IMG/VR virus record: IMGVR_UViG_3300038563_000004
Span: 1 to 31,938 of that record
Strand: one strand, 5' to 3'
Origin: a virus
Length of the DNA: 31,938 bases
Below the pieces are notes generated by a model that saw nothing but the letters and a program-made list of their open reading frames with translations, did no database searches and was not told where the DNA came from. The position numbers were made by a program, and so were the translations under genes. Each line of letters starts with the position of its first letter. Positions within the stretch are counted from its first letter, which is position 1. Of this stretch, positions 1-31,938 are shown one piece after another.

Positions 1-1
1 A

Positions 2-406
2 TGGGGCTGGACACAATATGGCATAGTCAGTGTAGGCATCTACTTCCGTTACCGTATCCTCTCCAACCAATTCACCATCTTCCCTGTCCCAGGGGTTGAT
101 GAGTTGTTTGCATTCTACTACATCAGCAAGAATTGGCTGTACGATGTAAGTAACGAGCCTAAAGACGTCATCACCGCTGGCACCGACACCATCATGTTCG
201 ATGACCGGCTGATGATTTCTGGCCTTAAACTTCGTCTGTGGGCCGCCAAAGGATTCGATACCACTCAACTGGCCTCCGAGTATAATTATGCCCTACAGGC
301 CCAGATGGGCCAGGACCAAGGGGCTGCTGTCATCCACCTTAGTGGAGGCGATGGCTTCCATTACATTGATGCTAGCAACGTGCCGGATGGTAGCTGGAGC
401 GTCTAA
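2..406 (+). CDS. Head-tail adaptor-like virion protein, 5' partial
   Basis: The reading frame is open from base 2 with no stop before 406, so the gene begins upstream of the window; an internal TTG at 104 is only an apparent start. The visible 134 residues contain FRYRIL, a hydrophobic proline-rich stretch ending in FPVPG, FYYISKNW, and an acidic segment with DTIMFDDRL followed by LKLRLWAAKG. That pattern resembles the small adaptor/connector proteins that sit between portal and tail in podoviruses. This is family resemblance by eye; no catalytic motif is present. The stop overlaps the next start (TAATG at 404-408), so it is the first visible member of the virion operon. It could also be another minor tail protein. 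Confidence 0.6.
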   Translation, partial: WGWTQYGIVSVGIYFRYRILSNQFTIFPVPGVDELFAFYYISKNWLYDVSNEPKDVITAGTDTIMFDDRLMISGLKLRLWAAKGFDTTQLASEYNYALQAQMGQDQGAAVIHLSGGDGFHYIDASNVPDGSWSV

Positions 407-2028
407 TGTTCGGGAAACGTCAACAAAGAACAGGTCTAATTAAGAGCATTCCAGCCCCAACTAAGGGGCTGAATGACTATGAATCTATAGCCAATATGGA
501 CCCTACCTATGCCTTGGACATGCTGAACATGTTCCCGAGCGCTAGGTCTGTGCGAGTTCGTAACGGATACCAAGAATGGCTTACCGGCCTGGGCGATCCC
601 GCCAAGACCCTCGCCAGCTACAATGCAGCGAACACAGCGAACACCTTGTGGGCATTCACAGACACTGGCATCTTCAACGCTACCACTAGCGGAGCGGCGC
701 CAGCCCCCACAGTTGCCCTGACCAACGGGTACATGAGCACCCTCATGTTCTCCAACGTGGCAGGTCAGTACCTCATGGCAGTCAACGGGACTGACATGGG
801 CAAGATTTACGATGGCGCCACTTGGACCAATATGGTCACTACTGGCGCCAGCACTCAAGACATGATAGCTGTACACTCGTACAACAAGAAAGTATGGTTC
901 GCCCAGAAGAACTCCACTACGGCATGGTATCTTCCTACAGATGCCATTACTGGTGTGCTGACTCCGTTCTACCTTGGCGGAGTGTTCACTCGCGGCGGGT
1001 ACTTATCCAACATCTTCACTTGGTCCATTGACTCCGGTGAGGGCTTAGACGACATCCTGGTCTTCCAAAGCAGTGAAGGAGAACTGGCAGGATACATCGG
1101 CCCAGACCCTAACACCGCTGCCACTTTCATTCTGTCAGCGGTGTACTTCGTTGGCTCACCGCTAGGCCAGCGCACACAAGATGATCTTGGTGGAGACATA
1201 GCCCTACTGACCGCTGGAGGCGTAGTTCCCATCAGCAAGGTAGTGGGCGGCACGCAAGCCATCAGTACAGATCAAAACACTCTTACCAAGAACATCAGTC
1301 AGACCTTCAACTATGAGGTGTCAAGGCGCGGCCAGATCCCCAACTGGGAGATCCAGAACTTCCCGTTCCTGACTTCCTTGTTTGTCAACTTCCCGTCCAC
1401 TGGTGGGTTCCCTGCTGTGCAGTTCGTTATGAACACGCTGACAGGTGCCTGGACCAAGTACGATCTTCCGATGCGCACTATGGTGGAGCATAACCAGACG
1501 TTCTATTTCTCAGATGAGAATGATAGAATTCTGTACATGAACCCAACCAATCAATTGGATAACTTGTCTATTGACGGGTCTTCCGGGATGTTCATTGTTA
1601 GCGGCTTCCAGACAGCGTATAACTATTTCGAGATGCTGGGCGTAAACAAGCTCTTCAGCTTGATCAGACCACTGTTCATAAGTCAGTATACGCCTTCTAT
1701 GGTATACAATGTTTCCGTGGACTTCCAGCCTAATGATGTAGAGAGTCTACAAGATCCTAGTGGTGGGGCCAGCCCCATTGACTTCTGGGATACTGCTCTG
1801 TGGGATGTCAACAACTGGTTCGCGCCTAATGCCCCAACTCAGTCCGACGTATGGGATACCGGCATATGGGATGAGACCATATGGTCGCCAGCGCCTACTG
1901 CTGTATACACATGGAGAGGGGTAGGTAAGATGGGCTATGCTGCCAGTCTAGCAGTCAAATTAGCTACCAACGCGATCACAGAGTTTGTGAGCTGCGATTG
2001 GGAATTCGTACCGGCGCAGTCACTATGA
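406..2028 (+). CDS. Tail nozzle/hub-like structural protein
   Basis: A 540-residue protein with many short beta-strand-like, aromatic-rich repeats (LWAFTDTGIF, WYLPTDAITG, YFVGSPLGQR) and a C-terminal stretch rich in W-D-T motifs (FWDTALWD, DVWDTGIWDETIW). Such repeats suit a beta-propeller or beta-sandwich tail nozzle/hub, comparable to P22 gp10 or T7 gp12 in role. It lies between the adaptor and the ejection proteins, where podoviruses encode the nozzle. No signal peptide or membrane segment is visible. The start overlaps the upstream stop (TAATG) and the end overlaps the acetyltransferase start (ATGA at 2025), so translation is probably coupled. The structural role is well supported by position; the exact tail position is inferred. 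Confidence 0.65.
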   Translation: MFGKRQQRTGLIKSIPAPTKGLNDYESIANMDPTYALDMLNMFPSARSVRVRNGYQEWLTGLGDPAKTLASYNAANTANTLWAFTDTGIFNATTSGAAPAPTVALTNGYMSTLMFSNVAGQYLMAVNGTDMGKIYDGATWTNMVTTGASTQDMIAVHSYNKKVWFAQKNSTTAWYLPTDAITGVLTPFYLGGVFTRGGYLSNIFTWSIDSGEGLDDILVFQSSEGELAGYIGPDPNTAATFILSAVYFVGSPLGQRTQDDLGGDIALLTAGGVVPISKVVGGTQAISTDQNTLTKNISQTFNYEVSRRGQIPNWEIQNFPFLTSLFVNFPSTGGFPAVQFVMNTLTGAWTKYDLPMRTMVEHNQTFYFSDENDRILYMNPTNQLDNLSIDGSSGMFIVSGFQTAYNYFEMLGVNKLFSLIRPLFISQYTPSMVYNVSVDFQPNDVESLQDPSGGASPIDFWDTALWDVNNWFAPNAPTQSDVWDTGIWDETIWSPAPTAVYTWRGVGKMGYAASLAVKLATNAITEFVSCDWEFVPAQSL

Positions 2029-2480
2029 GCCACTTCATCAGCACCAACGGCATGTACCTTCCCTTCCTTGGCCAGATGCTGGAGTATGTGCCAAGCGCCC
2101 GAGCGCAGTGCATAATGTGCGTTGAAGGAGAGGGTGGTGCCCCCATTGCGGGAGTGGCGTATGACGGGTATAATGGGCACATAATCATGGCCCATATCTG
2201 GATAGATAAAGGCCGCAAGCCCTCTAAGGAGTGGATTGCGGCCATATTTGATTACCCGTTCAACAAGCTGGGCGTGAAGAAGATAATCGGTCAAGTAAGA
2301 TCTGGCAATGCGGCGGCGCTAGAGATTGACGGGCATTTCGGCTTTGAGTTCGAGGCTAGAATCTCTAATTTCTACGGCACTGGGGAAAGCTTGGAAGTCC
2401 TCACAATGACCAGAGAGCAGTGCAAGATTCTTAATTCCCCTTTGTGGGCCAAGACAGTTGCTAGAGTTTCGAGGGTTTAA
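2025..2480 (+). CDS. GNAT-family N-acetyltransferase
   Basis: The 151-residue protein has a GNAT-like layout: an N-terminal strand pair (CIMCVEGE, IAGVAYDG), a central block (KLGVKKIIGQVRSGNAAALE) whose Q/R-x-x-N segment matches the acetyl-CoA-binding motif A/B region, and a C-terminal GFEFEARISNFYGTG strand. Start is set at ATG 2025, which overlaps the upstream stop in an ATGA, rather than the upstream in-frame ATG at 1998 that lies inside the previous gene. GNAT proteins are common in podovirus structural operons, where the substrate is unknown; possibilities are a virion protein, a host protein or a modified base. The family assignment is good, the target unknown. Confidence 0.75.
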   Translation: MSHFISTNGMYLPFLGQMLEYVPSARAQCIMCVEGEGGAPIAGVAYDGYNGHIIMAHIWIDKGRKPSKEWIAAIFDYPFNKLGVKKIIGQVRSGNAAALEIDGHFGFEFEARISNFYGTGESLEVLTMTREQCKILNSPLWAKTVARVSRV

Positions 2481-2482
2481 TC

Positions 2483-3451
2483 ATGAGCGGAGGAGGCAAA
2501 GGAGCTAAATCGGCCAAAGCCCCGGACTATACGGCACTAGCTGAGCAGCAGGGAGCCATTAATCAGAAGGCCGCCCAGGAGCTCACAGCGGCCAACCGTC
2601 CTAATCAGTACGACCCATTCGGGAATTCTATTACTTGGTCTCAAGCTAATAGCCCTGAATACGATAAAGCCAATACCACTCTTCAGCAGTATAAAGAGTC
2701 TATGGCCGCCAACCCTAACTGGGATCAGGGTCAAGCTCAGAAGCAATTGTCAGAATATCAGAGAGCAGCTGATGCCGCCAAGTCCAGCGGCCAGTGGTCA
2801 CAGCAGCAGACTCTGAACCCAGAGACCAAAGCTATCTGGGAGAAGTACCAAGCCGACGCTGGGCAGGCTGGGTCACAATACGGCGACATCCTGAACCAAT
2901 ATCTGTCTAGCTATAAGCCCGCTGATCTGGCTCAGTACGACCCTAATTCCACCGATAAAGCCTACTCAGATGCATTGTACGGCTCAGTCATGGATCGTGG
3001 ACGCAAAGAGCAAACCCGCGAAACTGACCAGATGAACACTCAGTTGCGGAACTCAGGCTTAGTCCCAGGAAGCGAGGCGTACAATCGCGCCATGCAGAAC
3101 CTGATGACCAGCCAGAATGATGCTAACCTGCTGGCGGCGCAGAACGCCACCCTGGCAGGTGGACAAGAGGCTCGCAGCCAATACGCTACCCAGCTCCAAG
3201 GCCAGTTGGCGGGCCGTAACCAGCCTTTGCAAGAGCTCGCCGGCATGGCGGGCATCGCTGGAGGTCAGCCATATACTCCTACGTATCAGGGGTTCAGCGG
3301 GGCTACAGGCTACAATCCGACTGACTTGGTCGGCGCTGCTCAGGCTCAGTATGGCGCTAAGCAGGCCGGAGCCAACGCCAGCAACTCCAAGAAGGGCGGC
3401 CTGATGGGCGCTGGAGCTAGTCTAGGCGGTAGTTACCTGGGGAGCAAATAA
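2483..3451 (+). CDS. Internal virion / DNA-ejection protein candidate
   Basis: A 322-residue Ala/Gln/Asn-rich protein beginning MSGGGKGAKSAK, followed by a long polar helical region with NRPNQYDPFGN, and ending in a Gly-rich hydrophobic tail (GGLMGAGASLGGSYLG). This composition and size match the small inner-core or ejection proteins (T7 gp14-like in role) that cross the envelope during infection. A good ribosome binding site (GAGGG) precedes ATG 2483. It is followed directly by two similar low-complexity virion proteins and an SLT transglycosylase, as in podovirus ejectosome blocks. No enzymatic motif is seen. Function is assigned from context and composition only. Confidence 0.55.
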   Translation: MSGGGKGAKSAKAPDYTALAEQQGAINQKAAQELTAANRPNQYDPFGNSITWSQANSPEYDKANTTLQQYKESMAANPNWDQGQAQKQLSEYQRAADAAKSSGQWSQQQTLNPETKAIWEKYQADAGQAGSQYGDILNQYLSSYKPADLAQYDPNSTDKAYSDALYGSVMDRGRKEQTRETDQMNTQLRNSGLVPGSEAYNRAMQNLMTSQNDANLLAAQNATLAGGQEARSQYATQLQGQLAGRNQPLQELAGMAGIAGGQPYTPTYQGFSGATGYNPTDLVGAAQAQYGAKQAGANASNSKKGGLMGAGASLGGSYLGSK

Positions 3452-4173
3452 TGGCTGACTATCTCGCTTTAGCCGCTCAGATGCGGGCCACACGCCAAGC
3501 CGAGCAACAGGCCCGCCAAGCTCAAGGACAGATGGGCGGGTCCGCCACGTCCAACGGTGGAGTGGTCGGCCAGGGTGGCAGCAACGGTGTCTTTGGCCCT
3601 ACAGGCGGATTCCAGCAACAGCAGAGTCAGCAGCCTATACAGACTCAACAGAACCCATTGCAGACTGGCTTGGACGCGTACAACAAATACAAGGACGTCA
3701 GTAAGCTGATGGGGTCAAGCGCTCCAGCAGGAGCTTTCGCCGGGGCCACTCCGGCCACCATGAGCGCAATGGGCGCGGGCGGCGGTAGTAGCCTTGGCAG
3801 TATGGGTTTAATGTCCAGCGCGGCCCCGGTGAGCTTTCCAGGCGCTGCGGCAGCAGGTGGTGGGGCTACCGGGGCGGGTACTGGCGGTGCAGCCGCTGGC
3901 GGCGCTATGGGGGCTGGGGGCATGCTGGCAGGGCTAGCCGCTTTAGGCTACCTTGGCGATAAGGAAATGAATGAGAACAAAGGCAGCATAATCAACGCTG
4001 ACAAGCTCAACGATGCTGGCAGTATCGGAAACAGCGGGATAGGGCTTCGCGCTGGTGATCTCGTTAACGGGTTCAACCCTGCGACTTGGCTTAGCGACCC
4101 TAAGAAAGCTGGCAAGGGCCTCATCAATGCGTTCACTTTCGGTCTTGGCGATAAGTTCTTTGACCTGTTCTAG
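3451..4173 (+). CDS. Gly/Ala-rich virion protein, probable ejection protein
   Basis: The 240 residues open with a short amphipathic helix (YLALAAQMRATRQAEQQARQ), then a Gly/Gln/Ser-rich linker, then a long Gly/Ala hydrophobic segment at about residues 120-170 with many small-residue GxxxG-type contacts (GGAAAGGAMGAGGMLAGLAA) that could insert into membrane. The C-terminal part (PATWLSDPKKAGKGL...FGLGDKFFDLF) is conserved-looking and amphipathic. The start overlaps the upstream stop (TAATG). Between two other ejection-type proteins, it is most simply a second component of the genome-injection conduit. The role is inferred; the membrane-active segment is directly visible. Confidence 0.55.
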   Translation: MADYLALAAQMRATRQAEQQARQAQGQMGGSATSNGGVVGQGGSNGVFGPTGGFQQQQSQQPIQTQQNPLQTGLDAYNKYKDVSKLMGSSAPAGAFAGATPATMSAMGAGGGSSLGSMGLMSSAAPVSFPGAAAAGGGATGAGTGGAAAGGAMGAGGMLAGLAALGYLGDKEMNENKGSIINADKLNDAGSIGNSGIGLRAGDLVNGFNPATWLSDPKKAGKGLINAFTFGLGDKFFDLF

Positions 4174-4181
4174 GAGGATAT

Positions 4182-5438
4182 ATGGGACCGCTTGATCCAA
4201 CCCCGCCGATGGTGACAGCAGGCGCTCCTGACATGAACGCCCAGCTCGCTCAGTTGCTTATGCGCAGACGTGATGCTGCCAAGCAAGCCACTCTTTCCGC
4301 TGGCAACGCCAAGATGTGGGATAACACTATCGGCAAACCACAGTTCACCCAGACCGTTGATGGTGGCCGCAACCAGCCTGATCAAGTGGTGATCAACTAT
4401 GGCGACATTCTTGGTAAAGGCGTCTCCAATTATATGGGCGCCAAAGAGCGTAAGCGCTCAGTTGATAAGAACGCGGAAGTGGCCCAGATCAACAGCGACT
4501 TCATGCAGTCAACTCTTCAGAATGATCCAGCCGCTACTAAGCTCTACGGGGCTGTACAAGCTGGTGTTCCGGGCGCTGATAAAGCGCTGATGGAGCATAT
4601 GGCCCCTAAGAAAGAGAAGATGGCTGTGCTGGTGCAGGGCCTCACATCTGGCATGATGGACCCACAGCTCGCTGAGCAATTGGCAACTCAGTACGGACTG
4701 GACCCCTCCGTAGTCAAGAAGGCAGCAGAGTATGCCGCCAGCAGACAAGAGCAAAAGTCCACAGACTCATTTGCACAGAAAGCGGCTCTGCAGACTCAAG
4801 ATCTGGAAGGTAAGAAAGAGCTCATGGGCATGAAGCCTACGAAGTCGGGCTATACCCAGGACGAGCTGAACGCTATGCCGCCAGAGCAGAGAATGGCCAT
4901 TGCCACTACTGGCGGACGGGAGACGGCGGAGTCCAAAGAGCGCGGCAAGATGAGAGTGGCTGCTGAGGTGGATCTCCCTAAGACTGATTATGCCATGAAC
5001 AACTTGAACGACGTTATCAAGTTTGCGGATGAAGCCACTTACTATCCCGGCACGCTCGGGCTAGCGGCCAACGCAGTGGATCGTTCTGGCAAGAACGCCA
5101 TGCTTCGACAGGCCATAGCAGGGCTGGTACTGGACGCCACTGGCGGCAAGTTAGGTGGTGGCGTATCCAACGCCGACGTGGCCTTCCTCAAGGAAGCTCA
5201 GACTAACTTGGAGAGCGGTAACAGGAACACGGTTGTGGCGCAACTCAATAAGTTGCTGGCACAGCTTAAGTCTCACAGAGCTACCCTATCCAAGCAGGCT
5301 GGGGTCTCGGCCCCAAATGAGGCACCTTCCACCGGACCAACGTCCCCCCTGGACTACACGAACTATAAGAACACCCGCAAGTCCAGCGCCCCAGCCTTCG
5401 ACGATGTATTCCCACCTGGGACTTTCGAAGGTGAGTAG
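4182..5438 (+). CDS. Internal virion protein, helical
   Basis: A 418-residue, mostly helical, polar protein preceded by a strong ribosome binding site (AGGAGG, 7 nt before ATG 4182). It has a proline-rich N-terminus (PLDPTPPMVTAG), a long helical body rich in Gln/Lys/Ala, and a C-terminal third with LPKTDYAMNNLNDVIKFA and LNKLLAQLKSHRATLSKQAG, a probable coiled coil. Such proteins, immediately upstream of an SLT-containing virion protein, correspond in position to the T7 gp15-like internal core component. The C-terminal 8 nt overlap the next gene. No catalytic motif is visible and no enzyme function is proposed. Confidence 0.55.
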   Translation: MGPLDPTPPMVTAGAPDMNAQLAQLLMRRRDAAKQATLSAGNAKMWDNTIGKPQFTQTVDGGRNQPDQVVINYGDILGKGVSNYMGAKERKRSVDKNAEVAQINSDFMQSTLQNDPAATKLYGAVQAGVPGADKALMEHMAPKKEKMAVLVQGLTSGMMDPQLAEQLATQYGLDPSVVKKAAEYAASRQEQKSTDSFAQKAALQTQDLEGKKELMGMKPTKSGYTQDELNAMPPEQRMAIATTGGRETAESKERGKMRVAAEVDLPKTDYAMNNLNDVIKFADEATYYPGTLGLAANAVDRSGKNAMLRQAIAGLVLDATGGKLGGGVSNADVAFLKEAQTNLESGNRNTVVAQLNKLLAQLKSHRATLSKQAGVSAPNEAPSTGPTSPLDYTNYKNTRKSSAPAFDDVFPPGTFEGE

Positions 5439-7572
5439 GGAGGAGGCCAAGCGCCTCTGGGAGCAAGATCTGCTAGCAGGCTATCACCCAGCGGAGGCGA
5501 AGGAACGCGTTCAGCACTTCGCCGAAACTGGCATTGCGCTGCCTGACCCGACGTCTAAGTACTGGGACTCTCTGGTACACACAGAGTCTCGTGGAGACCA
5601 GAGCGCCGTGTCGCCGAAGGGGGCCACTGGCATCGCTCAGGTCATGCCCGCCACTGGCCCGGAGGCCGCTGCGCTGGCCGGGGAGGAATGGGATCCAATT
5701 GCTTTTAAGAAGGATCCAGTGTACAATGCTAAGCTTGGGAGAGCTTATTTCCGTAAGCAAATGAAGGACAACGGTGGAGATCCAGCTAAGGCTCTAGCGG
5801 CCTACAATGCTGGACCCGGAGCTCTTCGTAAGGCTAAGGGCGACATCTCCAAGCTGCCACAAGAAACACAGAACTATGTCCCTAATATTATGAACCGAGC
5901 TGACGCCAGTACTCAGCCCGATCTTGATGATCCTGCTGAAGTGGCCCTAGCGAGGGAAGCACTTATGACTCCGCGTGACAAAGCCCGCAAAGTCTACGAA
6001 GACGTCCTAGCGTCCGGCGGCAGCCCTGAAGACGCTAAGGCTGCGGCTATGCAAGCGGCACCGTCTAAGGCAGCGCCTACAGCGCAAGGGCCAGCCGCAC
6101 AGCCCACCCAGACAGGCCCAAACGGCGTAACAGGCAGCTATGCTGAGCCTACCTTTGCTTCTAATATGCAAGATGACATTGAAAAAGTATATCAGACTGA
6201 TCCAATCATAGCCGGTATGGGCCGCTCCTTTGCGGGCACTATCCAAGGCGTGCGCAAGCTTTACAATCAGGCTACAGGTGACGAAGCTAAGGTCAAAGAG
6301 CTGGAGGGCGACGAGCAACGTTCTCGGGACTTCTGGCAGAAGGTTGACCCACAAGGCAGCGGCTTCTCCCAAGGCGACTTCGGCCGCCTTGCTGGTGATG
6401 TCAGCACCTTCGCTGGCGTCCCAGCGGCCAAGGCCGGAGCTCTTGGTAACATTCTCCAAGGTGCTGCGGTTGGTGGGGCTCAGGGGCTTGTACAGCCAAC
6501 CACAGCCACGGACAGCCAAGCGCTGAACGCCGGGATGGGGGCTGGCTTCGGCGGAGCAGTGGGAGCTCTTGGTTCTGCGGCTCGGGGAGTTGCTGGCACT
6601 GAGGACCCTACCCGTCTGGCAGCAGCCCAAGGGCTTCGCGCTAAGGGCGTAGAGGTCCCAGTCGGCCAGGAGTACAACTCCCCTATGGGCGCGGCGCTTC
6701 GCAAGATGGGCGGCGAGAAGGGGGCCAACACCATCCCAGAGAAGTCTCTTACTAGCACCCTGGCCAAACAGATGGGTATGGAAGGGGACATTACTAACTC
6801 CAGCTTGGAGGCCAACCTCCGCAAAGTTGGCGGGGAAATTGGTGGCCTTTCCAAAGGTAAGACCGTCAGCCTGGATAAGGATTTCGGCAGAAAGATTATA
6901 GATATCGGCGGTAAGTATCACATGTCTGGCCCAGTAGCTAAGGGGGACAAAGTGATAGCTATGGCAGACCACTTGCTGGAGCTTGCCCGTCCAGGCAGAA
7001 GCATCAGCGGGGAAGAATATCAAGCCCTCCGTACGGGTCTGTCCGCCAATTCCATTACAGGCAGCGCCGCTGAGAAGCAGGCCATGTCCGGCATGAAGCG
7101 GGCTCTGGATGATGTATTCAATAAGCAGAACCCTAGCCCTGAGCGCGGAACGCTGAACAGCCAGTATCGCCTCTCCCAGATTCTTCGTAAGGGATCAGGC
7201 ATGCCTGCTGAGGGCATGACGGCTAAGCAGATGCGCAACAAGATAGAAGGGGCAGCGTCCAAGGGCGAAGTCAACCCAGAGGTTCGTAGCCTGCTAAGTG
7301 AAACTAACCAGATTATCCCTAGAACTGCTATTGGCGGGGATGCCGCTGCGGGGGCTGGGGATGATGCAGTTATCAGAGGCATGGACCGGCCCGGTATTGT
7401 CAGTGGAGTTATGGCGCTAATGCGAGGAGTGGCCGGGCCAGCCAGTAAGGGATTCGATAAAGGAACTATCCAGAAGCTCATCAACAACCCAACAGCTAGA
7501 GTCTCTCTGGCAAACCTACTTCGCGGCGGCGTTATCCCGCAAGCCGCTCGCCTCGAACAAGGAGAGCAATAA
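5431..7572 (+). CDS. Virion lytic transglycosylase (SLT domain) / ejection protein
   Basis: A 713-residue protein with an N-terminal SLT (goose-lysozyme-like) domain at about residues 40-145: catalytic Glu52 in HTESRG, the GATGIAQVMPAT signature at 64-75 and AAYNAGPG at 123-130. It cleaves peptidoglycan to 1,6-anhydromuramyl products and in virions opens a local hole for genome entry. The remaining roughly 570 residues are Ala/Gly-rich and helical, including a hydrophobic Gly-rich stretch near 345-390, as expected for an ejectosome core protein. I choose GTG 5431, overlapping the previous stop and preceded by GAAG; ATG 5404 is an alternative without a ribosome binding site. The long upstream open frame lies inside the previous gene. 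Confidence 0.85.
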   Translation: MSREEAKRLWEQDLLAGYHPAEAKERVQHFAETGIALPDPTSKYWDSLVHTESRGDQSAVSPKGATGIAQVMPATGPEAAALAGEEWDPIAFKKDPVYNAKLGRAYFRKQMKDNGGDPAKALAAYNAGPGALRKAKGDISKLPQETQNYVPNIMNRADASTQPDLDDPAEVALAREALMTPRDKARKVYEDVLASGGSPEDAKAAAMQAAPSKAAPTAQGPAAQPTQTGPNGVTGSYAEPTFASNMQDDIEKVYQTDPIIAGMGRSFAGTIQGVRKLYNQATGDEAKVKELEGDEQRSRDFWQKVDPQGSGFSQGDFGRLAGDVSTFAGVPAAKAGALGNILQGAAVGGAQGLVQPTTATDSQALNAGMGAGFGGAVGALGSAARGVAGTEDPTRLAAAQGLRAKGVEVPVGQEYNSPMGAALRKMGGEKGANTIPEKSLTSTLAKQMGMEGDITNSSLEANLRKVGGEIGGLSKGKTVSLDKDFGRKIIDIGGKYHMSGPVAKGDKVIAMADHLLELARPGRSISGEEYQALRTGLSANSITGSAAEKQAMSGMKRALDDVFNKQNPSPERGTLNSQYRLSQILRKGSGMPAEGMTAKQMRNKIEGAASKGEVNPEVRSLLSETNQIIPRTAIGGDAAAGAGDDAVIRGMDRPGIVSGVMALMRGVAGPASKGFDKGTIQKLINNPTARVSLANLLRGGVIPQAARLEQGEQ

Positions 7573-8264
7573 TGCCTCGTAACGGTTCCAGCGTCTACAG
7601 CCTGCCAGCGGGGAACCCTGTCATTCCAGGGACTATCATCGCCACGACTTGGGCTAACACAACCCTGACTGACATCGCCACCGCTCTGACCAACAGCCTA
7701 TCCACTGACGGCTCCACTGCCACTGTGAGCTTGGCCGGTAAGACCATGTCTGGCGGCACGTTCACAAGCCCAGTTGTCTCCGGCCTTTTGGATGTCACAA
7801 GCGGGCAGATTAAATTCCCAGCCGTGCAAGTGCCGAGCGCAAACGTCAATACTCTGGACGACTACGAGGAGGGGACCTGGACCCCATCGGCTTCTTTCGG
7901 TACAGTTGGCAACTTGAACGTAGTATACGTTCGCAGAGTGGGCACCTATACCAAGATAGGAGACAGGGTATTGGTTGGGCTAGCCATCACCACTTCCACC
8001 TTCACCCACACTACAGCGGGCGGATCGGCAAGAGTTACAGGGTTCCCTTTCGCCTTTGCTGAGGATTGGGGGGATAGCGTTTTACTCGCAGGAGCTCTTC
8101 TAGGGGCTGATACTCAGGTGGCCATCCTGGCAGCCGCCGCCGCTACGTTCTTTGAGTATAATATAACCACCAACACCACAGGCGCCAACGTCATCCCGGG
8201 CACGGGTCAGTTCACTTCTGGCCCCAACCTAAACATCCGCATCTGCTCTCAATACAGGGCTTAA
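7572..8264 (+). CDS. Tail fibre / receptor-binding protein
   Basis: The first 50 residues (MPRNGSSVYSLPAGNPVIPG, then TTWANTTLTDIATALTNSLS) are the widespread phage tail-fibre N-terminal module that attaches the fibre to the tail. The middle carries NTLDDYEEGTWTPS, another recurring phage-fibre motif preceding a C-terminal beta-rich head domain. At 230 residues it is a short fibre, so the receptor-binding head is small (about residues 100-230). The start overlaps the preceding stop (TAATG) with GGAGAG upstream. The following small gene may be a chaperone or accessory subunit. The attachment module is confident; receptor specificity cannot be read from sequence. Confidence 0.82.
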   Translation: MPRNGSSVYSLPAGNPVIPGTIIATTWANTTLTDIATALTNSLSTDGSTATVSLAGKTMSGGTFTSPVVSGLLDVTSGQIKFPAVQVPSANVNTLDDYEEGTWTPSASFGTVGNLNVVYVRRVGTYTKIGDRVLVGLAITTSTFTHTTAGGSARVTGFPFAFAEDWGDSVLLAGALLGADTQVAILAAAAATFFEYNITTNTTGANVIPGTGQFTSGPNLNIRICSQYRA

Positions 8265-8268
8265 TAAA

Positions 8269-8619
8269 ATGACTATTGAAAGACGTTCCATAGTAGCTCA
8301 AATCGAGATCCCTTGTGTGGGCGGCGTACAGGTGCTCATTCATTTGCAGATGGTGGAAGATGGCTCTGTCATCAGCCACAAGAACCATCGTACATTCATC
8401 CCAGTGGATATTTCCCCGGCTGAACAGATGGCACATGTGAATGGCCACTTGTCCGAGATGGGGGAGGCACAGATCTCTAGTGCTGACATCCAACGTGTGG
8501 GCATGTTCCACAAGCTGGCGGCAGATCTTCCTTCTGAGTTCGCACCAGCCCCGGTACTTGATGAAGTGGTTGAGAACATCAAGCGGGCCAAGGCCAGCCG
8601 CAAGGTAGACCCTCAGTAA
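8269..8619 (+). CDS. Small protein following tail fibre, unknown function
   Basis: A 116-residue soluble protein, last gene of the virion operon, starting 5 nt after the fibre stop. It begins MTIERRSIVAQIEIP, has a strand-rich N-terminal half (VGGVQVLIHLQMVEDGS) and a helical C-terminus (VLDEVVENIKRAKASRK). The position immediately after a receptor-binding protein suggests a fibre assembly factor or a second fibre subunit. I recognise no family, membrane segment or catalytic motif. The strong terminator 12 nt downstream confirms that it closes the operon. Confidence 0.6.
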   Translation: MTIERRSIVAQIEIPCVGGVQVLIHLQMVEDGSVISHKNHRTFIPVDISPAEQMAHVNGHLSEMGEAQISSADIQRVGMFHKLAADLPSEFAPAPVLDEVVENIKRAKASRKVDPQ

Positions 8620-8630
8620 ACAGACGTTAA

Positions 8631-8652
8631 AAAGCCCCGCGTGCGGGGCTTT
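8631..8652. terminator. Bidirectional Rho-independent terminator between converging operons
   Basis: Perfect 10-bp stem AAAGCCCCGC / GCGGGGCTTT with a 2-nt GT centre. On the minus strand the stem runs into TTTTT; on the plus strand into TTTG. It separates the plus-strand virion operon (ends 8619) from the minus-strand modification operon (ends 8667). Confidence 0.88.
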
Positions 8653-8666
8653 GTGCTGAGCGCTAT

Positions 8667-9074
8667 TTAGTCAGTACCGCCGCCATATCTAGTTTCACCT
8701 CTACCTTCAAGTGATCCGAACGCTGTGTTCAGCTTGAACTCTATATTGTCTGCTACTTGCTGAGCTGTCTTTTGAGTTTCCACGCTAGCTGTGCAGTAGG
8801 ATTCTACCAGTAGAAGATACCGGCGCAGATCCTGGATGTCATCAAGTACTCCTTCGGCCCCGTTCAAAACCCCATCGGCCTGTATAGACTTGAAGATGTC
8901 ATATCCTTGTGACTTGCACAGATTCTCGATGCGGTCCCATTTTCTGGCCAGCATCATGAACGCCCCCACTCCACCACGATTTCTCCAGCTAGATCCGTAA
9001 GACTGGCCCTTTTGGATGAGTACATCAACATCTATCTCACCCAGTTTACGCATGTTCAGATAGTCTTCGATCAT
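8667..9074 (-). CDS. Conserved small protein with YGxSWxxRGG motif
   Basis: A 135-residue protein, last in the modification operon. The central segment (SYGSSWRNRGGVGAFMMLAR followed by KWDRIENL, about residues 26-53) is the kind of strongly conserved core seen in phage proteins encoded near nucleotide-metabolism or base-modification genes; I recognise the pattern but cannot name a reaction. The rest is helical (DIQDLRRYLLLVESY). Start is taken at ATG 9074, overlapping the HD-protein stop in an ATGA and preceded by GGAG 8 nt upstream, rather than ATG 9092. Its location downstream of HD and TS-like genes suggests a role in handling modified or canonical nucleotides, which is inference. Confidence 0.6.
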   Translation of the reverse strand: MIEDYLNMRKLGEIDVDVLIQKGQSYGSSWRNRGGVGAFMMLARKWDRIENLCKSQGYDIFKSIQADGVLNGAEGVLDDIQDLRRYLLLVESYCTASVETQKTAQQVADNIEFKLNTAFGSLEGRGETRYGGGTD

Positions 9075-9604
9075 TTGTGACTCCAGTGCCATTCTGTTAA
9101 TGCTAGTTGAACAAGCTCGGCAGCAGGACCGCCACCGAGCGCCGAGAGCTGCGCGCTGAGGTATGCGGCGTAATTCTCTCCAACATCCTCAATAGTGTAG
9201 TTCCCCATTCTCTTCTCCTCAATACACTTGAGGAGCCCATCCAGGTTATCAGCAGTTTTCAGCAGCAAGGCTTCCCATGGGGTCAGCTCGTCCCAACCCA
9301 GATGCCCGTGCACCTCAGCCATAGCGTTGAACTCTATGACTCCGAACGCTTGCTTGGCATCCGGCCCCATTGCCCGCTTGGAAGGACTGGGCATATCGCC
9401 ACTGATGTATTCCCCCATATCGTGGGAAAGTGCTGCCATCATCAAACGAGCTGTCAGTTGGCGGCCAGTCATGATCATCAGCAGGTTTACGAGCCCAAAG
9501 GTATGCTCAGCCACGTTCTCAGTCTTTAGCAGAAATTGTGTATGGTATCGCGTTACACGCCCAGCGCACCGCGCCAAATGTGCCCGCTCTAAGATAGTAG
9601 TCAT
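9071..9604 (-). CDS. YfbR-like HD-domain 5'-deoxynucleotidase
   Basis: A 177-residue HD phosphohydrolase. Metal ligands are visible as ENVAEH (His34), the HD pair His61-Asp62 in ALSHDMGEY, and Asp in KTADNLDGLL. The stretch HDxxExxxGDxPxPxK (residues 61-76) is the YfbR signature, and the length is close to E. coli YfbR. YfbR-type enzymes dephosphorylate dNMPs to deoxynucleosides. Start is ATG 9604, overlapping the thymidylate-synthase-like gene's stop in an ATGA; an upstream in-frame start lies inside that gene. Paired with a TS homologue, it could remove dTMP or surplus dUMP so that a modified nucleotide dominates the pool. Family confident; this pathway role is inferred. Confidence 0.82.
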   Translation of the reverse strand: MTTILERAHLARCAGRVTRYHTQFLLKTENVAEHTFGLVNLLMIMTGRQLTARLMMAALSHDMGEYISGDMPSPSKRAMGPDAKQAFGVIEFNAMAEVHGHLGWDELTPWEALLLKTADNLDGLLKCIEEKRMGNYTIEDVGENYAAYLSAQLSALGGGPAAELVQLALTEWHWSHK

Positions 9605-10647
9605 TTTGTGCCCTTTTTGAATAACGCTCTCGTATACCACTGCACTATTGCCAGTCTCCAGTCATAGGCGTCTATGCACTCAGCAATGTCAATAGCTTCT
9701 TGGAAATTACCGGCTTTCCATTCCCGCCAACTGGCCCATACAGGCTCAACGGTCTCTTCCAGGAACGGTTCTGTGAACCCTTCTGTTTTGCCATTACATA
9801 GCTCCTCACACTCTTTCAGGAATGTCCGCCAGTTAACGACCATAGGCTTCCTCTTTGGGGGCTTAAGGACGCCAGCGTAGCGCTCCCAAGGCTTGCGGCC
9901 TTCCATTGGCCCGCTCATTTCGTTGGCGATGGTTTGGGCCATTCCCCAGTGCTGTTCGTATATGTGCAAGTTGTTGCTTATGTGGTGCCAAGCCCCGCAC
10001 TTAACGCCCAGCGCGTCGGCCATGAACTCCTGTAGCATGGTCATGTGGACGGCATTGGCCCCACAGAGGCCCCATACCAGATCGTTGCTGCGGTTGATGG
10101 TGGTGAAGTCCAGGCGGTCGTACTGAGTCATGCCATCAGGGCTATCCTTGCGGCTGAAGGAAGGCATGATCATCAAGTTGCATGGGAAGTCCTTGCCGGT
10201 CTTGCCATTGCCGTCCACCTCGGCGTCCCACATACTGATCACTGCGCGTCGGTCATTGGGGTCGGCCTCCAGCATCTCAATACATTGTGTGATCTGGTCC
10301 ACATTAAAATGGTTCCGCCATCTGTGACCGTAAGCAGCGTGGAAATTGGCCCCGTTATCGCTATAAGACTCGATGTTGGAATTGAATTGCTGTACGAATG
10401 CAACATCATTCCTACCGGCCAGCATCCAAATGGATTCCATGAGATGAAAGACATGGTTGCAATTCCTCTCTTGATCGAACAGAACCCGCTCCCACGGCTC
10501 CCTGACAGTGATATTAACTACGCCGTTGAACTTCCTGGCCCGGCCATTGCGGGTCTCAACGACGCTGGCATACTTATTGTCCATGATGCGGTAGGCCAGC
10601 ATTCGGTACATATTGCGCAGGTCAGCGAACTCGAAGTTTATAATCAT
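9601..10647 (-). CDS. Thymidylate synthase superfamily; candidate dUMP hydroxymethylase
   Basis: A 348-residue TS-fold protein. Visible hallmarks: Glu71 in LMESIWMLAGRND (equivalent to the ELLWFLRG region), DRRAVISMW at 132-140, nucleophile Cys156 in DFPCNL, Arg-Ser at 186-187 in TINRSNDLVWGL, Asn198 in GANAVHM and His228/Tyr230 in NLHIYEQH. Canonical TS has PCH after the nucleophile and GLPFNIASY; here these read PCN and GLCGANAVH, the divergent form I associate with phages carrying hydroxymethyluracil-derived bases. An Asn rather than Asp in the pyrimidine-binding loop favours dUMP over dCMP. It overlaps both neighbours by ATGA and is preceded by AGGAG. Ordinary dTMP synthesis cannot be excluded from sequence. 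Confidence 0.8.
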   Translation of the reverse strand: MIINFEFADLRNMYRMLAYRIMDNKYASVVETRNGRARKFNGVVNITVREPWERVLFDQERNCNHVFHLMESIWMLAGRNDVAFVQQFNSNIESYSDNGANFHAAYGHRWRNHFNVDQITQCIEMLEADPNDRRAVISMWDAEVDGNGKTGKDFPCNLMIMPSFSRKDSPDGMTQYDRLDFTTINRSNDLVWGLCGANAVHMTMLQEFMADALGVKCGAWHHISNNLHIYEQHWGMAQTIANEMSGPMEGRKPWERYAGVLKPPKRKPMVVNWRTFLKECEELCNGKTEGFTEPFLEETVEPVWASWREWKAGNFQEAIDIAECIDAYDWRLAIVQWYTRALFKKGTK

Positions 10648-11504
10648 TTCTCGGCTCTCCTGAAATAGCGCTTGCGGGATTTCAGGCGCGGGTTGGACAG
10701 GCGCATGTACTTGCCAAACTCACAGAGACAGTTCTGCAAGTCCTGAGCGTGGAGCTCCATGGCCCAGATGTCATCTGGCATATCGTCATACAGTGCTGCT
10801 ATCCTAAGCATGAAGTTGGACTTGGAAGTATTCCCATCCCAGATAAAGTCCAGCCCCTGTATACTTCCAGGGCCGGGACTGCACCAGTCTTGATGGGCTG
10901 CAGCGGCTACCAGATAGCGGTCGTTGCGCAGGTCAGCCACCACTTGAGCGGCTAGGAACCCTGTCCCGCCAAGACCGCGTATAGAGCTAAGCGCTGCGTG
11001 CGCGTTAGCCAGCGAGTCCGTCGGAATAATGACCTTTTGCGCGGCCAGAACCATATCCCGCACATAGTCGACTTTGTCCATCTGCTGGCCAGCGGTACTG
11101 ACCACGTATGCCGGATGGAAAATCTTAACTCCAGGTCTTTCATCTCTGTAGTCCTTTAGCTCTTGGAAGGCCTCAGGGATGCTGAGGCCTAAGTCCGTAG
11201 ACTCTAGCACTCTAGCCAGCGTAGGCGCCCAGTTGAACAGGCGGGCCATAAGGTAGATAGTTGGCAGGCAGCTGATGGTGGCCACATCACTCTCTTCCAT
11301 TGGGAAGTAGTGGCGGACTACGTCGCGGATTTCAATGGTGCCCCGGTCGTCTTCCCTGCGCACATTGCAGAAGTGGTAGGTATTGAGGATAGGGTCATGG
11401 GAATACCCACCTTCAATACCTTCAGGATGCTTATCCTTCAGGATGCGTATCTGCTCTCTGGCGCGAATCCAATACCAGAACTTTTCAAGTACTTCTGTGT
11501 TCAT
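10644..11504 (-). CDS. DNA base hypermodification protein, aGPT-Pplase / AADT-HMUDK-helical type
   Basis: A 286-residue protein with the conserved layout of the family once called alpha-glutamyl/putrescinyl thymine pyrophosphorylase: WIRAREQIRILK near the N-terminus, SHDPILNTYHFCNVRREDDR at 35-54, a helix-hairpin-helix (SSIRGLGGTGFLAAQVVADL, 173-192), GPGSIQGLD at 211-219 and DLQNCLCEFGKYMR at 255-268. Members have a DNA-glycosylase-like fold and act on DNA carrying hydroxymethyluracil-derived thymines, either as amino acid:DNA transferases or as the helical part of hmdU DNA kinases. No Walker A is present, so it is not itself the kinase. Start ATG 11504 overlaps the glycosyltransferase stop. 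Family confident, the clade and acceptor chemistry uncertain. Confidence 0.75.
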   Translation of the reverse strand: MNTEVLEKFWYWIRAREQIRILKDKHPEGIEGGYSHDPILNTYHFCNVRREDDRGTIEIRDVVRHYFPMEESDVATISCLPTIYLMARLFNWAPTLARVLESTDLGLSIPEAFQELKDYRDERPGVKIFHPAYVVSTAGQQMDKVDYVRDMVLAAQKVIIPTDSLANAHAALSSIRGLGGTGFLAAQVVADLRNDRYLVAAAAHQDWCSPGPGSIQGLDFIWDGNTSKSNFMLRIAALYDDMPDDIWAMELHAQDLQNCLCEFGKYMRLSNPRLKSRKRYFRRAEK

Positions 11505-12256
11505 GAGCACCCACCATAGGCCGCAGCCTTCTTCCACTGTATAGAGACATCCCAGCGCGGGCCAATGTCCCAGCCGTCTACCTTCTTAAGCATTACGAAC
11601 TCAGGGAACATACTCTGCAAGGTCTGAGCGCAGTGCTCTTGGAGCTCCAACGTGCGTATGTCGCTGCACCCGCCCCGGTTATTGCTGCCAGACTGGTCCT
11701 GAACTACGCCGTAGTAGTTCATGGAGCCAAAGCCTTCTGTTAAGAGCTTCAAGTTCAGCTCGAAGTCCTCCATCAGGGGCAGGGTCGGCTTTATACCAAA
11801 GCTGCGCAGGATGTCCACTCTGTACCCTAGCGCCCGTAGGATTCTACCATTCTGGTCCCAGATGCCTTTAGCATTGGCGAACTGACGGTGGCCGATACCG
11901 ACGTGGACGCTGGTATTCATCTGCAAATCCAGCACCCTGAAGGCAGCCCCAATCAGGTCGCCATCGTGCCCCTTTACATACTTGCCGTCCTTGCGGAACG
12001 CCCAGTTGGACAGATCGTCATCCAGCATAAGTACTTTGTCGCCACCTACGTGTTCCAGCGCGAAGAGCCTAGACTCAAGCACCCCTGGCCCGCGATTATG
12101 GCAGCTGGCATGATATCCGGCGTCGTGCAATCTAGCCGCCAGCTCGGGATCATCCACCAACAGCTCTACTTGATAATCGAAGTGATCCTTGGCATTGATC
12201 TTATCGTAGGTCCTCTGCATAGCAGGCCCGCGATTGGTAACGATATATACCTTCAT
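11501..12256 (-). CDS. TET-associated-type DNA glycosyltransferase (TAGT-like)
   Basis: A 251-residue GT-A-like glycosyltransferase without membrane segments. It shows a nucleotide-sugar strand (KVYIVTNRGP), a DXD-type metal site Asp79-Asp81 in VLMLDDDLSNW, a TAGT-like HVGIGHRQFANA (118-129), an acidic catalytic-loop candidate MEDFEL (162-167) and a C-terminal NNRGGCSDIRT (192-202). TAGT proteins were proposed to glycosylate hydroxymethylated bases in DNA. Here the partner source of the hydroxymethyl group would be the TS homologue two genes downstream, not a TET dioxygenase. ATG 12256 directly abuts the operator-like GGTGGCACC, so the 5' leader is very short or the start of transcription lies further upstream. 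A protein- or LPS-modifying role is less likely given the neighbours. Confidence 0.72.
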   Translation of the reverse strand: MKVYIVTNRGPAMQRTYDKINAKDHFDYQVELLVDDPELAARLHDAGYHASCHNRGPGVLESRLFALEHVGGDKVLMLDDDLSNWAFRKDGKYVKGHDGDLIGAAFRVLDLQMNTSVHVGIGHRQFANAKGIWDQNGRILRALGYRVDILRSFGIKPTLPLMEDFELNLKLLTEGFGSMNYYGVVQDQSGSNNRGGCSDIRTLELQEHCAQTLQSMFPEFVMLKKVDGWDIGPRWDVSIQWKKAAAYGGCS

Positions 12257-12271
12257 GGTGCCACCATATTC
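12257..12271 (-). promoter_or_regulatory. Operator-like 9-mer and possible -10 upstream of glycosyltransferase gene
   Basis: On the minus strand the sequence reads TATGGTGGCACC immediately before ATG 12256. It contains one copy of the recurring GGTGGCACC element (12257-12265 on plus as GGTGCCACC) and a TATGGT that occupies the place of -10 boxes at the other copies. It sits between a terminator and the modification operon, so a promoter is expected here. No convincing -35 is visible. Confidence 0.55.
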
Positions 12272-12283
12272 TTCTGTAGGCCA

Positions 12284-12312
12284 AGAAAAGCCGGGTTTGT
12301 GAGGCCCGGCTT
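12284..12312 (-). terminator. Rho-independent terminator after the Lys/Pro/Ala-rich gene
   Basis: Minus-strand stem AGCCGGG / CCCGGCT (12305-12311 and 12289-12295 on plus) with a 9-nt loop, followed by TTTTCTT. It lies 7 nt after the gene ending at 12319 and makes that gene monocistronic. Confidence 0.85.
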
Positions 12313-12318
12313 GGGGCG

Positions 12319-12825
12319 TTACTCAGCAGCAGTTTCTGCTACTTCGCCGACCTGGATGCTGATGAAGCCATGAGCGACGTCGTGGTGGAAATCACCAGTG
12401 GTCAGACCAGCGGCAAGCGCTTCTGCCACAGTTTGACCCGAGGCATAGGCCGCAAAGCGGGCATGGGACGCCGAGCCTTCGCGCTTGGGGTTGGCGGCTG
12501 CCAGTAGGGTGATGACGGCGGTGGCAGGGTACTTGTCGCCACGGCCTTCGCGCTCGGCTTTCGGCGCTTTGTAGGCAGTTTCTTTCGGGCCAAGGACAGG
12601 GCTGCCATCTTCGTTCAGGGCAGGGGTGCCGTCTTCGTTGGCTTGTGGGTATTGTTTCGGCGCCTTGGGCTCTTTAGGGGCTTTTGGCTCCTTGGCAGCT
12701 TTCTCAGGCTTTACAGCAGCACCGCCGTCCAGGGATTTCTTGACGCGCTCTTTCTTCGGAGCAGGAACGTCACAGGCTGCGGTGGCAGCAGCGGCTTCGG
12801 CCAAGAGGGTATCTACGTCAGTCAT
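12319..12825 (-). CDS. Lys/Pro/Ala-rich protein, possible DNA-binding (histone-like)
   Basis: A 168-residue protein with three parts: an acidic/Ala-rich N-terminus (MTDVDTLLAEAAAATAA), a basic low-complexity linker with repeats of EPKAPK at about 50-60, and a compact C-terminal domain with NPKREGSASHARFAAYASGQ, then TVAEALAAGLTTGDFHHDVA. The C-terminal module recurs in phage small proteins and looks like a helix-turn-helix-sized domain; the basic linker would favour nucleic-acid contact. Start is ATG 12825 with AAAGG upstream; a GTG nine bases earlier is unlikely. Private promoter and terminator suggest high expression. A chromatin- or regulator-type role is inferred, with no enzymatic motif seen. 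Confidence 0.65.
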   Translation of the reverse strand: MTDVDTLLAEAAAATAACDVPAPKKERVKKSLDGGAAVKPEKAAKEPKAPKEPKAPKQYPQANEDGTPALNEDGSPVLGPKETAYKAPKAEREGRGDKYPATAVITLLAAANPKREGSASHARFAAYASGQTVAEALAAGLTTGDFHHDVAHGFISIQVGEVAETAAE

Positions 12826-12870
12826 TTTGAGCACCTTTCAGTTGATGGGTATTGCTTCTTAGGAGGTAGT

Positions 12871-12899
12871 ACTATACCACAGTGGCACCTACGCCACAA
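12871..12899 (-). promoter_or_regulatory. Sigma70-like promoter with operator in the spacer
   Basis: Minus strand: TTGTGG (12894-12899), 17-nt spacer, TATAGT (12871-12876) preceded by TGG (extended -10). The recurring 9-mer lies inside the spacer (AGTGGCACC on plus, 12881-12889), so a bound repressor would block polymerase. It drives the gene starting at 12825. Confidence 0.72.
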
Positions 12900-14331
12900 C
12901 TAAATAATTTCTCAGGATTGCTAAAAAGTTTTCCTCTGAATCCTCCTTGCCATCCACTATCGCCAGCAGAGCCCTCTCAAACGGACAGTCCAGCATGATG
13001 CGGTAGATGAATACCTGCTCCGCCTTGGTCCCTTGGCGGGCCACTCGCCGGTTAGCCTGGAAGGTATTCTCCCAGCTAGGGTCGTTAGCGAACCATATCA
13101 CGTTATTACAGTTTTGCTGTAGGCCGTCTATACCGTGCGCTACGCTTTGCGGCTGGCCAAGCAACAAGGGCACGCCCCCAGCGCTAAACGCTTGGCAGTG
13201 GGCCGCTCCGACGGCTGCACTAACGCCCCCACCTACCCTTGGCACCATGTAGCCAAGCCTTTCGTTAATACGCTTATAGTCGTGATGGTATTGGTACAGG
13301 CAGAAGGCAGGCTCGCCATTAAGCTCTTCCAAAAGGTTCTCTAAAGCATCCAGCTTAACAGAATGAGCAACACGATATTCATCTTTTTCGTCTTCATCTA
13401 CGAATGCTCCTTGTACCAGTTGGCGGAGTTTCCCAAAGAGGACACCAGCATTGGGGGCCATGACCGTCTTACCGGCGATCGTGGCTATGAATGTCCTCTC
13501 CAGCTTCTTGTACGCTTCCTTCAGCTCTTCTGGGAACGGGAGCCAGATGTCGACGACTTCACAAGGTATAGCTTCCGTGTCCTCAAGTTGGAGTGTGGTA
13601 GCTGATATCTTTTCAGCAACTCGTTGCAGACCAGTAGATTGAGGTATATATTTACCGTCATGGTCAAGCGCCATATACTCAAGCCTAAAGTGAGTAATGA
13701 ATTGTCCAAGGTCTTCTCCCATATCAGTGATGTAGCATTGTGCAAATAGGTCTTCCAGCTTGTTGGGTTTGGGCGTGCCGGTCATAATCACCCGGCGCGC
13801 CATGTACTTAAGATAACGCTTCAGCGTCTTGAATCTGGCGGAGTCATACGACTTGAAGCGGGTGCTTTCATCAACGGCCAGCATTACGCGCTTGCCGCGC
13901 AGAAAGTCAAGCGCTACAGGGTTGAGAGGATAGCCGCGCTTCTTGTCCCCCAGCTTCCACTCACTCGTCAGCAAGCCCTCGATATTCATCAAGTATACAT
14001 CCGAGGTCGTCTCCATCGCCTTCAAGCGTTCCGTTTTCCCACCATGGATCGTCACGTAACTTAGATGCCGAAAGTCCTCCCACTTGTTCAATTCTGAGGG
14101 CCACGAGGTCGTCACGACGCGCAGAGGACCGAGGACCAACAAGACGTCCACTAGGTCTAGTCGTTTTAGGACCTCGAACGACTTTAGTACTATAGAGGTC
14201 TTGCCCTTTCCTGGCTTTAAGAACAATCTGGTCCCACCATTCTGGACGATTAGTTTCATCCCACGGACCTGCTCCGACTTTGGCTCTAACGAAGGTCTCG
14301 ACTTCGACCAAAGCGGTGTAGTGGTTGTCAT
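12889..14331 (-). CDS. SNF2/DEAD-like superfamily 2 helicase
   Basis: A 480-residue SF2 helicase. Motif order: Q-like LEPKSEQVRGM (15-25), Walker A PGKGKTS (40-46), Walker B VDES at 153-156, motif III MTGTPKPN (183-190), and a C-terminal RecA domain ending in a motif V/VI block (GIDGLQQNCN, then QANRRVARQGTK) with the arginine finger region. It resembles phage SNF2-type translocases that accompany VRR-NUC nucleases, probably acting in recombination or fork restart. The Q-motif places the start at or near ATG 14331, which lies well inside the upstream VRR-NUC gene, giving a roughly 370-nt out-of-frame overlap. The end overlaps an operator copy. Confidence 0.88.
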   Translation of the reverse strand: MTTTTPLWSKSRPSLEPKSEQVRGMKLIVQNGGTRLFLKPGKGKTSIVLKSFEVLKRLDLVDVLLVLGPLRVVTTSWPSELNKWEDFRHLSYVTIHGGKTERLKAMETTSDVYLMNIEGLLTSEWKLGDKKRGYPLNPVALDFLRGKRVMLAVDESTRFKSYDSARFKTLKRYLKYMARRVIMTGTPKPNKLEDLFAQCYITDMGEDLGQFITHFRLEYMALDHDGKYIPQSTGLQRVAEKISATTLQLEDTEAIPCEVVDIWLPFPEELKEAYKKLERTFIATIAGKTVMAPNAGVLFGKLRQLVQGAFVDEDEKDEYRVAHSVKLDALENLLEELNGEPAFCLYQYHHDYKRINERLGYMVPRVGGGVSAAVGAAHCQAFSAGGVPLLLGQPQSVAHGIDGLQQNCNNVIWFANDPSWENTFQANRRVARQGTKAEQVFIYRIMLDCPFERALLAIVDGKEDSEENFLAILRNYLVVA

Positions 14332-14584
14332 ACCAACGTACCTCAGCGCCTAGCGCTCTGATTTCCTTATGGACCTCTACCTGCATATCGTCTGGCACTT
14401 CCCCCGGCTGTTTCCACTCTATATACAAGTGGTGGCCGCCGGGGCCAAACAACAGTAGGCGGTCGGGCCAGCCTTTGCGCCCAGGAGTTACCGTTTTGAC
14501 GTATTTATGGGGCTGGCCATAGGCTTCGAAGAGCTTGGCCGCTATACGGGCGAATGCCTTCTCAATACTGGATTCACGGCGCAC
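13961..14584 (-). CDS. VRR-NUC domain nuclease with C-terminal extension
   Basis: The first 105 residues form a VRR-NUC (PD-(D/E)XK fold) domain: Glu8 in SSIEKAFARIA, GWPDRLLLF (38-46, catalytic Asp41) and LYIEWKQPG (53-61, Glu56/Lys58). These are usually structure-selective, Holliday-junction-type or nickase nucleases and are commonly next to a SNF2-like helicase in phages. A typical phage VRR-NUC is about 90-120 residues; here the frame stays open for about another 100 residues through the helicase 5' end, with little conserved character. GTG 14584 is used, preceded by GGGAG, overlapping the upstream stop. The extension may be real, fortuitous or a remnant of frameshift fusion. Confidence 0.8.
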   Translation of the reverse strand: MRRESSIEKAFARIAAKLFEAYGQPHKYVKTVTPGRKGWPDRLLLFGPGGHHLYIEWKQPGEVPDDMQVEVHKEIRALGAEVRWYDNHYTALVEVETFVRAKVGAGPWDETNRPEWWDQIVLKARKGQDLYSTKVVRGPKTTRPSGRLVGPRSSARRDDLVALRIEQVGGLSASKLRDDPWWENGTLEGDGDDLGCILDEYRGLADE

Positions 14585-15200
14585 TTGTGCAGTCTCCCCC
14601 GTTCCGCCAACTCATGTCGCACCAATTGCACTCGCGACCTGGCTTGGGCTTCCATTCATCATCTAGGCGAATGACGCGTATCTCTTCGTCAATGGCCCCC
14701 TTGGCGTCCTGTATCTCTCCGTCGCTGTAGTTCCATTCCTGGATGTGGCCGGGGATATCAAGGTACACGAAGAATGCTTGGCGACGGTCTTCCATGGCCG
14801 CGTACATCTTGGCTTGGTCTTCATGGTCGTCGTATATCTTGCCAGACTTCCAGTCATATATGGCTTCCAGAAGTCCGTCTACCTTGCCCCGCGCCCAGGC
14901 TTCAGGGTCGTCGAAGCTGGCCAGTGTCCAGTCCTCGAACACAGCTATCTCTCCCTCGGCCACTAGCCCCCGATCTTTTAGATCTCCCATGTAGGACCGC
15001 CACTTGGCCAGACAAGAATTGCCAGTTGGGTAGCAAGCCGCGTCCTTGAAGTAGTACTCCAGCATTTCGTGCAGCATTACTCCGCGCTCGGCGGCGGCCC
15101 CGCTAGGGCTGCGGATGCCGTCGATATAAGCCTTCTTCCATTTCTTAGGGCACTTCTTATAAAGGCTCTTGCCACTATAACTTATCGGCTTCGTGTACAT
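14574..15200 (-). CDS. PD-(D/E)XK exonuclease, Cas4/RecB-like with four-Cys Fe-S pattern
   Basis: A 208-residue nuclease of the RecB/Cas4 branch. His44 in VMLHEMLEYY, Asp108 in GKVDGLLE, Asp116 and Lys118 in IYDWKSGK and the QxxxY motif at 129-133 build the active site. Cys17 (KKCPKKW) plus Cys191, Cys194 and Cys204 (CNWCD...GGDC) give the split four-cysteine arrangement that holds a 4Fe-4S cluster in Cas4 and AddB-type nucleases. Such phage proteins process DNA ends for replication-coupled recombination. It is preceded by GGAG and overlaps a 59-residue upstream gene by 26 nt and the VRR-NUC start by 11 nt. No CRISPR locus accompanies it. Confidence 0.85.
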   Translation of the reverse strand: MYTKPISYSGKSLYKKCPKKWKKAYIDGIRSPSGAAAERGVMLHEMLEYYFKDAACYPTGNSCLAKWRSYMGDLKDRGLVAEGEIAVFEDWTLASFDDPEAWARGKVDGLLEAIYDWKSGKIYDDHEDQAKMYAAMEDRRQAFFVYLDIPGHIQEWNYSDGEIQDAKGAIDEEIRVIRLDDEWKPKPGRECNWCDMSWRNGGDCTSAP

Positions 15201-15354
15201 TGGCGCGCTCCTTCAGTATCTCTTCAATGGCAGCTTTACGAGCAGACATAACTTCCTGTAGAGAAACATCCGTAAAGCTCCAGCCATTGTACTTGATAAT
15301 GTCCTCTAACTCCTCAGTGCTCAGCACTGAGATCACTTCTTTGTAAGTCTTCAT
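15175..15354 (-). CDS. Small helical protein, 59 residues
   Basis: A short gene wedged between polymerase and Cas4-like nuclease. ATG 15354 overlaps the polymerase stop (TAATG) and the stop lies 26 nt inside the next gene. The product starts MKTYKEVISVLSTEELEDII and is strongly helical and charged, with KYNGWSFTDVS in the middle and an alternating acidic/basic tail. The seamless overlap at both ends and the absence of any other explanation for this 150-nt gap support it being real. Family and function not recognised; a polymerase or nuclease accessory is possible from position. Confidence 0.65.
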   Translation of the reverse strand: MKTYKEVISVLSTEELEDIIKYNGWSFTDVSLQEVMSARKAAIEEILKERANVHEADKL

Positions 15355-17156
15355 TAGTCTGGTTTAGCCTCGCCCCAGTGCGCGCCATATCCCGTATCGA
15401 AAATCATAGGGACATCGCATGGTAGATGGTTGGCGGCCTCTTGGTAGATTTCCTCAACGTAAGGAATATCCTTCTCGAAGACGCTGGAGTTAATTTCATC
15501 GTGTACTGGCACCAGTATCCGCCCGCCAATGGCCGAGATCCTAGGGTCCAGGTAGATCATGGCTTCCTTACCTTGGTCAGCAGCGCTGCCTTGGATCAGA
15601 GTGTTGAGCGCTTTGTAATCCCACGTTCCGCCCCAAGGGCTACGCCCCGGCTCGCAGTAGTACACACGCCCGCCAAGGGTGCGGATAGGCATGCCCATCT
15701 TGAAGCGCTTCTTGCATTCCTTGTCCAGTTCTATAACGTCCGGCAGCATGCCACTGACTGCGCCCTTTAGATACTTGGCCCTTGGCGCTTCGCACTCCAC
15801 CTTGGCCGCCAGCGCCGCCAGACCCATGGAATACACCAGCCCCAGGAAGATTTGCTTGGATTCGAAGCGAGTTACGTCTCCACCTACCAAGTTCTTAATC
15901 CAGAGATAGCAGTCCAGCTGCGGATTGTTGATGTAGGCAGCCATCAGGTCGCCAGCTTCGAAGTGCGCGGTCAGGCGCGGCTCCTGTGACTTAAAGTCAC
16001 CACAAAACCAAACTTGACCCCCCTCAGGTAACAGATAAGTGCGCATATCTGGAAACGGGTCTCCCCAGTAGTCAAGACCTTTATTCTTAGGAACGTTTTG
16101 CCCGTTAGGGTCGCTAGAAGATAGGCGTCCTGTGCGAGTTCCGAAGCCGTCTGGATTTCGTACTTGGTTATACGAGGGGTGAATTCTCCCTCCGTTGGAT
16201 TGACAATAACGAAGCCACGGCTCCATGAATGTACCGATGAGGGTATCGTATAGACTGCGACTTGCCAGAAGGCTTTTAAGCTTGGGATCAGTTTCAAGGA
16301 CGGCCTCCAGACTTGCCTTGCCCATGGACGGCTTGCCAGTGGGCGTCATGATGAACCCAGTGTAGCCCCGTTCCTTGAGTACCTCCGCCAGCGCTGCGTC
16401 CTTGACCTCGAAGTCTGGGCCGACCTTCAAGTGCTCCCTGATCAGCTGGTCCAGGAGCGCCCGCTTGATGTTAGCCTTGTGGCAATCATCACGGAGACGG
16501 GCTTCGTCCACACGGACTCCCCCGTTCTGCATACGACCGAGGATGGGCGCCAGTGTACGCTCCCGGTTATAGGGCTCAAGCATATCCTGGATAGTAGGCT
16601 TGAGGAATTCGTATAGCTCTCTGGTGCGGTATATGTCGCCAATAGCATAAGGGCCGCATAGAGAAACAGGAGTCTCAGAGATGTAAGCACCGCACTCTTT
16701 GCGGCTGCGGCAGTCCGGGACGTTGACCATGATCCAGTCGTACATGTCTTGTTGTTCATCAGGAGCTATCCCGAGCCAGTCTTCCGCCAAGTCTTTGAGA
16801 GACAGTGATCTCGCGTGCGGGTTGTTGAGGTACGCCGCGAAGAGTGTGTCATGCGTAAGTAGTGGGTCGCGTTCAGGAAGATCGAGGTGAAAAGCAAGAA
16901 CAGGAATATCGAAGATAATACCGTTATGAGTAATGAATACTTCATCCCAGTATTTGAGGAGTGCTTCACGGGCCTGCTCCTTTGTACAGTTGTTGCCTGA
17001 CGGGTGGCCCCAGGCCAGATACAGGCGCTGATTACTACCATCAGGCTGCGGAATGCCGAGCGCTACGCCCACAGGGACAGGGCGTAGCGGACGACCCTTT
17101 TCAATCTTCTTGGACTCGATATCGAGTTCAATTTCTAAGCGCTCAGTGCCTAGCAT
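15354..17156 (-). CDS. Family A DNA polymerase with 3'-5' exonuclease
   Basis: A 600-residue replicative polymerase of the T7/Pol I type. Exonuclease motifs: ExoI LDIES (Asp12/Glu14), ExoII THNGIIFDIP, ExoIII YAIGDIYRTREL. Polymerase motifs: SGRLSSxxPNxQNVPK-like segment (TGRLSSSDPNGQNVPK), motif A CGDFKSQEPRL, motif B KQIFLGLVYSMG and motif C PVHDEINSS. There is no 5'-3' exonuclease domain. ExoI lies only 12 residues from the start, so the domain is compact but complete. AGGAGGG precedes ATG 17156, which overlaps the stop of a 25-residue membrane peptide gene. This enzyme should replicate the phage DNA and would have to accept any hydroxymethylated dUTP made by the modification genes. Confidence 0.95.
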   Translation of the reverse strand: MLGTERLEIELDIESKKIEKGRPLRPVPVGVALGIPQPDGSNQRLYLAWGHPSGNNCTKEQAREALLKYWDEVFITHNGIIFDIPVLAFHLDLPERDPLLTHDTLFAAYLNNPHARSLSLKDLAEDWLGIAPDEQQDMYDWIMVNVPDCRSRKECGAYISETPVSLCGPYAIGDIYRTRELYEFLKPTIQDMLEPYNRERTLAPILGRMQNGGVRVDEARLRDDCHKANIKRALLDQLIREHLKVGPDFEVKDAALAEVLKERGYTGFIMTPTGKPSMGKASLEAVLETDPKLKSLLASRSLYDTLIGTFMEPWLRYCQSNGGRIHPSYNQVRNPDGFGTRTGRLSSSDPNGQNVPKNKGLDYWGDPFPDMRTYLLPEGGQVWFCGDFKSQEPRLTAHFEAGDLMAAYINNPQLDCYLWIKNLVGGDVTRFESKQIFLGLVYSMGLAALAAKVECEAPRAKYLKGAVSGMLPDVIELDKECKKRFKMGMPIRTLGGRVYYCEPGRSPWGGTWDYKALNTLIQGSAADQGKEAMIYLDPRISAIGGRILVPVHDEINSSVFEKDIPYVEEIYQEAANHLPCDVPMIFDTGYGAHWGEAKPD

Positions 17157-17233
17157 TAGTAACCCTCCTGATAAGCCTGAGCTATATAGCCAGCGATAAA
17201 CAGCACGATAAAGCCAATAATTAACCAGAGCAT
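17156..17233 (-). CDS. 25-residue single-pass membrane micropeptide
   Basis: The peptide starts MLWLIIGFIVLFIAGYIAQA and ends YQEGY: one membrane helix with a short polar tail. ATG 17233 has GAGG 8 nt upstream, and the TAA overlaps the polymerase ATG (TAATG), so it may couple polymerase translation. It is too short for homology judgement. It could be a membrane anchor, a small regulator, or simply a leader peptide whose translation feeds the polymerase ribosome binding site. Similar micropeptides are encoded at 23501 and 25248. Confidence 0.6.
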   Translation of the reverse strand: MLWLIIGFIVLFIAGYIAQAYQEGY

Positions 17234-17273
17234 GATGATATCCTCAGTAGGTGGCCATCCTTGGCCGGATGGA

Positions 17274-18065
17274 TTAGAAGCGCTTGGCGCGGGCTTCCGA
17301 CTTCCCTTTCAGTTCTGCCTTGGCCGCCAACTGTTCTTCAGTCAGCTCTACGTTGTGCTCGTAGACGCGCTCCAGTTGCTCAAGCGCCCCCTCGGCCTTC
17401 TGTACCAGTGGCATAATCATACTGACGTCCACCAGAGGCCCGTTGAGGAAGGTCAACTTGAAGGTGGTCTTGCGGTCTGGCTCGCTGCCGATGATGGTGT
17501 ACACGCCTAGAGGGGGACGTGCAAACAAAGTGCTAAGCTTGTTGACATACTGCGCCCAGACCTTAACGCTGGTCACTGGGAGTTGCATAGTGGCCAACTC
17601 AGCAGTAGGCAGGTCTTCCACGGTAGTACTGGCCGGAATCATCGCGAGGCGGCGCGTGTTCTTACAGGCTTTGCCTCTACCGCCTTTAGGGTCAGATTCC
17701 CAGGCGTTCCACGGGCAACTAGCACAATCCTCGTTCTGCGGCTTTTGTGATTTAGGATGCGGCGCCATATCCTCGCCATCTTCACTATAGGCGTAGCACA
17801 CAGGGTTCGTAGGGTTTTTCTCGTCATACTCCCCCTCGTAGTACAGGTTTGCATGTGTGCTTGCAATGATGATGACATCGAGCTTGTTCCCAGGGGCTGG
17901 GTCGCCATTGAGGGTAAGGATGCCAGCACGGGTGCCGACGTTACTGGTCGTTGGCTTTTCAATGGCGGTAGCCTTCTTGGCCATTGCCGCCAACATCTCA
18001 TCGTAGTTTGCAAGTTCTTTGCCTTGCTCGGATACAATGCTATCATCAGGTTTTTTCGTGGTCAT
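17274..18065 (-). CDS. Four-cysteine replication-associated protein, possible ssDNA-binding
   Basis: A 263-residue protein upstream of the polymerase. Four cysteines (NPVCYAY, DCASCPW, KACKNTRR, about residues 89-137) are spaced as in a zinc-binding knuckle. Downstream is a beta-rich segment (LPVTSVKVWAQYVNKL, FARPPLGVYTIIGSE, TTFKLTFLNG) and a charged helical C-terminus with ELTEEQLAAKAELKGKSEARA. Phage proteins of this layout usually lie next to DNA polymerase and recombination nucleases, consistent with an ssDNA-binding or annealing factor, but I cannot name the family with certainty. ATG 18065 overlaps the preceding stop in an ATGA; no strong ribosome binding site is visible, so translation is probably coupled. 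Confidence 0.6.
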   Translation of the reverse strand: MTTKKPDDSIVSEQGKELANYDEMLAAMAKKATAIEKPTTSNVGTRAGILTLNGDPAPGNKLDVIIIASTHANLYYEGEYDEKNPTNPVCYAYSEDGEDMAPHPKSQKPQNEDCASCPWNAWESDPKGGRGKACKNTRRLAMIPASTTVEDLPTAELATMQLPVTSVKVWAQYVNKLSTLFARPPLGVYTIIGSEPDRKTTFKLTFLNGPLVDVSMIMPLVQKAEGALEQLERVYEHNVELTEEQLAAKAELKGKSEARAKRF

Positions 18066-18439
18066 ACTATAATACTCGTCGACGGGAGGATAAGGGATAG
18101 TTTCTTCATGTTATCGAAGCGTTCGTTTGACGCTTCCAGGAGTGCCTCCATATTTTCAAGCAGATTATCCAGGCCGCCACTGATAAGTAACATCGACGCC
18201 CAGAACTCAGGGGTCATAGTTTCCAGAGTGGCCCCCATACGCGATTGCATCTGGCACACGCCCAGTGCGTTCATCTTCGTTACAAAGCTGAAGTTGAACG
18301 TAGTGCCGAGCGCTTCGAGCTTTTCACCCACTACTGTCATCAACGCATGAATCTCGTCAATGTCTTCTTGCTTCAACTCCATCTCTGGCGGCTTGGTTGC
18401 AGCCCAAGTGTCCAGTGATACTGTTTTAGGTACTTCCAT
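18062..18439 (-). CDS. Hypothetical helical protein
   Basis: A 125-residue protein starting at ATG 18439, chosen because AGGAG lies 8 nt upstream; the in-frame extension to 18472 would cross the promoter. It begins MEVPKTVSLDTW, followed by an acidic helical region (ELKQEDIDEIHALM), a mixed central part with VTKMNALGVCQMQSRMG, and a C-terminal helix LDNLLENMEALLEASNERFD. It is the first gene after an operator-bearing promoter and is co-transcribed with the four-Cys protein and polymerase. No known family recognised; dimerising replication accessory is a guess from the coiled-coil-like C-terminus. Confidence 0.55.
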   Translation of the reverse strand: MEVPKTVSLDTWAATKPPEMELKQEDIDEIHALMTVVGEKLEALGTTFNFSFVTKMNALGVCQMQSRMGATLETMTPEFWASMLLISGGLDNLLENMEALLEASNERFDNMKKLSLILPSTSIIV

Positions 18440-18464
18440 GCTAGATCTCCTGTTAGGTATTGCT

Positions 18465-18481
18465 GGTGCCACTATAGCACA
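18465..18481 (-). promoter_or_regulatory. Extended -10 promoter overlapped by operator 9-mer
   Basis: Minus strand GTGCTATAGTGGCACC: TGC plus TATAGT gives an extended -10, and AGTGGCACC overlaps its downstream end. A 15-nt identical string (GTGCTATAGTGGCAC) occurs at 31189-31203 before the terminase gene. It lies between the MazG-like gene and the polymerase transcription unit. No good -35 is visible. Confidence 0.72.
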
Positions 18482-19054
18482 TTACGCCTGTGCATTGCTA
18501 CCACCAGACATCATAGTATCGCCTTCCTTGATGAACACGCCGTCAACCATCCGCCCCTTGCGGTCCTTGATAATATTCCAGACGTCTTCGAGAACACGAT
18601 TAGGGTCCAGCCCAAGCTCCACTGCGGCTGCAATACAATCACCGAAGACTGCCGCCAGTATGTCCGCCAGGTGCGGGCTGGCAAGCTCTAGGGCGAGGAT
18701 GCCGATATTGTAGGAGTTTTCACGGAAGGTGGCCTCGGCCCCGATGGAGTCGTCTTTCATGACGTTGGAGATGGTATCTTTGCATGCCTCATAGCTGAAG
18801 CCGTCTGTGTCAGTGAGCTTGCACAGAGAGTGGAGAATGCGGACGTTGGCCTGTGCCCCCATGATGGCCACTATCACCATCTTGTCGCCGAGCGCGTCGG
18901 CCATAACTTCCAGCTTTCCTCGCGCAGCACCAGCAGCGAACTCGCCATGCTCTTCAACGAGCTTGACATACTGGCGCTCCACTGTAGAGCCTTGAACCAA
19001 GTTGCGGTCGTTGGCCCAGCCGATGATCTGGGCTACCAAGTGATCAAGTGTCAT
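18482..19054 (-). CDS. MazG-like NTP pyrophosphohydrolase
   Basis: A 190-residue all-alpha pyrophosphatase. The N-terminal 60 residues carry the metal-binding pattern of MazG/dUTPase-like folds: VEEHGE (Glu34, Glu35, Glu38) followed by EVMADALGD (Glu49, Asp53, Asp57). These enzymes convert (d)NTPs to NMPs and PPi. The C-terminal half (DTISNVMKDDSIGAEATF, AVFGDCIAAAVELGLDPNRV) is a second helical segment. Start is ATG 19054 (GAGG 9 nt upstream), not the longer open frame. In a phage that may replace thymine, a dTTP- or dUTP-directed pyrophosphatase would help purge canonical nucleotides; substrate choice is inference. The stop lies just upstream of an operator-bearing promoter. Confidence 0.72.
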   Translation of the reverse strand: MTLDHLVAQIIGWANDRNLVQGSTVERQYVKLVEEHGEFAAGAARGKLEVMADALGDKMVIVAIMGAQANVRILHSLCKLTDTDGFSYEACKDTISNVMKDDSIGAEATFRENSYNIGILALELASPHLADILAAVFGDCIAAAVELGLDPNRVLEDVWNIIKDRKGRMVDGVFIKEGDTMMSGGSNAQA

Positions 19055-19286
19055 TGTCTGTTTCCTCAGGGATTTTATAGTATTTGCAGTGCTGTACCAT
19101 TGGCTGAAACGACTTGCCGCAGGACTCGCAGTTGAATCCGGCATAGTTCCCCACTTGAGAACCATCCATGAACCTCCAGTACTTGGCAATGGGCACCTTG
19201 CCAAAGGATGGTTCTTCTCTGGGCTCCTCAGTGTAAGCGTACTCAGCCTTACACTGGGAGCAGCACATCACCCAGCGTCTGATCAC
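19044..19286 (-). CDS. Zinc-ribbon protein, two CxxC pairs
   Basis: A small protein of about 80 residues with MCCSQCKAEYAYTEE near the N-terminus and FNCESCGKSFQPM near the C-terminus, two CxxC knuckles typical of a zinc ribbon. The linker contains PIAKYWRFMDGSQV. GTG 19286 overlaps the upstream stop (GTGA), which favours it over ATG 19268; the ribosome binding site is weak for both. The end overlaps the MazG-like start by 11 nt. Phage zinc ribbons often bind host RNA polymerase or nucleic acids, but nothing here identifies the partner. Confidence 0.65.
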   Translation of the reverse strand: MIRRWVMCCSQCKAEYAYTEEPREEPSFGKVPIAKYWRFMDGSQVGNYAGFNCESCGKSFQPMVQHCKYYKIPEETDNDT

Positions 19287-19414
19287 GTGTTGAACTTGGC
19301 CATGATCCACTGCCCAGCCTTGCGGCCGAGAGCGGTGATGGCGTCGGTTCCTGGGAGCCCCAGCAGCGTATAGCCGCCGTAGAGCGCGAGAGGGTACAAG
19401 ATGAAGTCAATCAT
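19283..19414 (-). CDS. 43-residue hypothetical protein with hydrophobic N-terminus
   Basis: A short gene of 43 codons starting at ATG 19414 with AAGG 8 nt upstream, 3 nt after the preceding stop and overlapping the next start by GTGA. The product opens MIDFILYPLALYGGYTLLGL, a likely membrane-inserting or signal-anchor helix, and ends with a basic tail (GRKAGQWIMAKFNT). Tight spacing on both sides supports expression. The family is unknown; a small inner-membrane effector is plausible. Confidence 0.6.
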   Translation of the reverse strand: MIDFILYPLALYGGYTLLGLPGTDAITALGRKAGQWIMAKFNT

Positions 19415-19417
19415 TGG

Positions 19418-19852
19418 TTACGCCTTTTTGTCGGAGAGGTCATAGACGTCGATAAACTCAACGCCTGGCACTTTGAGGTCATTCGCTGTATACTCATCCA
19501 CCGTGCTAGTAGCCAAGCGGAATTGCAACAGAGAGATATCCCCGGTTTCCCTGATAAATTTGACCAGCGCTTCCTTATCGCTGACAGTCGCAACATTTTT
19601 AGTGCTGAGACTGGTTATCCGGCCATCGATCATTACTCCCTCAAGCTTCTGAGCGCGGAACACTTCGATGGCGTAGGATTTAAACGCCGTTTCTGCGGAT
19701 TGTGCGGCCCGCGCTTGGCGCTCCAGCTCTAAGCGCTTAGTGCGCATATCCCGCCACTTAGAAACTGTAACTTCGTAAAGATCACGTGGGGCCGAAGCCG
19801 GGTCCAGAGGAGCTATCGCAGCCAATAGCTCTTCTACTGTTTTGTCAATCAT
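19418..19852 (-). CDS. Conserved phage hypothetical protein (coiled-coil then compact domain)
   Basis: A 144-residue protein. The first half is a long charged helix (SKWRDMRTKRLELERQARAA) and the second half a compact mixed domain: YAIEVFRAQKLEGVMIDGRI, SDKEALVKFIRETG, ISLLQFRLATSTVDEY and PGVEFIDVYDLSDKK. The last motif looks strongly conserved among phage hypothetical proteins of replication operons, but I know of no assigned function. ATG 19852 follows GAGG by 10 nt; the upstream open frame overlaps the preceding gene. A role in host nuclease inhibition or replication support would be speculative. Confidence 0.6.
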   Translation of the reverse strand: MIDKTVEELLAAIAPLDPASAPRDLYEVTVSKWRDMRTKRLELERQARAAQSAETAFKSYAIEVFRAQKLEGVMIDGRITSLSTKNVATVSDKEALVKFIRETGDISLLQFRLATSTVDEYTANDLKVPGVEFIDVYDLSDKKA

Positions 19853-20201
19853 ATTCGTGGAACCTCTGTATGATTTGATTGTACTTGCGGCGGACGGCTT
19901 CGTGGTCCCAGAATACATTCTCCTGGTGTACGCCCATCAGCTCGAAGCCCACAATGGTGGGGGCTTCGTAGGATATGAAGAACATCTCACACCCGCTGCC
20001 AAACTCAGCCATCTGGCGGCTTGGATGGAGTCTGGTGGCGCCCATATCCTGCAGGATAGGCGAGCAGTAATCGAACATATTCTTTACTCCGCTCACTACT
20101 ACATATACCTGTCTCTGGCCGAAGCACTGACGCATTGCCGCCGCCAGCATGGACCGGGTCCGGCCACTGCGCCGCTTATCCCAACGCTCAGGACCGGCCA
20201 T
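19845..20201 (-). CDS. Small P-loop-like protein of unknown role
   Basis: A 118-residue protein whose N-terminus, RRSGRTRSMLAAAMRQCFGQ followed by RQVYVVVSG, resembles a degenerate Walker A (SGRTxxM) leading into a hydrophobic strand, as in small phage P-loop proteins. The canonical GKT/S lysine is missing (Arg-Thr-Arg-Ser instead), so ATP hydrolysis is doubtful. The C-terminal part has CEMFFISYEAPTIVGFELMG and ends in an aromatic helix. It overlaps both neighbours (14 nt upstream, 8 nt downstream). Function unassigned. Confidence 0.55.
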   Translation of the reverse strand: MAGPERWDKRRSGRTRSMLAAAMRQCFGQRQVYVVVSGVKNMFDYCSPILQDMGATRLHPSRQMAEFGSGCEMFFISYEAPTIVGFELMGVHQENVFWDHEAVRRKYNQIIQRFHEYD

Positions 20202-20394
20202 CTTTCACCAACCTTGCGGTAAGGCAGCCGCTTATCCACTCCCAGTCATGCCTGTCATTGGAGTAGTCCTTCTTGAGGACAGCCCGTATGGCACCATCCT
20301 TGGACTCGGCTTCCACAACGCCGTGATCCTGCTTATCCGCCCTGCCTTCCATGCCAGTGGCCAGATAATAGTATGTAACGTGGTACTTGCTCAT
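20188..20394 (-). CDS. 68-residue hypothetical protein
   Basis: A small soluble protein with an alternating strand pattern (MSKYHVTYYYLATGMEGRAD, GVVEAESKDGAIRAVLKKDY) reminiscent of short beta-alpha-beta phage regulators, and a Trp-rich DWEWISGCL near the end. GAGGG 8 nt before ATG 20394 is a good ribosome binding site. The 3' end overlaps the next gene by 14 nt. No family is recognised. Confidence 0.6.
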   Translation of the reverse strand: MSKYHVTYYYLATGMEGRADKQDHGVVEAESKDGAIRAVLKKDYSNDRHDWEWISGCLTARLVKDGRS

Positions 20395-20395
20395 G

Positions 20396-20539
20396 CTAGA
20401 ACCCTCGTTTCTGTTTTATTTTGCTGCATTCCGTATGGTCTGCGTGCTTAGTGCCACACTTCGGCAGCCCGCAAACCTCGCACAGAATCTTCATGGTTGA
20501 GTTCAGAGTGCGGAACCTCAAGGGCGGGGCCTTCTTCAC
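20396..20539 (-). CDS. 47-residue putative zinc-finger micropeptide
   Basis: Starting from GTG 20539, which overlaps the preceding stop (GTGA), this frame encodes a basic N-terminus (MKKAPPLRFRTLNST) followed by MKILCEVCGLPKCGTKHADH and TECSKIK. Cysteines and histidines spaced CxxC-x4-C-x3-H-x2-H-x2-C could coordinate one zinc. An internal ATG at 20494 would give 32 residues but has no ribosome binding site. Ends 2 nt before the next gene's start. The metal-binding pattern makes a genuine gene likely despite its size. Confidence 0.6.
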   Translation of the reverse strand: MKKAPPLRFRTLNSTMKILCEVCGLPKCGTKHADHTECSKIKQKRGF

Positions 20540-20853
20540 AGTTTGTATTCCTCAACTGGGAGCTTAAAGACCAGATTGCCACGCTGAGCGCTCCGCACCC
20601 AGCCCATCGCCTGGAGGCTCCTGCCAAGTTTAGCCAGATCGCTTGTGCTGGGGTTTGGAGCAGCGAACATGATGCCCCACATCTCAGCGGGTCTAACTAC
20701 ATAGACCCCGCGCTTCTCGTACTTCTCCAGCTCCTTGGGGGCAGGCATCCGCCACTTTAGGTCGTTGGTGAAGTCCTCATCCTCGCCAAACGACAGCTTA
20801 GCTCGGAGCTTCGAGACCTCCTTCTCAAGCTCTTCATACGTTGGTCTGGTCAT
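20536..20853 (-). CDS. Hypothetical protein, N-terminal coiled coil
   Basis: A 105-residue protein beginning MTRPTYEELEKEVSKLRAKL, an amphipathic coiled coil, then an aromatic domain with WRMPAPKELEKYEKRGVY, RPAEMWGIMFAA and LGRSLQAMGWVRSAQRG, which could be a small winged-helix-like fold. ATG 20853 is chosen because GGAG lies 9 nt upstream; the TTG at 20868 is not supported. It is the first gene behind an operator-flanked promoter. A DNA-binding regulator is possible but unproven. Confidence 0.58.
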   Translation of the reverse strand: MTRPTYEELEKEVSKLRAKLSFGEDEDFTNDLKWRMPAPKELEKYEKRGVYVVRPAEMWGIMFAAPNPSTSDLAKLGRSLQAMGWVRSAQRGNLVFKLPVEEYKL

Positions 20854-20877
20854 ACTGTACTGCTCCAATTAAGATAC

Positions 20878-20915
20878 GGTGCCACCAGTATACAGGTGGC
20901 ACCGCGCTTTTACAA
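20878..20915 (-). promoter_or_regulatory. Sigma70-like promoter flanked by two operator 9-mers
   Basis: Minus strand: TTGTAA (20910-20915), 17-nt spacer, TATACT (20887-20892). GGTGCCACC (20878-20886) and GGTGGCACC (20895-20903) form a perfect 9-bp inverted repeat with an 8-nt centre that contains the -10. It drives the gene starting at 20853. Confidence 0.78.
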
Positions 20916-20938
20916 CCCCAATCCTAACGATCTTAACC

Positions 20939-21337
20939 CTAAAACGGTATATCGTCGTCAAACTTGTCGAAATCGTTTACTGGCGCTGGGCGCGGAGGAA
21001 TGGGCATATCGAATGGATCCACTTCCTCAGGATGGCCCCCGTCATGTCCAATGGCCAGCAGCTTGCTGATTTCTTCCTTGCACTTGTTGATAACGCCCTG
21101 CGCCTCGCCCATATGGGCAGTGAGGGCTTCTATCATGGCCCCCTTCTCATCGAACTGGGGCAGCTCCCCCCAGTCTACATCAATTATCCTCAGCAGCTTC
21201 CACTTCTGGCCGCTGCCAGCGTAGCCATCCATGGTCAGGCTTTCTATCGCGGTGTATGTGACGGTGGGGCCGCCATAGTTGTTTGTTTGCACGATGGCGT
21301 AGAGGGCCATCTTCTCGGGTATCTTGTCAGTGCTCAT
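20939..21337 (-). CDS. Protein with SSB-like acidic C-terminal tip
   Basis: A 132-residue protein. The N-terminal half is strand-rich (KMALYAIVQTNNYGGPTVTY, KWKLLRIIDVDWGE) and could be a small OB-like or SH3-like barrel; the middle is helical (LTAHMGEAQGVINKCKEEIS). The tail is Pro/Asp-rich and ends DFDKFDDDIPF, a near match to the bacterial SSB C-terminal tip (DDDIPF) that docks replication and repair proteins. Start ATG 21337 has AAAGG upstream. It is the first gene of the minus-strand early unit, right at the divergent control region. It may be the phage SSB or a decoy for host SSB partners. Confidence 0.62.
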   Translation of the reverse strand: MSTDKIPEKMALYAIVQTNNYGGPTVTYTAIESLTMDGYAGSGQKWKLLRIIDVDWGELPQFDEKGAMIEALTAHMGEAQGVINKCKEEISKLLAIGHDGGHPEEVDPFDMPIPPRPAPVNDFDKFDDDIPF

Positions 21338-21508
21338 GCTTTTGTACCTTTGTGGTGTTGTTTGTGTAGGTGCCACTTTGCATTAAGTGGCACCATTGCG
21401 CAACTATTATATGCGCAAATTATTTTATGTCCGGGGCTTGTGCCCCCTGCTAAGTGGTGCCACTATGTACCTGCACCAACAACCCACCCATATAAAAGGT
21501 ACAACAGC
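21338..21508. promoter_or_regulatory. Divergent control region between leftward and rightward units
   Basis: This 171-nt gap holds, left to right: an inverted repeat GGTGCCACTT (21369-21378) / AAGTGGCACC (21385-21394); a different inverted repeat TTGCGCA (21396-21402) / TGCGCAA (21412-21418); an AT-rich block (21404-21428); a small GGGGC/GCCCC hairpin (21433-21446); and a third operator copy GGTGCCACT (21456-21464). Minus promoter: TTGCGC (21398-21403 on plus as GCGCAA), 17 nt, CAAAGT (21375-21380). The plus promoter for 21509 is not clear; TATAAAAGG at 21491-21499 supplies the ribosome binding site. Confidence 0.72.
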
Positions 21509-21934
21509 ATGAACTCACTACTTACCAGCATCGAAGGCATGGACGAATTTGTTGTTACCCCAGCGCCGAACAAATATCTCGTAGCGCTCCGCATTACCCC
21601 AGAGCAGGCAGAGTACTTCAACGGCCATGAGCGCATCAGTGTGGCCCTGGAAATCATGGATAGCGGCTCAGCTGGTGTGCATCATGTACGCACTGTAGCT
21701 GACGACAACGAGCCTGGGCCTGATTTGTTCCCGGCCAGTGATGCTGAGGACTTCACCCCAGAACAGTACTTGGTGCTTACCGCCCCAGAGTTTGAAGCGC
21801 GGGTCAACAAGGCAGTAGTGGACTTCTATACTGCTGTAAAGGACGACCTGGACGAGTACTACAACTTATGTGCCGAGACGTACGGCGGTTCTGCCAACAT
21901 TGCAAGCCTCCTGGCGCTGCTGACTAAAGAATGA
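21509..21934 (+). CDS. Hypothetical acidic protein, first rightward early gene
   Basis: A 141-residue acidic protein starting at ATG 21509 with AAGG 8 nt upstream. It begins MNSLLTSIEGMDEF, has a strand-rich N-terminal half (KYLVALRITPEQAEYFNG, RISVALEIMD) and an acidic helical C-terminus (NKAVVDFYTAVKDDLDEYYN). The open frame extends far upstream to 20879 but that part lies antisense to two other genes and across the control region, so it is excluded. First position in the early block and strong acidity fit a host-takeover or DNA-mimic-like role, but that is a guess. Confidence 0.65.
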   Translation: MNSLLTSIEGMDEFVVTPAPNKYLVALRITPEQAEYFNGHERISVALEIMDSGSAGVHHVRTVADDNEPGPDLFPASDAEDFTPEQYLVLTAPEFEARVNKAVVDFYTAVKDDLDEYYNLCAETYGGSANIASLLALLTKE

Positions 21935-22116
21935 AGAAGTGGAGGGTCATGCGCAACGACTTTATAGGTGGTACTGGCGTTGAGCGCGACAACTTGAGCC
22001 AGGAGGAGGCTGATGGCCTCCTGGCCGCCAAGCAGAAGAAGTACAAAAACGGGCGCGACAAGCAAAACCGCGCCTACTTCGTGCAAGAGTATGAAGAGAG
22101 CAGGCACAACAAATGA
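21931..22116 (+). CDS. 61-residue basic hypothetical protein
   Basis: A short, highly charged protein (MKKWRVMRNDFIGGTG, then QEEADGLLAAKQKKYKNGRD) overlapping the previous stop (ATGA at 21931) and the next start (ATGA at 22113). The helical, Lys/Glu-rich body with an aromatic C-terminus (AYFVQEYEE) might bind nucleic acid. Family not recognised. Coupled overlaps at both ends support that it is expressed. Confidence 0.62.
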   Translation: MKKWRVMRNDFIGGTGVERDNLSQEEADGLLAAKQKKYKNGRDKQNRAYFVQEYEESRHNK

Positions 22117-22406
22117 GCCACTTCGAAGATGTAGTGCTGATTGACGCCGTGTTCGGGTACTGCGCCCGTAATAACGTAGAGGTCAACAGCCTCAGCGATC
22201 TTACCTTCCTGGAAGTGTCTAAGCGCTTAGCGTTTGACGCTGAGAAACACCCACGTTGGATCCAGGCCAGCCGTGAGATCCGCCGGGGCTATGCCATCTG
22301 CCACTCGGCGTGTCACATTAAGCGCATCCAGCATTTTATGCGCAGCCATGATACTGATGCCCCCGCCAACGTGGTTGAATTCCCCACCACTACAACGAGG
22401 CATTGA
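22113..22406 (+). CDS. 97-residue hypothetical protein
   Basis: Starts at ATG 22113 in an ATGA overlap. Sequence features: MSHFEDVVLIDAVFGYCARN, a helical middle (FLEVSKRLAFDAEKHP) and a His/Cys-containing helix (GYAICHSACHIKRIQHFMRS) that could bind a metal but lacks a recognised finger spacing. The C-terminus is Thr-rich. It carries the 12-bp palindrome CTAAGCGCTTAG (22219-22230) that also occurs at 19729-19740. Function unknown. Confidence 0.58.
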   Translation: MSHFEDVVLIDAVFGYCARNNVEVNSLSDLTFLEVSKRLAFDAEKHPRWIQASREIRRGYAICHSACHIKRIQHFMRSHDTDAPANVVEFPTTTTRH

Positions 22407-22408
22407 TC

Positions 22409-23200
22409 ATGCATATGTCCCCAGGTAATTACAAAGACCGGGTAGCTTACCTGGAAATGGTGGCAGACGACCGTGAGGGCCGTAACACCGCATGTTCTTA
22501 CGAACACCTTAGAGAATACGGATGGACTAGTGAAGACATAGCGCTTTTAAGGAAAATAGAGTGGAGCAGGAACATTGAAAAGAATAATTCACTTATCAAA
22601 AGACTAAAGGACAACACTATGTGCACAAGCAGAACTCAATACGAAAAGACACTTGACGCTGAGCTCTCAGCGCTTGGCAAACCTGTAGGTCTAGAGATTG
22701 GCTCCAAGTGGGTATGCAAAGGCGACGTGCTGACAGTTAAGCAGACGGGCCTCAGGTACTTCAACAATCCGGACAGCAACCCAACCATGTACGCCATAGT
22801 TGAAGACGCTGATGGGCAGCAGCTACTAATGACCCATGCCGCCATCCGCCGAGATTGCAAGCCTTGGGCAGAGAAGCCAACCCTCTTCGTAACTCTGGGG
22901 GGCATACTCAATGCGGATCCTTGCAGGGAGGGGCTACTCCAGCTTTGCCGTATGTACGGGTGCGGCCAGTTAGTGGATACTAACTCTTCAACCTTCCAGC
23001 TGATGCAACTATTTGTGGGACATCCGTCCATCAACAAAGCGGTGAGTGTACAGGAGTTTTACAATCTGTACCACGCCAACAATGGCTACGTCAGCGGCGC
23101 TCACCTGCGCTTCGTGTGCAAGATGCTGAACTTGGTGCCCAGAGCCAGCAACGGCCCCGACCGCGCCACTATGCTCCGCCTCCTGGGTATCAAGGAGTAA
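22409..23200 (+). CDS. Hypothetical early protein, 263 residues
   Basis: ATG 22409 is preceded by GAGG 8 nt upstream. The N-terminal 70 residues are helical and charged (YKDRVAYLEMVADDREGRN, LRKIEWSRNIEKN); an internal ATG near residue 71 with its own AAAGGA could give a second shorter product. The middle is beta-rich (LEIGSKWVCKGDVLTVKQTG, MYAIVEDADGQQLLMTHAAI), resembling small SH3-like domains, and the C-terminus is helical (EFYNLYHANNGYVSGAHLRF). No family is recognised. A two-start arrangement or a fusion of two small genes is possible. Confidence 0.55.
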   Translation: MHMSPGNYKDRVAYLEMVADDREGRNTACSYEHLREYGWTSEDIALLRKIEWSRNIEKNNSLIKRLKDNTMCTSRTQYEKTLDAELSALGKPVGLEIGSKWVCKGDVLTVKQTGLRYFNNPDSNPTMYAIVEDADGQQLLMTHAAIRRDCKPWAEKPTLFVTLGGILNADPCREGLLQLCRMYGCGQLVDTNSSTFQLMQLFVGHPSINKAVSVQEFYNLYHANNGYVSGAHLRFVCKMLNLVPRASNGPDRATMLRLLGIKE

Positions 23201-23204
23201 CAAC

Positions 23205-23504
23205 ATGAAAACCTTTGCGGATTGGGCTCAGGAATTGGCCGAGTCCGTTGGTGAAGTAAAGCATCACTGGGAGACGCGCAAGGAGGCCGACCTTAAGGCC
23301 ATTGAGCTTGAACCTAGGTGGCAGGGTTACGATAAAGGGTCTGAGCAAGGGGATATATCAACAACTATTTCCTACGGCCCGTGCGATTTCTGTAACACCA
23401 GCAACTATCTCTATCCATACCAGTTTACCGCAAAATCAGCGATGCGGGCTATCTGCCATAAATGCCTGGGTCAAAATAACAATTCCGCAGGAGCCAAGCC
23501 ATGA
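23205..23504 (+). CDS. Zinc-ribbon protein, 99 residues
   Basis: An N-terminal charged helix (MKTFADWAQELAESVGEVKH) is followed by PCDFCNTSNYLYPY and ICHKCLGQN, two CxxC knuckles about 30 residues apart that form a probable zinc ribbon. Start ATG 23205 lies 4 nt after the previous stop (GGAGTAACAAC upstream). The stop overlaps the next gene by ATGA. Such small zinc proteins in early phage blocks are often regulators of host proteins; partner unknown. Confidence 0.65.
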   Translation: MKTFADWAQELAESVGEVKHHWETRKEADLKAIELEPRWQGYDKGSEQGDISTTISYGPCDFCNTSNYLYPYQFTAKSAMRAICHKCLGQNNNSAGAKP

Positions 23505-23578
23505 AATACTATCTCCCCCAATGGGCCCTAGTGATCCTCGTCATCTACAGCATCAGCCCATGGAGTCCTTTCCTGTGA
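23501..23578 (+). CDS. 25-residue membrane micropeptide
   Basis: ATG 23501 overlaps the preceding stop (ATGA) and TGA 23576 overlaps the GTG of the nucleotidyltransferase. The peptide starts MKYYLPQWALVILVIYSISP and ends WSPFL: a single hydrophobic helix. A GGAG of the downstream gene lies inside its 3' end. It may be a true membrane effector or a coupling leader. Confidence 0.55.
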   Translation: MKYYLPQWALVILVIYSISPWSPFL

Positions 23579-24303
23579 ATACACTATACCCTGAAGACAT
23601 ACAACGCATAGTGACCAGCCTCCCCAAGGACGTGGTCAAGTTGCTCAAGACTGCCAGCGGCAAGATCTTCCTGGCCGGGGGCTTCATCCGCGCCAAGATT
23701 GCAGGGGAGGTGCCAAATGACATAGATCTGTGGGGCGACGATCTGGTGTACCTGGACAATCAGGCTATCCTGTTCGCCGCTCAGCGCGGAGTGCGGGATA
23801 TGGAGACCCAGAACGCGCACACTATCCTCACCAATGGTCGCACTCCGGTGCAGTTCATTACCCGCTGGGTATTTGACAAGCCAGCCCTGTGCTGTGAGTC
23901 CTTCGACTTCACCATCGCCAGCGCGGCGGTCTGGTACGAAGACGGCGGCTGGCATAGCTACTGCAACGAGCGCTTCTACCGTGATCTGGCCAGTAAGTCG
24001 CTGACGTACATGTCCCCAGTGCGGAACGAGGACGCTGGCGGGAGCTTCATGCGCCTCCAGAAGTTCATTGCCAAGGGCTACCGCATAAGCCCCGGCAACT
24101 TGGCCAAGGTAACGGCGCGCTTGCTGCAAGGCATTAAGCCTGGGAGTGGGTTTTACGATAAGGATGAAGACTGGCAAGCTGAGGTGATCCTGGGCATGCT
24201 GCGGGAAGTTGACCCCCTTTCAGTAGTAGACGGAATTGAGCTGGAGGACGAAACGCTAGTGGCTGAGTTCGAGCTGCCAGTAGTGGGTGATGACCTGCTG
24301 TAG
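23575..24303 (+). CDS. Pol-beta superfamily nucleotidyltransferase-like protein
   Basis: A 242-residue protein with the nucleotidyltransferase signature FLAGGFIRAKIAGE (32-45) followed by DIDLWG (Asp49, Asp51), i.e. GG...R plus DxD as in CCA-adding/poly(A)-polymerase-like folds. Additional features: FDFTIASAAVW and an arginine/aromatic helix segment (FMRLQKFIAKGYRIS). GTG 23575 overlaps the micropeptide stop and has GGAG 9 nt upstream; ATG 23560 is an alternative. It may transfer nucleotides to RNA or protein or act in host takeover; substrate not deducible. It ends just before an operator-bearing promoter. Confidence 0.72.
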   Translation: MNTLYPEDIQRIVTSLPKDVVKLLKTASGKIFLAGGFIRAKIAGEVPNDIDLWGDDLVYLDNQAILFAAQRGVRDMETQNAHTILTNGRTPVQFITRWVFDKPALCCESFDFTIASAAVWYEDGGWHSYCNERFYRDLASKSLTYMSPVRNEDAGGSFMRLQKFIAKGYRISPGNLAKVTARLLQGIKPGSGFYDKDEDWQAEVILGMLREVDPLSVVDGIELEDETLVAEFELPVVGDDLL

Positions 24304-24306
24304 CTA

Positions 24307-24344
24307 TTGCGCTGGTGCCACTTAGCTGTTATAGTGGCACCAGC
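24307..24344 (+). promoter_or_regulatory. Sigma70-like promoter in a 12-bp operator inverted repeat
   Basis: TTGCGC (24307-24312), 17-nt spacer, TATAGT (24330-24335) preceded by TGT. GCTGGTGCCACT (24311-24322) and AGTGGCACCAGC (24333-24344) are perfect 12-bp inverted arms around a 10-nt centre, overlapping both the spacer and the -10. It drives the micro-gene cluster from 24373. Confidence 0.8.
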
Positions 24345-24372
24345 GGCACAACATTACCAAGAGGACAACATT

Positions 24373-24513
24373 ATGATCTCCCCGCTCTACATTCCCCTCA
24401 GTTTCAACTGCTACGAGAATCTCATTCTCTGGGCTAAGCCCTACGTCGGTTGCGCTCCGTTCTACGCCTTTGAAGATGGCCTTTTCTGCCCTATCAAGTG
24501 GGAGACTCTGTGA
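24373..24513 (+). CDS. 46-residue aromatic hypothetical protein
   Basis: First gene behind the 24307 promoter, ATG 24373 preceded by GAGG 9 nt upstream. The peptide (MISPLYIPLSFNCYENLILW, then PFYAFEDGLFCPIKWETL) is rich in aromatic residues and has three cysteines, but no clear membrane helix. The stop overlaps the next ATG (TGATG). Conserved family not recognised. Confidence 0.58.
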   Translation: MISPLYIPLSFNCYENLILWAKPYVGCAPFYAFEDGLFCPIKWETL

Positions 24514-24671
24514 TGAGTATGGACGAGCTGTATGAAGAAATGAAGGATGTGCTTGCCTACCTTGGCCTGAAGTTCGCTGACAAGGATAAGGTGGCGGTAC
24601 ATATCTGTGATGGCCGCCTGTACTTCGTGCATGGCGATCGTGAAATTTCCATCAAGCTGGAGGAAGAGTGA
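24513..24671 (+). CDS. 52-residue acidic hypothetical protein
   Basis: ATG 24513 overlaps the previous stop and TGA 24669 overlaps the next ATG. The product begins MSMDELYEEMKDVLAYLGLK and continues with a strand pair (VAVHICDGRLYFVHGDREIS) and an acidic end (KLEEE). A small alpha-beta fold is plausible. Absent from longer-ORF predictions because of its size, but fully embedded in the overlapping array. Confidence 0.6.
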   Translation: MSMDELYEEMKDVLAYLGLKFADKDKVAVHICDGRLYFVHGDREISIKLEEE

Positions 24672-24859
24672 TGAATAACTTCAAATACCAATGCATTGGA
24701 TATCTTCTTGTTAATGGTTGGGTGCGCGACCATGATGGGTGGGAGTGGGCAAAAATTAGCCCTTGCGAGCCTACCGCGCACTGTGAAACTCTGGGCCAAG
24801 CGCTTGACATTCAGCTGGAGTGGGATGATGAATACGAAGCCAGTACCAGAGTGGACTAA
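24671..24859 (+). CDS. 62-residue hypothetical protein
   Basis: ATG 24671 in a TGATG overlap. It begins MNNFKYQCIGYLLVNGWVRD and contains DGWEWAKISPCEPTAHC and an acidic C-terminus (QLEWDDEYEAS). Its 3' end overlaps the next gene by 32 nt in another frame. Trp/Cys-rich compact fold likely; no function recognised. Confidence 0.58.
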   Translation: MNNFKYQCIGYLLVNGWVRDHDGWEWAKISPCEPTAHCETLGQALDIQLEWDDEYEASTRVD

Positions 24860-25043
24860 TGAGGAAATGCGCGCAGTGGCCGAGGAATGGCTGCGCGCCA
24901 AGGGCTGGACGCACAAGCACCATCACTGGCCGTGGTGGAAGCCGAGAGCTGGGAGCTCAGCGGTACGCGTGTCGAGCTTCGGGCACGCGCTTGAAAGAGA
25001 GATGGATTGGGATATTCCACTACACAACATGAGTACTCCGTGA
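24828..25043 (+). CDS. 71-residue hypothetical protein, His/Trp-rich
   Basis: ATG 24828 has GGAG 7 nt upstream inside the preceding gene. The product starts MNTKPVPEWTNEEMRAVAEE and has a basic, His/Trp-rich centre (WTHKHHHWPWWKPRAG). It ends with PLHNMSTP and overlaps the next start by one base (TGATG). The longer open frame from 24696 is an out-of-frame artefact of the previous gene. Unknown family. Confidence 0.55.
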   Translation: MNTKPVPEWTNEEMRAVAEEWLRAKGWTHKHHHWPWWKPRAGSSAVRVSSFGHALEREMDWDIPLHNMSTP

Positions 25044-25255
25044 TGAACGATGGAATAGGTTGGGTGCTCGCTGGCTCAGTGTGCATCATCCTAGCCTTTA
25101 TTGGCTTTGGGTGGTCCGCCAATGAACGAGTTCAAGATGCCAGAGGTAGCTTTGAGCAGCGCTGCGATAAAAAGGGTGGTAAGACTTTACAGGCTTACAA
25201 AGGTGGCCGGGAATGGCTCGGCTGCTACAAGATAGAGGAATGGGAAAATGAGTAG
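25043..25255 (+). CDS. 70-residue membrane-anchored protein
   Basis: A short N-terminus followed by a hydrophobic helix (GWVLAGSVCIILAFIGFGW, residues 6-24) and a charged domain with two cysteines (EQRCDKKGGKTLQAYKGG, WLGCYKIEEWE). The topology suggests an inner-membrane anchor with a roughly 45-residue soluble part; the Cys pair could form a disulfide if periplasmic. ATG 25043 is in a TGATG overlap. Possible superinfection-exclusion or lysis accessory, not a recognisable holin or spanin. Confidence 0.6.
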   Translation: MNDGIGWVLAGSVCIILAFIGFGWSANERVQDARGSFEQRCDKKGGKTLQAYKGGREWLGCYKIEEWENE

Positions 25256-25331
25256 CTGGCAGATTTACATACTCGTTATGATAGTAGTGGTACTCATTGG
25301 TGTTTGCCTGTATGATGGGGAGGAGTGGTGA
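25248..25331 (+). CDS. 27-residue membrane micropeptide
   Basis: ATG 25248 lies 8 nt inside the previous gene and the TGA overlaps the next ATG (TGATG). The product begins MSSWQIYILVMIVVVLIGVC and ends with an acidic tail (DGEEW). A single membrane helix is clear. The strong GGGGAGGAG for the downstream gene is encoded by its last codons. Third micropeptide of this kind in the window. Confidence 0.58.
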   Translation: MSSWQIYILVMIVVVLIGVCLYDGEEW

Positions 25332-25564
25332 TGGCAGTTGACAGATATAACCCGCCGTTCCAACCGGGGACCGCCCACTTCCAGAACATGTCTCCCAGTG
25401 GCCGAGGTACGTTCATGCTGTACAAAGACTACATGTTCAAGGTTAAGATCCTCAAGGGCCGCATCAAAGAGCTGGAGGCTATCATAGACAACAAGCCTGT
25501 TATCGAGGGACCTGTGTCAGCAGAACAGGCTCATCAAAATTGGCTGAACACACCCGGAGGTTAG
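25331..25564 (+). CDS. 77-residue hypothetical protein
   Basis: ATG 25331 preceded by GGAGGAG. The N-terminus is Pro/aromatic (MAVDRYNPPFQPGTAHFQNM), followed by a basic helix (KVKILKGRIKELEAIIDNK) and an acidic end. The helix may be a small coiled coil. No family recognised. It lies 1 nt upstream of the next gene. Confidence 0.58.
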   Translation: MAVDRYNPPFQPGTAHFQNMSPSGRGTFMLYKDYMFKVKILKGRIKELEAIIDNKPVIEGPVSAEQAHQNWLNTPGG

Positions 25565-25565
25565 T

Positions 25566-25985
25566 ATGAAGTCAAGCGAGTTTTACCTGTCTTATGACGA
25601 GACATATCTCAGAGCCGGAGCGCGTAACCGCTCTTCCAAGTGCTGCGAGTGCCTGATGGTGCTAAAAGGCTACTACTGGAAGTTGACCTGCACAGACAAT
25701 GGGGAACAGTTCAACTATCGTACGTGCGAAGCGTGTCGCTCTCAGCGCATGGAATTCTGTCTGGAATTCTTCACGCCCGGCCACTTGATGGCTGATCTTG
25801 AAGCTCTGCGCTCGGCTCTGTCCTACGATAGCGCTCGTCCATGGGCCATGCTGACTAACGCCGTTAGCCTGCTACGCCAGCGTAGGCAAGGCGCTAAGGT
25901 GCAGCCCGTGCCTACCTATACCCCAACACCGCTTCGTGGCCTACGCGTAGTCTCAGGAGGGTTTTTGCCTAATGCCGGGGCTTAG
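25566..25985 (+). CDS. Zinc-binding hypothetical protein, 139 residues
   Basis: GGAGG precedes ATG 25566. Cysteines in KCCECLMVLKGYYWKLTC and YRTCEACRSQRMEFC form two CxC/CxxC-type clusters about 28 residues apart, suggesting a zinc-binding N-terminal domain (about residues 24-60). The C-terminal half is helical and Ala/Arg-rich (AMLTNAVSLLRQRRQGA). It closes the early block; a large hairpin follows. Function unknown; nucleic-acid binding is plausible. Confidence 0.65.
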   Translation: MKSSEFYLSYDETYLRAGARNRSSKCCECLMVLKGYYWKLTCTDNGEQFNYRTCEACRSQRMEFCLEFFTPGHLMADLEALRSALSYDSARPWAMLTNAVSLLRQRRQGAKVQPVPTYTPTPLRGLRVVSGGFLPNAGA

Positions 25986-26002
25986 TATACAGTGCAAAAC
26001 TT

Positions 26003-26056
26003 GCAGGCAATAAAAAGCCCCATCAAACCGCTGCTGATTTGATGGGGCAAGCCTGC
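26003..26056 (-). terminator. Nested hairpin; terminator-like only on the minus strand
   Basis: Inner stem GCCCCATCAAA (26017-26027) / TTTGATGGGGC (26038-26048) with a 10-nt loop; outer arms GCAGGC (26003-26008) / GCCTGC (26051-26056). The T-run follows the stem only when read on the minus strand (stem, then TTTTTATT); on the plus strand it is followed by AAGCC. It lies between plus-strand genes. Confidence 0.7.
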
Positions 26057-26108
26057 GTTCTAGCATGAACAGGGCAAATAGTAACACGCCCCAGCCCGAG
26101 GAGCAAGT

Positions 26109-28286
26109 ATGTCCACCAGTGCATTTCTAAAGACAGGCATAACCTTCCTGTCCGAAGCCTCTGAGTACCTAGACTCTCGGGGCTTGACCATCCAAGATCT
26201 ACCAATCGAACCATACCGCAACGTCAACATCGGCTTCCATAGGAAGGTCGGTGCGGACCAGTATGCGCCCCATCTGCTAGAGGGTTGGGCCTTTAAGATA
26301 CGTGGCCCAGACGGAGATTACTACAGCGACCGTGTACTCCTCCGGCCATGTAACTGGGACCATAACGCTGAGTACTATCAAAAGCGCAATAAGATCTATG
26401 TGCGGGTAGAGAAGCCGCCTAAGTTCGTACAGGTGAGCGACAAAGGCGCTGACTGCATCAACTATATATCTACTGTGACAGAGCTGTGCCACGCCCCCAT
26501 CGTTATGTTCCACGAGAAGTTTACATCGGCGGCGTTGGCCACCAACCTGACTCATATACCCTCTATTGCGTTATCAGGCTGTACTAACTTCAGCCAGGAC
26601 AAGCGCCTTAAAGACTCTCTTAGCAATATGATCAAGTGCATGCAGCCGAGCGCTAAGATCGTAGTGTGCTTTGATGGGGACCTAATAGAAAACCCGAATG
26701 TAATGAATGCTGCTAGTCAACTCAAGGGGTGGATTCATGCAATTAGGCCAGATATCACCTGCACCTTTCCCAATGTCCCCACGATGGTGGACGGACGTAA
26801 CGGTTGGGACGATTGGCTCGTTGACCAAGCGGAGTTCGCTAGATCACACTTTCTTGCCCTCATGGAAGATTCAGGCGTTGATGTCACAACAGCTCTACCA
26901 ATTGCCCACCTTATCGCAAAGTACCAAGTCAAAGTTAAGGTCACCAAAGACCGTATACTCATCGAACAGACCGCCGCCAACTATCGAAGACTTCTACATC
27001 ACCCCAACTGGGAGAATTATGTGCAGGACGTTGGAGGAGCTATCTATAACCGCGAGGACATTGGAGCAGGTGCAGAGACTATGGACTCGTTCGCCATGCG
27101 CTACGAAACTTGGCTCGCAGACGCCGTCTTCATTGGTGAAGGAGCCGGAGTACGGAGCGCTCAGGTCAAACAAGCCTGCAAGTTAGAGCTGAAGGAACGT
27201 ATAATATCCATACCGCTGTTATTGCTTAGCCAGCAGCCGCCCATTACCCACGCGCAGGCGCAGGCAGCAGCCAGCCGCATGTTCACAGAGGGCTTGCGCA
27301 GCATTGGCCCCATGACCATGGACGAAACTGTAGAAACTATGATTCGTTGCGCTCGGGACATGGTCGCATTGTGGTCAGCTGATGCTTCGGTGGACATCCA
27401 ATGGGTACTAGCCCTCGTTGGCCCCAGCGGATGCGGTAAGTCCAACTTTCCCAAGAGCTTTCTACGCTCAATGGAAGCTCTAGGCTATCGGCCCCCCATC
27501 GCCCAGTTGGAGAAGTCAGGACCACGAGCCAGCATGGTTGAGTATGTCCGCCAATGCAGGGACTGTCTGGCAGGCGTGTTTGATGAATATAACCCGGATG
27601 ATAAGAGCGCTAAGCAGGTAGAACAGGACATCTTCACGCTCAGCACTACGCGCATCAGTAACCAACGTAGATCACATGAGGAAGATTCCAGCGAGTGCCT
27701 GCGCCGCGCCTTCCTAATGCTGACCACTGTGGACCAGAACAGGACATATATTCGGTCAGAGAAGGGCGCTGGCGAGCGTCGGTTCATTACCATTGAAGTT
27801 GTTGGCGTCAAAGAGTTCGGGGGTAAGTTGTCTAGCGACCGTGACGTTATTACTGAATGCGCTCTCCCACTCCTTGTATATGGCTATCAGTTATATATGG
27901 AAGGTAATAACGATATGGCTAACGAACACTCGCTTAAATATGTAGACCAATACATCAGCGAACCAACTATCATGGCCAAGATAGCCCGCCGCTGGTCCAA
28001 TGGTGATATCCACGCTAAGCTCGACGAGTTTCGTAAGGTCATATATCGCCCTGGGACCGAAGACTATCGCTTCTCAATGCCAATGCTTATGGAGCAGATG
28101 CTGCCGGAGGAGAATCTAAACCGCCCAGAGAAGGGAGACTTCAGGCATCTGGTTGAAGGGCTTGGCGCTAAGAATATAGGCCAAGCCCGCGTCAACATGA
28201 TGAATGGCAAAGATACAGTTAAGGATACAGTCTACAGCATTAAGGACTTCAACAAGTTCCTCAATGATCTTGTGTCAATGATGTAA
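26109..28286 (+). CDS. Primase-helicase with VapE-type ATPase domain
   Basis: A 725-residue replication protein. The N-terminal half resembles toprim-type primases of the DUF3854 kind, with IVVCFDGDL near residue 186 as the acidic metal motif and DGRNGWDDWL near 226. The C-terminal half is a VapE-like P-loop ATPase: LVGPSGCGKSNF around 436-447 and a Walker B-like GVFDEYNPDD near 493-502. The last 72 residues (from RFSMP, 654-725) form a small module that is also present in the protein encoded at 29646-30188. GAGGAG precedes ATG 26109. It should open and prime the phage origin together with the family A polymerase. Confidence 0.85.
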   Translation: MSTSAFLKTGITFLSEASEYLDSRGLTIQDLPIEPYRNVNIGFHRKVGADQYAPHLLEGWAFKIRGPDGDYYSDRVLLRPCNWDHNAEYYQKRNKIYVRVEKPPKFVQVSDKGADCINYISTVTELCHAPIVMFHEKFTSAALATNLTHIPSIALSGCTNFSQDKRLKDSLSNMIKCMQPSAKIVVCFDGDLIENPNVMNAASQLKGWIHAIRPDITCTFPNVPTMVDGRNGWDDWLVDQAEFARSHFLALMEDSGVDVTTALPIAHLIAKYQVKVKVTKDRILIEQTAANYRRLLHHPNWENYVQDVGGAIYNREDIGAGAETMDSFAMRYETWLADAVFIGEGAGVRSAQVKQACKLELKERIISIPLLLLSQQPPITHAQAQAAASRMFTEGLRSIGPMTMDETVETMIRCARDMVALWSADASVDIQWVLALVGPSGCGKSNFPKSFLRSMEALGYRPPIAQLEKSGPRASMVEYVRQCRDCLAGVFDEYNPDDKSAKQVEQDIFTLSTTRISNQRRSHEEDSSECLRRAFLMLTTVDQNRTYIRSEKGAGERRFITIEVVGVKEFGGKLSSDRDVITECALPLLVYGYQLYMEGNNDMANEHSLKYVDQYISEPTIMAKIARRWSNGDIHAKLDEFRKVIYRPGTEDYRFSMPMLMEQMLPEENLNRPEKGDFRHLVEGLGAKNIGQARVNMMNGKDTVKDTVYSIKDFNKFLNDLVSMM

Positions 28287-28548
28287 CATAATGGTGTGCC
28301 TCGCTAAGCACTTGGTCCAGCACACCATGATGCACCCTCTCCAATAGGTCCTTAGTCACCACTGCCACCTCGGCCAGTGGTGCGACCTTCTTTATGTGTA
28401 GCGCTTGGTCCTCAGCTATTGACATAATAGCTATCGGAGTGTTGATGACTAAGTGCGCCATCGCCATGTTCGTAACGCTTGTATCTAAACGCCCAGTGTC
28501 TTGCTCTACCATGAGCCCGACAGCTTCCCTGAGTGTAGAGTAGTTCAT
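28261..28548 (-). CDS. 95-residue hypothetical helical protein
   Basis: Minus-strand gene converging on the primase-helicase and overlapping its end by 26 nt. ATG 28548 has GAGGTGG 7 nt upstream; ATG 28557 is less likely. The product begins MNYSTLREAVGLMVEQDTGR and is helical throughout (AIMSIAEDQALHIKKVA, LLERVHHGVLDQVLSEA) with many His residues. Its own operator-bearing promoter lies at 28572-28586. A small regulator is possible. No family recognised. Confidence 0.6.
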   Translation of the reverse strand: MNYSTLREAVGLMVEQDTGRLDTSVTNMAMAHLVINTPIAIMSIAEDQALHIKKVAPLAEVAVVTKDLLERVHHGVLDQVLSEAHHYVTSLTQDH

Positions 28549-28571
28549 GTCGACCACCTCAGGTTGTGTAT

Positions 28572-28587
28572 GGTGCCACTAAAGCAT
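28572..28587 (-). promoter_or_regulatory. Extended -10 promoter with operator 9-mer
   Basis: Minus strand ATGCTTTAGTGGCACC: TGC plus TTTAGT as extended -10, overlapped by AGTGGCACC (GGTGCCACT at 28572-28580 on plus). No clear -35. Upstream of the gene starting at 28548. Confidence 0.6.
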
Positions 28588-28722
28588 AGTACTGGCCCCC
28601 GCCCTGGACAAGCCCCCGCCGCCAAACGGCCTATCAATCGGCAAATATTGATGGATTAGACACATGCGTATGGTAGGCGAATCGTCTAGCCTCAGCTCAT
28701 TGGCGGACATGACTCGCGCCAT
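28579..28722 (-). CDS. Possible 47-residue protein
   Basis: ATG 28722 opens a 48-codon frame ending in TAG 28579, which lies inside the promoter of the next minus gene. The peptide begins MARVMSANELRLDDSPTIRM and ends with GGGGLSRAGAS. Residue use is protein-like in the first 30 positions. The ribosome binding site is weak (CGAG) and the stop overlaps a regulatory element, so I treat it as a candidate only. Confidence 0.35.
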   Translation of the reverse strand: MARVMSANELRLDDSPTIRMCLIHQYLPIDRPFGGGGLSRAGASTML

Positions 28723-28931
28723 CTCGGTGTGGACTGCCAGTGACGTGCTTCAGATCTTCCAACCTCTTATTATGCGCGCGCACGCGTAGCATAGACCGTG
28801 CCAACATCTGCTAAAAATATTTTAAAATAAACGAAAATATTACTTGCGCTGGTGGCACCACACGGCTAAGGTTACATCCAAGCCAGGGCAATAACGCCAA
28901 GGCCGGTACAACACTACTAAGGGTAACAGCC
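28723..28931. other. AT-rich intergenic region with promoter
   Basis: No convincing gene on either strand apart from a 31-codon minus frame without ribosome binding site. A GC-rich alternating block (GCGCGCGCACGCG near 28775) is followed by a very AT-rich stretch at 28812-28842 (TAAAAATATTTTAAAATAAAC), a possible melting region of an origin or a promoter upstream element. Confidence 0.45.
28844..28872 (+). promoter_or_regulatory. Sigma70-like promoter with operator in the spacer
   Basis: TTGCGC (28844-28849), 17-nt spacer, TAAGGT (28867-28872); GGTGGCACC at 28851-28859 sits in the spacer. The same TTGCGC/17-nt layout occurs at 24307 and 21403. The AT-rich block just upstream could be an UP element. 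It drives the gene at 28932. Confidence 0.6.
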
Positions 28932-29366
28932 ATGAAAACCACTACCAAAGCCGCCAAAACCGCACCAGCCGCTAACCTGCCAGCCCCCGTAGCTACCGCA
29001 TTGCTGGCAATGGTAAACGCCCCAGCCGCGTCAGCAGCTACCCCAGCGCCTGCAACTGTACCCGCTGGCCAAGTGGCCTACACCATTGGTGCCAAGGCTG
29101 TAGTTATTAGCGACCGGCTTACCAACCAACGCGGATGCACCGTAGCTCTTAAGGGCACCGCTTGGCTGGAACAGGGCCACAAGGCGCCCAACACTCGGCA
29201 CATCGTTATTAACGTGCTGGCGGCCCTTGGCGGCACCTTTACCCACGCCCAAGCCGTTGCAGCACTGGCCCCACTTAAAGCCGATGCAACACTGGGCAGC
29301 GGTACGCCAGCCAGCTACATCCGCGCCTTTATTAAATGTGGCTACCTTGTCCCTGTAGCCTGCTAA
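28932..29366 (+). CDS. Ala-rich protein with compact C-terminal domain
   Basis: A 144-residue protein. The first 48 residues are Ala/Pro/Lys low complexity (MKTTTKAAKTAPAANLPAPV), after which a compact domain follows: AYTIGAKAVVISDRLTNQRG, HIVINVLAALGGTFTHAQAV and SYIRAFIKCGYLVPV. The end resembles a small winged-helix module, so a DNA-binding protein is plausible. It has its own operator-bearing promoter and a downstream terminator at 29607. Codon use is somewhat GCC/CCC-rich compared with neighbours. Not recognised as a known family. Confidence 0.6.
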   Translation: MKTTTKAAKTAPAANLPAPVATALLAMVNAPAASAATPAPATVPAGQVAYTIGAKAVVISDRLTNQRGCTVALKGTAWLEQGHKAPNTRHIVINVLAALGGTFTHAQAVAALAPLKADATLGSGTPASYIRAFIKCGYLVPVAC

Positions 29367-29414
29367 CCCAACAACTGCCCAGCGCCGGGGGCTGTACCGG
29401 CGCACTGGTGTACT

Positions 29415-29510
29415 ATGACCACCTATGCCCCCATCGCCCCCGTTAACACCCAGCGCCCCGCGCCTAGCGTGCCGGGCTTTGCCACCTTACCTACTGGCTA
29501 CAGGTACTGA
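29415..29510 (+). CDS. Possible 31-residue Pro-rich peptide
   Basis: ATG 29415 to TGA 29510. The product (MTTYAPIAPVNTQRPAPSVP, then GFATLPTGYRY) is Pro/Thr-rich with an aromatic end. The ribosome binding site is weak (CTGGTG). It sits between 28932-29366 and the terminator at 29607, so it would be co-transcribed. Candidate only. Confidence 0.35.
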   Translation: MTTYAPIAPVNTQRPAPSVPGFATLPTGYRY

Positions 29511-29512
29511 TC

Positions 29513-29581
29513 ATGGGCTACATACTTTACACTTGTGTCTTTGTATACTTTGCTGCGCGCTTAGCGCTTGGCATCTGCTAA
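29513..29581 (+). CDS. Possible 22-residue membrane micropeptide
   Basis: ATG 29513, 2 nt after the previous stop, with AGG 9 nt upstream. The product MGYILYTCVFVYFAARLALG plus IC is one hydrophobic helix. It would be the fourth micropeptide of this type in the window. Only size and hydrophobicity support it. Confidence 0.3.
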   Translation: MGYILYTCVFVYFAARLALGIC

Positions 29582-29606
29582 ATAGTTAACTCCGTGCTGT
29601 AACCTT

Positions 29607-29640
29607 GCCCCAGAGCGTGAAGGCCCTGGGGCTTTTTATT
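29607..29640 (+). terminator. Rho-independent terminator
   Basis: Stem GCCCCAG (29607-29613) / CTGGGGC (29626-29632) with a 12-nt loop and TTTTTATT. It closes the 28932 unit and lies 6 nt before the end of the converging gene at 29646. Confidence 0.85.
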
Positions 29641-29645
29641 ACTGA

Positions 29646-30188
29646 TCATTCCTTGGCCGGCAATAGCCGCAGCATAATAACTTCTATGTTAGCGTTAATA
29701 GCGTCTATGCTGGCTATGCGCAGATCTATTAAGTCTATGGTCTTGCCCACTTGTTCCAACTTGGCCGACAAAGTGTCCAGCTTAGTATCTAGCTGGTTGG
29801 CCTTGCGCTTTACCATGTCCATTAAATCGTCCAACTTTTCCAGCCGGTCTGGTATGGTTGGCTTCGGCTCTTTGGGCGGCTTCGGCTCTTTGGGCTTCCT
29901 CTCCACTATCACAGGGTCCAGCACTATGCCCCGGATAAACGTGTCCCAATCAACCAGCATAACGCTATAGACTGTATCCTTCATTGTGCTGTTAGGCCCT
30001 GTGCGCGCCTTACCTATGCGCTCGGCGCCATGCACTACCAGTTGGTCCCCGATAGCCCGCCAACTAGCCGCGTCTGTCCTACCTATGTTATGGCCGGGTG
30101 ATATAACATCTATAAACTCTGGCGCGCTAAACCGCACGTCACCTGTATAGTCCCTGTAATATTCGTTGCGAAACACTGTAAGATCCAT
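29646..30188 (-). CDS. Primase C-terminal-domain paralogue fused to coiled coil
   Basis: A 180-residue protein. Residues 19-89 (from RFSAPEF to FIRGIV) align with the last 72 residues of the primase-helicase: RFS.P, then P..N..R, GA..IG.AR and KDTVYS match in order. A Lys/Pro/Glu linker (KPKEPKPPKEPKP, about 98-110) leads to a long coiled coil (about 112-175; LEKLDDLMDMVKRKANQLDT). The layout suggests an oligomeric DNA- or replisome-binding adaptor, acting perhaps at the adjacent non-coding region. AGGAGG precedes ATG 30188 and lies in a small hairpin; an extended -10 (TGCTATAAG) lies at 30227-30235 on the minus strand. Confidence 0.7.
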   Translation of the reverse strand: MDLTVFRNEYYRDYTGDVRFSAPEFIDVISPGHNIGRTDAASWRAIGDQLVVHGAERIGKARTGPNSTMKDTVYSVMLVDWDTFIRGIVLDPVIVERKPKEPKPPKEPKPTIPDRLEKLDDLMDMVKRKANQLDTKLDTLSAKLEQVGKTIDLIDLRIASIDAINANIEVIMLRLLPAKE

Positions 30189-30315
30189 TGTAATGTCCTC
30201 CTAAGGACGTGTGTTAGGGTGTAGCGCTTATAGCATAGCCTTGCCAACCCCACTAGAGCAAGCACGCCTTGGCTGCCCTATGGCGGCCCTATGGTGGCTA
30301 AGGGCTAGCCCTATG

Positions 30316-30432
30316 CCTATACCCGCAACCCCTGGAGCTGTATTGTCCCTTTGCATTGGCGGGGCATGGCCAATAGGAATAGCCTATGGTCCATTCCAGG
30401 GGCGTAGGGTTTGGTTGCGGGGTTTGTATAGG
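30316..30432. repeat. Nested imperfect inverted repeat, about 117 nt
   Basis: Paired arms in order: CCTATAC (30316-30322) with GTATAGG (30426-30432); GCAACC (30325-30330) with GGTTGC (30413-30418); CCCCTGGA (30329-30336) with TCCAGGGG (30395-30402); ATTGGC (30355-30360) with GCCAAT (30369-30374). The second and third arms share two bases, so not all can pair at once. The nesting suggests a cruciform or structured RNA. Confidence 0.55.
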
Positions 30433-30637
30433 GGCTAAAACTAAGCTGTAAGCCGCAAGGCGTATGGTGTATAGGGGTTCCAGGGGGTAATATTAGGTGT
30501 TTTGTGTTTAGCGCTAAGTGCATGTGGGGTTTAGGGTTGTTATGGCCACACACACACATGCGCTTTTTACCTATATAAGTTTGCGGCAAAAATACCCCTA
30601 ATTACCCCTATGGCTCGTTAGCTGCGCCCGGCGCCCC

Positions 30638-30667
30638 GCGCCAAGGGCCGCGCCGAGCCCTTGGCGC
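30638..30667. repeat. 10-bp perfect inverted repeat
   Basis: GCGCCAAGGG (30638-30647) and CCCTTGGCGC (30658-30667) flank a 10-nt GC-rich centre. No T-run follows on either strand, so a simple terminator is unlikely. Confidence 0.7.
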
Positions 30668-30910
30668 CACGTTTACAGAGTGATGCCACCCCCTGCCCCT
30701 ACACCGAGCGCCGAGCGCTAAGCGCCTCCAGCCGAGAGCGCATTTCCAATTGGCATGGTCCTTGCATAGCTCTGTGTAGCGAGGTGCTGAGCGCTCGGCT
30801 CGTCGCTCCTTGATGGTGCGCAGAGCGCTAGGCTCGGTCAGAGATGGCGCAGTGGATGTCGCGCTCGGCGCTTAGCCCCCCCGGGGTAGGCGCAAAAAGT
30901 ACGGGGCGTC

Positions 30911-30936
30911 GCGCTCGGCCTCGGGGCGCCGAGCGC
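30911..30936. repeat. 9-bp perfect inverted repeat
   Basis: GCGCTCGGC (30911-30919) and GCCGAGCGC (30928-30936) around 8 nt; followed by AAAATGTG, not a T-run on the plus strand. One of several palindromes built on GCGCT/AGCGC in this region. Confidence 0.7.
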
Positions 30937-31073
30937 AAAATGTGAAAAACAGAAAGTGGTGCCACTTCCCCTAGAGCTGCGCACAAGGCGCTAAGCGCCA
31001 AGCGCTACCCTTGCTAGGGGTGCAGCGCTAACGCGGCGGCAGCATAGGGCGGGAGCGGCCACAGCAGCATTGT

Positions 31074-31100
31074 AGCGCCCAGCGCCCAGCGCCCAGCGCG
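31074..31100. repeat. 7-bp tandem repeat AGCGCCC
   Basis: Three direct copies of AGCGCCC (31074-31094) followed by a partial AGCGCG. Lies 90 nt upstream of the terminase promoter. Such iterons can be binding sites for terminase or an initiator. Confidence 0.7.
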
Positions 31101-31130
31101 AATTTTGTGGGGCTGGCTATTTCCCCAGAG

Positions 31131-31203
31131 AGTGGCACCCACTATGCGCGTTGAGCTGCGCAGCAGAGATTGCTTCCCCAGTTACGATGTGCTATAGTGG
31201 CAC
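31131..31203 (+). promoter_or_regulatory. Terminase promoter with two operator copies
   Basis: TTGCTT (31170-31175), 17-nt spacer, TATAGT (31193-31198) preceded by TGC as extended -10. AGTGGCAC overlaps the -10 end (31196-31203) and a further AGTGGCACC lies upstream at 31131-31139. The string GTGCTATAGTGGCAC (31189-31203) is identical to that at 18467-18481 on the opposite strand. Confidence 0.75.
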
Positions 31204-31240
31204 TTACCTGTATCCATCTCCCGCCATTCTGAGCCACGTC

Positions 31241-31600
31241 ATGAGAGAAATTAACTTTGATGAAGCGTTGGACATTGCTCTAACGCAGCGGCAGATAGAT
31301 CGAGCGCAGGGCGCTAAGCGCAAGCGGCCGAGCAGAGCGGAGGTGGAGCAGGGCTTTCTAGAGGCTTTTGAGCTGGTCGGGGGGATTACACGGCTGGCTA
31401 TCTGGGCCAACAAGGAGAGTAACTATGGGGAGTTTCTCAAACTTTACTCTAAGTTGGTGCCGAAGGAAGTGTCTGAGGAAGCGGGGCAGGTCTTTATCTA
31501 CGAGTCGGCAGTGCCCGCCAGTGGGCTCAACAAACCGGCGGCTATTACCCACGTAGATGTAGAAGACCTAAAGGAGACGAACAATGGTTCTGCCCCCTAG
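31241..31600 (+). CDS. terS: Terminase small subunit
   Basis: A 119-residue protein with a basic N-terminal helical part (RQIDRAQGAKRKRPSRAEVE) and the TerS-like core VGGITRLAIWANKESNYGEF, then LKLYSKLVPKEV, a pattern recurring in small terminase subunits just before TerL. It recognises the packaging site in phage DNA and stimulates the large subunit. ATG 31241 is chosen because it lies downstream of the promoter; the longer open frame from 31151 crosses it. The end overlaps the large-subunit gene by 17 nt. The adjacent GC-rich repeats may be its target. Confidence 0.8.
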   Translation: MREINFDEALDIALTQRQIDRAQGAKRKRPSRAEVEQGFLEAFELVGGITRLAIWANKESNYGEFLKLYSKLVPKEVSEEAGQVFIYESAVPASGLNKPAAITHVDVEDLKETNNGSAP

Positions 31601-31938
31601 TTCTAGTCCGGCCAACTTCAGTCTTAACCAGATCACGAACGGGGTTAACCTTGATAGCGCGCGCAGGGTCAAGAGCCCATATGTACTTCGGCATCAGTTC
31701 GAAGAGTTTCACGCTCGGCACCAGCGCTTTGCTGTCCTCGTCTGTCATCGACGCATGGGGAAGACAGTTGCTTGTATTAACGATCTCGTGGATAAAGCTA
31801 TCCAGTGTAATCTGATGATGCCTCGCTATGGGTACGTCGCTCCGTTCTACACTCAGGCTAAGCAGATCGCTTGGAACTATCTTAAGTATTATGCCGGGCC
31901 ACTGATCGAGAAGGTCATGGAGTCGGAGCTCAGCGTAG
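31584..31938 (+). CDS. terL: Terminase large subunit, 3' partial
   Basis: 118 codons are visible and the frame is open at the window edge. ATG 31584 follows AGGAG by 8 nt. Motifs: adenine-binding-like RHQFEEFHARHQRFAVLVCH and the Walker A variant HRRMGKT with the typical R-x-GKT of large terminases, followed by VAPFYTQAKQIAWNYLK. The protein translocates DNA into the prohead and, in its C-terminal nuclease domain (outside the window), cuts concatemers. It overlaps terS, as usual. Confidence 0.92.
   Translation, partial: MVLPPSSSPANFSLNQITNGVNLDSARRVKSPYVLRHQFEEFHARHQRFAVLVCHRRMGKTVACINDLVDKAIQCNLMMPRYGYVAPFYTQAKQIAWNYLKYYAGPLIEKVMESELSV

Follow-up and report, generated by a model that had tools for sequence, protein, structure and literature searches.

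The window analysed here is a 31,938-nucleotide stretch of viral DNA, and between positions 8667 and 12256 its minus strand carries five open reading frames of 251, 286, 348, 177 and 135 aa, all intact and with zero internal stops. An initial annotation had described five minus-strand genes that each overlap the next by ATGA, and this was borne out, the ATGA being found at all four junctions (11501-11504, 10644-10647, 9601-9604 and 9071-9074). The families named there for the glycosyltransferase, the 286-aa protein, the thymidylate synthase (TS) homologue and the HD protein were recovered with Pfam and PHROG profiles, and the motifs listed are present and conserved among 19 relatives of the glycosyltransferase, 43 sequences of the 286-aa protein and eight TS homologues. 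The genes and nearby features are as follows:

11501..12256, minus strand: TAGT-like GT-A glycosyltransferase, 251 aa (Pfam PF20691, phrog_842, predicted fold)
10644..11504, minus strand: HMUDK_hel ('aGPT-Pplase1'), 286 aa (PF18723, phrog_2396, all-helical model)
9601..10647, minus strand: TS homologue, predicted dUMP 5-hydroxymethylase, 348 aa (Thymidylat_synt, phrog_5131)
9071..9604, minus strand: YfbR-like HD nucleotidase, 177 aa (PF12917)
8667..9074, minus strand: small NMAD1-like (nucleotide-modification-associated) protein, 135 aa (similarity to Pam3_54)
12286..12312, minus strand: candidate terminator-like hairpin and T-run, AAGCCGGG-CCTCACAAA-CCCGGCTTTT, identified by reading the sequence
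15354..17156, minus strand: family A DNA polymerase (PF00476, 130 bits), presumed to incorporate 5-hmdUTP
18482..19204, minus strand: MazG-like nucleotide pyrophosphatase of the dNTP pool (phrog_1992, 138 bits)

The hairpin sits directly upstream of the cassette, and the real start of the MazG-like enzyme probably lies internal to the annotated reading frame. An independent phage (L005) has the same five-gene order, with an HMUDK_hel 72% and a glycosyltransferase ∼54% identical to those of the window, and chance can therefore be excluded as the origin of the cassette.

Profile searches placed the glycosyltransferase with TAGT and the 286-aa protein with HMUDK_hel, and not in unrelated families. 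The latter scored 99.3 bits against PF18723, well above the curated cut-off of 25, and 118 bits against phrog_2396. An alignment of 43 sequences contained 21 invariant columns, and residues N47, R50, D53, C261, E262 and K265 were unchanged throughout. In Bacillus phage Goe26, the 5-hmdU DNA kinase and HMUDK_hel form one fused protein, and comparison of the HMUDK_hel and ADDT profiles gave only a weak match (E = 0.11). The 'aGPT-Pplase' of the window belongs to this family of helical proteins, which in other phages partner the 5-hmdU DNA kinase, and is not an ADDT; here it adjoins a glycosyltransferase. The predicted structure (pLDDT 92.4) is wholly helical. A fold search returned no significant solved structure (best E ∼1), and the profile gave no meaningful match among PDB sequences; weak fold matches to the DNA glycosylase MagIII (TM 0.42 by target) and PUGT (8z2m) were not taken as proof. 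Since no solved structure matched significantly, exposure of a DNA base by HMUDK_hel is put forward as a guess.

The glycosyltransferase scored 33.2 bits against TAGT (PF20691, cut-off 27.5) in the Pfam search and 104 bits against phrog_842, which is labelled beta-glucosyl-HMC-alpha-glucosyltransferase. Residues D79-D80-D81, the DDD motif of the GT-A fold, and G195-G196 were unchanged across 19 relatives, in keeping with membership of TAGT. The AlphaFold model (pLDDT 91.7) matched GT-A folds in the PDB (E ∼2e-7, probability 1.00), and the profile had no meaningful match among PDB sequences. A search of viral contigs with the window protein alone found no close relatives, but an alignment query did find them. 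We propose that the enzyme would glycosylate 5-hmdU within DNA.

The initial annotation had noted that TAGT is usually discussed with TET oxygenases, which does not hold for this clade. A search with TAGT alone found TS in 55 of 59 clusters, HMUDK_hel within 6 kb in 53, both together in 52, and the kinase in none. TAGT adjoined TS without HMUDK_hel in three of the 59, and likewise in the complete phage MW202897, indicating that HMUDK_hel is not always needed. No TET/JBP gene was seen among the proteins scanned, and PF12851 had no match in the window's record and 12 related records, in a search that lacked a positive-control match. The annotation's suggestion of a route to glycosylated 5-hydroxymethyl-dU that would need no TET enzyme is well supported.

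The TS homologue scored 79.8 bits against Thymidylat_synt (cut-off 24.3) and 303 bits against phrog_5131. Among solved structures it is closest to the CMP hydroxymethylase MilA, at 62 bits, while the top-scoring TS in the PDB reached 42; it is ∼40% identical to the M6/YuA enzyme, M6 DNA being known to carry a 5-hmdU-derived base (PMC6449724). C156-N157, which includes the catalytic Cys, and N198 were unchanged in eight aligned homologues, that of LuckyBarnes included. N198 is the position that sets dUMP or dCMP specificity, where Asp is the determinant for dCMP (PMC6400193). The protein therefore has a catalytic Cys, Asn and not Asp, and a closer relationship to hydroxymethylases than to TS, supporting its earlier reading as a putative dUMP-type hydroxymethylase. 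The HD protein matched YfbR-like PF12917 (60.6 bits, cut-off 25.9), a family found at the corresponding place in M6 (gp059), and we propose that it would clear competing dTMP. The 135-aa protein had zero Pfam matches. Aligned with Pam3_54, which carries the annotation 'nucleotide modification', it shows 51% identity across 92 columns; by eye, the C-terminus of the LuckyBarnes TS resembles it. A Z-genome, with a DpoZ-like polymerase and a DatZ-like HD protein, was considered and rejected, as PurZ (PF00709) was absent from the window's record while all 14 controls were positive; the polymerase scored 161 against a DpoZ cut-off of 500.

Two partners known from M6-type phages were missing. The 5-hmdU kinase (PF18748) had no match in the window's 38.9-kb record, which may lack an end, while positive controls matched. 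A kinase profile built from 20 sequences matched four positive controls and found nothing in this record, nor in 15 further contigs of the glycosyltransferase type (35-43 kb), nor in MW202897 and LuckyBarnes, both complete phages. The record thus shows no M6-type 5-hmdU DNA kinase system, with the P-loop kinase HMUDK_HMUD1 or a homologue. ADDT (PF18724) was likewise unmatched in the 38.9-kb record, with controls M6 and Pam3 matching, and amino-acid hypermodification of thymidine, which requires ADDT, is not indicated. The kinase supplies the phosphorylated intermediate, the step before the amino-acid transfer assigned to ADDT. With both absent and the 286-aa protein assigned to HMUDK_hel, the aminoacylated hydroxymethyl-deoxyuridine suggested earlier was not supported.

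We surveyed the gene preceding HMUDK_hel at 58 dereplicated HMUDK_hel loci that have TS. TAGT occupied this slot at 24 loci, a P-loop kinase at 19 (18+1) and a GT-B-looking protein at nine, with nothing recognised at six; kinase and glycosyltransferase never occurred together (0/58). The slot gene was directly adjacent to or overlapped HMUDK_hel at 21 of 24 TAGT and 17 of 18 kinase loci. ADDT was present at nine of 18 kinase loci and none of the 33 glycosyltransferase loci (Fisher p = 1.6e-5, relatedness ignored). The GT-B-looking proteins, so labelled from the look of their sequences and weak profiles, fall into three families unrelated to one another; the GT-B1 profile weakly matched Glyco_transf_4 (E = 0.008) and the mannosyltransferase PimA (E ∼0.4), and the GT-B2 profile search had no match. 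A GT-B1-only search recovered HMUDK_hel-TS cassettes at at least nine loci. About seven kinase/glycosyltransferase exchanges were seen on the HMUDK_hel tree, and in the window's nearest relatives (L011 and L012, HMUDK_hel ∼75% identical) a different glycosyltransferase fills the slot. The phage of locus L045 encodes ADP-heptose synthesis genes. By these comparisons the position preceding HMUDK_hel is a slot whose gene can be exchanged, a new observation here, although earlier primary pathway papers may already describe the kinase/glycosyltransferase exchange.

From the genes, we consider it probable that HMUDK_hel is a shared partner for 5-hmdU DNA and that the cassette replaces thymine with glycosylated 5-hydroxymethyl-uracil. 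The TS homologue is strongly predicted to convert dUMP to 5-hydroxymethyl-dUMP. Going by their families, the HD nucleotidase and the MazG-like enzyme would hold dTMP/dTTP low while 5-hmdUMP is converted to its triphosphate, which the phage PolA would build into DNA. Once the DNA has been replicated, the TAGT-like enzyme would move a hexose from a nucleotide-sugar onto the 5-hydroxymethyl group in DNA, as its family, fold and genetic linkage suggest. HMUDK_hel may let the enzyme act on 5-hmdU in duplex DNA, either through recognition of the base or by exposing it. Its partner would be the P-loop kinase in M6-type phages and the glycosyltransferase here, an exchange that comparative genomics shows. 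In its glycosylated form the DNA would be protected against restriction and against DNA glycosylases of the uracil type. We regard it as an even call that HMUDK_hel is a general adaptor offering 5-hydroxymethyl-uracil in duplex DNA to whichever enzyme adjoins it, with P-loop kinases, the GT-A enzyme TAGT and at least three unrelated GT-B-like enzymes exchanged into the slot, giving a family of sugar-bearing thymines that includes a probable heptosyl-thymine in L045.

HMUDK_hel could instead be linked with the hydroxymethylase or with DNA, where it would read or guard 5-hmdU or act on it in a repair-like role, doing no physical work with its neighbour; the slot would then be just the start of a mosaic operon. 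TS is indeed the constant neighbour across all variants, certain TS-glycosyltransferase cassettes lack HMUDK_hel, and in one clade of 10 HMUDK_hel clusters TS, kinase and glycosyltransferase are all absent nearby. The kinase fusion in Goe26 and the adjacency or overlap at 21/24 TAGT and 17/18 kinase loci argue for partnership, and we consider this explanation unlikely. It is exceedingly improbable that the 286-aa protein transfers amino acids or polyamines, with DNA carrying aminoacylated 5-hmdU alone or alongside the glycosylated form. That idea draws on the old name aGPT-Pplase1 and on occurrence in phages with amine-bearing thymines, such as M6. It conflicts with the absence of ADDT and kinase from the record, with ADDT in 0/33 glycosyltransferase-type clusters, with the weak profile match to ADDT, and with PaMx11, where the protein named 5-PmdU glycinyltransferase (PDB 8z2m) is gp46, an ADDT member, and HMUDK_hel is the separate gp50.

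The target base and the acceptor can also be questioned. A T-even-style scheme, in which the TS homologue makes 5-hydroxymethyl-dCMP and TAGT makes glycosyl-hmC, is the published reading for LuckyBarnes, where a dCMP hydroxymethylase was predicted (PMC6588365), and it accords with the phrog_842 label and with homologues in T-even-type phages. However, position 198 is Asn in 8/8 homologues, where Asp would determine dCMP use (PMC6400193), and, of the well-studied homologues, the nearest belongs to M6, whose DNA is of the 5-hmdU type, making the scheme very unlikely. GT-A folds serve many acceptors, and enzymes of the cell wall and of phosphoglycerate are among the closest folds in the PDB, so that the glycosyltransferase might modify not DNA but a polysaccharide or protein on the host surface, as happens in superinfection exclusion. 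Against this, TAGT is linked to TS (55/59) and HMUDK_hel (53/59), the gene overlaps HMUDK_hel translationally, and the enzyme is homologous to a phage DNA-glucosyltransferase family; a surface target is highly improbable.

TAGT/HMUDK_hel cassettes are common among environmental phages, and as of 2019 there was no report of glycosylated 5-hmdU in the DNA of a phage (PMC6449724). If the glycosylated 5-hmdU reading is true, phages produce base-J-like DNA with no need of a TET/JBP oxygenase, and HMUDK_hel, a family named for a kinase, is really a shared adaptor for 5-hmdU DNA within an exchangeable system for attaching varied groups to thymine. It would also predict which phages withstand restriction enzymes and DNA glycosylases, and LuckyBarnes, being in culture, allows a direct test.

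In the Pseudomonas phages M6, YuA and PaMx11, a TS resembling dUMP hydroxymethylase, HMUDK_hel, the HD nucleotidase and PolA are ordered as in the window. ViI and PhiW-14 belong with them in the 5-hmdU thymidine hypermodification pathway. Unlike M6-type phages, the window has no 5-hmdU kinase or ADDT, no PLP or radical-SAM tailoring genes were seen, and a glycosyltransferase occupies the kinase's place. Co-location of the cassette genes is already known from HTVC023P-type pelagiphages, whose TS, aG/PT-PPlase1, 5'-deoxynucleotidase and beta-glucosyl-HMC-alpha-glucosyltransferase near polA are apparently the same four genes and were called 'partner' genes in a set that 'potentially broadens the functionality' (PMC9599517, 2022); the passages describing this set are silent on the absence of a kinase, kinase/glycosyltransferase exchange, other slot glycosyltransferases and the role of HMUDK_hel. 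Brevibacterium phage LuckyBarnes, which is lytic and grown on B. iodinum ATCC 15728, encodes TS, TAGT enzymes and HMUDK_hel (230 bits) in gp38-gp41 with no kinase, as in the window, but has two TAGT copies and a TS with an NMAD1-like tail. The predicted product is of the same class as base J of kinetoplastids (beta-glucosyl-hydroxymethyluracil), an O-glycosylated hydroxymethyluracil in DNA; there, thymine in DNA is oxidised by JBP1/2, whereas in the window's phage dUMP would receive its hydroxymethyl group ahead of replication. T-even phages with glucosylated 5-hmC also pair a hydroxymethylase with a DNA glycosyltransferase, which shares the PHROG of the window's enzyme, but they modify cytosine, while the window is predicted to modify uracil, with Asn and not Asp at the specificity position.

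The window comprises bases 1-31,938 of a 38,905-base virus record (G000), and the five minus-strand genes recognized in the initial annotation were confirmed as intact ORFs, with ATGA at every junction. Directly upstream lies a terminator-like hairpin, suggesting that the five genes may form a separate transcription unit.

Features of the cassette, and a MazG-like gene elsewhere in the window
About 12312-12286, terminator-like hairpin, read in the sequence
11501-12256, minus, TAGT glycosyltransferase, intact ORF
10644-11504, minus, HMUDK_hel, intact ORF
9601-10647, minus, TS homologue, intact ORF
9071-9604, minus, YfbR-like HD protein, intact ORF
8667-9074, minus, small NMAD1-like protein, intact ORF
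18482-19204, MazG-like protein

The window ends (31938) at a short N run within the terminase gene of G000 (about 7939-7945 in locus L004), indicating that the record is scaffolded or masked at that point.

Pfam and PHROGs returned the assignments proposed for the TAGT, HMUDK_hel, TS homologue and HD protein, all over the Pfam curated cut-offs. The small protein had no match in Pfam, but aligns at 51% identity over 92 columns with Pam3_54, which carries the annotation nucleotide modification. The TS homologue showed 38-41% identity to the enzyme of M6/YuA phages, and a 5-hmdU-derived base is present in M6 DNA (PMC6449724). Its best solved relative was the CMP hydroxymethylase MilA (62 bits; best TS, 42 bits), and alignment showed a retained catalytic Cys (C156) and an Asn (N198) at the position of the Asp in dCMP enzymes, the role of which is known for Asp179 of the T4 enzyme (PMC6400193). 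The predicted TAGT structure (pLDDT 91.7) has a GT-A fold, and its top PDB match was AvpGT (E = 2e-7), also crystallised with the nucleoside Ara-A. The HMUDK_hel model (pLDDT 92.4) had no significant match among solved structures.

It had been proposed that the phage carries glycosylated and/or aminoacylated 5-hmdU made without a TET enzyme. PaMx11 carries three distinct genes for ADDT (gp46), the 5-hmdU DNA kinase (gp49) and HMUDK_hel (gp50), and the solved gp46/PUGT structure (8z2m), a 5-PmdU glycinyltransferase, is the ADDT. A profile search of G000 found no ADDT, and neither the Pfam profile nor a 20-sequence profile found the kinase there, with positive controls detected in each search. 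Aminoacylation is therefore unsupported. Overall, the observed cassette is confirmed and the proposed interpretation is supported in part. In Bacillus phage Goe26 (L092:3065-4975), kinase (35-193) and helical domain (312-597) are fused in a single 636-aa polypeptide, which makes HMUDK_hel a partner of the kinase there.

We gathered 80 IMG/VR loci with an HMUDK_hel alignment query, labelled their genes with purpose-built profiles, and dereplicated them with the window and reference phages at 90% identity, giving 68 clusters. TS was present in 58 and absent from 10. The 58 TS-bearing clusters held TAGT (24), the kinase (18), another P-loop kinase (1), one of three GT-B-like families (GT-B1, 4; GT-B2, 4; GT-B3, 1) or none of these (6), ratios that reflect profile-based labels and loci ranked by likeness to the window and are not a population frequency. 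Kinase and glycosyltransferase occurred together in 0/58. The slot enzyme lay immediately upstream of HMUDK_hel, frequently overlapping it, in 21/24 TAGT and 17/18 kinase loci. ADDT accompanied 9/18 kinase clusters but 0/33 glycosyltransferase clusters (Fisher p = 1.6e-5, ignoring phylogeny). The HMUDK_hel tree, a quick tree with SH-aLRT support only, implied 15 slot-type changes, about 7 of them kinase/glycosyltransferase; L060 (GT-B3) groups as sister to L066 (kinase) at 100% support. The sharpest case of exchange is the window itself against L011 and L012, which share its flanking genes, its TS-HD-NMAD1 tail and an HMUDK_hel about 75% identical, but encode a GT-B-like protein of 413-415 aa at the place taken by TAGT in the window.

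A well-supported clade of 10 HMUDK_hel clusters (L043, L050, L052, L059, L067, L071, L072, L077, L080, L085) has no TS, kinase or glycosyltransferase nearby; by eye, some members adjoin DUF5131-like proteins. In L021-L024, L028-L032 and L053, HMUDK_hel is near TS and in several contigs precedes a small IrrE/M78-peptidase-like protein (weak match); TAGT or GT-B1 lies about 5-7 kb off if the contig is long enough.

Converse searches began from the glycosyltransferases, the TAGT query being built from HMUDK_hel-linked genes. The 59 dereplicated TAGT clusters had HMUDK_hel within 6 kb in 53, TS in 55 and the kinase in none, and GT-B1 recovered at least 9 loci with HMUDK_hel-TS cassettes. The kinase was likewise not found in G000, 15 other glycosyltransferase-type contigs (35-43 kb) or two complete phages, MW202897 and LuckyBarnes, in a search that detected four positive controls.

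The most economical reading of the cassette runs from dUMP through 5-hmdUMP and DNA to sugar transfer. The TS homologue would convert dUMP to 5-hmdUMP, the HD and MazG-like proteins would clean the nucleotide pool, and PolA would incorporate the hydroxymethylated nucleotide. TAGT would then move a sugar onto the hydroxymethyl group, with HMUDK_hel as a putative factor making 5-hmdU within DNA accessible. The protein families, the fold, the genetic linkage, the slot exchange and the lack of kinase and ADDT are shown directly, and we infer the substrate, the sugar, the linkage of the product and this adaptor role. TAGT can probably act without HMUDK_hel in some phages, such as MW202897 and three TAGT clusters. 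PolA (15354-17156) resembles the aminoadenine-incorporating DpoZ at 161 bits, far under the cut-off of 500, although PurZ was absent.

Variant cassettes were also seen. In L045 (IMGVR_UViG_3300035307_000007), positions 12335-14682 downstream of TS hold genes for HldE-kinase (TIGR02198, 237 bits) and GmhA (TIGR00441, 182 bits), both under the curated equivalog cut-offs. Inspection by eye added a nucleotidyltransferase resembling HldC and a phosphatase resembling GmhB. This apparent ADP-heptose pathway adjoins a GT-B2 slot protein, which suggests heptosylated 5-hmdU. Tandem TAGT genes occur in L003 (7154-8765), L084 (7921-9440), L173, L175 and L178, within a single cassette, and such a pair could place a disaccharide on the base. 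A radical-SAM/SPASM protein between TAGT and HMUDK_hel in L047 (8934-9992) is a possible extra tailoring step.

The exchangeable catalytic slot beside HMUDK_hel is an added result, both stronger and easier to test than what was first proposed. We found no description of kinase/glycosyltransferase exchange in the literature searched, a set outside the pathway's central papers. Co-occurrence of TS, aG/PT-PPlase1, 5'-deoxynucleotidase and beta-glucosyl-HMC-alpha-glucosyltransferase in pelagiphages is already noted in an mSystems 2022 article (PMC9599517), and the LuckyBarnes announcement predicted a dCMP hydroxymethylase and two glycosyltransferases (PMC6588365). TS, HMUDK_hel, HD and Pol are common to the M6 pathway and the window; what sets the two apart is which enzyme acts on the hydroxymethyl group.

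Follow-up and report, generated by a model that had tools for sequence, protein, structure and literature searches.

A stand-alone copy of a primase-helicase C-terminal domain, joined to a predicted coiled coil, beside a repeat-rich non-coding region of a phage genome

The stand-alone gene and its homology to the primase-helicase tail

The window, meaning the whole stretch of DNA analysed (31.9 kb out of the 38,905-base IMG/VR virus record designated G000), encodes on its plus strand a primase-helicase of 725 residues (P0002, 26109-28286). Downstream of it lie a conserved small gene (28932-29366, plus strand), which is also present in the related phages G001, G002, G003, G005 and G006, and a hairpin followed by a T tract (29607-29640, plus strand; fold -18.8 kcal/mol, z -3.2) that resembles the terminator in G003 and forms the terminator of the plus-strand genes. 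This small gene, kept in each relative next to the site that varies between the phages, encodes a protein that is Ala-rich at its N-terminus, has a conserved module (TNTRxIVI..LAxLGxTFT..QA...L..LK) at its C-terminus and gave no family match. The terminator lies just past the 3' end of a gene on the minus strand that encodes a protein of 180 residues (P0001, 29646-30188), upstream of which extends approximately 1 kb of repeat-rich non-coding DNA (30189-31240). P0001 has a perfectly matching AGGAGG ribosome-binding site (30197-30202, minus strand) 8-9 nt before its ATG, and its coding score of 0.119 is like that of the other genes of the phage, the remaining five frames being negative.

Homology between P0001 and the primase-helicase covers residues 3-90 of the former and the final ~88 residues of the latter. 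BLASTP places residues 6-89 on residues 641-722 of P0002 (31/87 identical, E 1e-10); the Smith-Waterman score of 119 compares with 31 +/- 4.6 (maximum 61) in 2000 shuffles and with 48 for the next-best open reading frame of the window; and profile comparison of the two domains by hhalign gives a probability of 98.7% (E 2.9e-16, 83 columns). The original prediction, made from this stretch of DNA by itself, had described P0001 as a separate second copy of the helicase-tail domain and had proposed a profile alignment of the two; these results bear it out, and the motifs that it listed as shared (RFS.P, GA..IG.AR and KDTVYS) are all found in both proteins. The primase-helicases of related phages match P0001 as strongly or more so (Smith-Waterman 135 in G003), and thus the similarity is no chance local match. 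Chance is excluded by the shuffles, by the profile comparison and by the occurrence of another copy at the equivalent position in a related phage (L027 7867-8211, minus strand).

P0001 is 37% identical to the helicase of its own genome and 32-39% identical to all of the close helicases, which share 49-79% with each other in this domain. This equidistance rules out a recent duplication within this genome and gives no support to the earlier description of the domain as duplicated; P0001 is instead a copy, either old or acquired, that is gained and lost at a single site. A distance to its own helicase as large as that to the helicases of relatives does not suggest tight co-adaptation. Pfam, PHROGs and NCBIfam contained no credible family match for the domain, and the PDB, searched by sequence, contained no credible match to P0001; weak matches to DUF3450, FlaC and phrog_12015 involved the coiled coil only and were disregarded.

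Predicted architecture of P0001 and of the primase-helicase

P0001 is divided into a winged-helix-like domain (residues 1-91; 29916-30188, minus strand) homologous to the primase-helicase C-terminus, a Lys/Pro linker (residues 92-111; 29856-29915, minus strand; PVIVERKPKEPKPPKEPKPT) and a coiled-coil helix (residues 112-175; 29664-29855, minus strand). AlphaFold2 models the domain with pLDDT mostly of 80-95, except in the loop at residues 31-40, as H3-10, E17-20, H22-29, H40-52, E56-63, E68-77 and H78-90, an arrangement that contains the winged helix-turn-helix (wHTH) element order H1-S1-H2-H3-S2-S3 (wing). Among the top eight Foldseek matches of this model in the PDB, six are winged helices (TFIIE twice, a GntR-type protein, HSF twice and RTP), none of them significant; the best Foldseek E value was 0.23 and the VIA Z score about 3, with winged helices frequent among the weak matches. 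A search of BFVD likewise returned weak matches only, some of them to HTH proteins, primase-polymerases and a VapE protein, and was not used as proof. Nine residues are invariant in the seven copies compared, two stand-alone and five from helicases (R12, R19, G54, A55, G59, R62, K70, D80 and F84 of P0001), four of the nine being Arg or Lys. The net charge of the domain is -3 in P0001 and +8 in the stand-alone copy of G005.

The remainder of P0001 is linker and coiled coil, and no nuclease family of Pfam, PHROGs or NCBIfam, nor any other effector domain, was found in it. AlphaFold2 predicts residues 112-175 as a single helix of 64 residues, in which the 3.5-residue hydrophobic periodicity reaches 12.6, compared with 3.5 in shuffles (none of 5000 as high), and 89% of the a/d positions are Leu, Ile, Val or Met. 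The predicted helix and its heptad pattern support the earlier description of the tail domain as fused to an oligomerizing coil. A linker of similar make-up occurs in the L027 copy. Elsewhere in the window, a minus-strand protein (12319-12834) contains a Lys/Pro/Ala linker (KEPKAPKEPKAPK) closely like that of P0001 (KPKEPKPPKEPKP), followed by a different C-terminal domain.

P0002 appears to combine a toprim-like DUF3854 domain and a VapE/SF3-like ATPase with a Walker A motif (GPSGCGKS, residues 438-445) with the C-terminal domain (residues 636-725; 28014-28283, plus strand). The first two assignments come from profile matches in its relatives (DUF3854, E 1.2e-5; VapE-like, E 3e-4), P0002 itself falling below the cut-off (VapE-like, E 0.006). 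Its tail, modelled separately from an alignment that did not include P0001, is predicted as H634-645, E652-656, H657-664, H672-684, E688-692, E707-711 and H714-724 (pLDDT 60-76, the full-length model having a pLDDT of 42). Structure prediction, the other comparison by which the common origin of the two segments was to be judged, thus gives the same H-E-H-H-E-E-H order on both sides rather than different folds, at low confidence on the helicase side. Between G000 and G001 or G003, the tail with a short stretch before it is the fastest-evolving part of the protein, with 50-54% identity, compared with 77-87% in the toprim-like and ATPase parts.

Distribution among related phages and the adjoining non-coding region

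The same kind of primase-helicase is encoded by five other IMG/VR phages, at 73-75% identity in G001, G002 and G003 and 45% in G005 and G006; no relatives were found among INPHARED phages, in PLSDB (searched with the helicase) or in GTDB contigs. The DNA polymerase of the phage group shows ~35% identity to its counterparts in Pseudoxanthomonas/Stenotrophomonas phages (PW916, Mesyanzhinovviridae), while the primase-helicase has no INPHARED counterpart. The second stand-alone copy (L027 7867-8211), in G005 (IMG/VR 3300030673_000038), shares its strand and its corridor with P0001, with the block of helicase and small genes on one side and the terminase genes on the other. In it the domain is followed by a linker that contains Lys and Pro and by a short stub of heptads whose coil spans only ~15 residues; the copy is intact in two further contigs at 99-100% identity.

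G006 (3300028777_000007) is ~98% identical to G005 in the immediate flanks and 95-96% identical further upstream, and it lacks the stand-alone gene. The difference is a clean allele swap of ~420 bp containing the gene (L027 7871-8289) for ~90 bp containing only a terminator (L028 7758-7848). In L027, the 3' end of the stand-alone gene overlaps a terminator-like hairpin of the plus strand. The gene is also absent from G001 and G002, which look complete on account of their overlapping ends, and from G003, in which the terminator is followed directly by non-coding DNA; no remnants of it were found in the phages that lack it. Present in two of six lines, at the same site in G000 and G005, and absent from the other four, the stand-alone gene is therefore an accessory gene that recurs at one fixed site. 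A single origin of both copies is favoured, weakly, by the tree (support 75/86).

In all members (including L008, L010, L027 and L028), ~0.9-1.5 kb of non-coding DNA separates the helicase corridor from the terminase genes, and each member's region has its own short repeat words, some of which, such as GGTACAC and CTAGCGCC, are nearly absent elsewhere. The words are GGTACAC (seven copies) and CGCCACG (eight) in G005 and G006, AGCGCCTA and CTAGCGCC (seven) in G002, and CCCCTAC (seven) in G001. The G000 region (30189-31219) contains AGCGCYNAGCGC-type and CCCTAT/CCCCTA-type repeats; CATAGGGC and ACCCCTA occur four times each and are absent from the rest of the genome, and CCGAGCGC occurs six times. 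The copy adjoins a repeat-rich non-coding region, in the place where the original prediction had noted a hairpin-rich one. Enrichment is strong in G002, G005 and G006 and modest in G000 and G001, the G003 region being incomplete. Because G006 has its repeats without the stand-alone gene, the repeats are not there for the sake of the gene. A promoter scan gave no signal above chance, and Rfam gave no match.

SaPI Rep and SCCmec Cch2 use the domain at their C-terminus to recognize iterons located in or next to the gene for the helicase, and in SaPIs the origin follows immediately after rep (PMC7581432). P0002 resembles these proteins in that a C-terminal domain follows its predicted ATPase and its gene has non-coding DNA rich in repeats downstream of it, although no sequence match between them and P0002 was found, and although in G000 ~1.9 kb with small genes separates the helicase gene from the candidate origin. 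By this analogy, we take the helicase tail to be a putative origin-reading domain, and the region 30189-31240 with its equivalents to be the candidate replication origin of the group. Cumulative GC skew, which has a minimum at 29.5-30.5 kb and a second near 23.5 kb that is almost as deep, only weakly favours an origin in the neighbourhood of P0001.

Possible roles of the stand-alone protein

We assign a probability of roughly 45% to the reading that P0001 is a free dimeric (or higher-order) copy of the DNA-binding domain of the initiator, attaches to the origin-like region and so limits or tunes initiation; here DNA binding by the domain, the identity of the region as an origin and the negative direction of the effect are what we infer. 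The initiator would be the self-loading toprim and SF3-type primase-helicase, whose C-terminal winged helix probably recognizes repeats downstream of the helicase gene. P0001, made beside the repeats, would form a coiled-coil dimer that lacks the helicase and binds these repeats or similar ones, would limit or time initiation by occupying or bridging ('handcuffing') origin sites, and would likely repress its own promoter, situated in the same non-coding region. The putative recognition helix differs between P0001 and its own helicase, so the binding sites may differ as well. A fast-evolving tail together with phage-specific repeats is what would be expected of a specificity domain with its sites, and the second stand-alone copy at the same site and on the same strand also counts for this reading, as do the homology, the winged-helix-like order in both models, the winged helices among the Foldseek matches, the basic residues among the invariant ones and the SaPI, SCCmec and pIGRK precedents. 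Against it stand the difference in the putative recognition helix, the net charge of the P0001 domain, the absence of significant structural matches to winged helices of known structure, the short coil of the G005 copy, the modest repeat enrichment in G000 and the weak support from GC skew.

A rival reading is a plain transcription regulator, in which the domain has been recruited to repress or activate two divergent promoters within 30189-31240, one for its own gene and one for the terminase operon, with no role in replication. P0001 reads away from the non-coding region with the terminase genes opposite, which is the arrangement of a divergent regulator, and a wHTH joined to a coiled coil is a frequent repressor architecture. 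This is possible, if unlikely: the domain held in common with the initiator would then be a coincidence, and the absence of the gene from four relatives with the same operon layout indicates that the late operon can do without it. The original prediction had the copy acting on the helicase, by recruiting, inhibiting or tethering it. Such a modulator might pack on the primase-helicase or compete for a partner (the hexamer rim, SSB or the polymerase) so as to recruit, tether or poison it; possession of the same domain, multivalency provided by the coil, and net charges near zero, which leave a protein-binding tail possible, speak for this. DNA is nonetheless the likelier target, given that the modelled domain looks like a winged helix and that basic residues make up four of the nine invariant positions. 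Equidistance from all helicases also argues against action on the helicase, as does the DNA binding of the corresponding C-terminal domains in self-loading initiators (PMC7581432); we regard a helicase-directed role as unlikely, although it is, like the transcription regulator, still a live rival.

The presence or absence of the gene between phages with ~98% identical flanks, the variation of the repeats between relatives, the lack of tuning of P0001 to its own helicase and the precedent of Odn of Vibrio phage ICP1, which recognizes the origin of a satellite by means of a RepA domain that it has copied (PMC8263062), would all suit a weapon between elements. Quite improbable is an accessory gene family, combining an origin-reading domain with a coiled coil and swapped at one origin-side site, that supplies a trans-acting origin blocker against co-infecting phages or satellites as an occupancy-type counterpart of Odn. 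That P0001 itself recognizes the origin of a competitor, whether a related phage or a satellite, and prevents this competitor from replicating by occupancy, not cutting, seems very improbable: it has no nuclease or effector domain and no known target, and a fixed site by the phage's own origin-like region better fits a local role. The patchy distribution and the weakly conserved coil length might instead mark a decaying or neutral remnant of a domain duplication, but this is barely credible for a gene with an intact frame, a strong Shine-Dalgarno sequence, native codon usage, a long and clean heptad pattern and intact copies that are 99-100% identical in three assemblies.

The origin-binding reading has parallels, and the principle of a free initiator DNA-binding domain is already known. 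RepR' of pIGRK is a truncated Rep of 180 residues with a predicted wHTH and coiled coil that acts as a dimeric negative regulator and antagonizes full Rep; like R6K pi30.5, it is a shortened initiator with DNA-binding and dimerization parts that opposes the full-length initiator at an iteron origin (PMC6854812). P0001 shares with RepR' its length of 180 residues, a predicted winged-helix-like domain and a predicted coiled coil. Unlike RepR' and pi30.5, which arise in frame from an internal start of the initiator gene, P0001 is the product of a separate, divergent and optional gene on the opposite strand, is 37% identical to an initiator that is a primase-helicase, and has a function that we infer. 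Odn is likewise a phage protein in which a copied origin-reading initiator domain is joined to another module (PMC8263062), but this module is a T5orf172-type nuclease directed against a satellite, whereas P0001 has only a coiled coil and its copied domain matches the phage's own initiator. Cnr of phage P4, likened to P0001 by description, is a small phage-encoded regulator that controls satellite copy number in a replicon with a primase-helicase initiator (alpha) (PMC8628076). To our knowledge, Cnr has not been described as being derived from the tail domain of alpha by copying. The earlier statement that there is no described example therefore goes too far as regards the principle, for which RepR', pi30.5 and Odn are examples, and stands for the exact arrangement, an initiator-tail domain with a coiled coil as a free gene, of which no described phage case was found.

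If P0001 is an origin-binding regulator, this phage group controls initiation by its primase-helicase through a separately encoded copy of the initiator's DNA-reading domain, a strategy known so far from plasmids and, as a weapon, from ICP1, and the stand-alone copy indicates where the replication origin of the group, otherwise unmapped, may lie. Since G005 and G006 are a near-isogenic pair of which only G005 has the gene, its effect can be tested directly.
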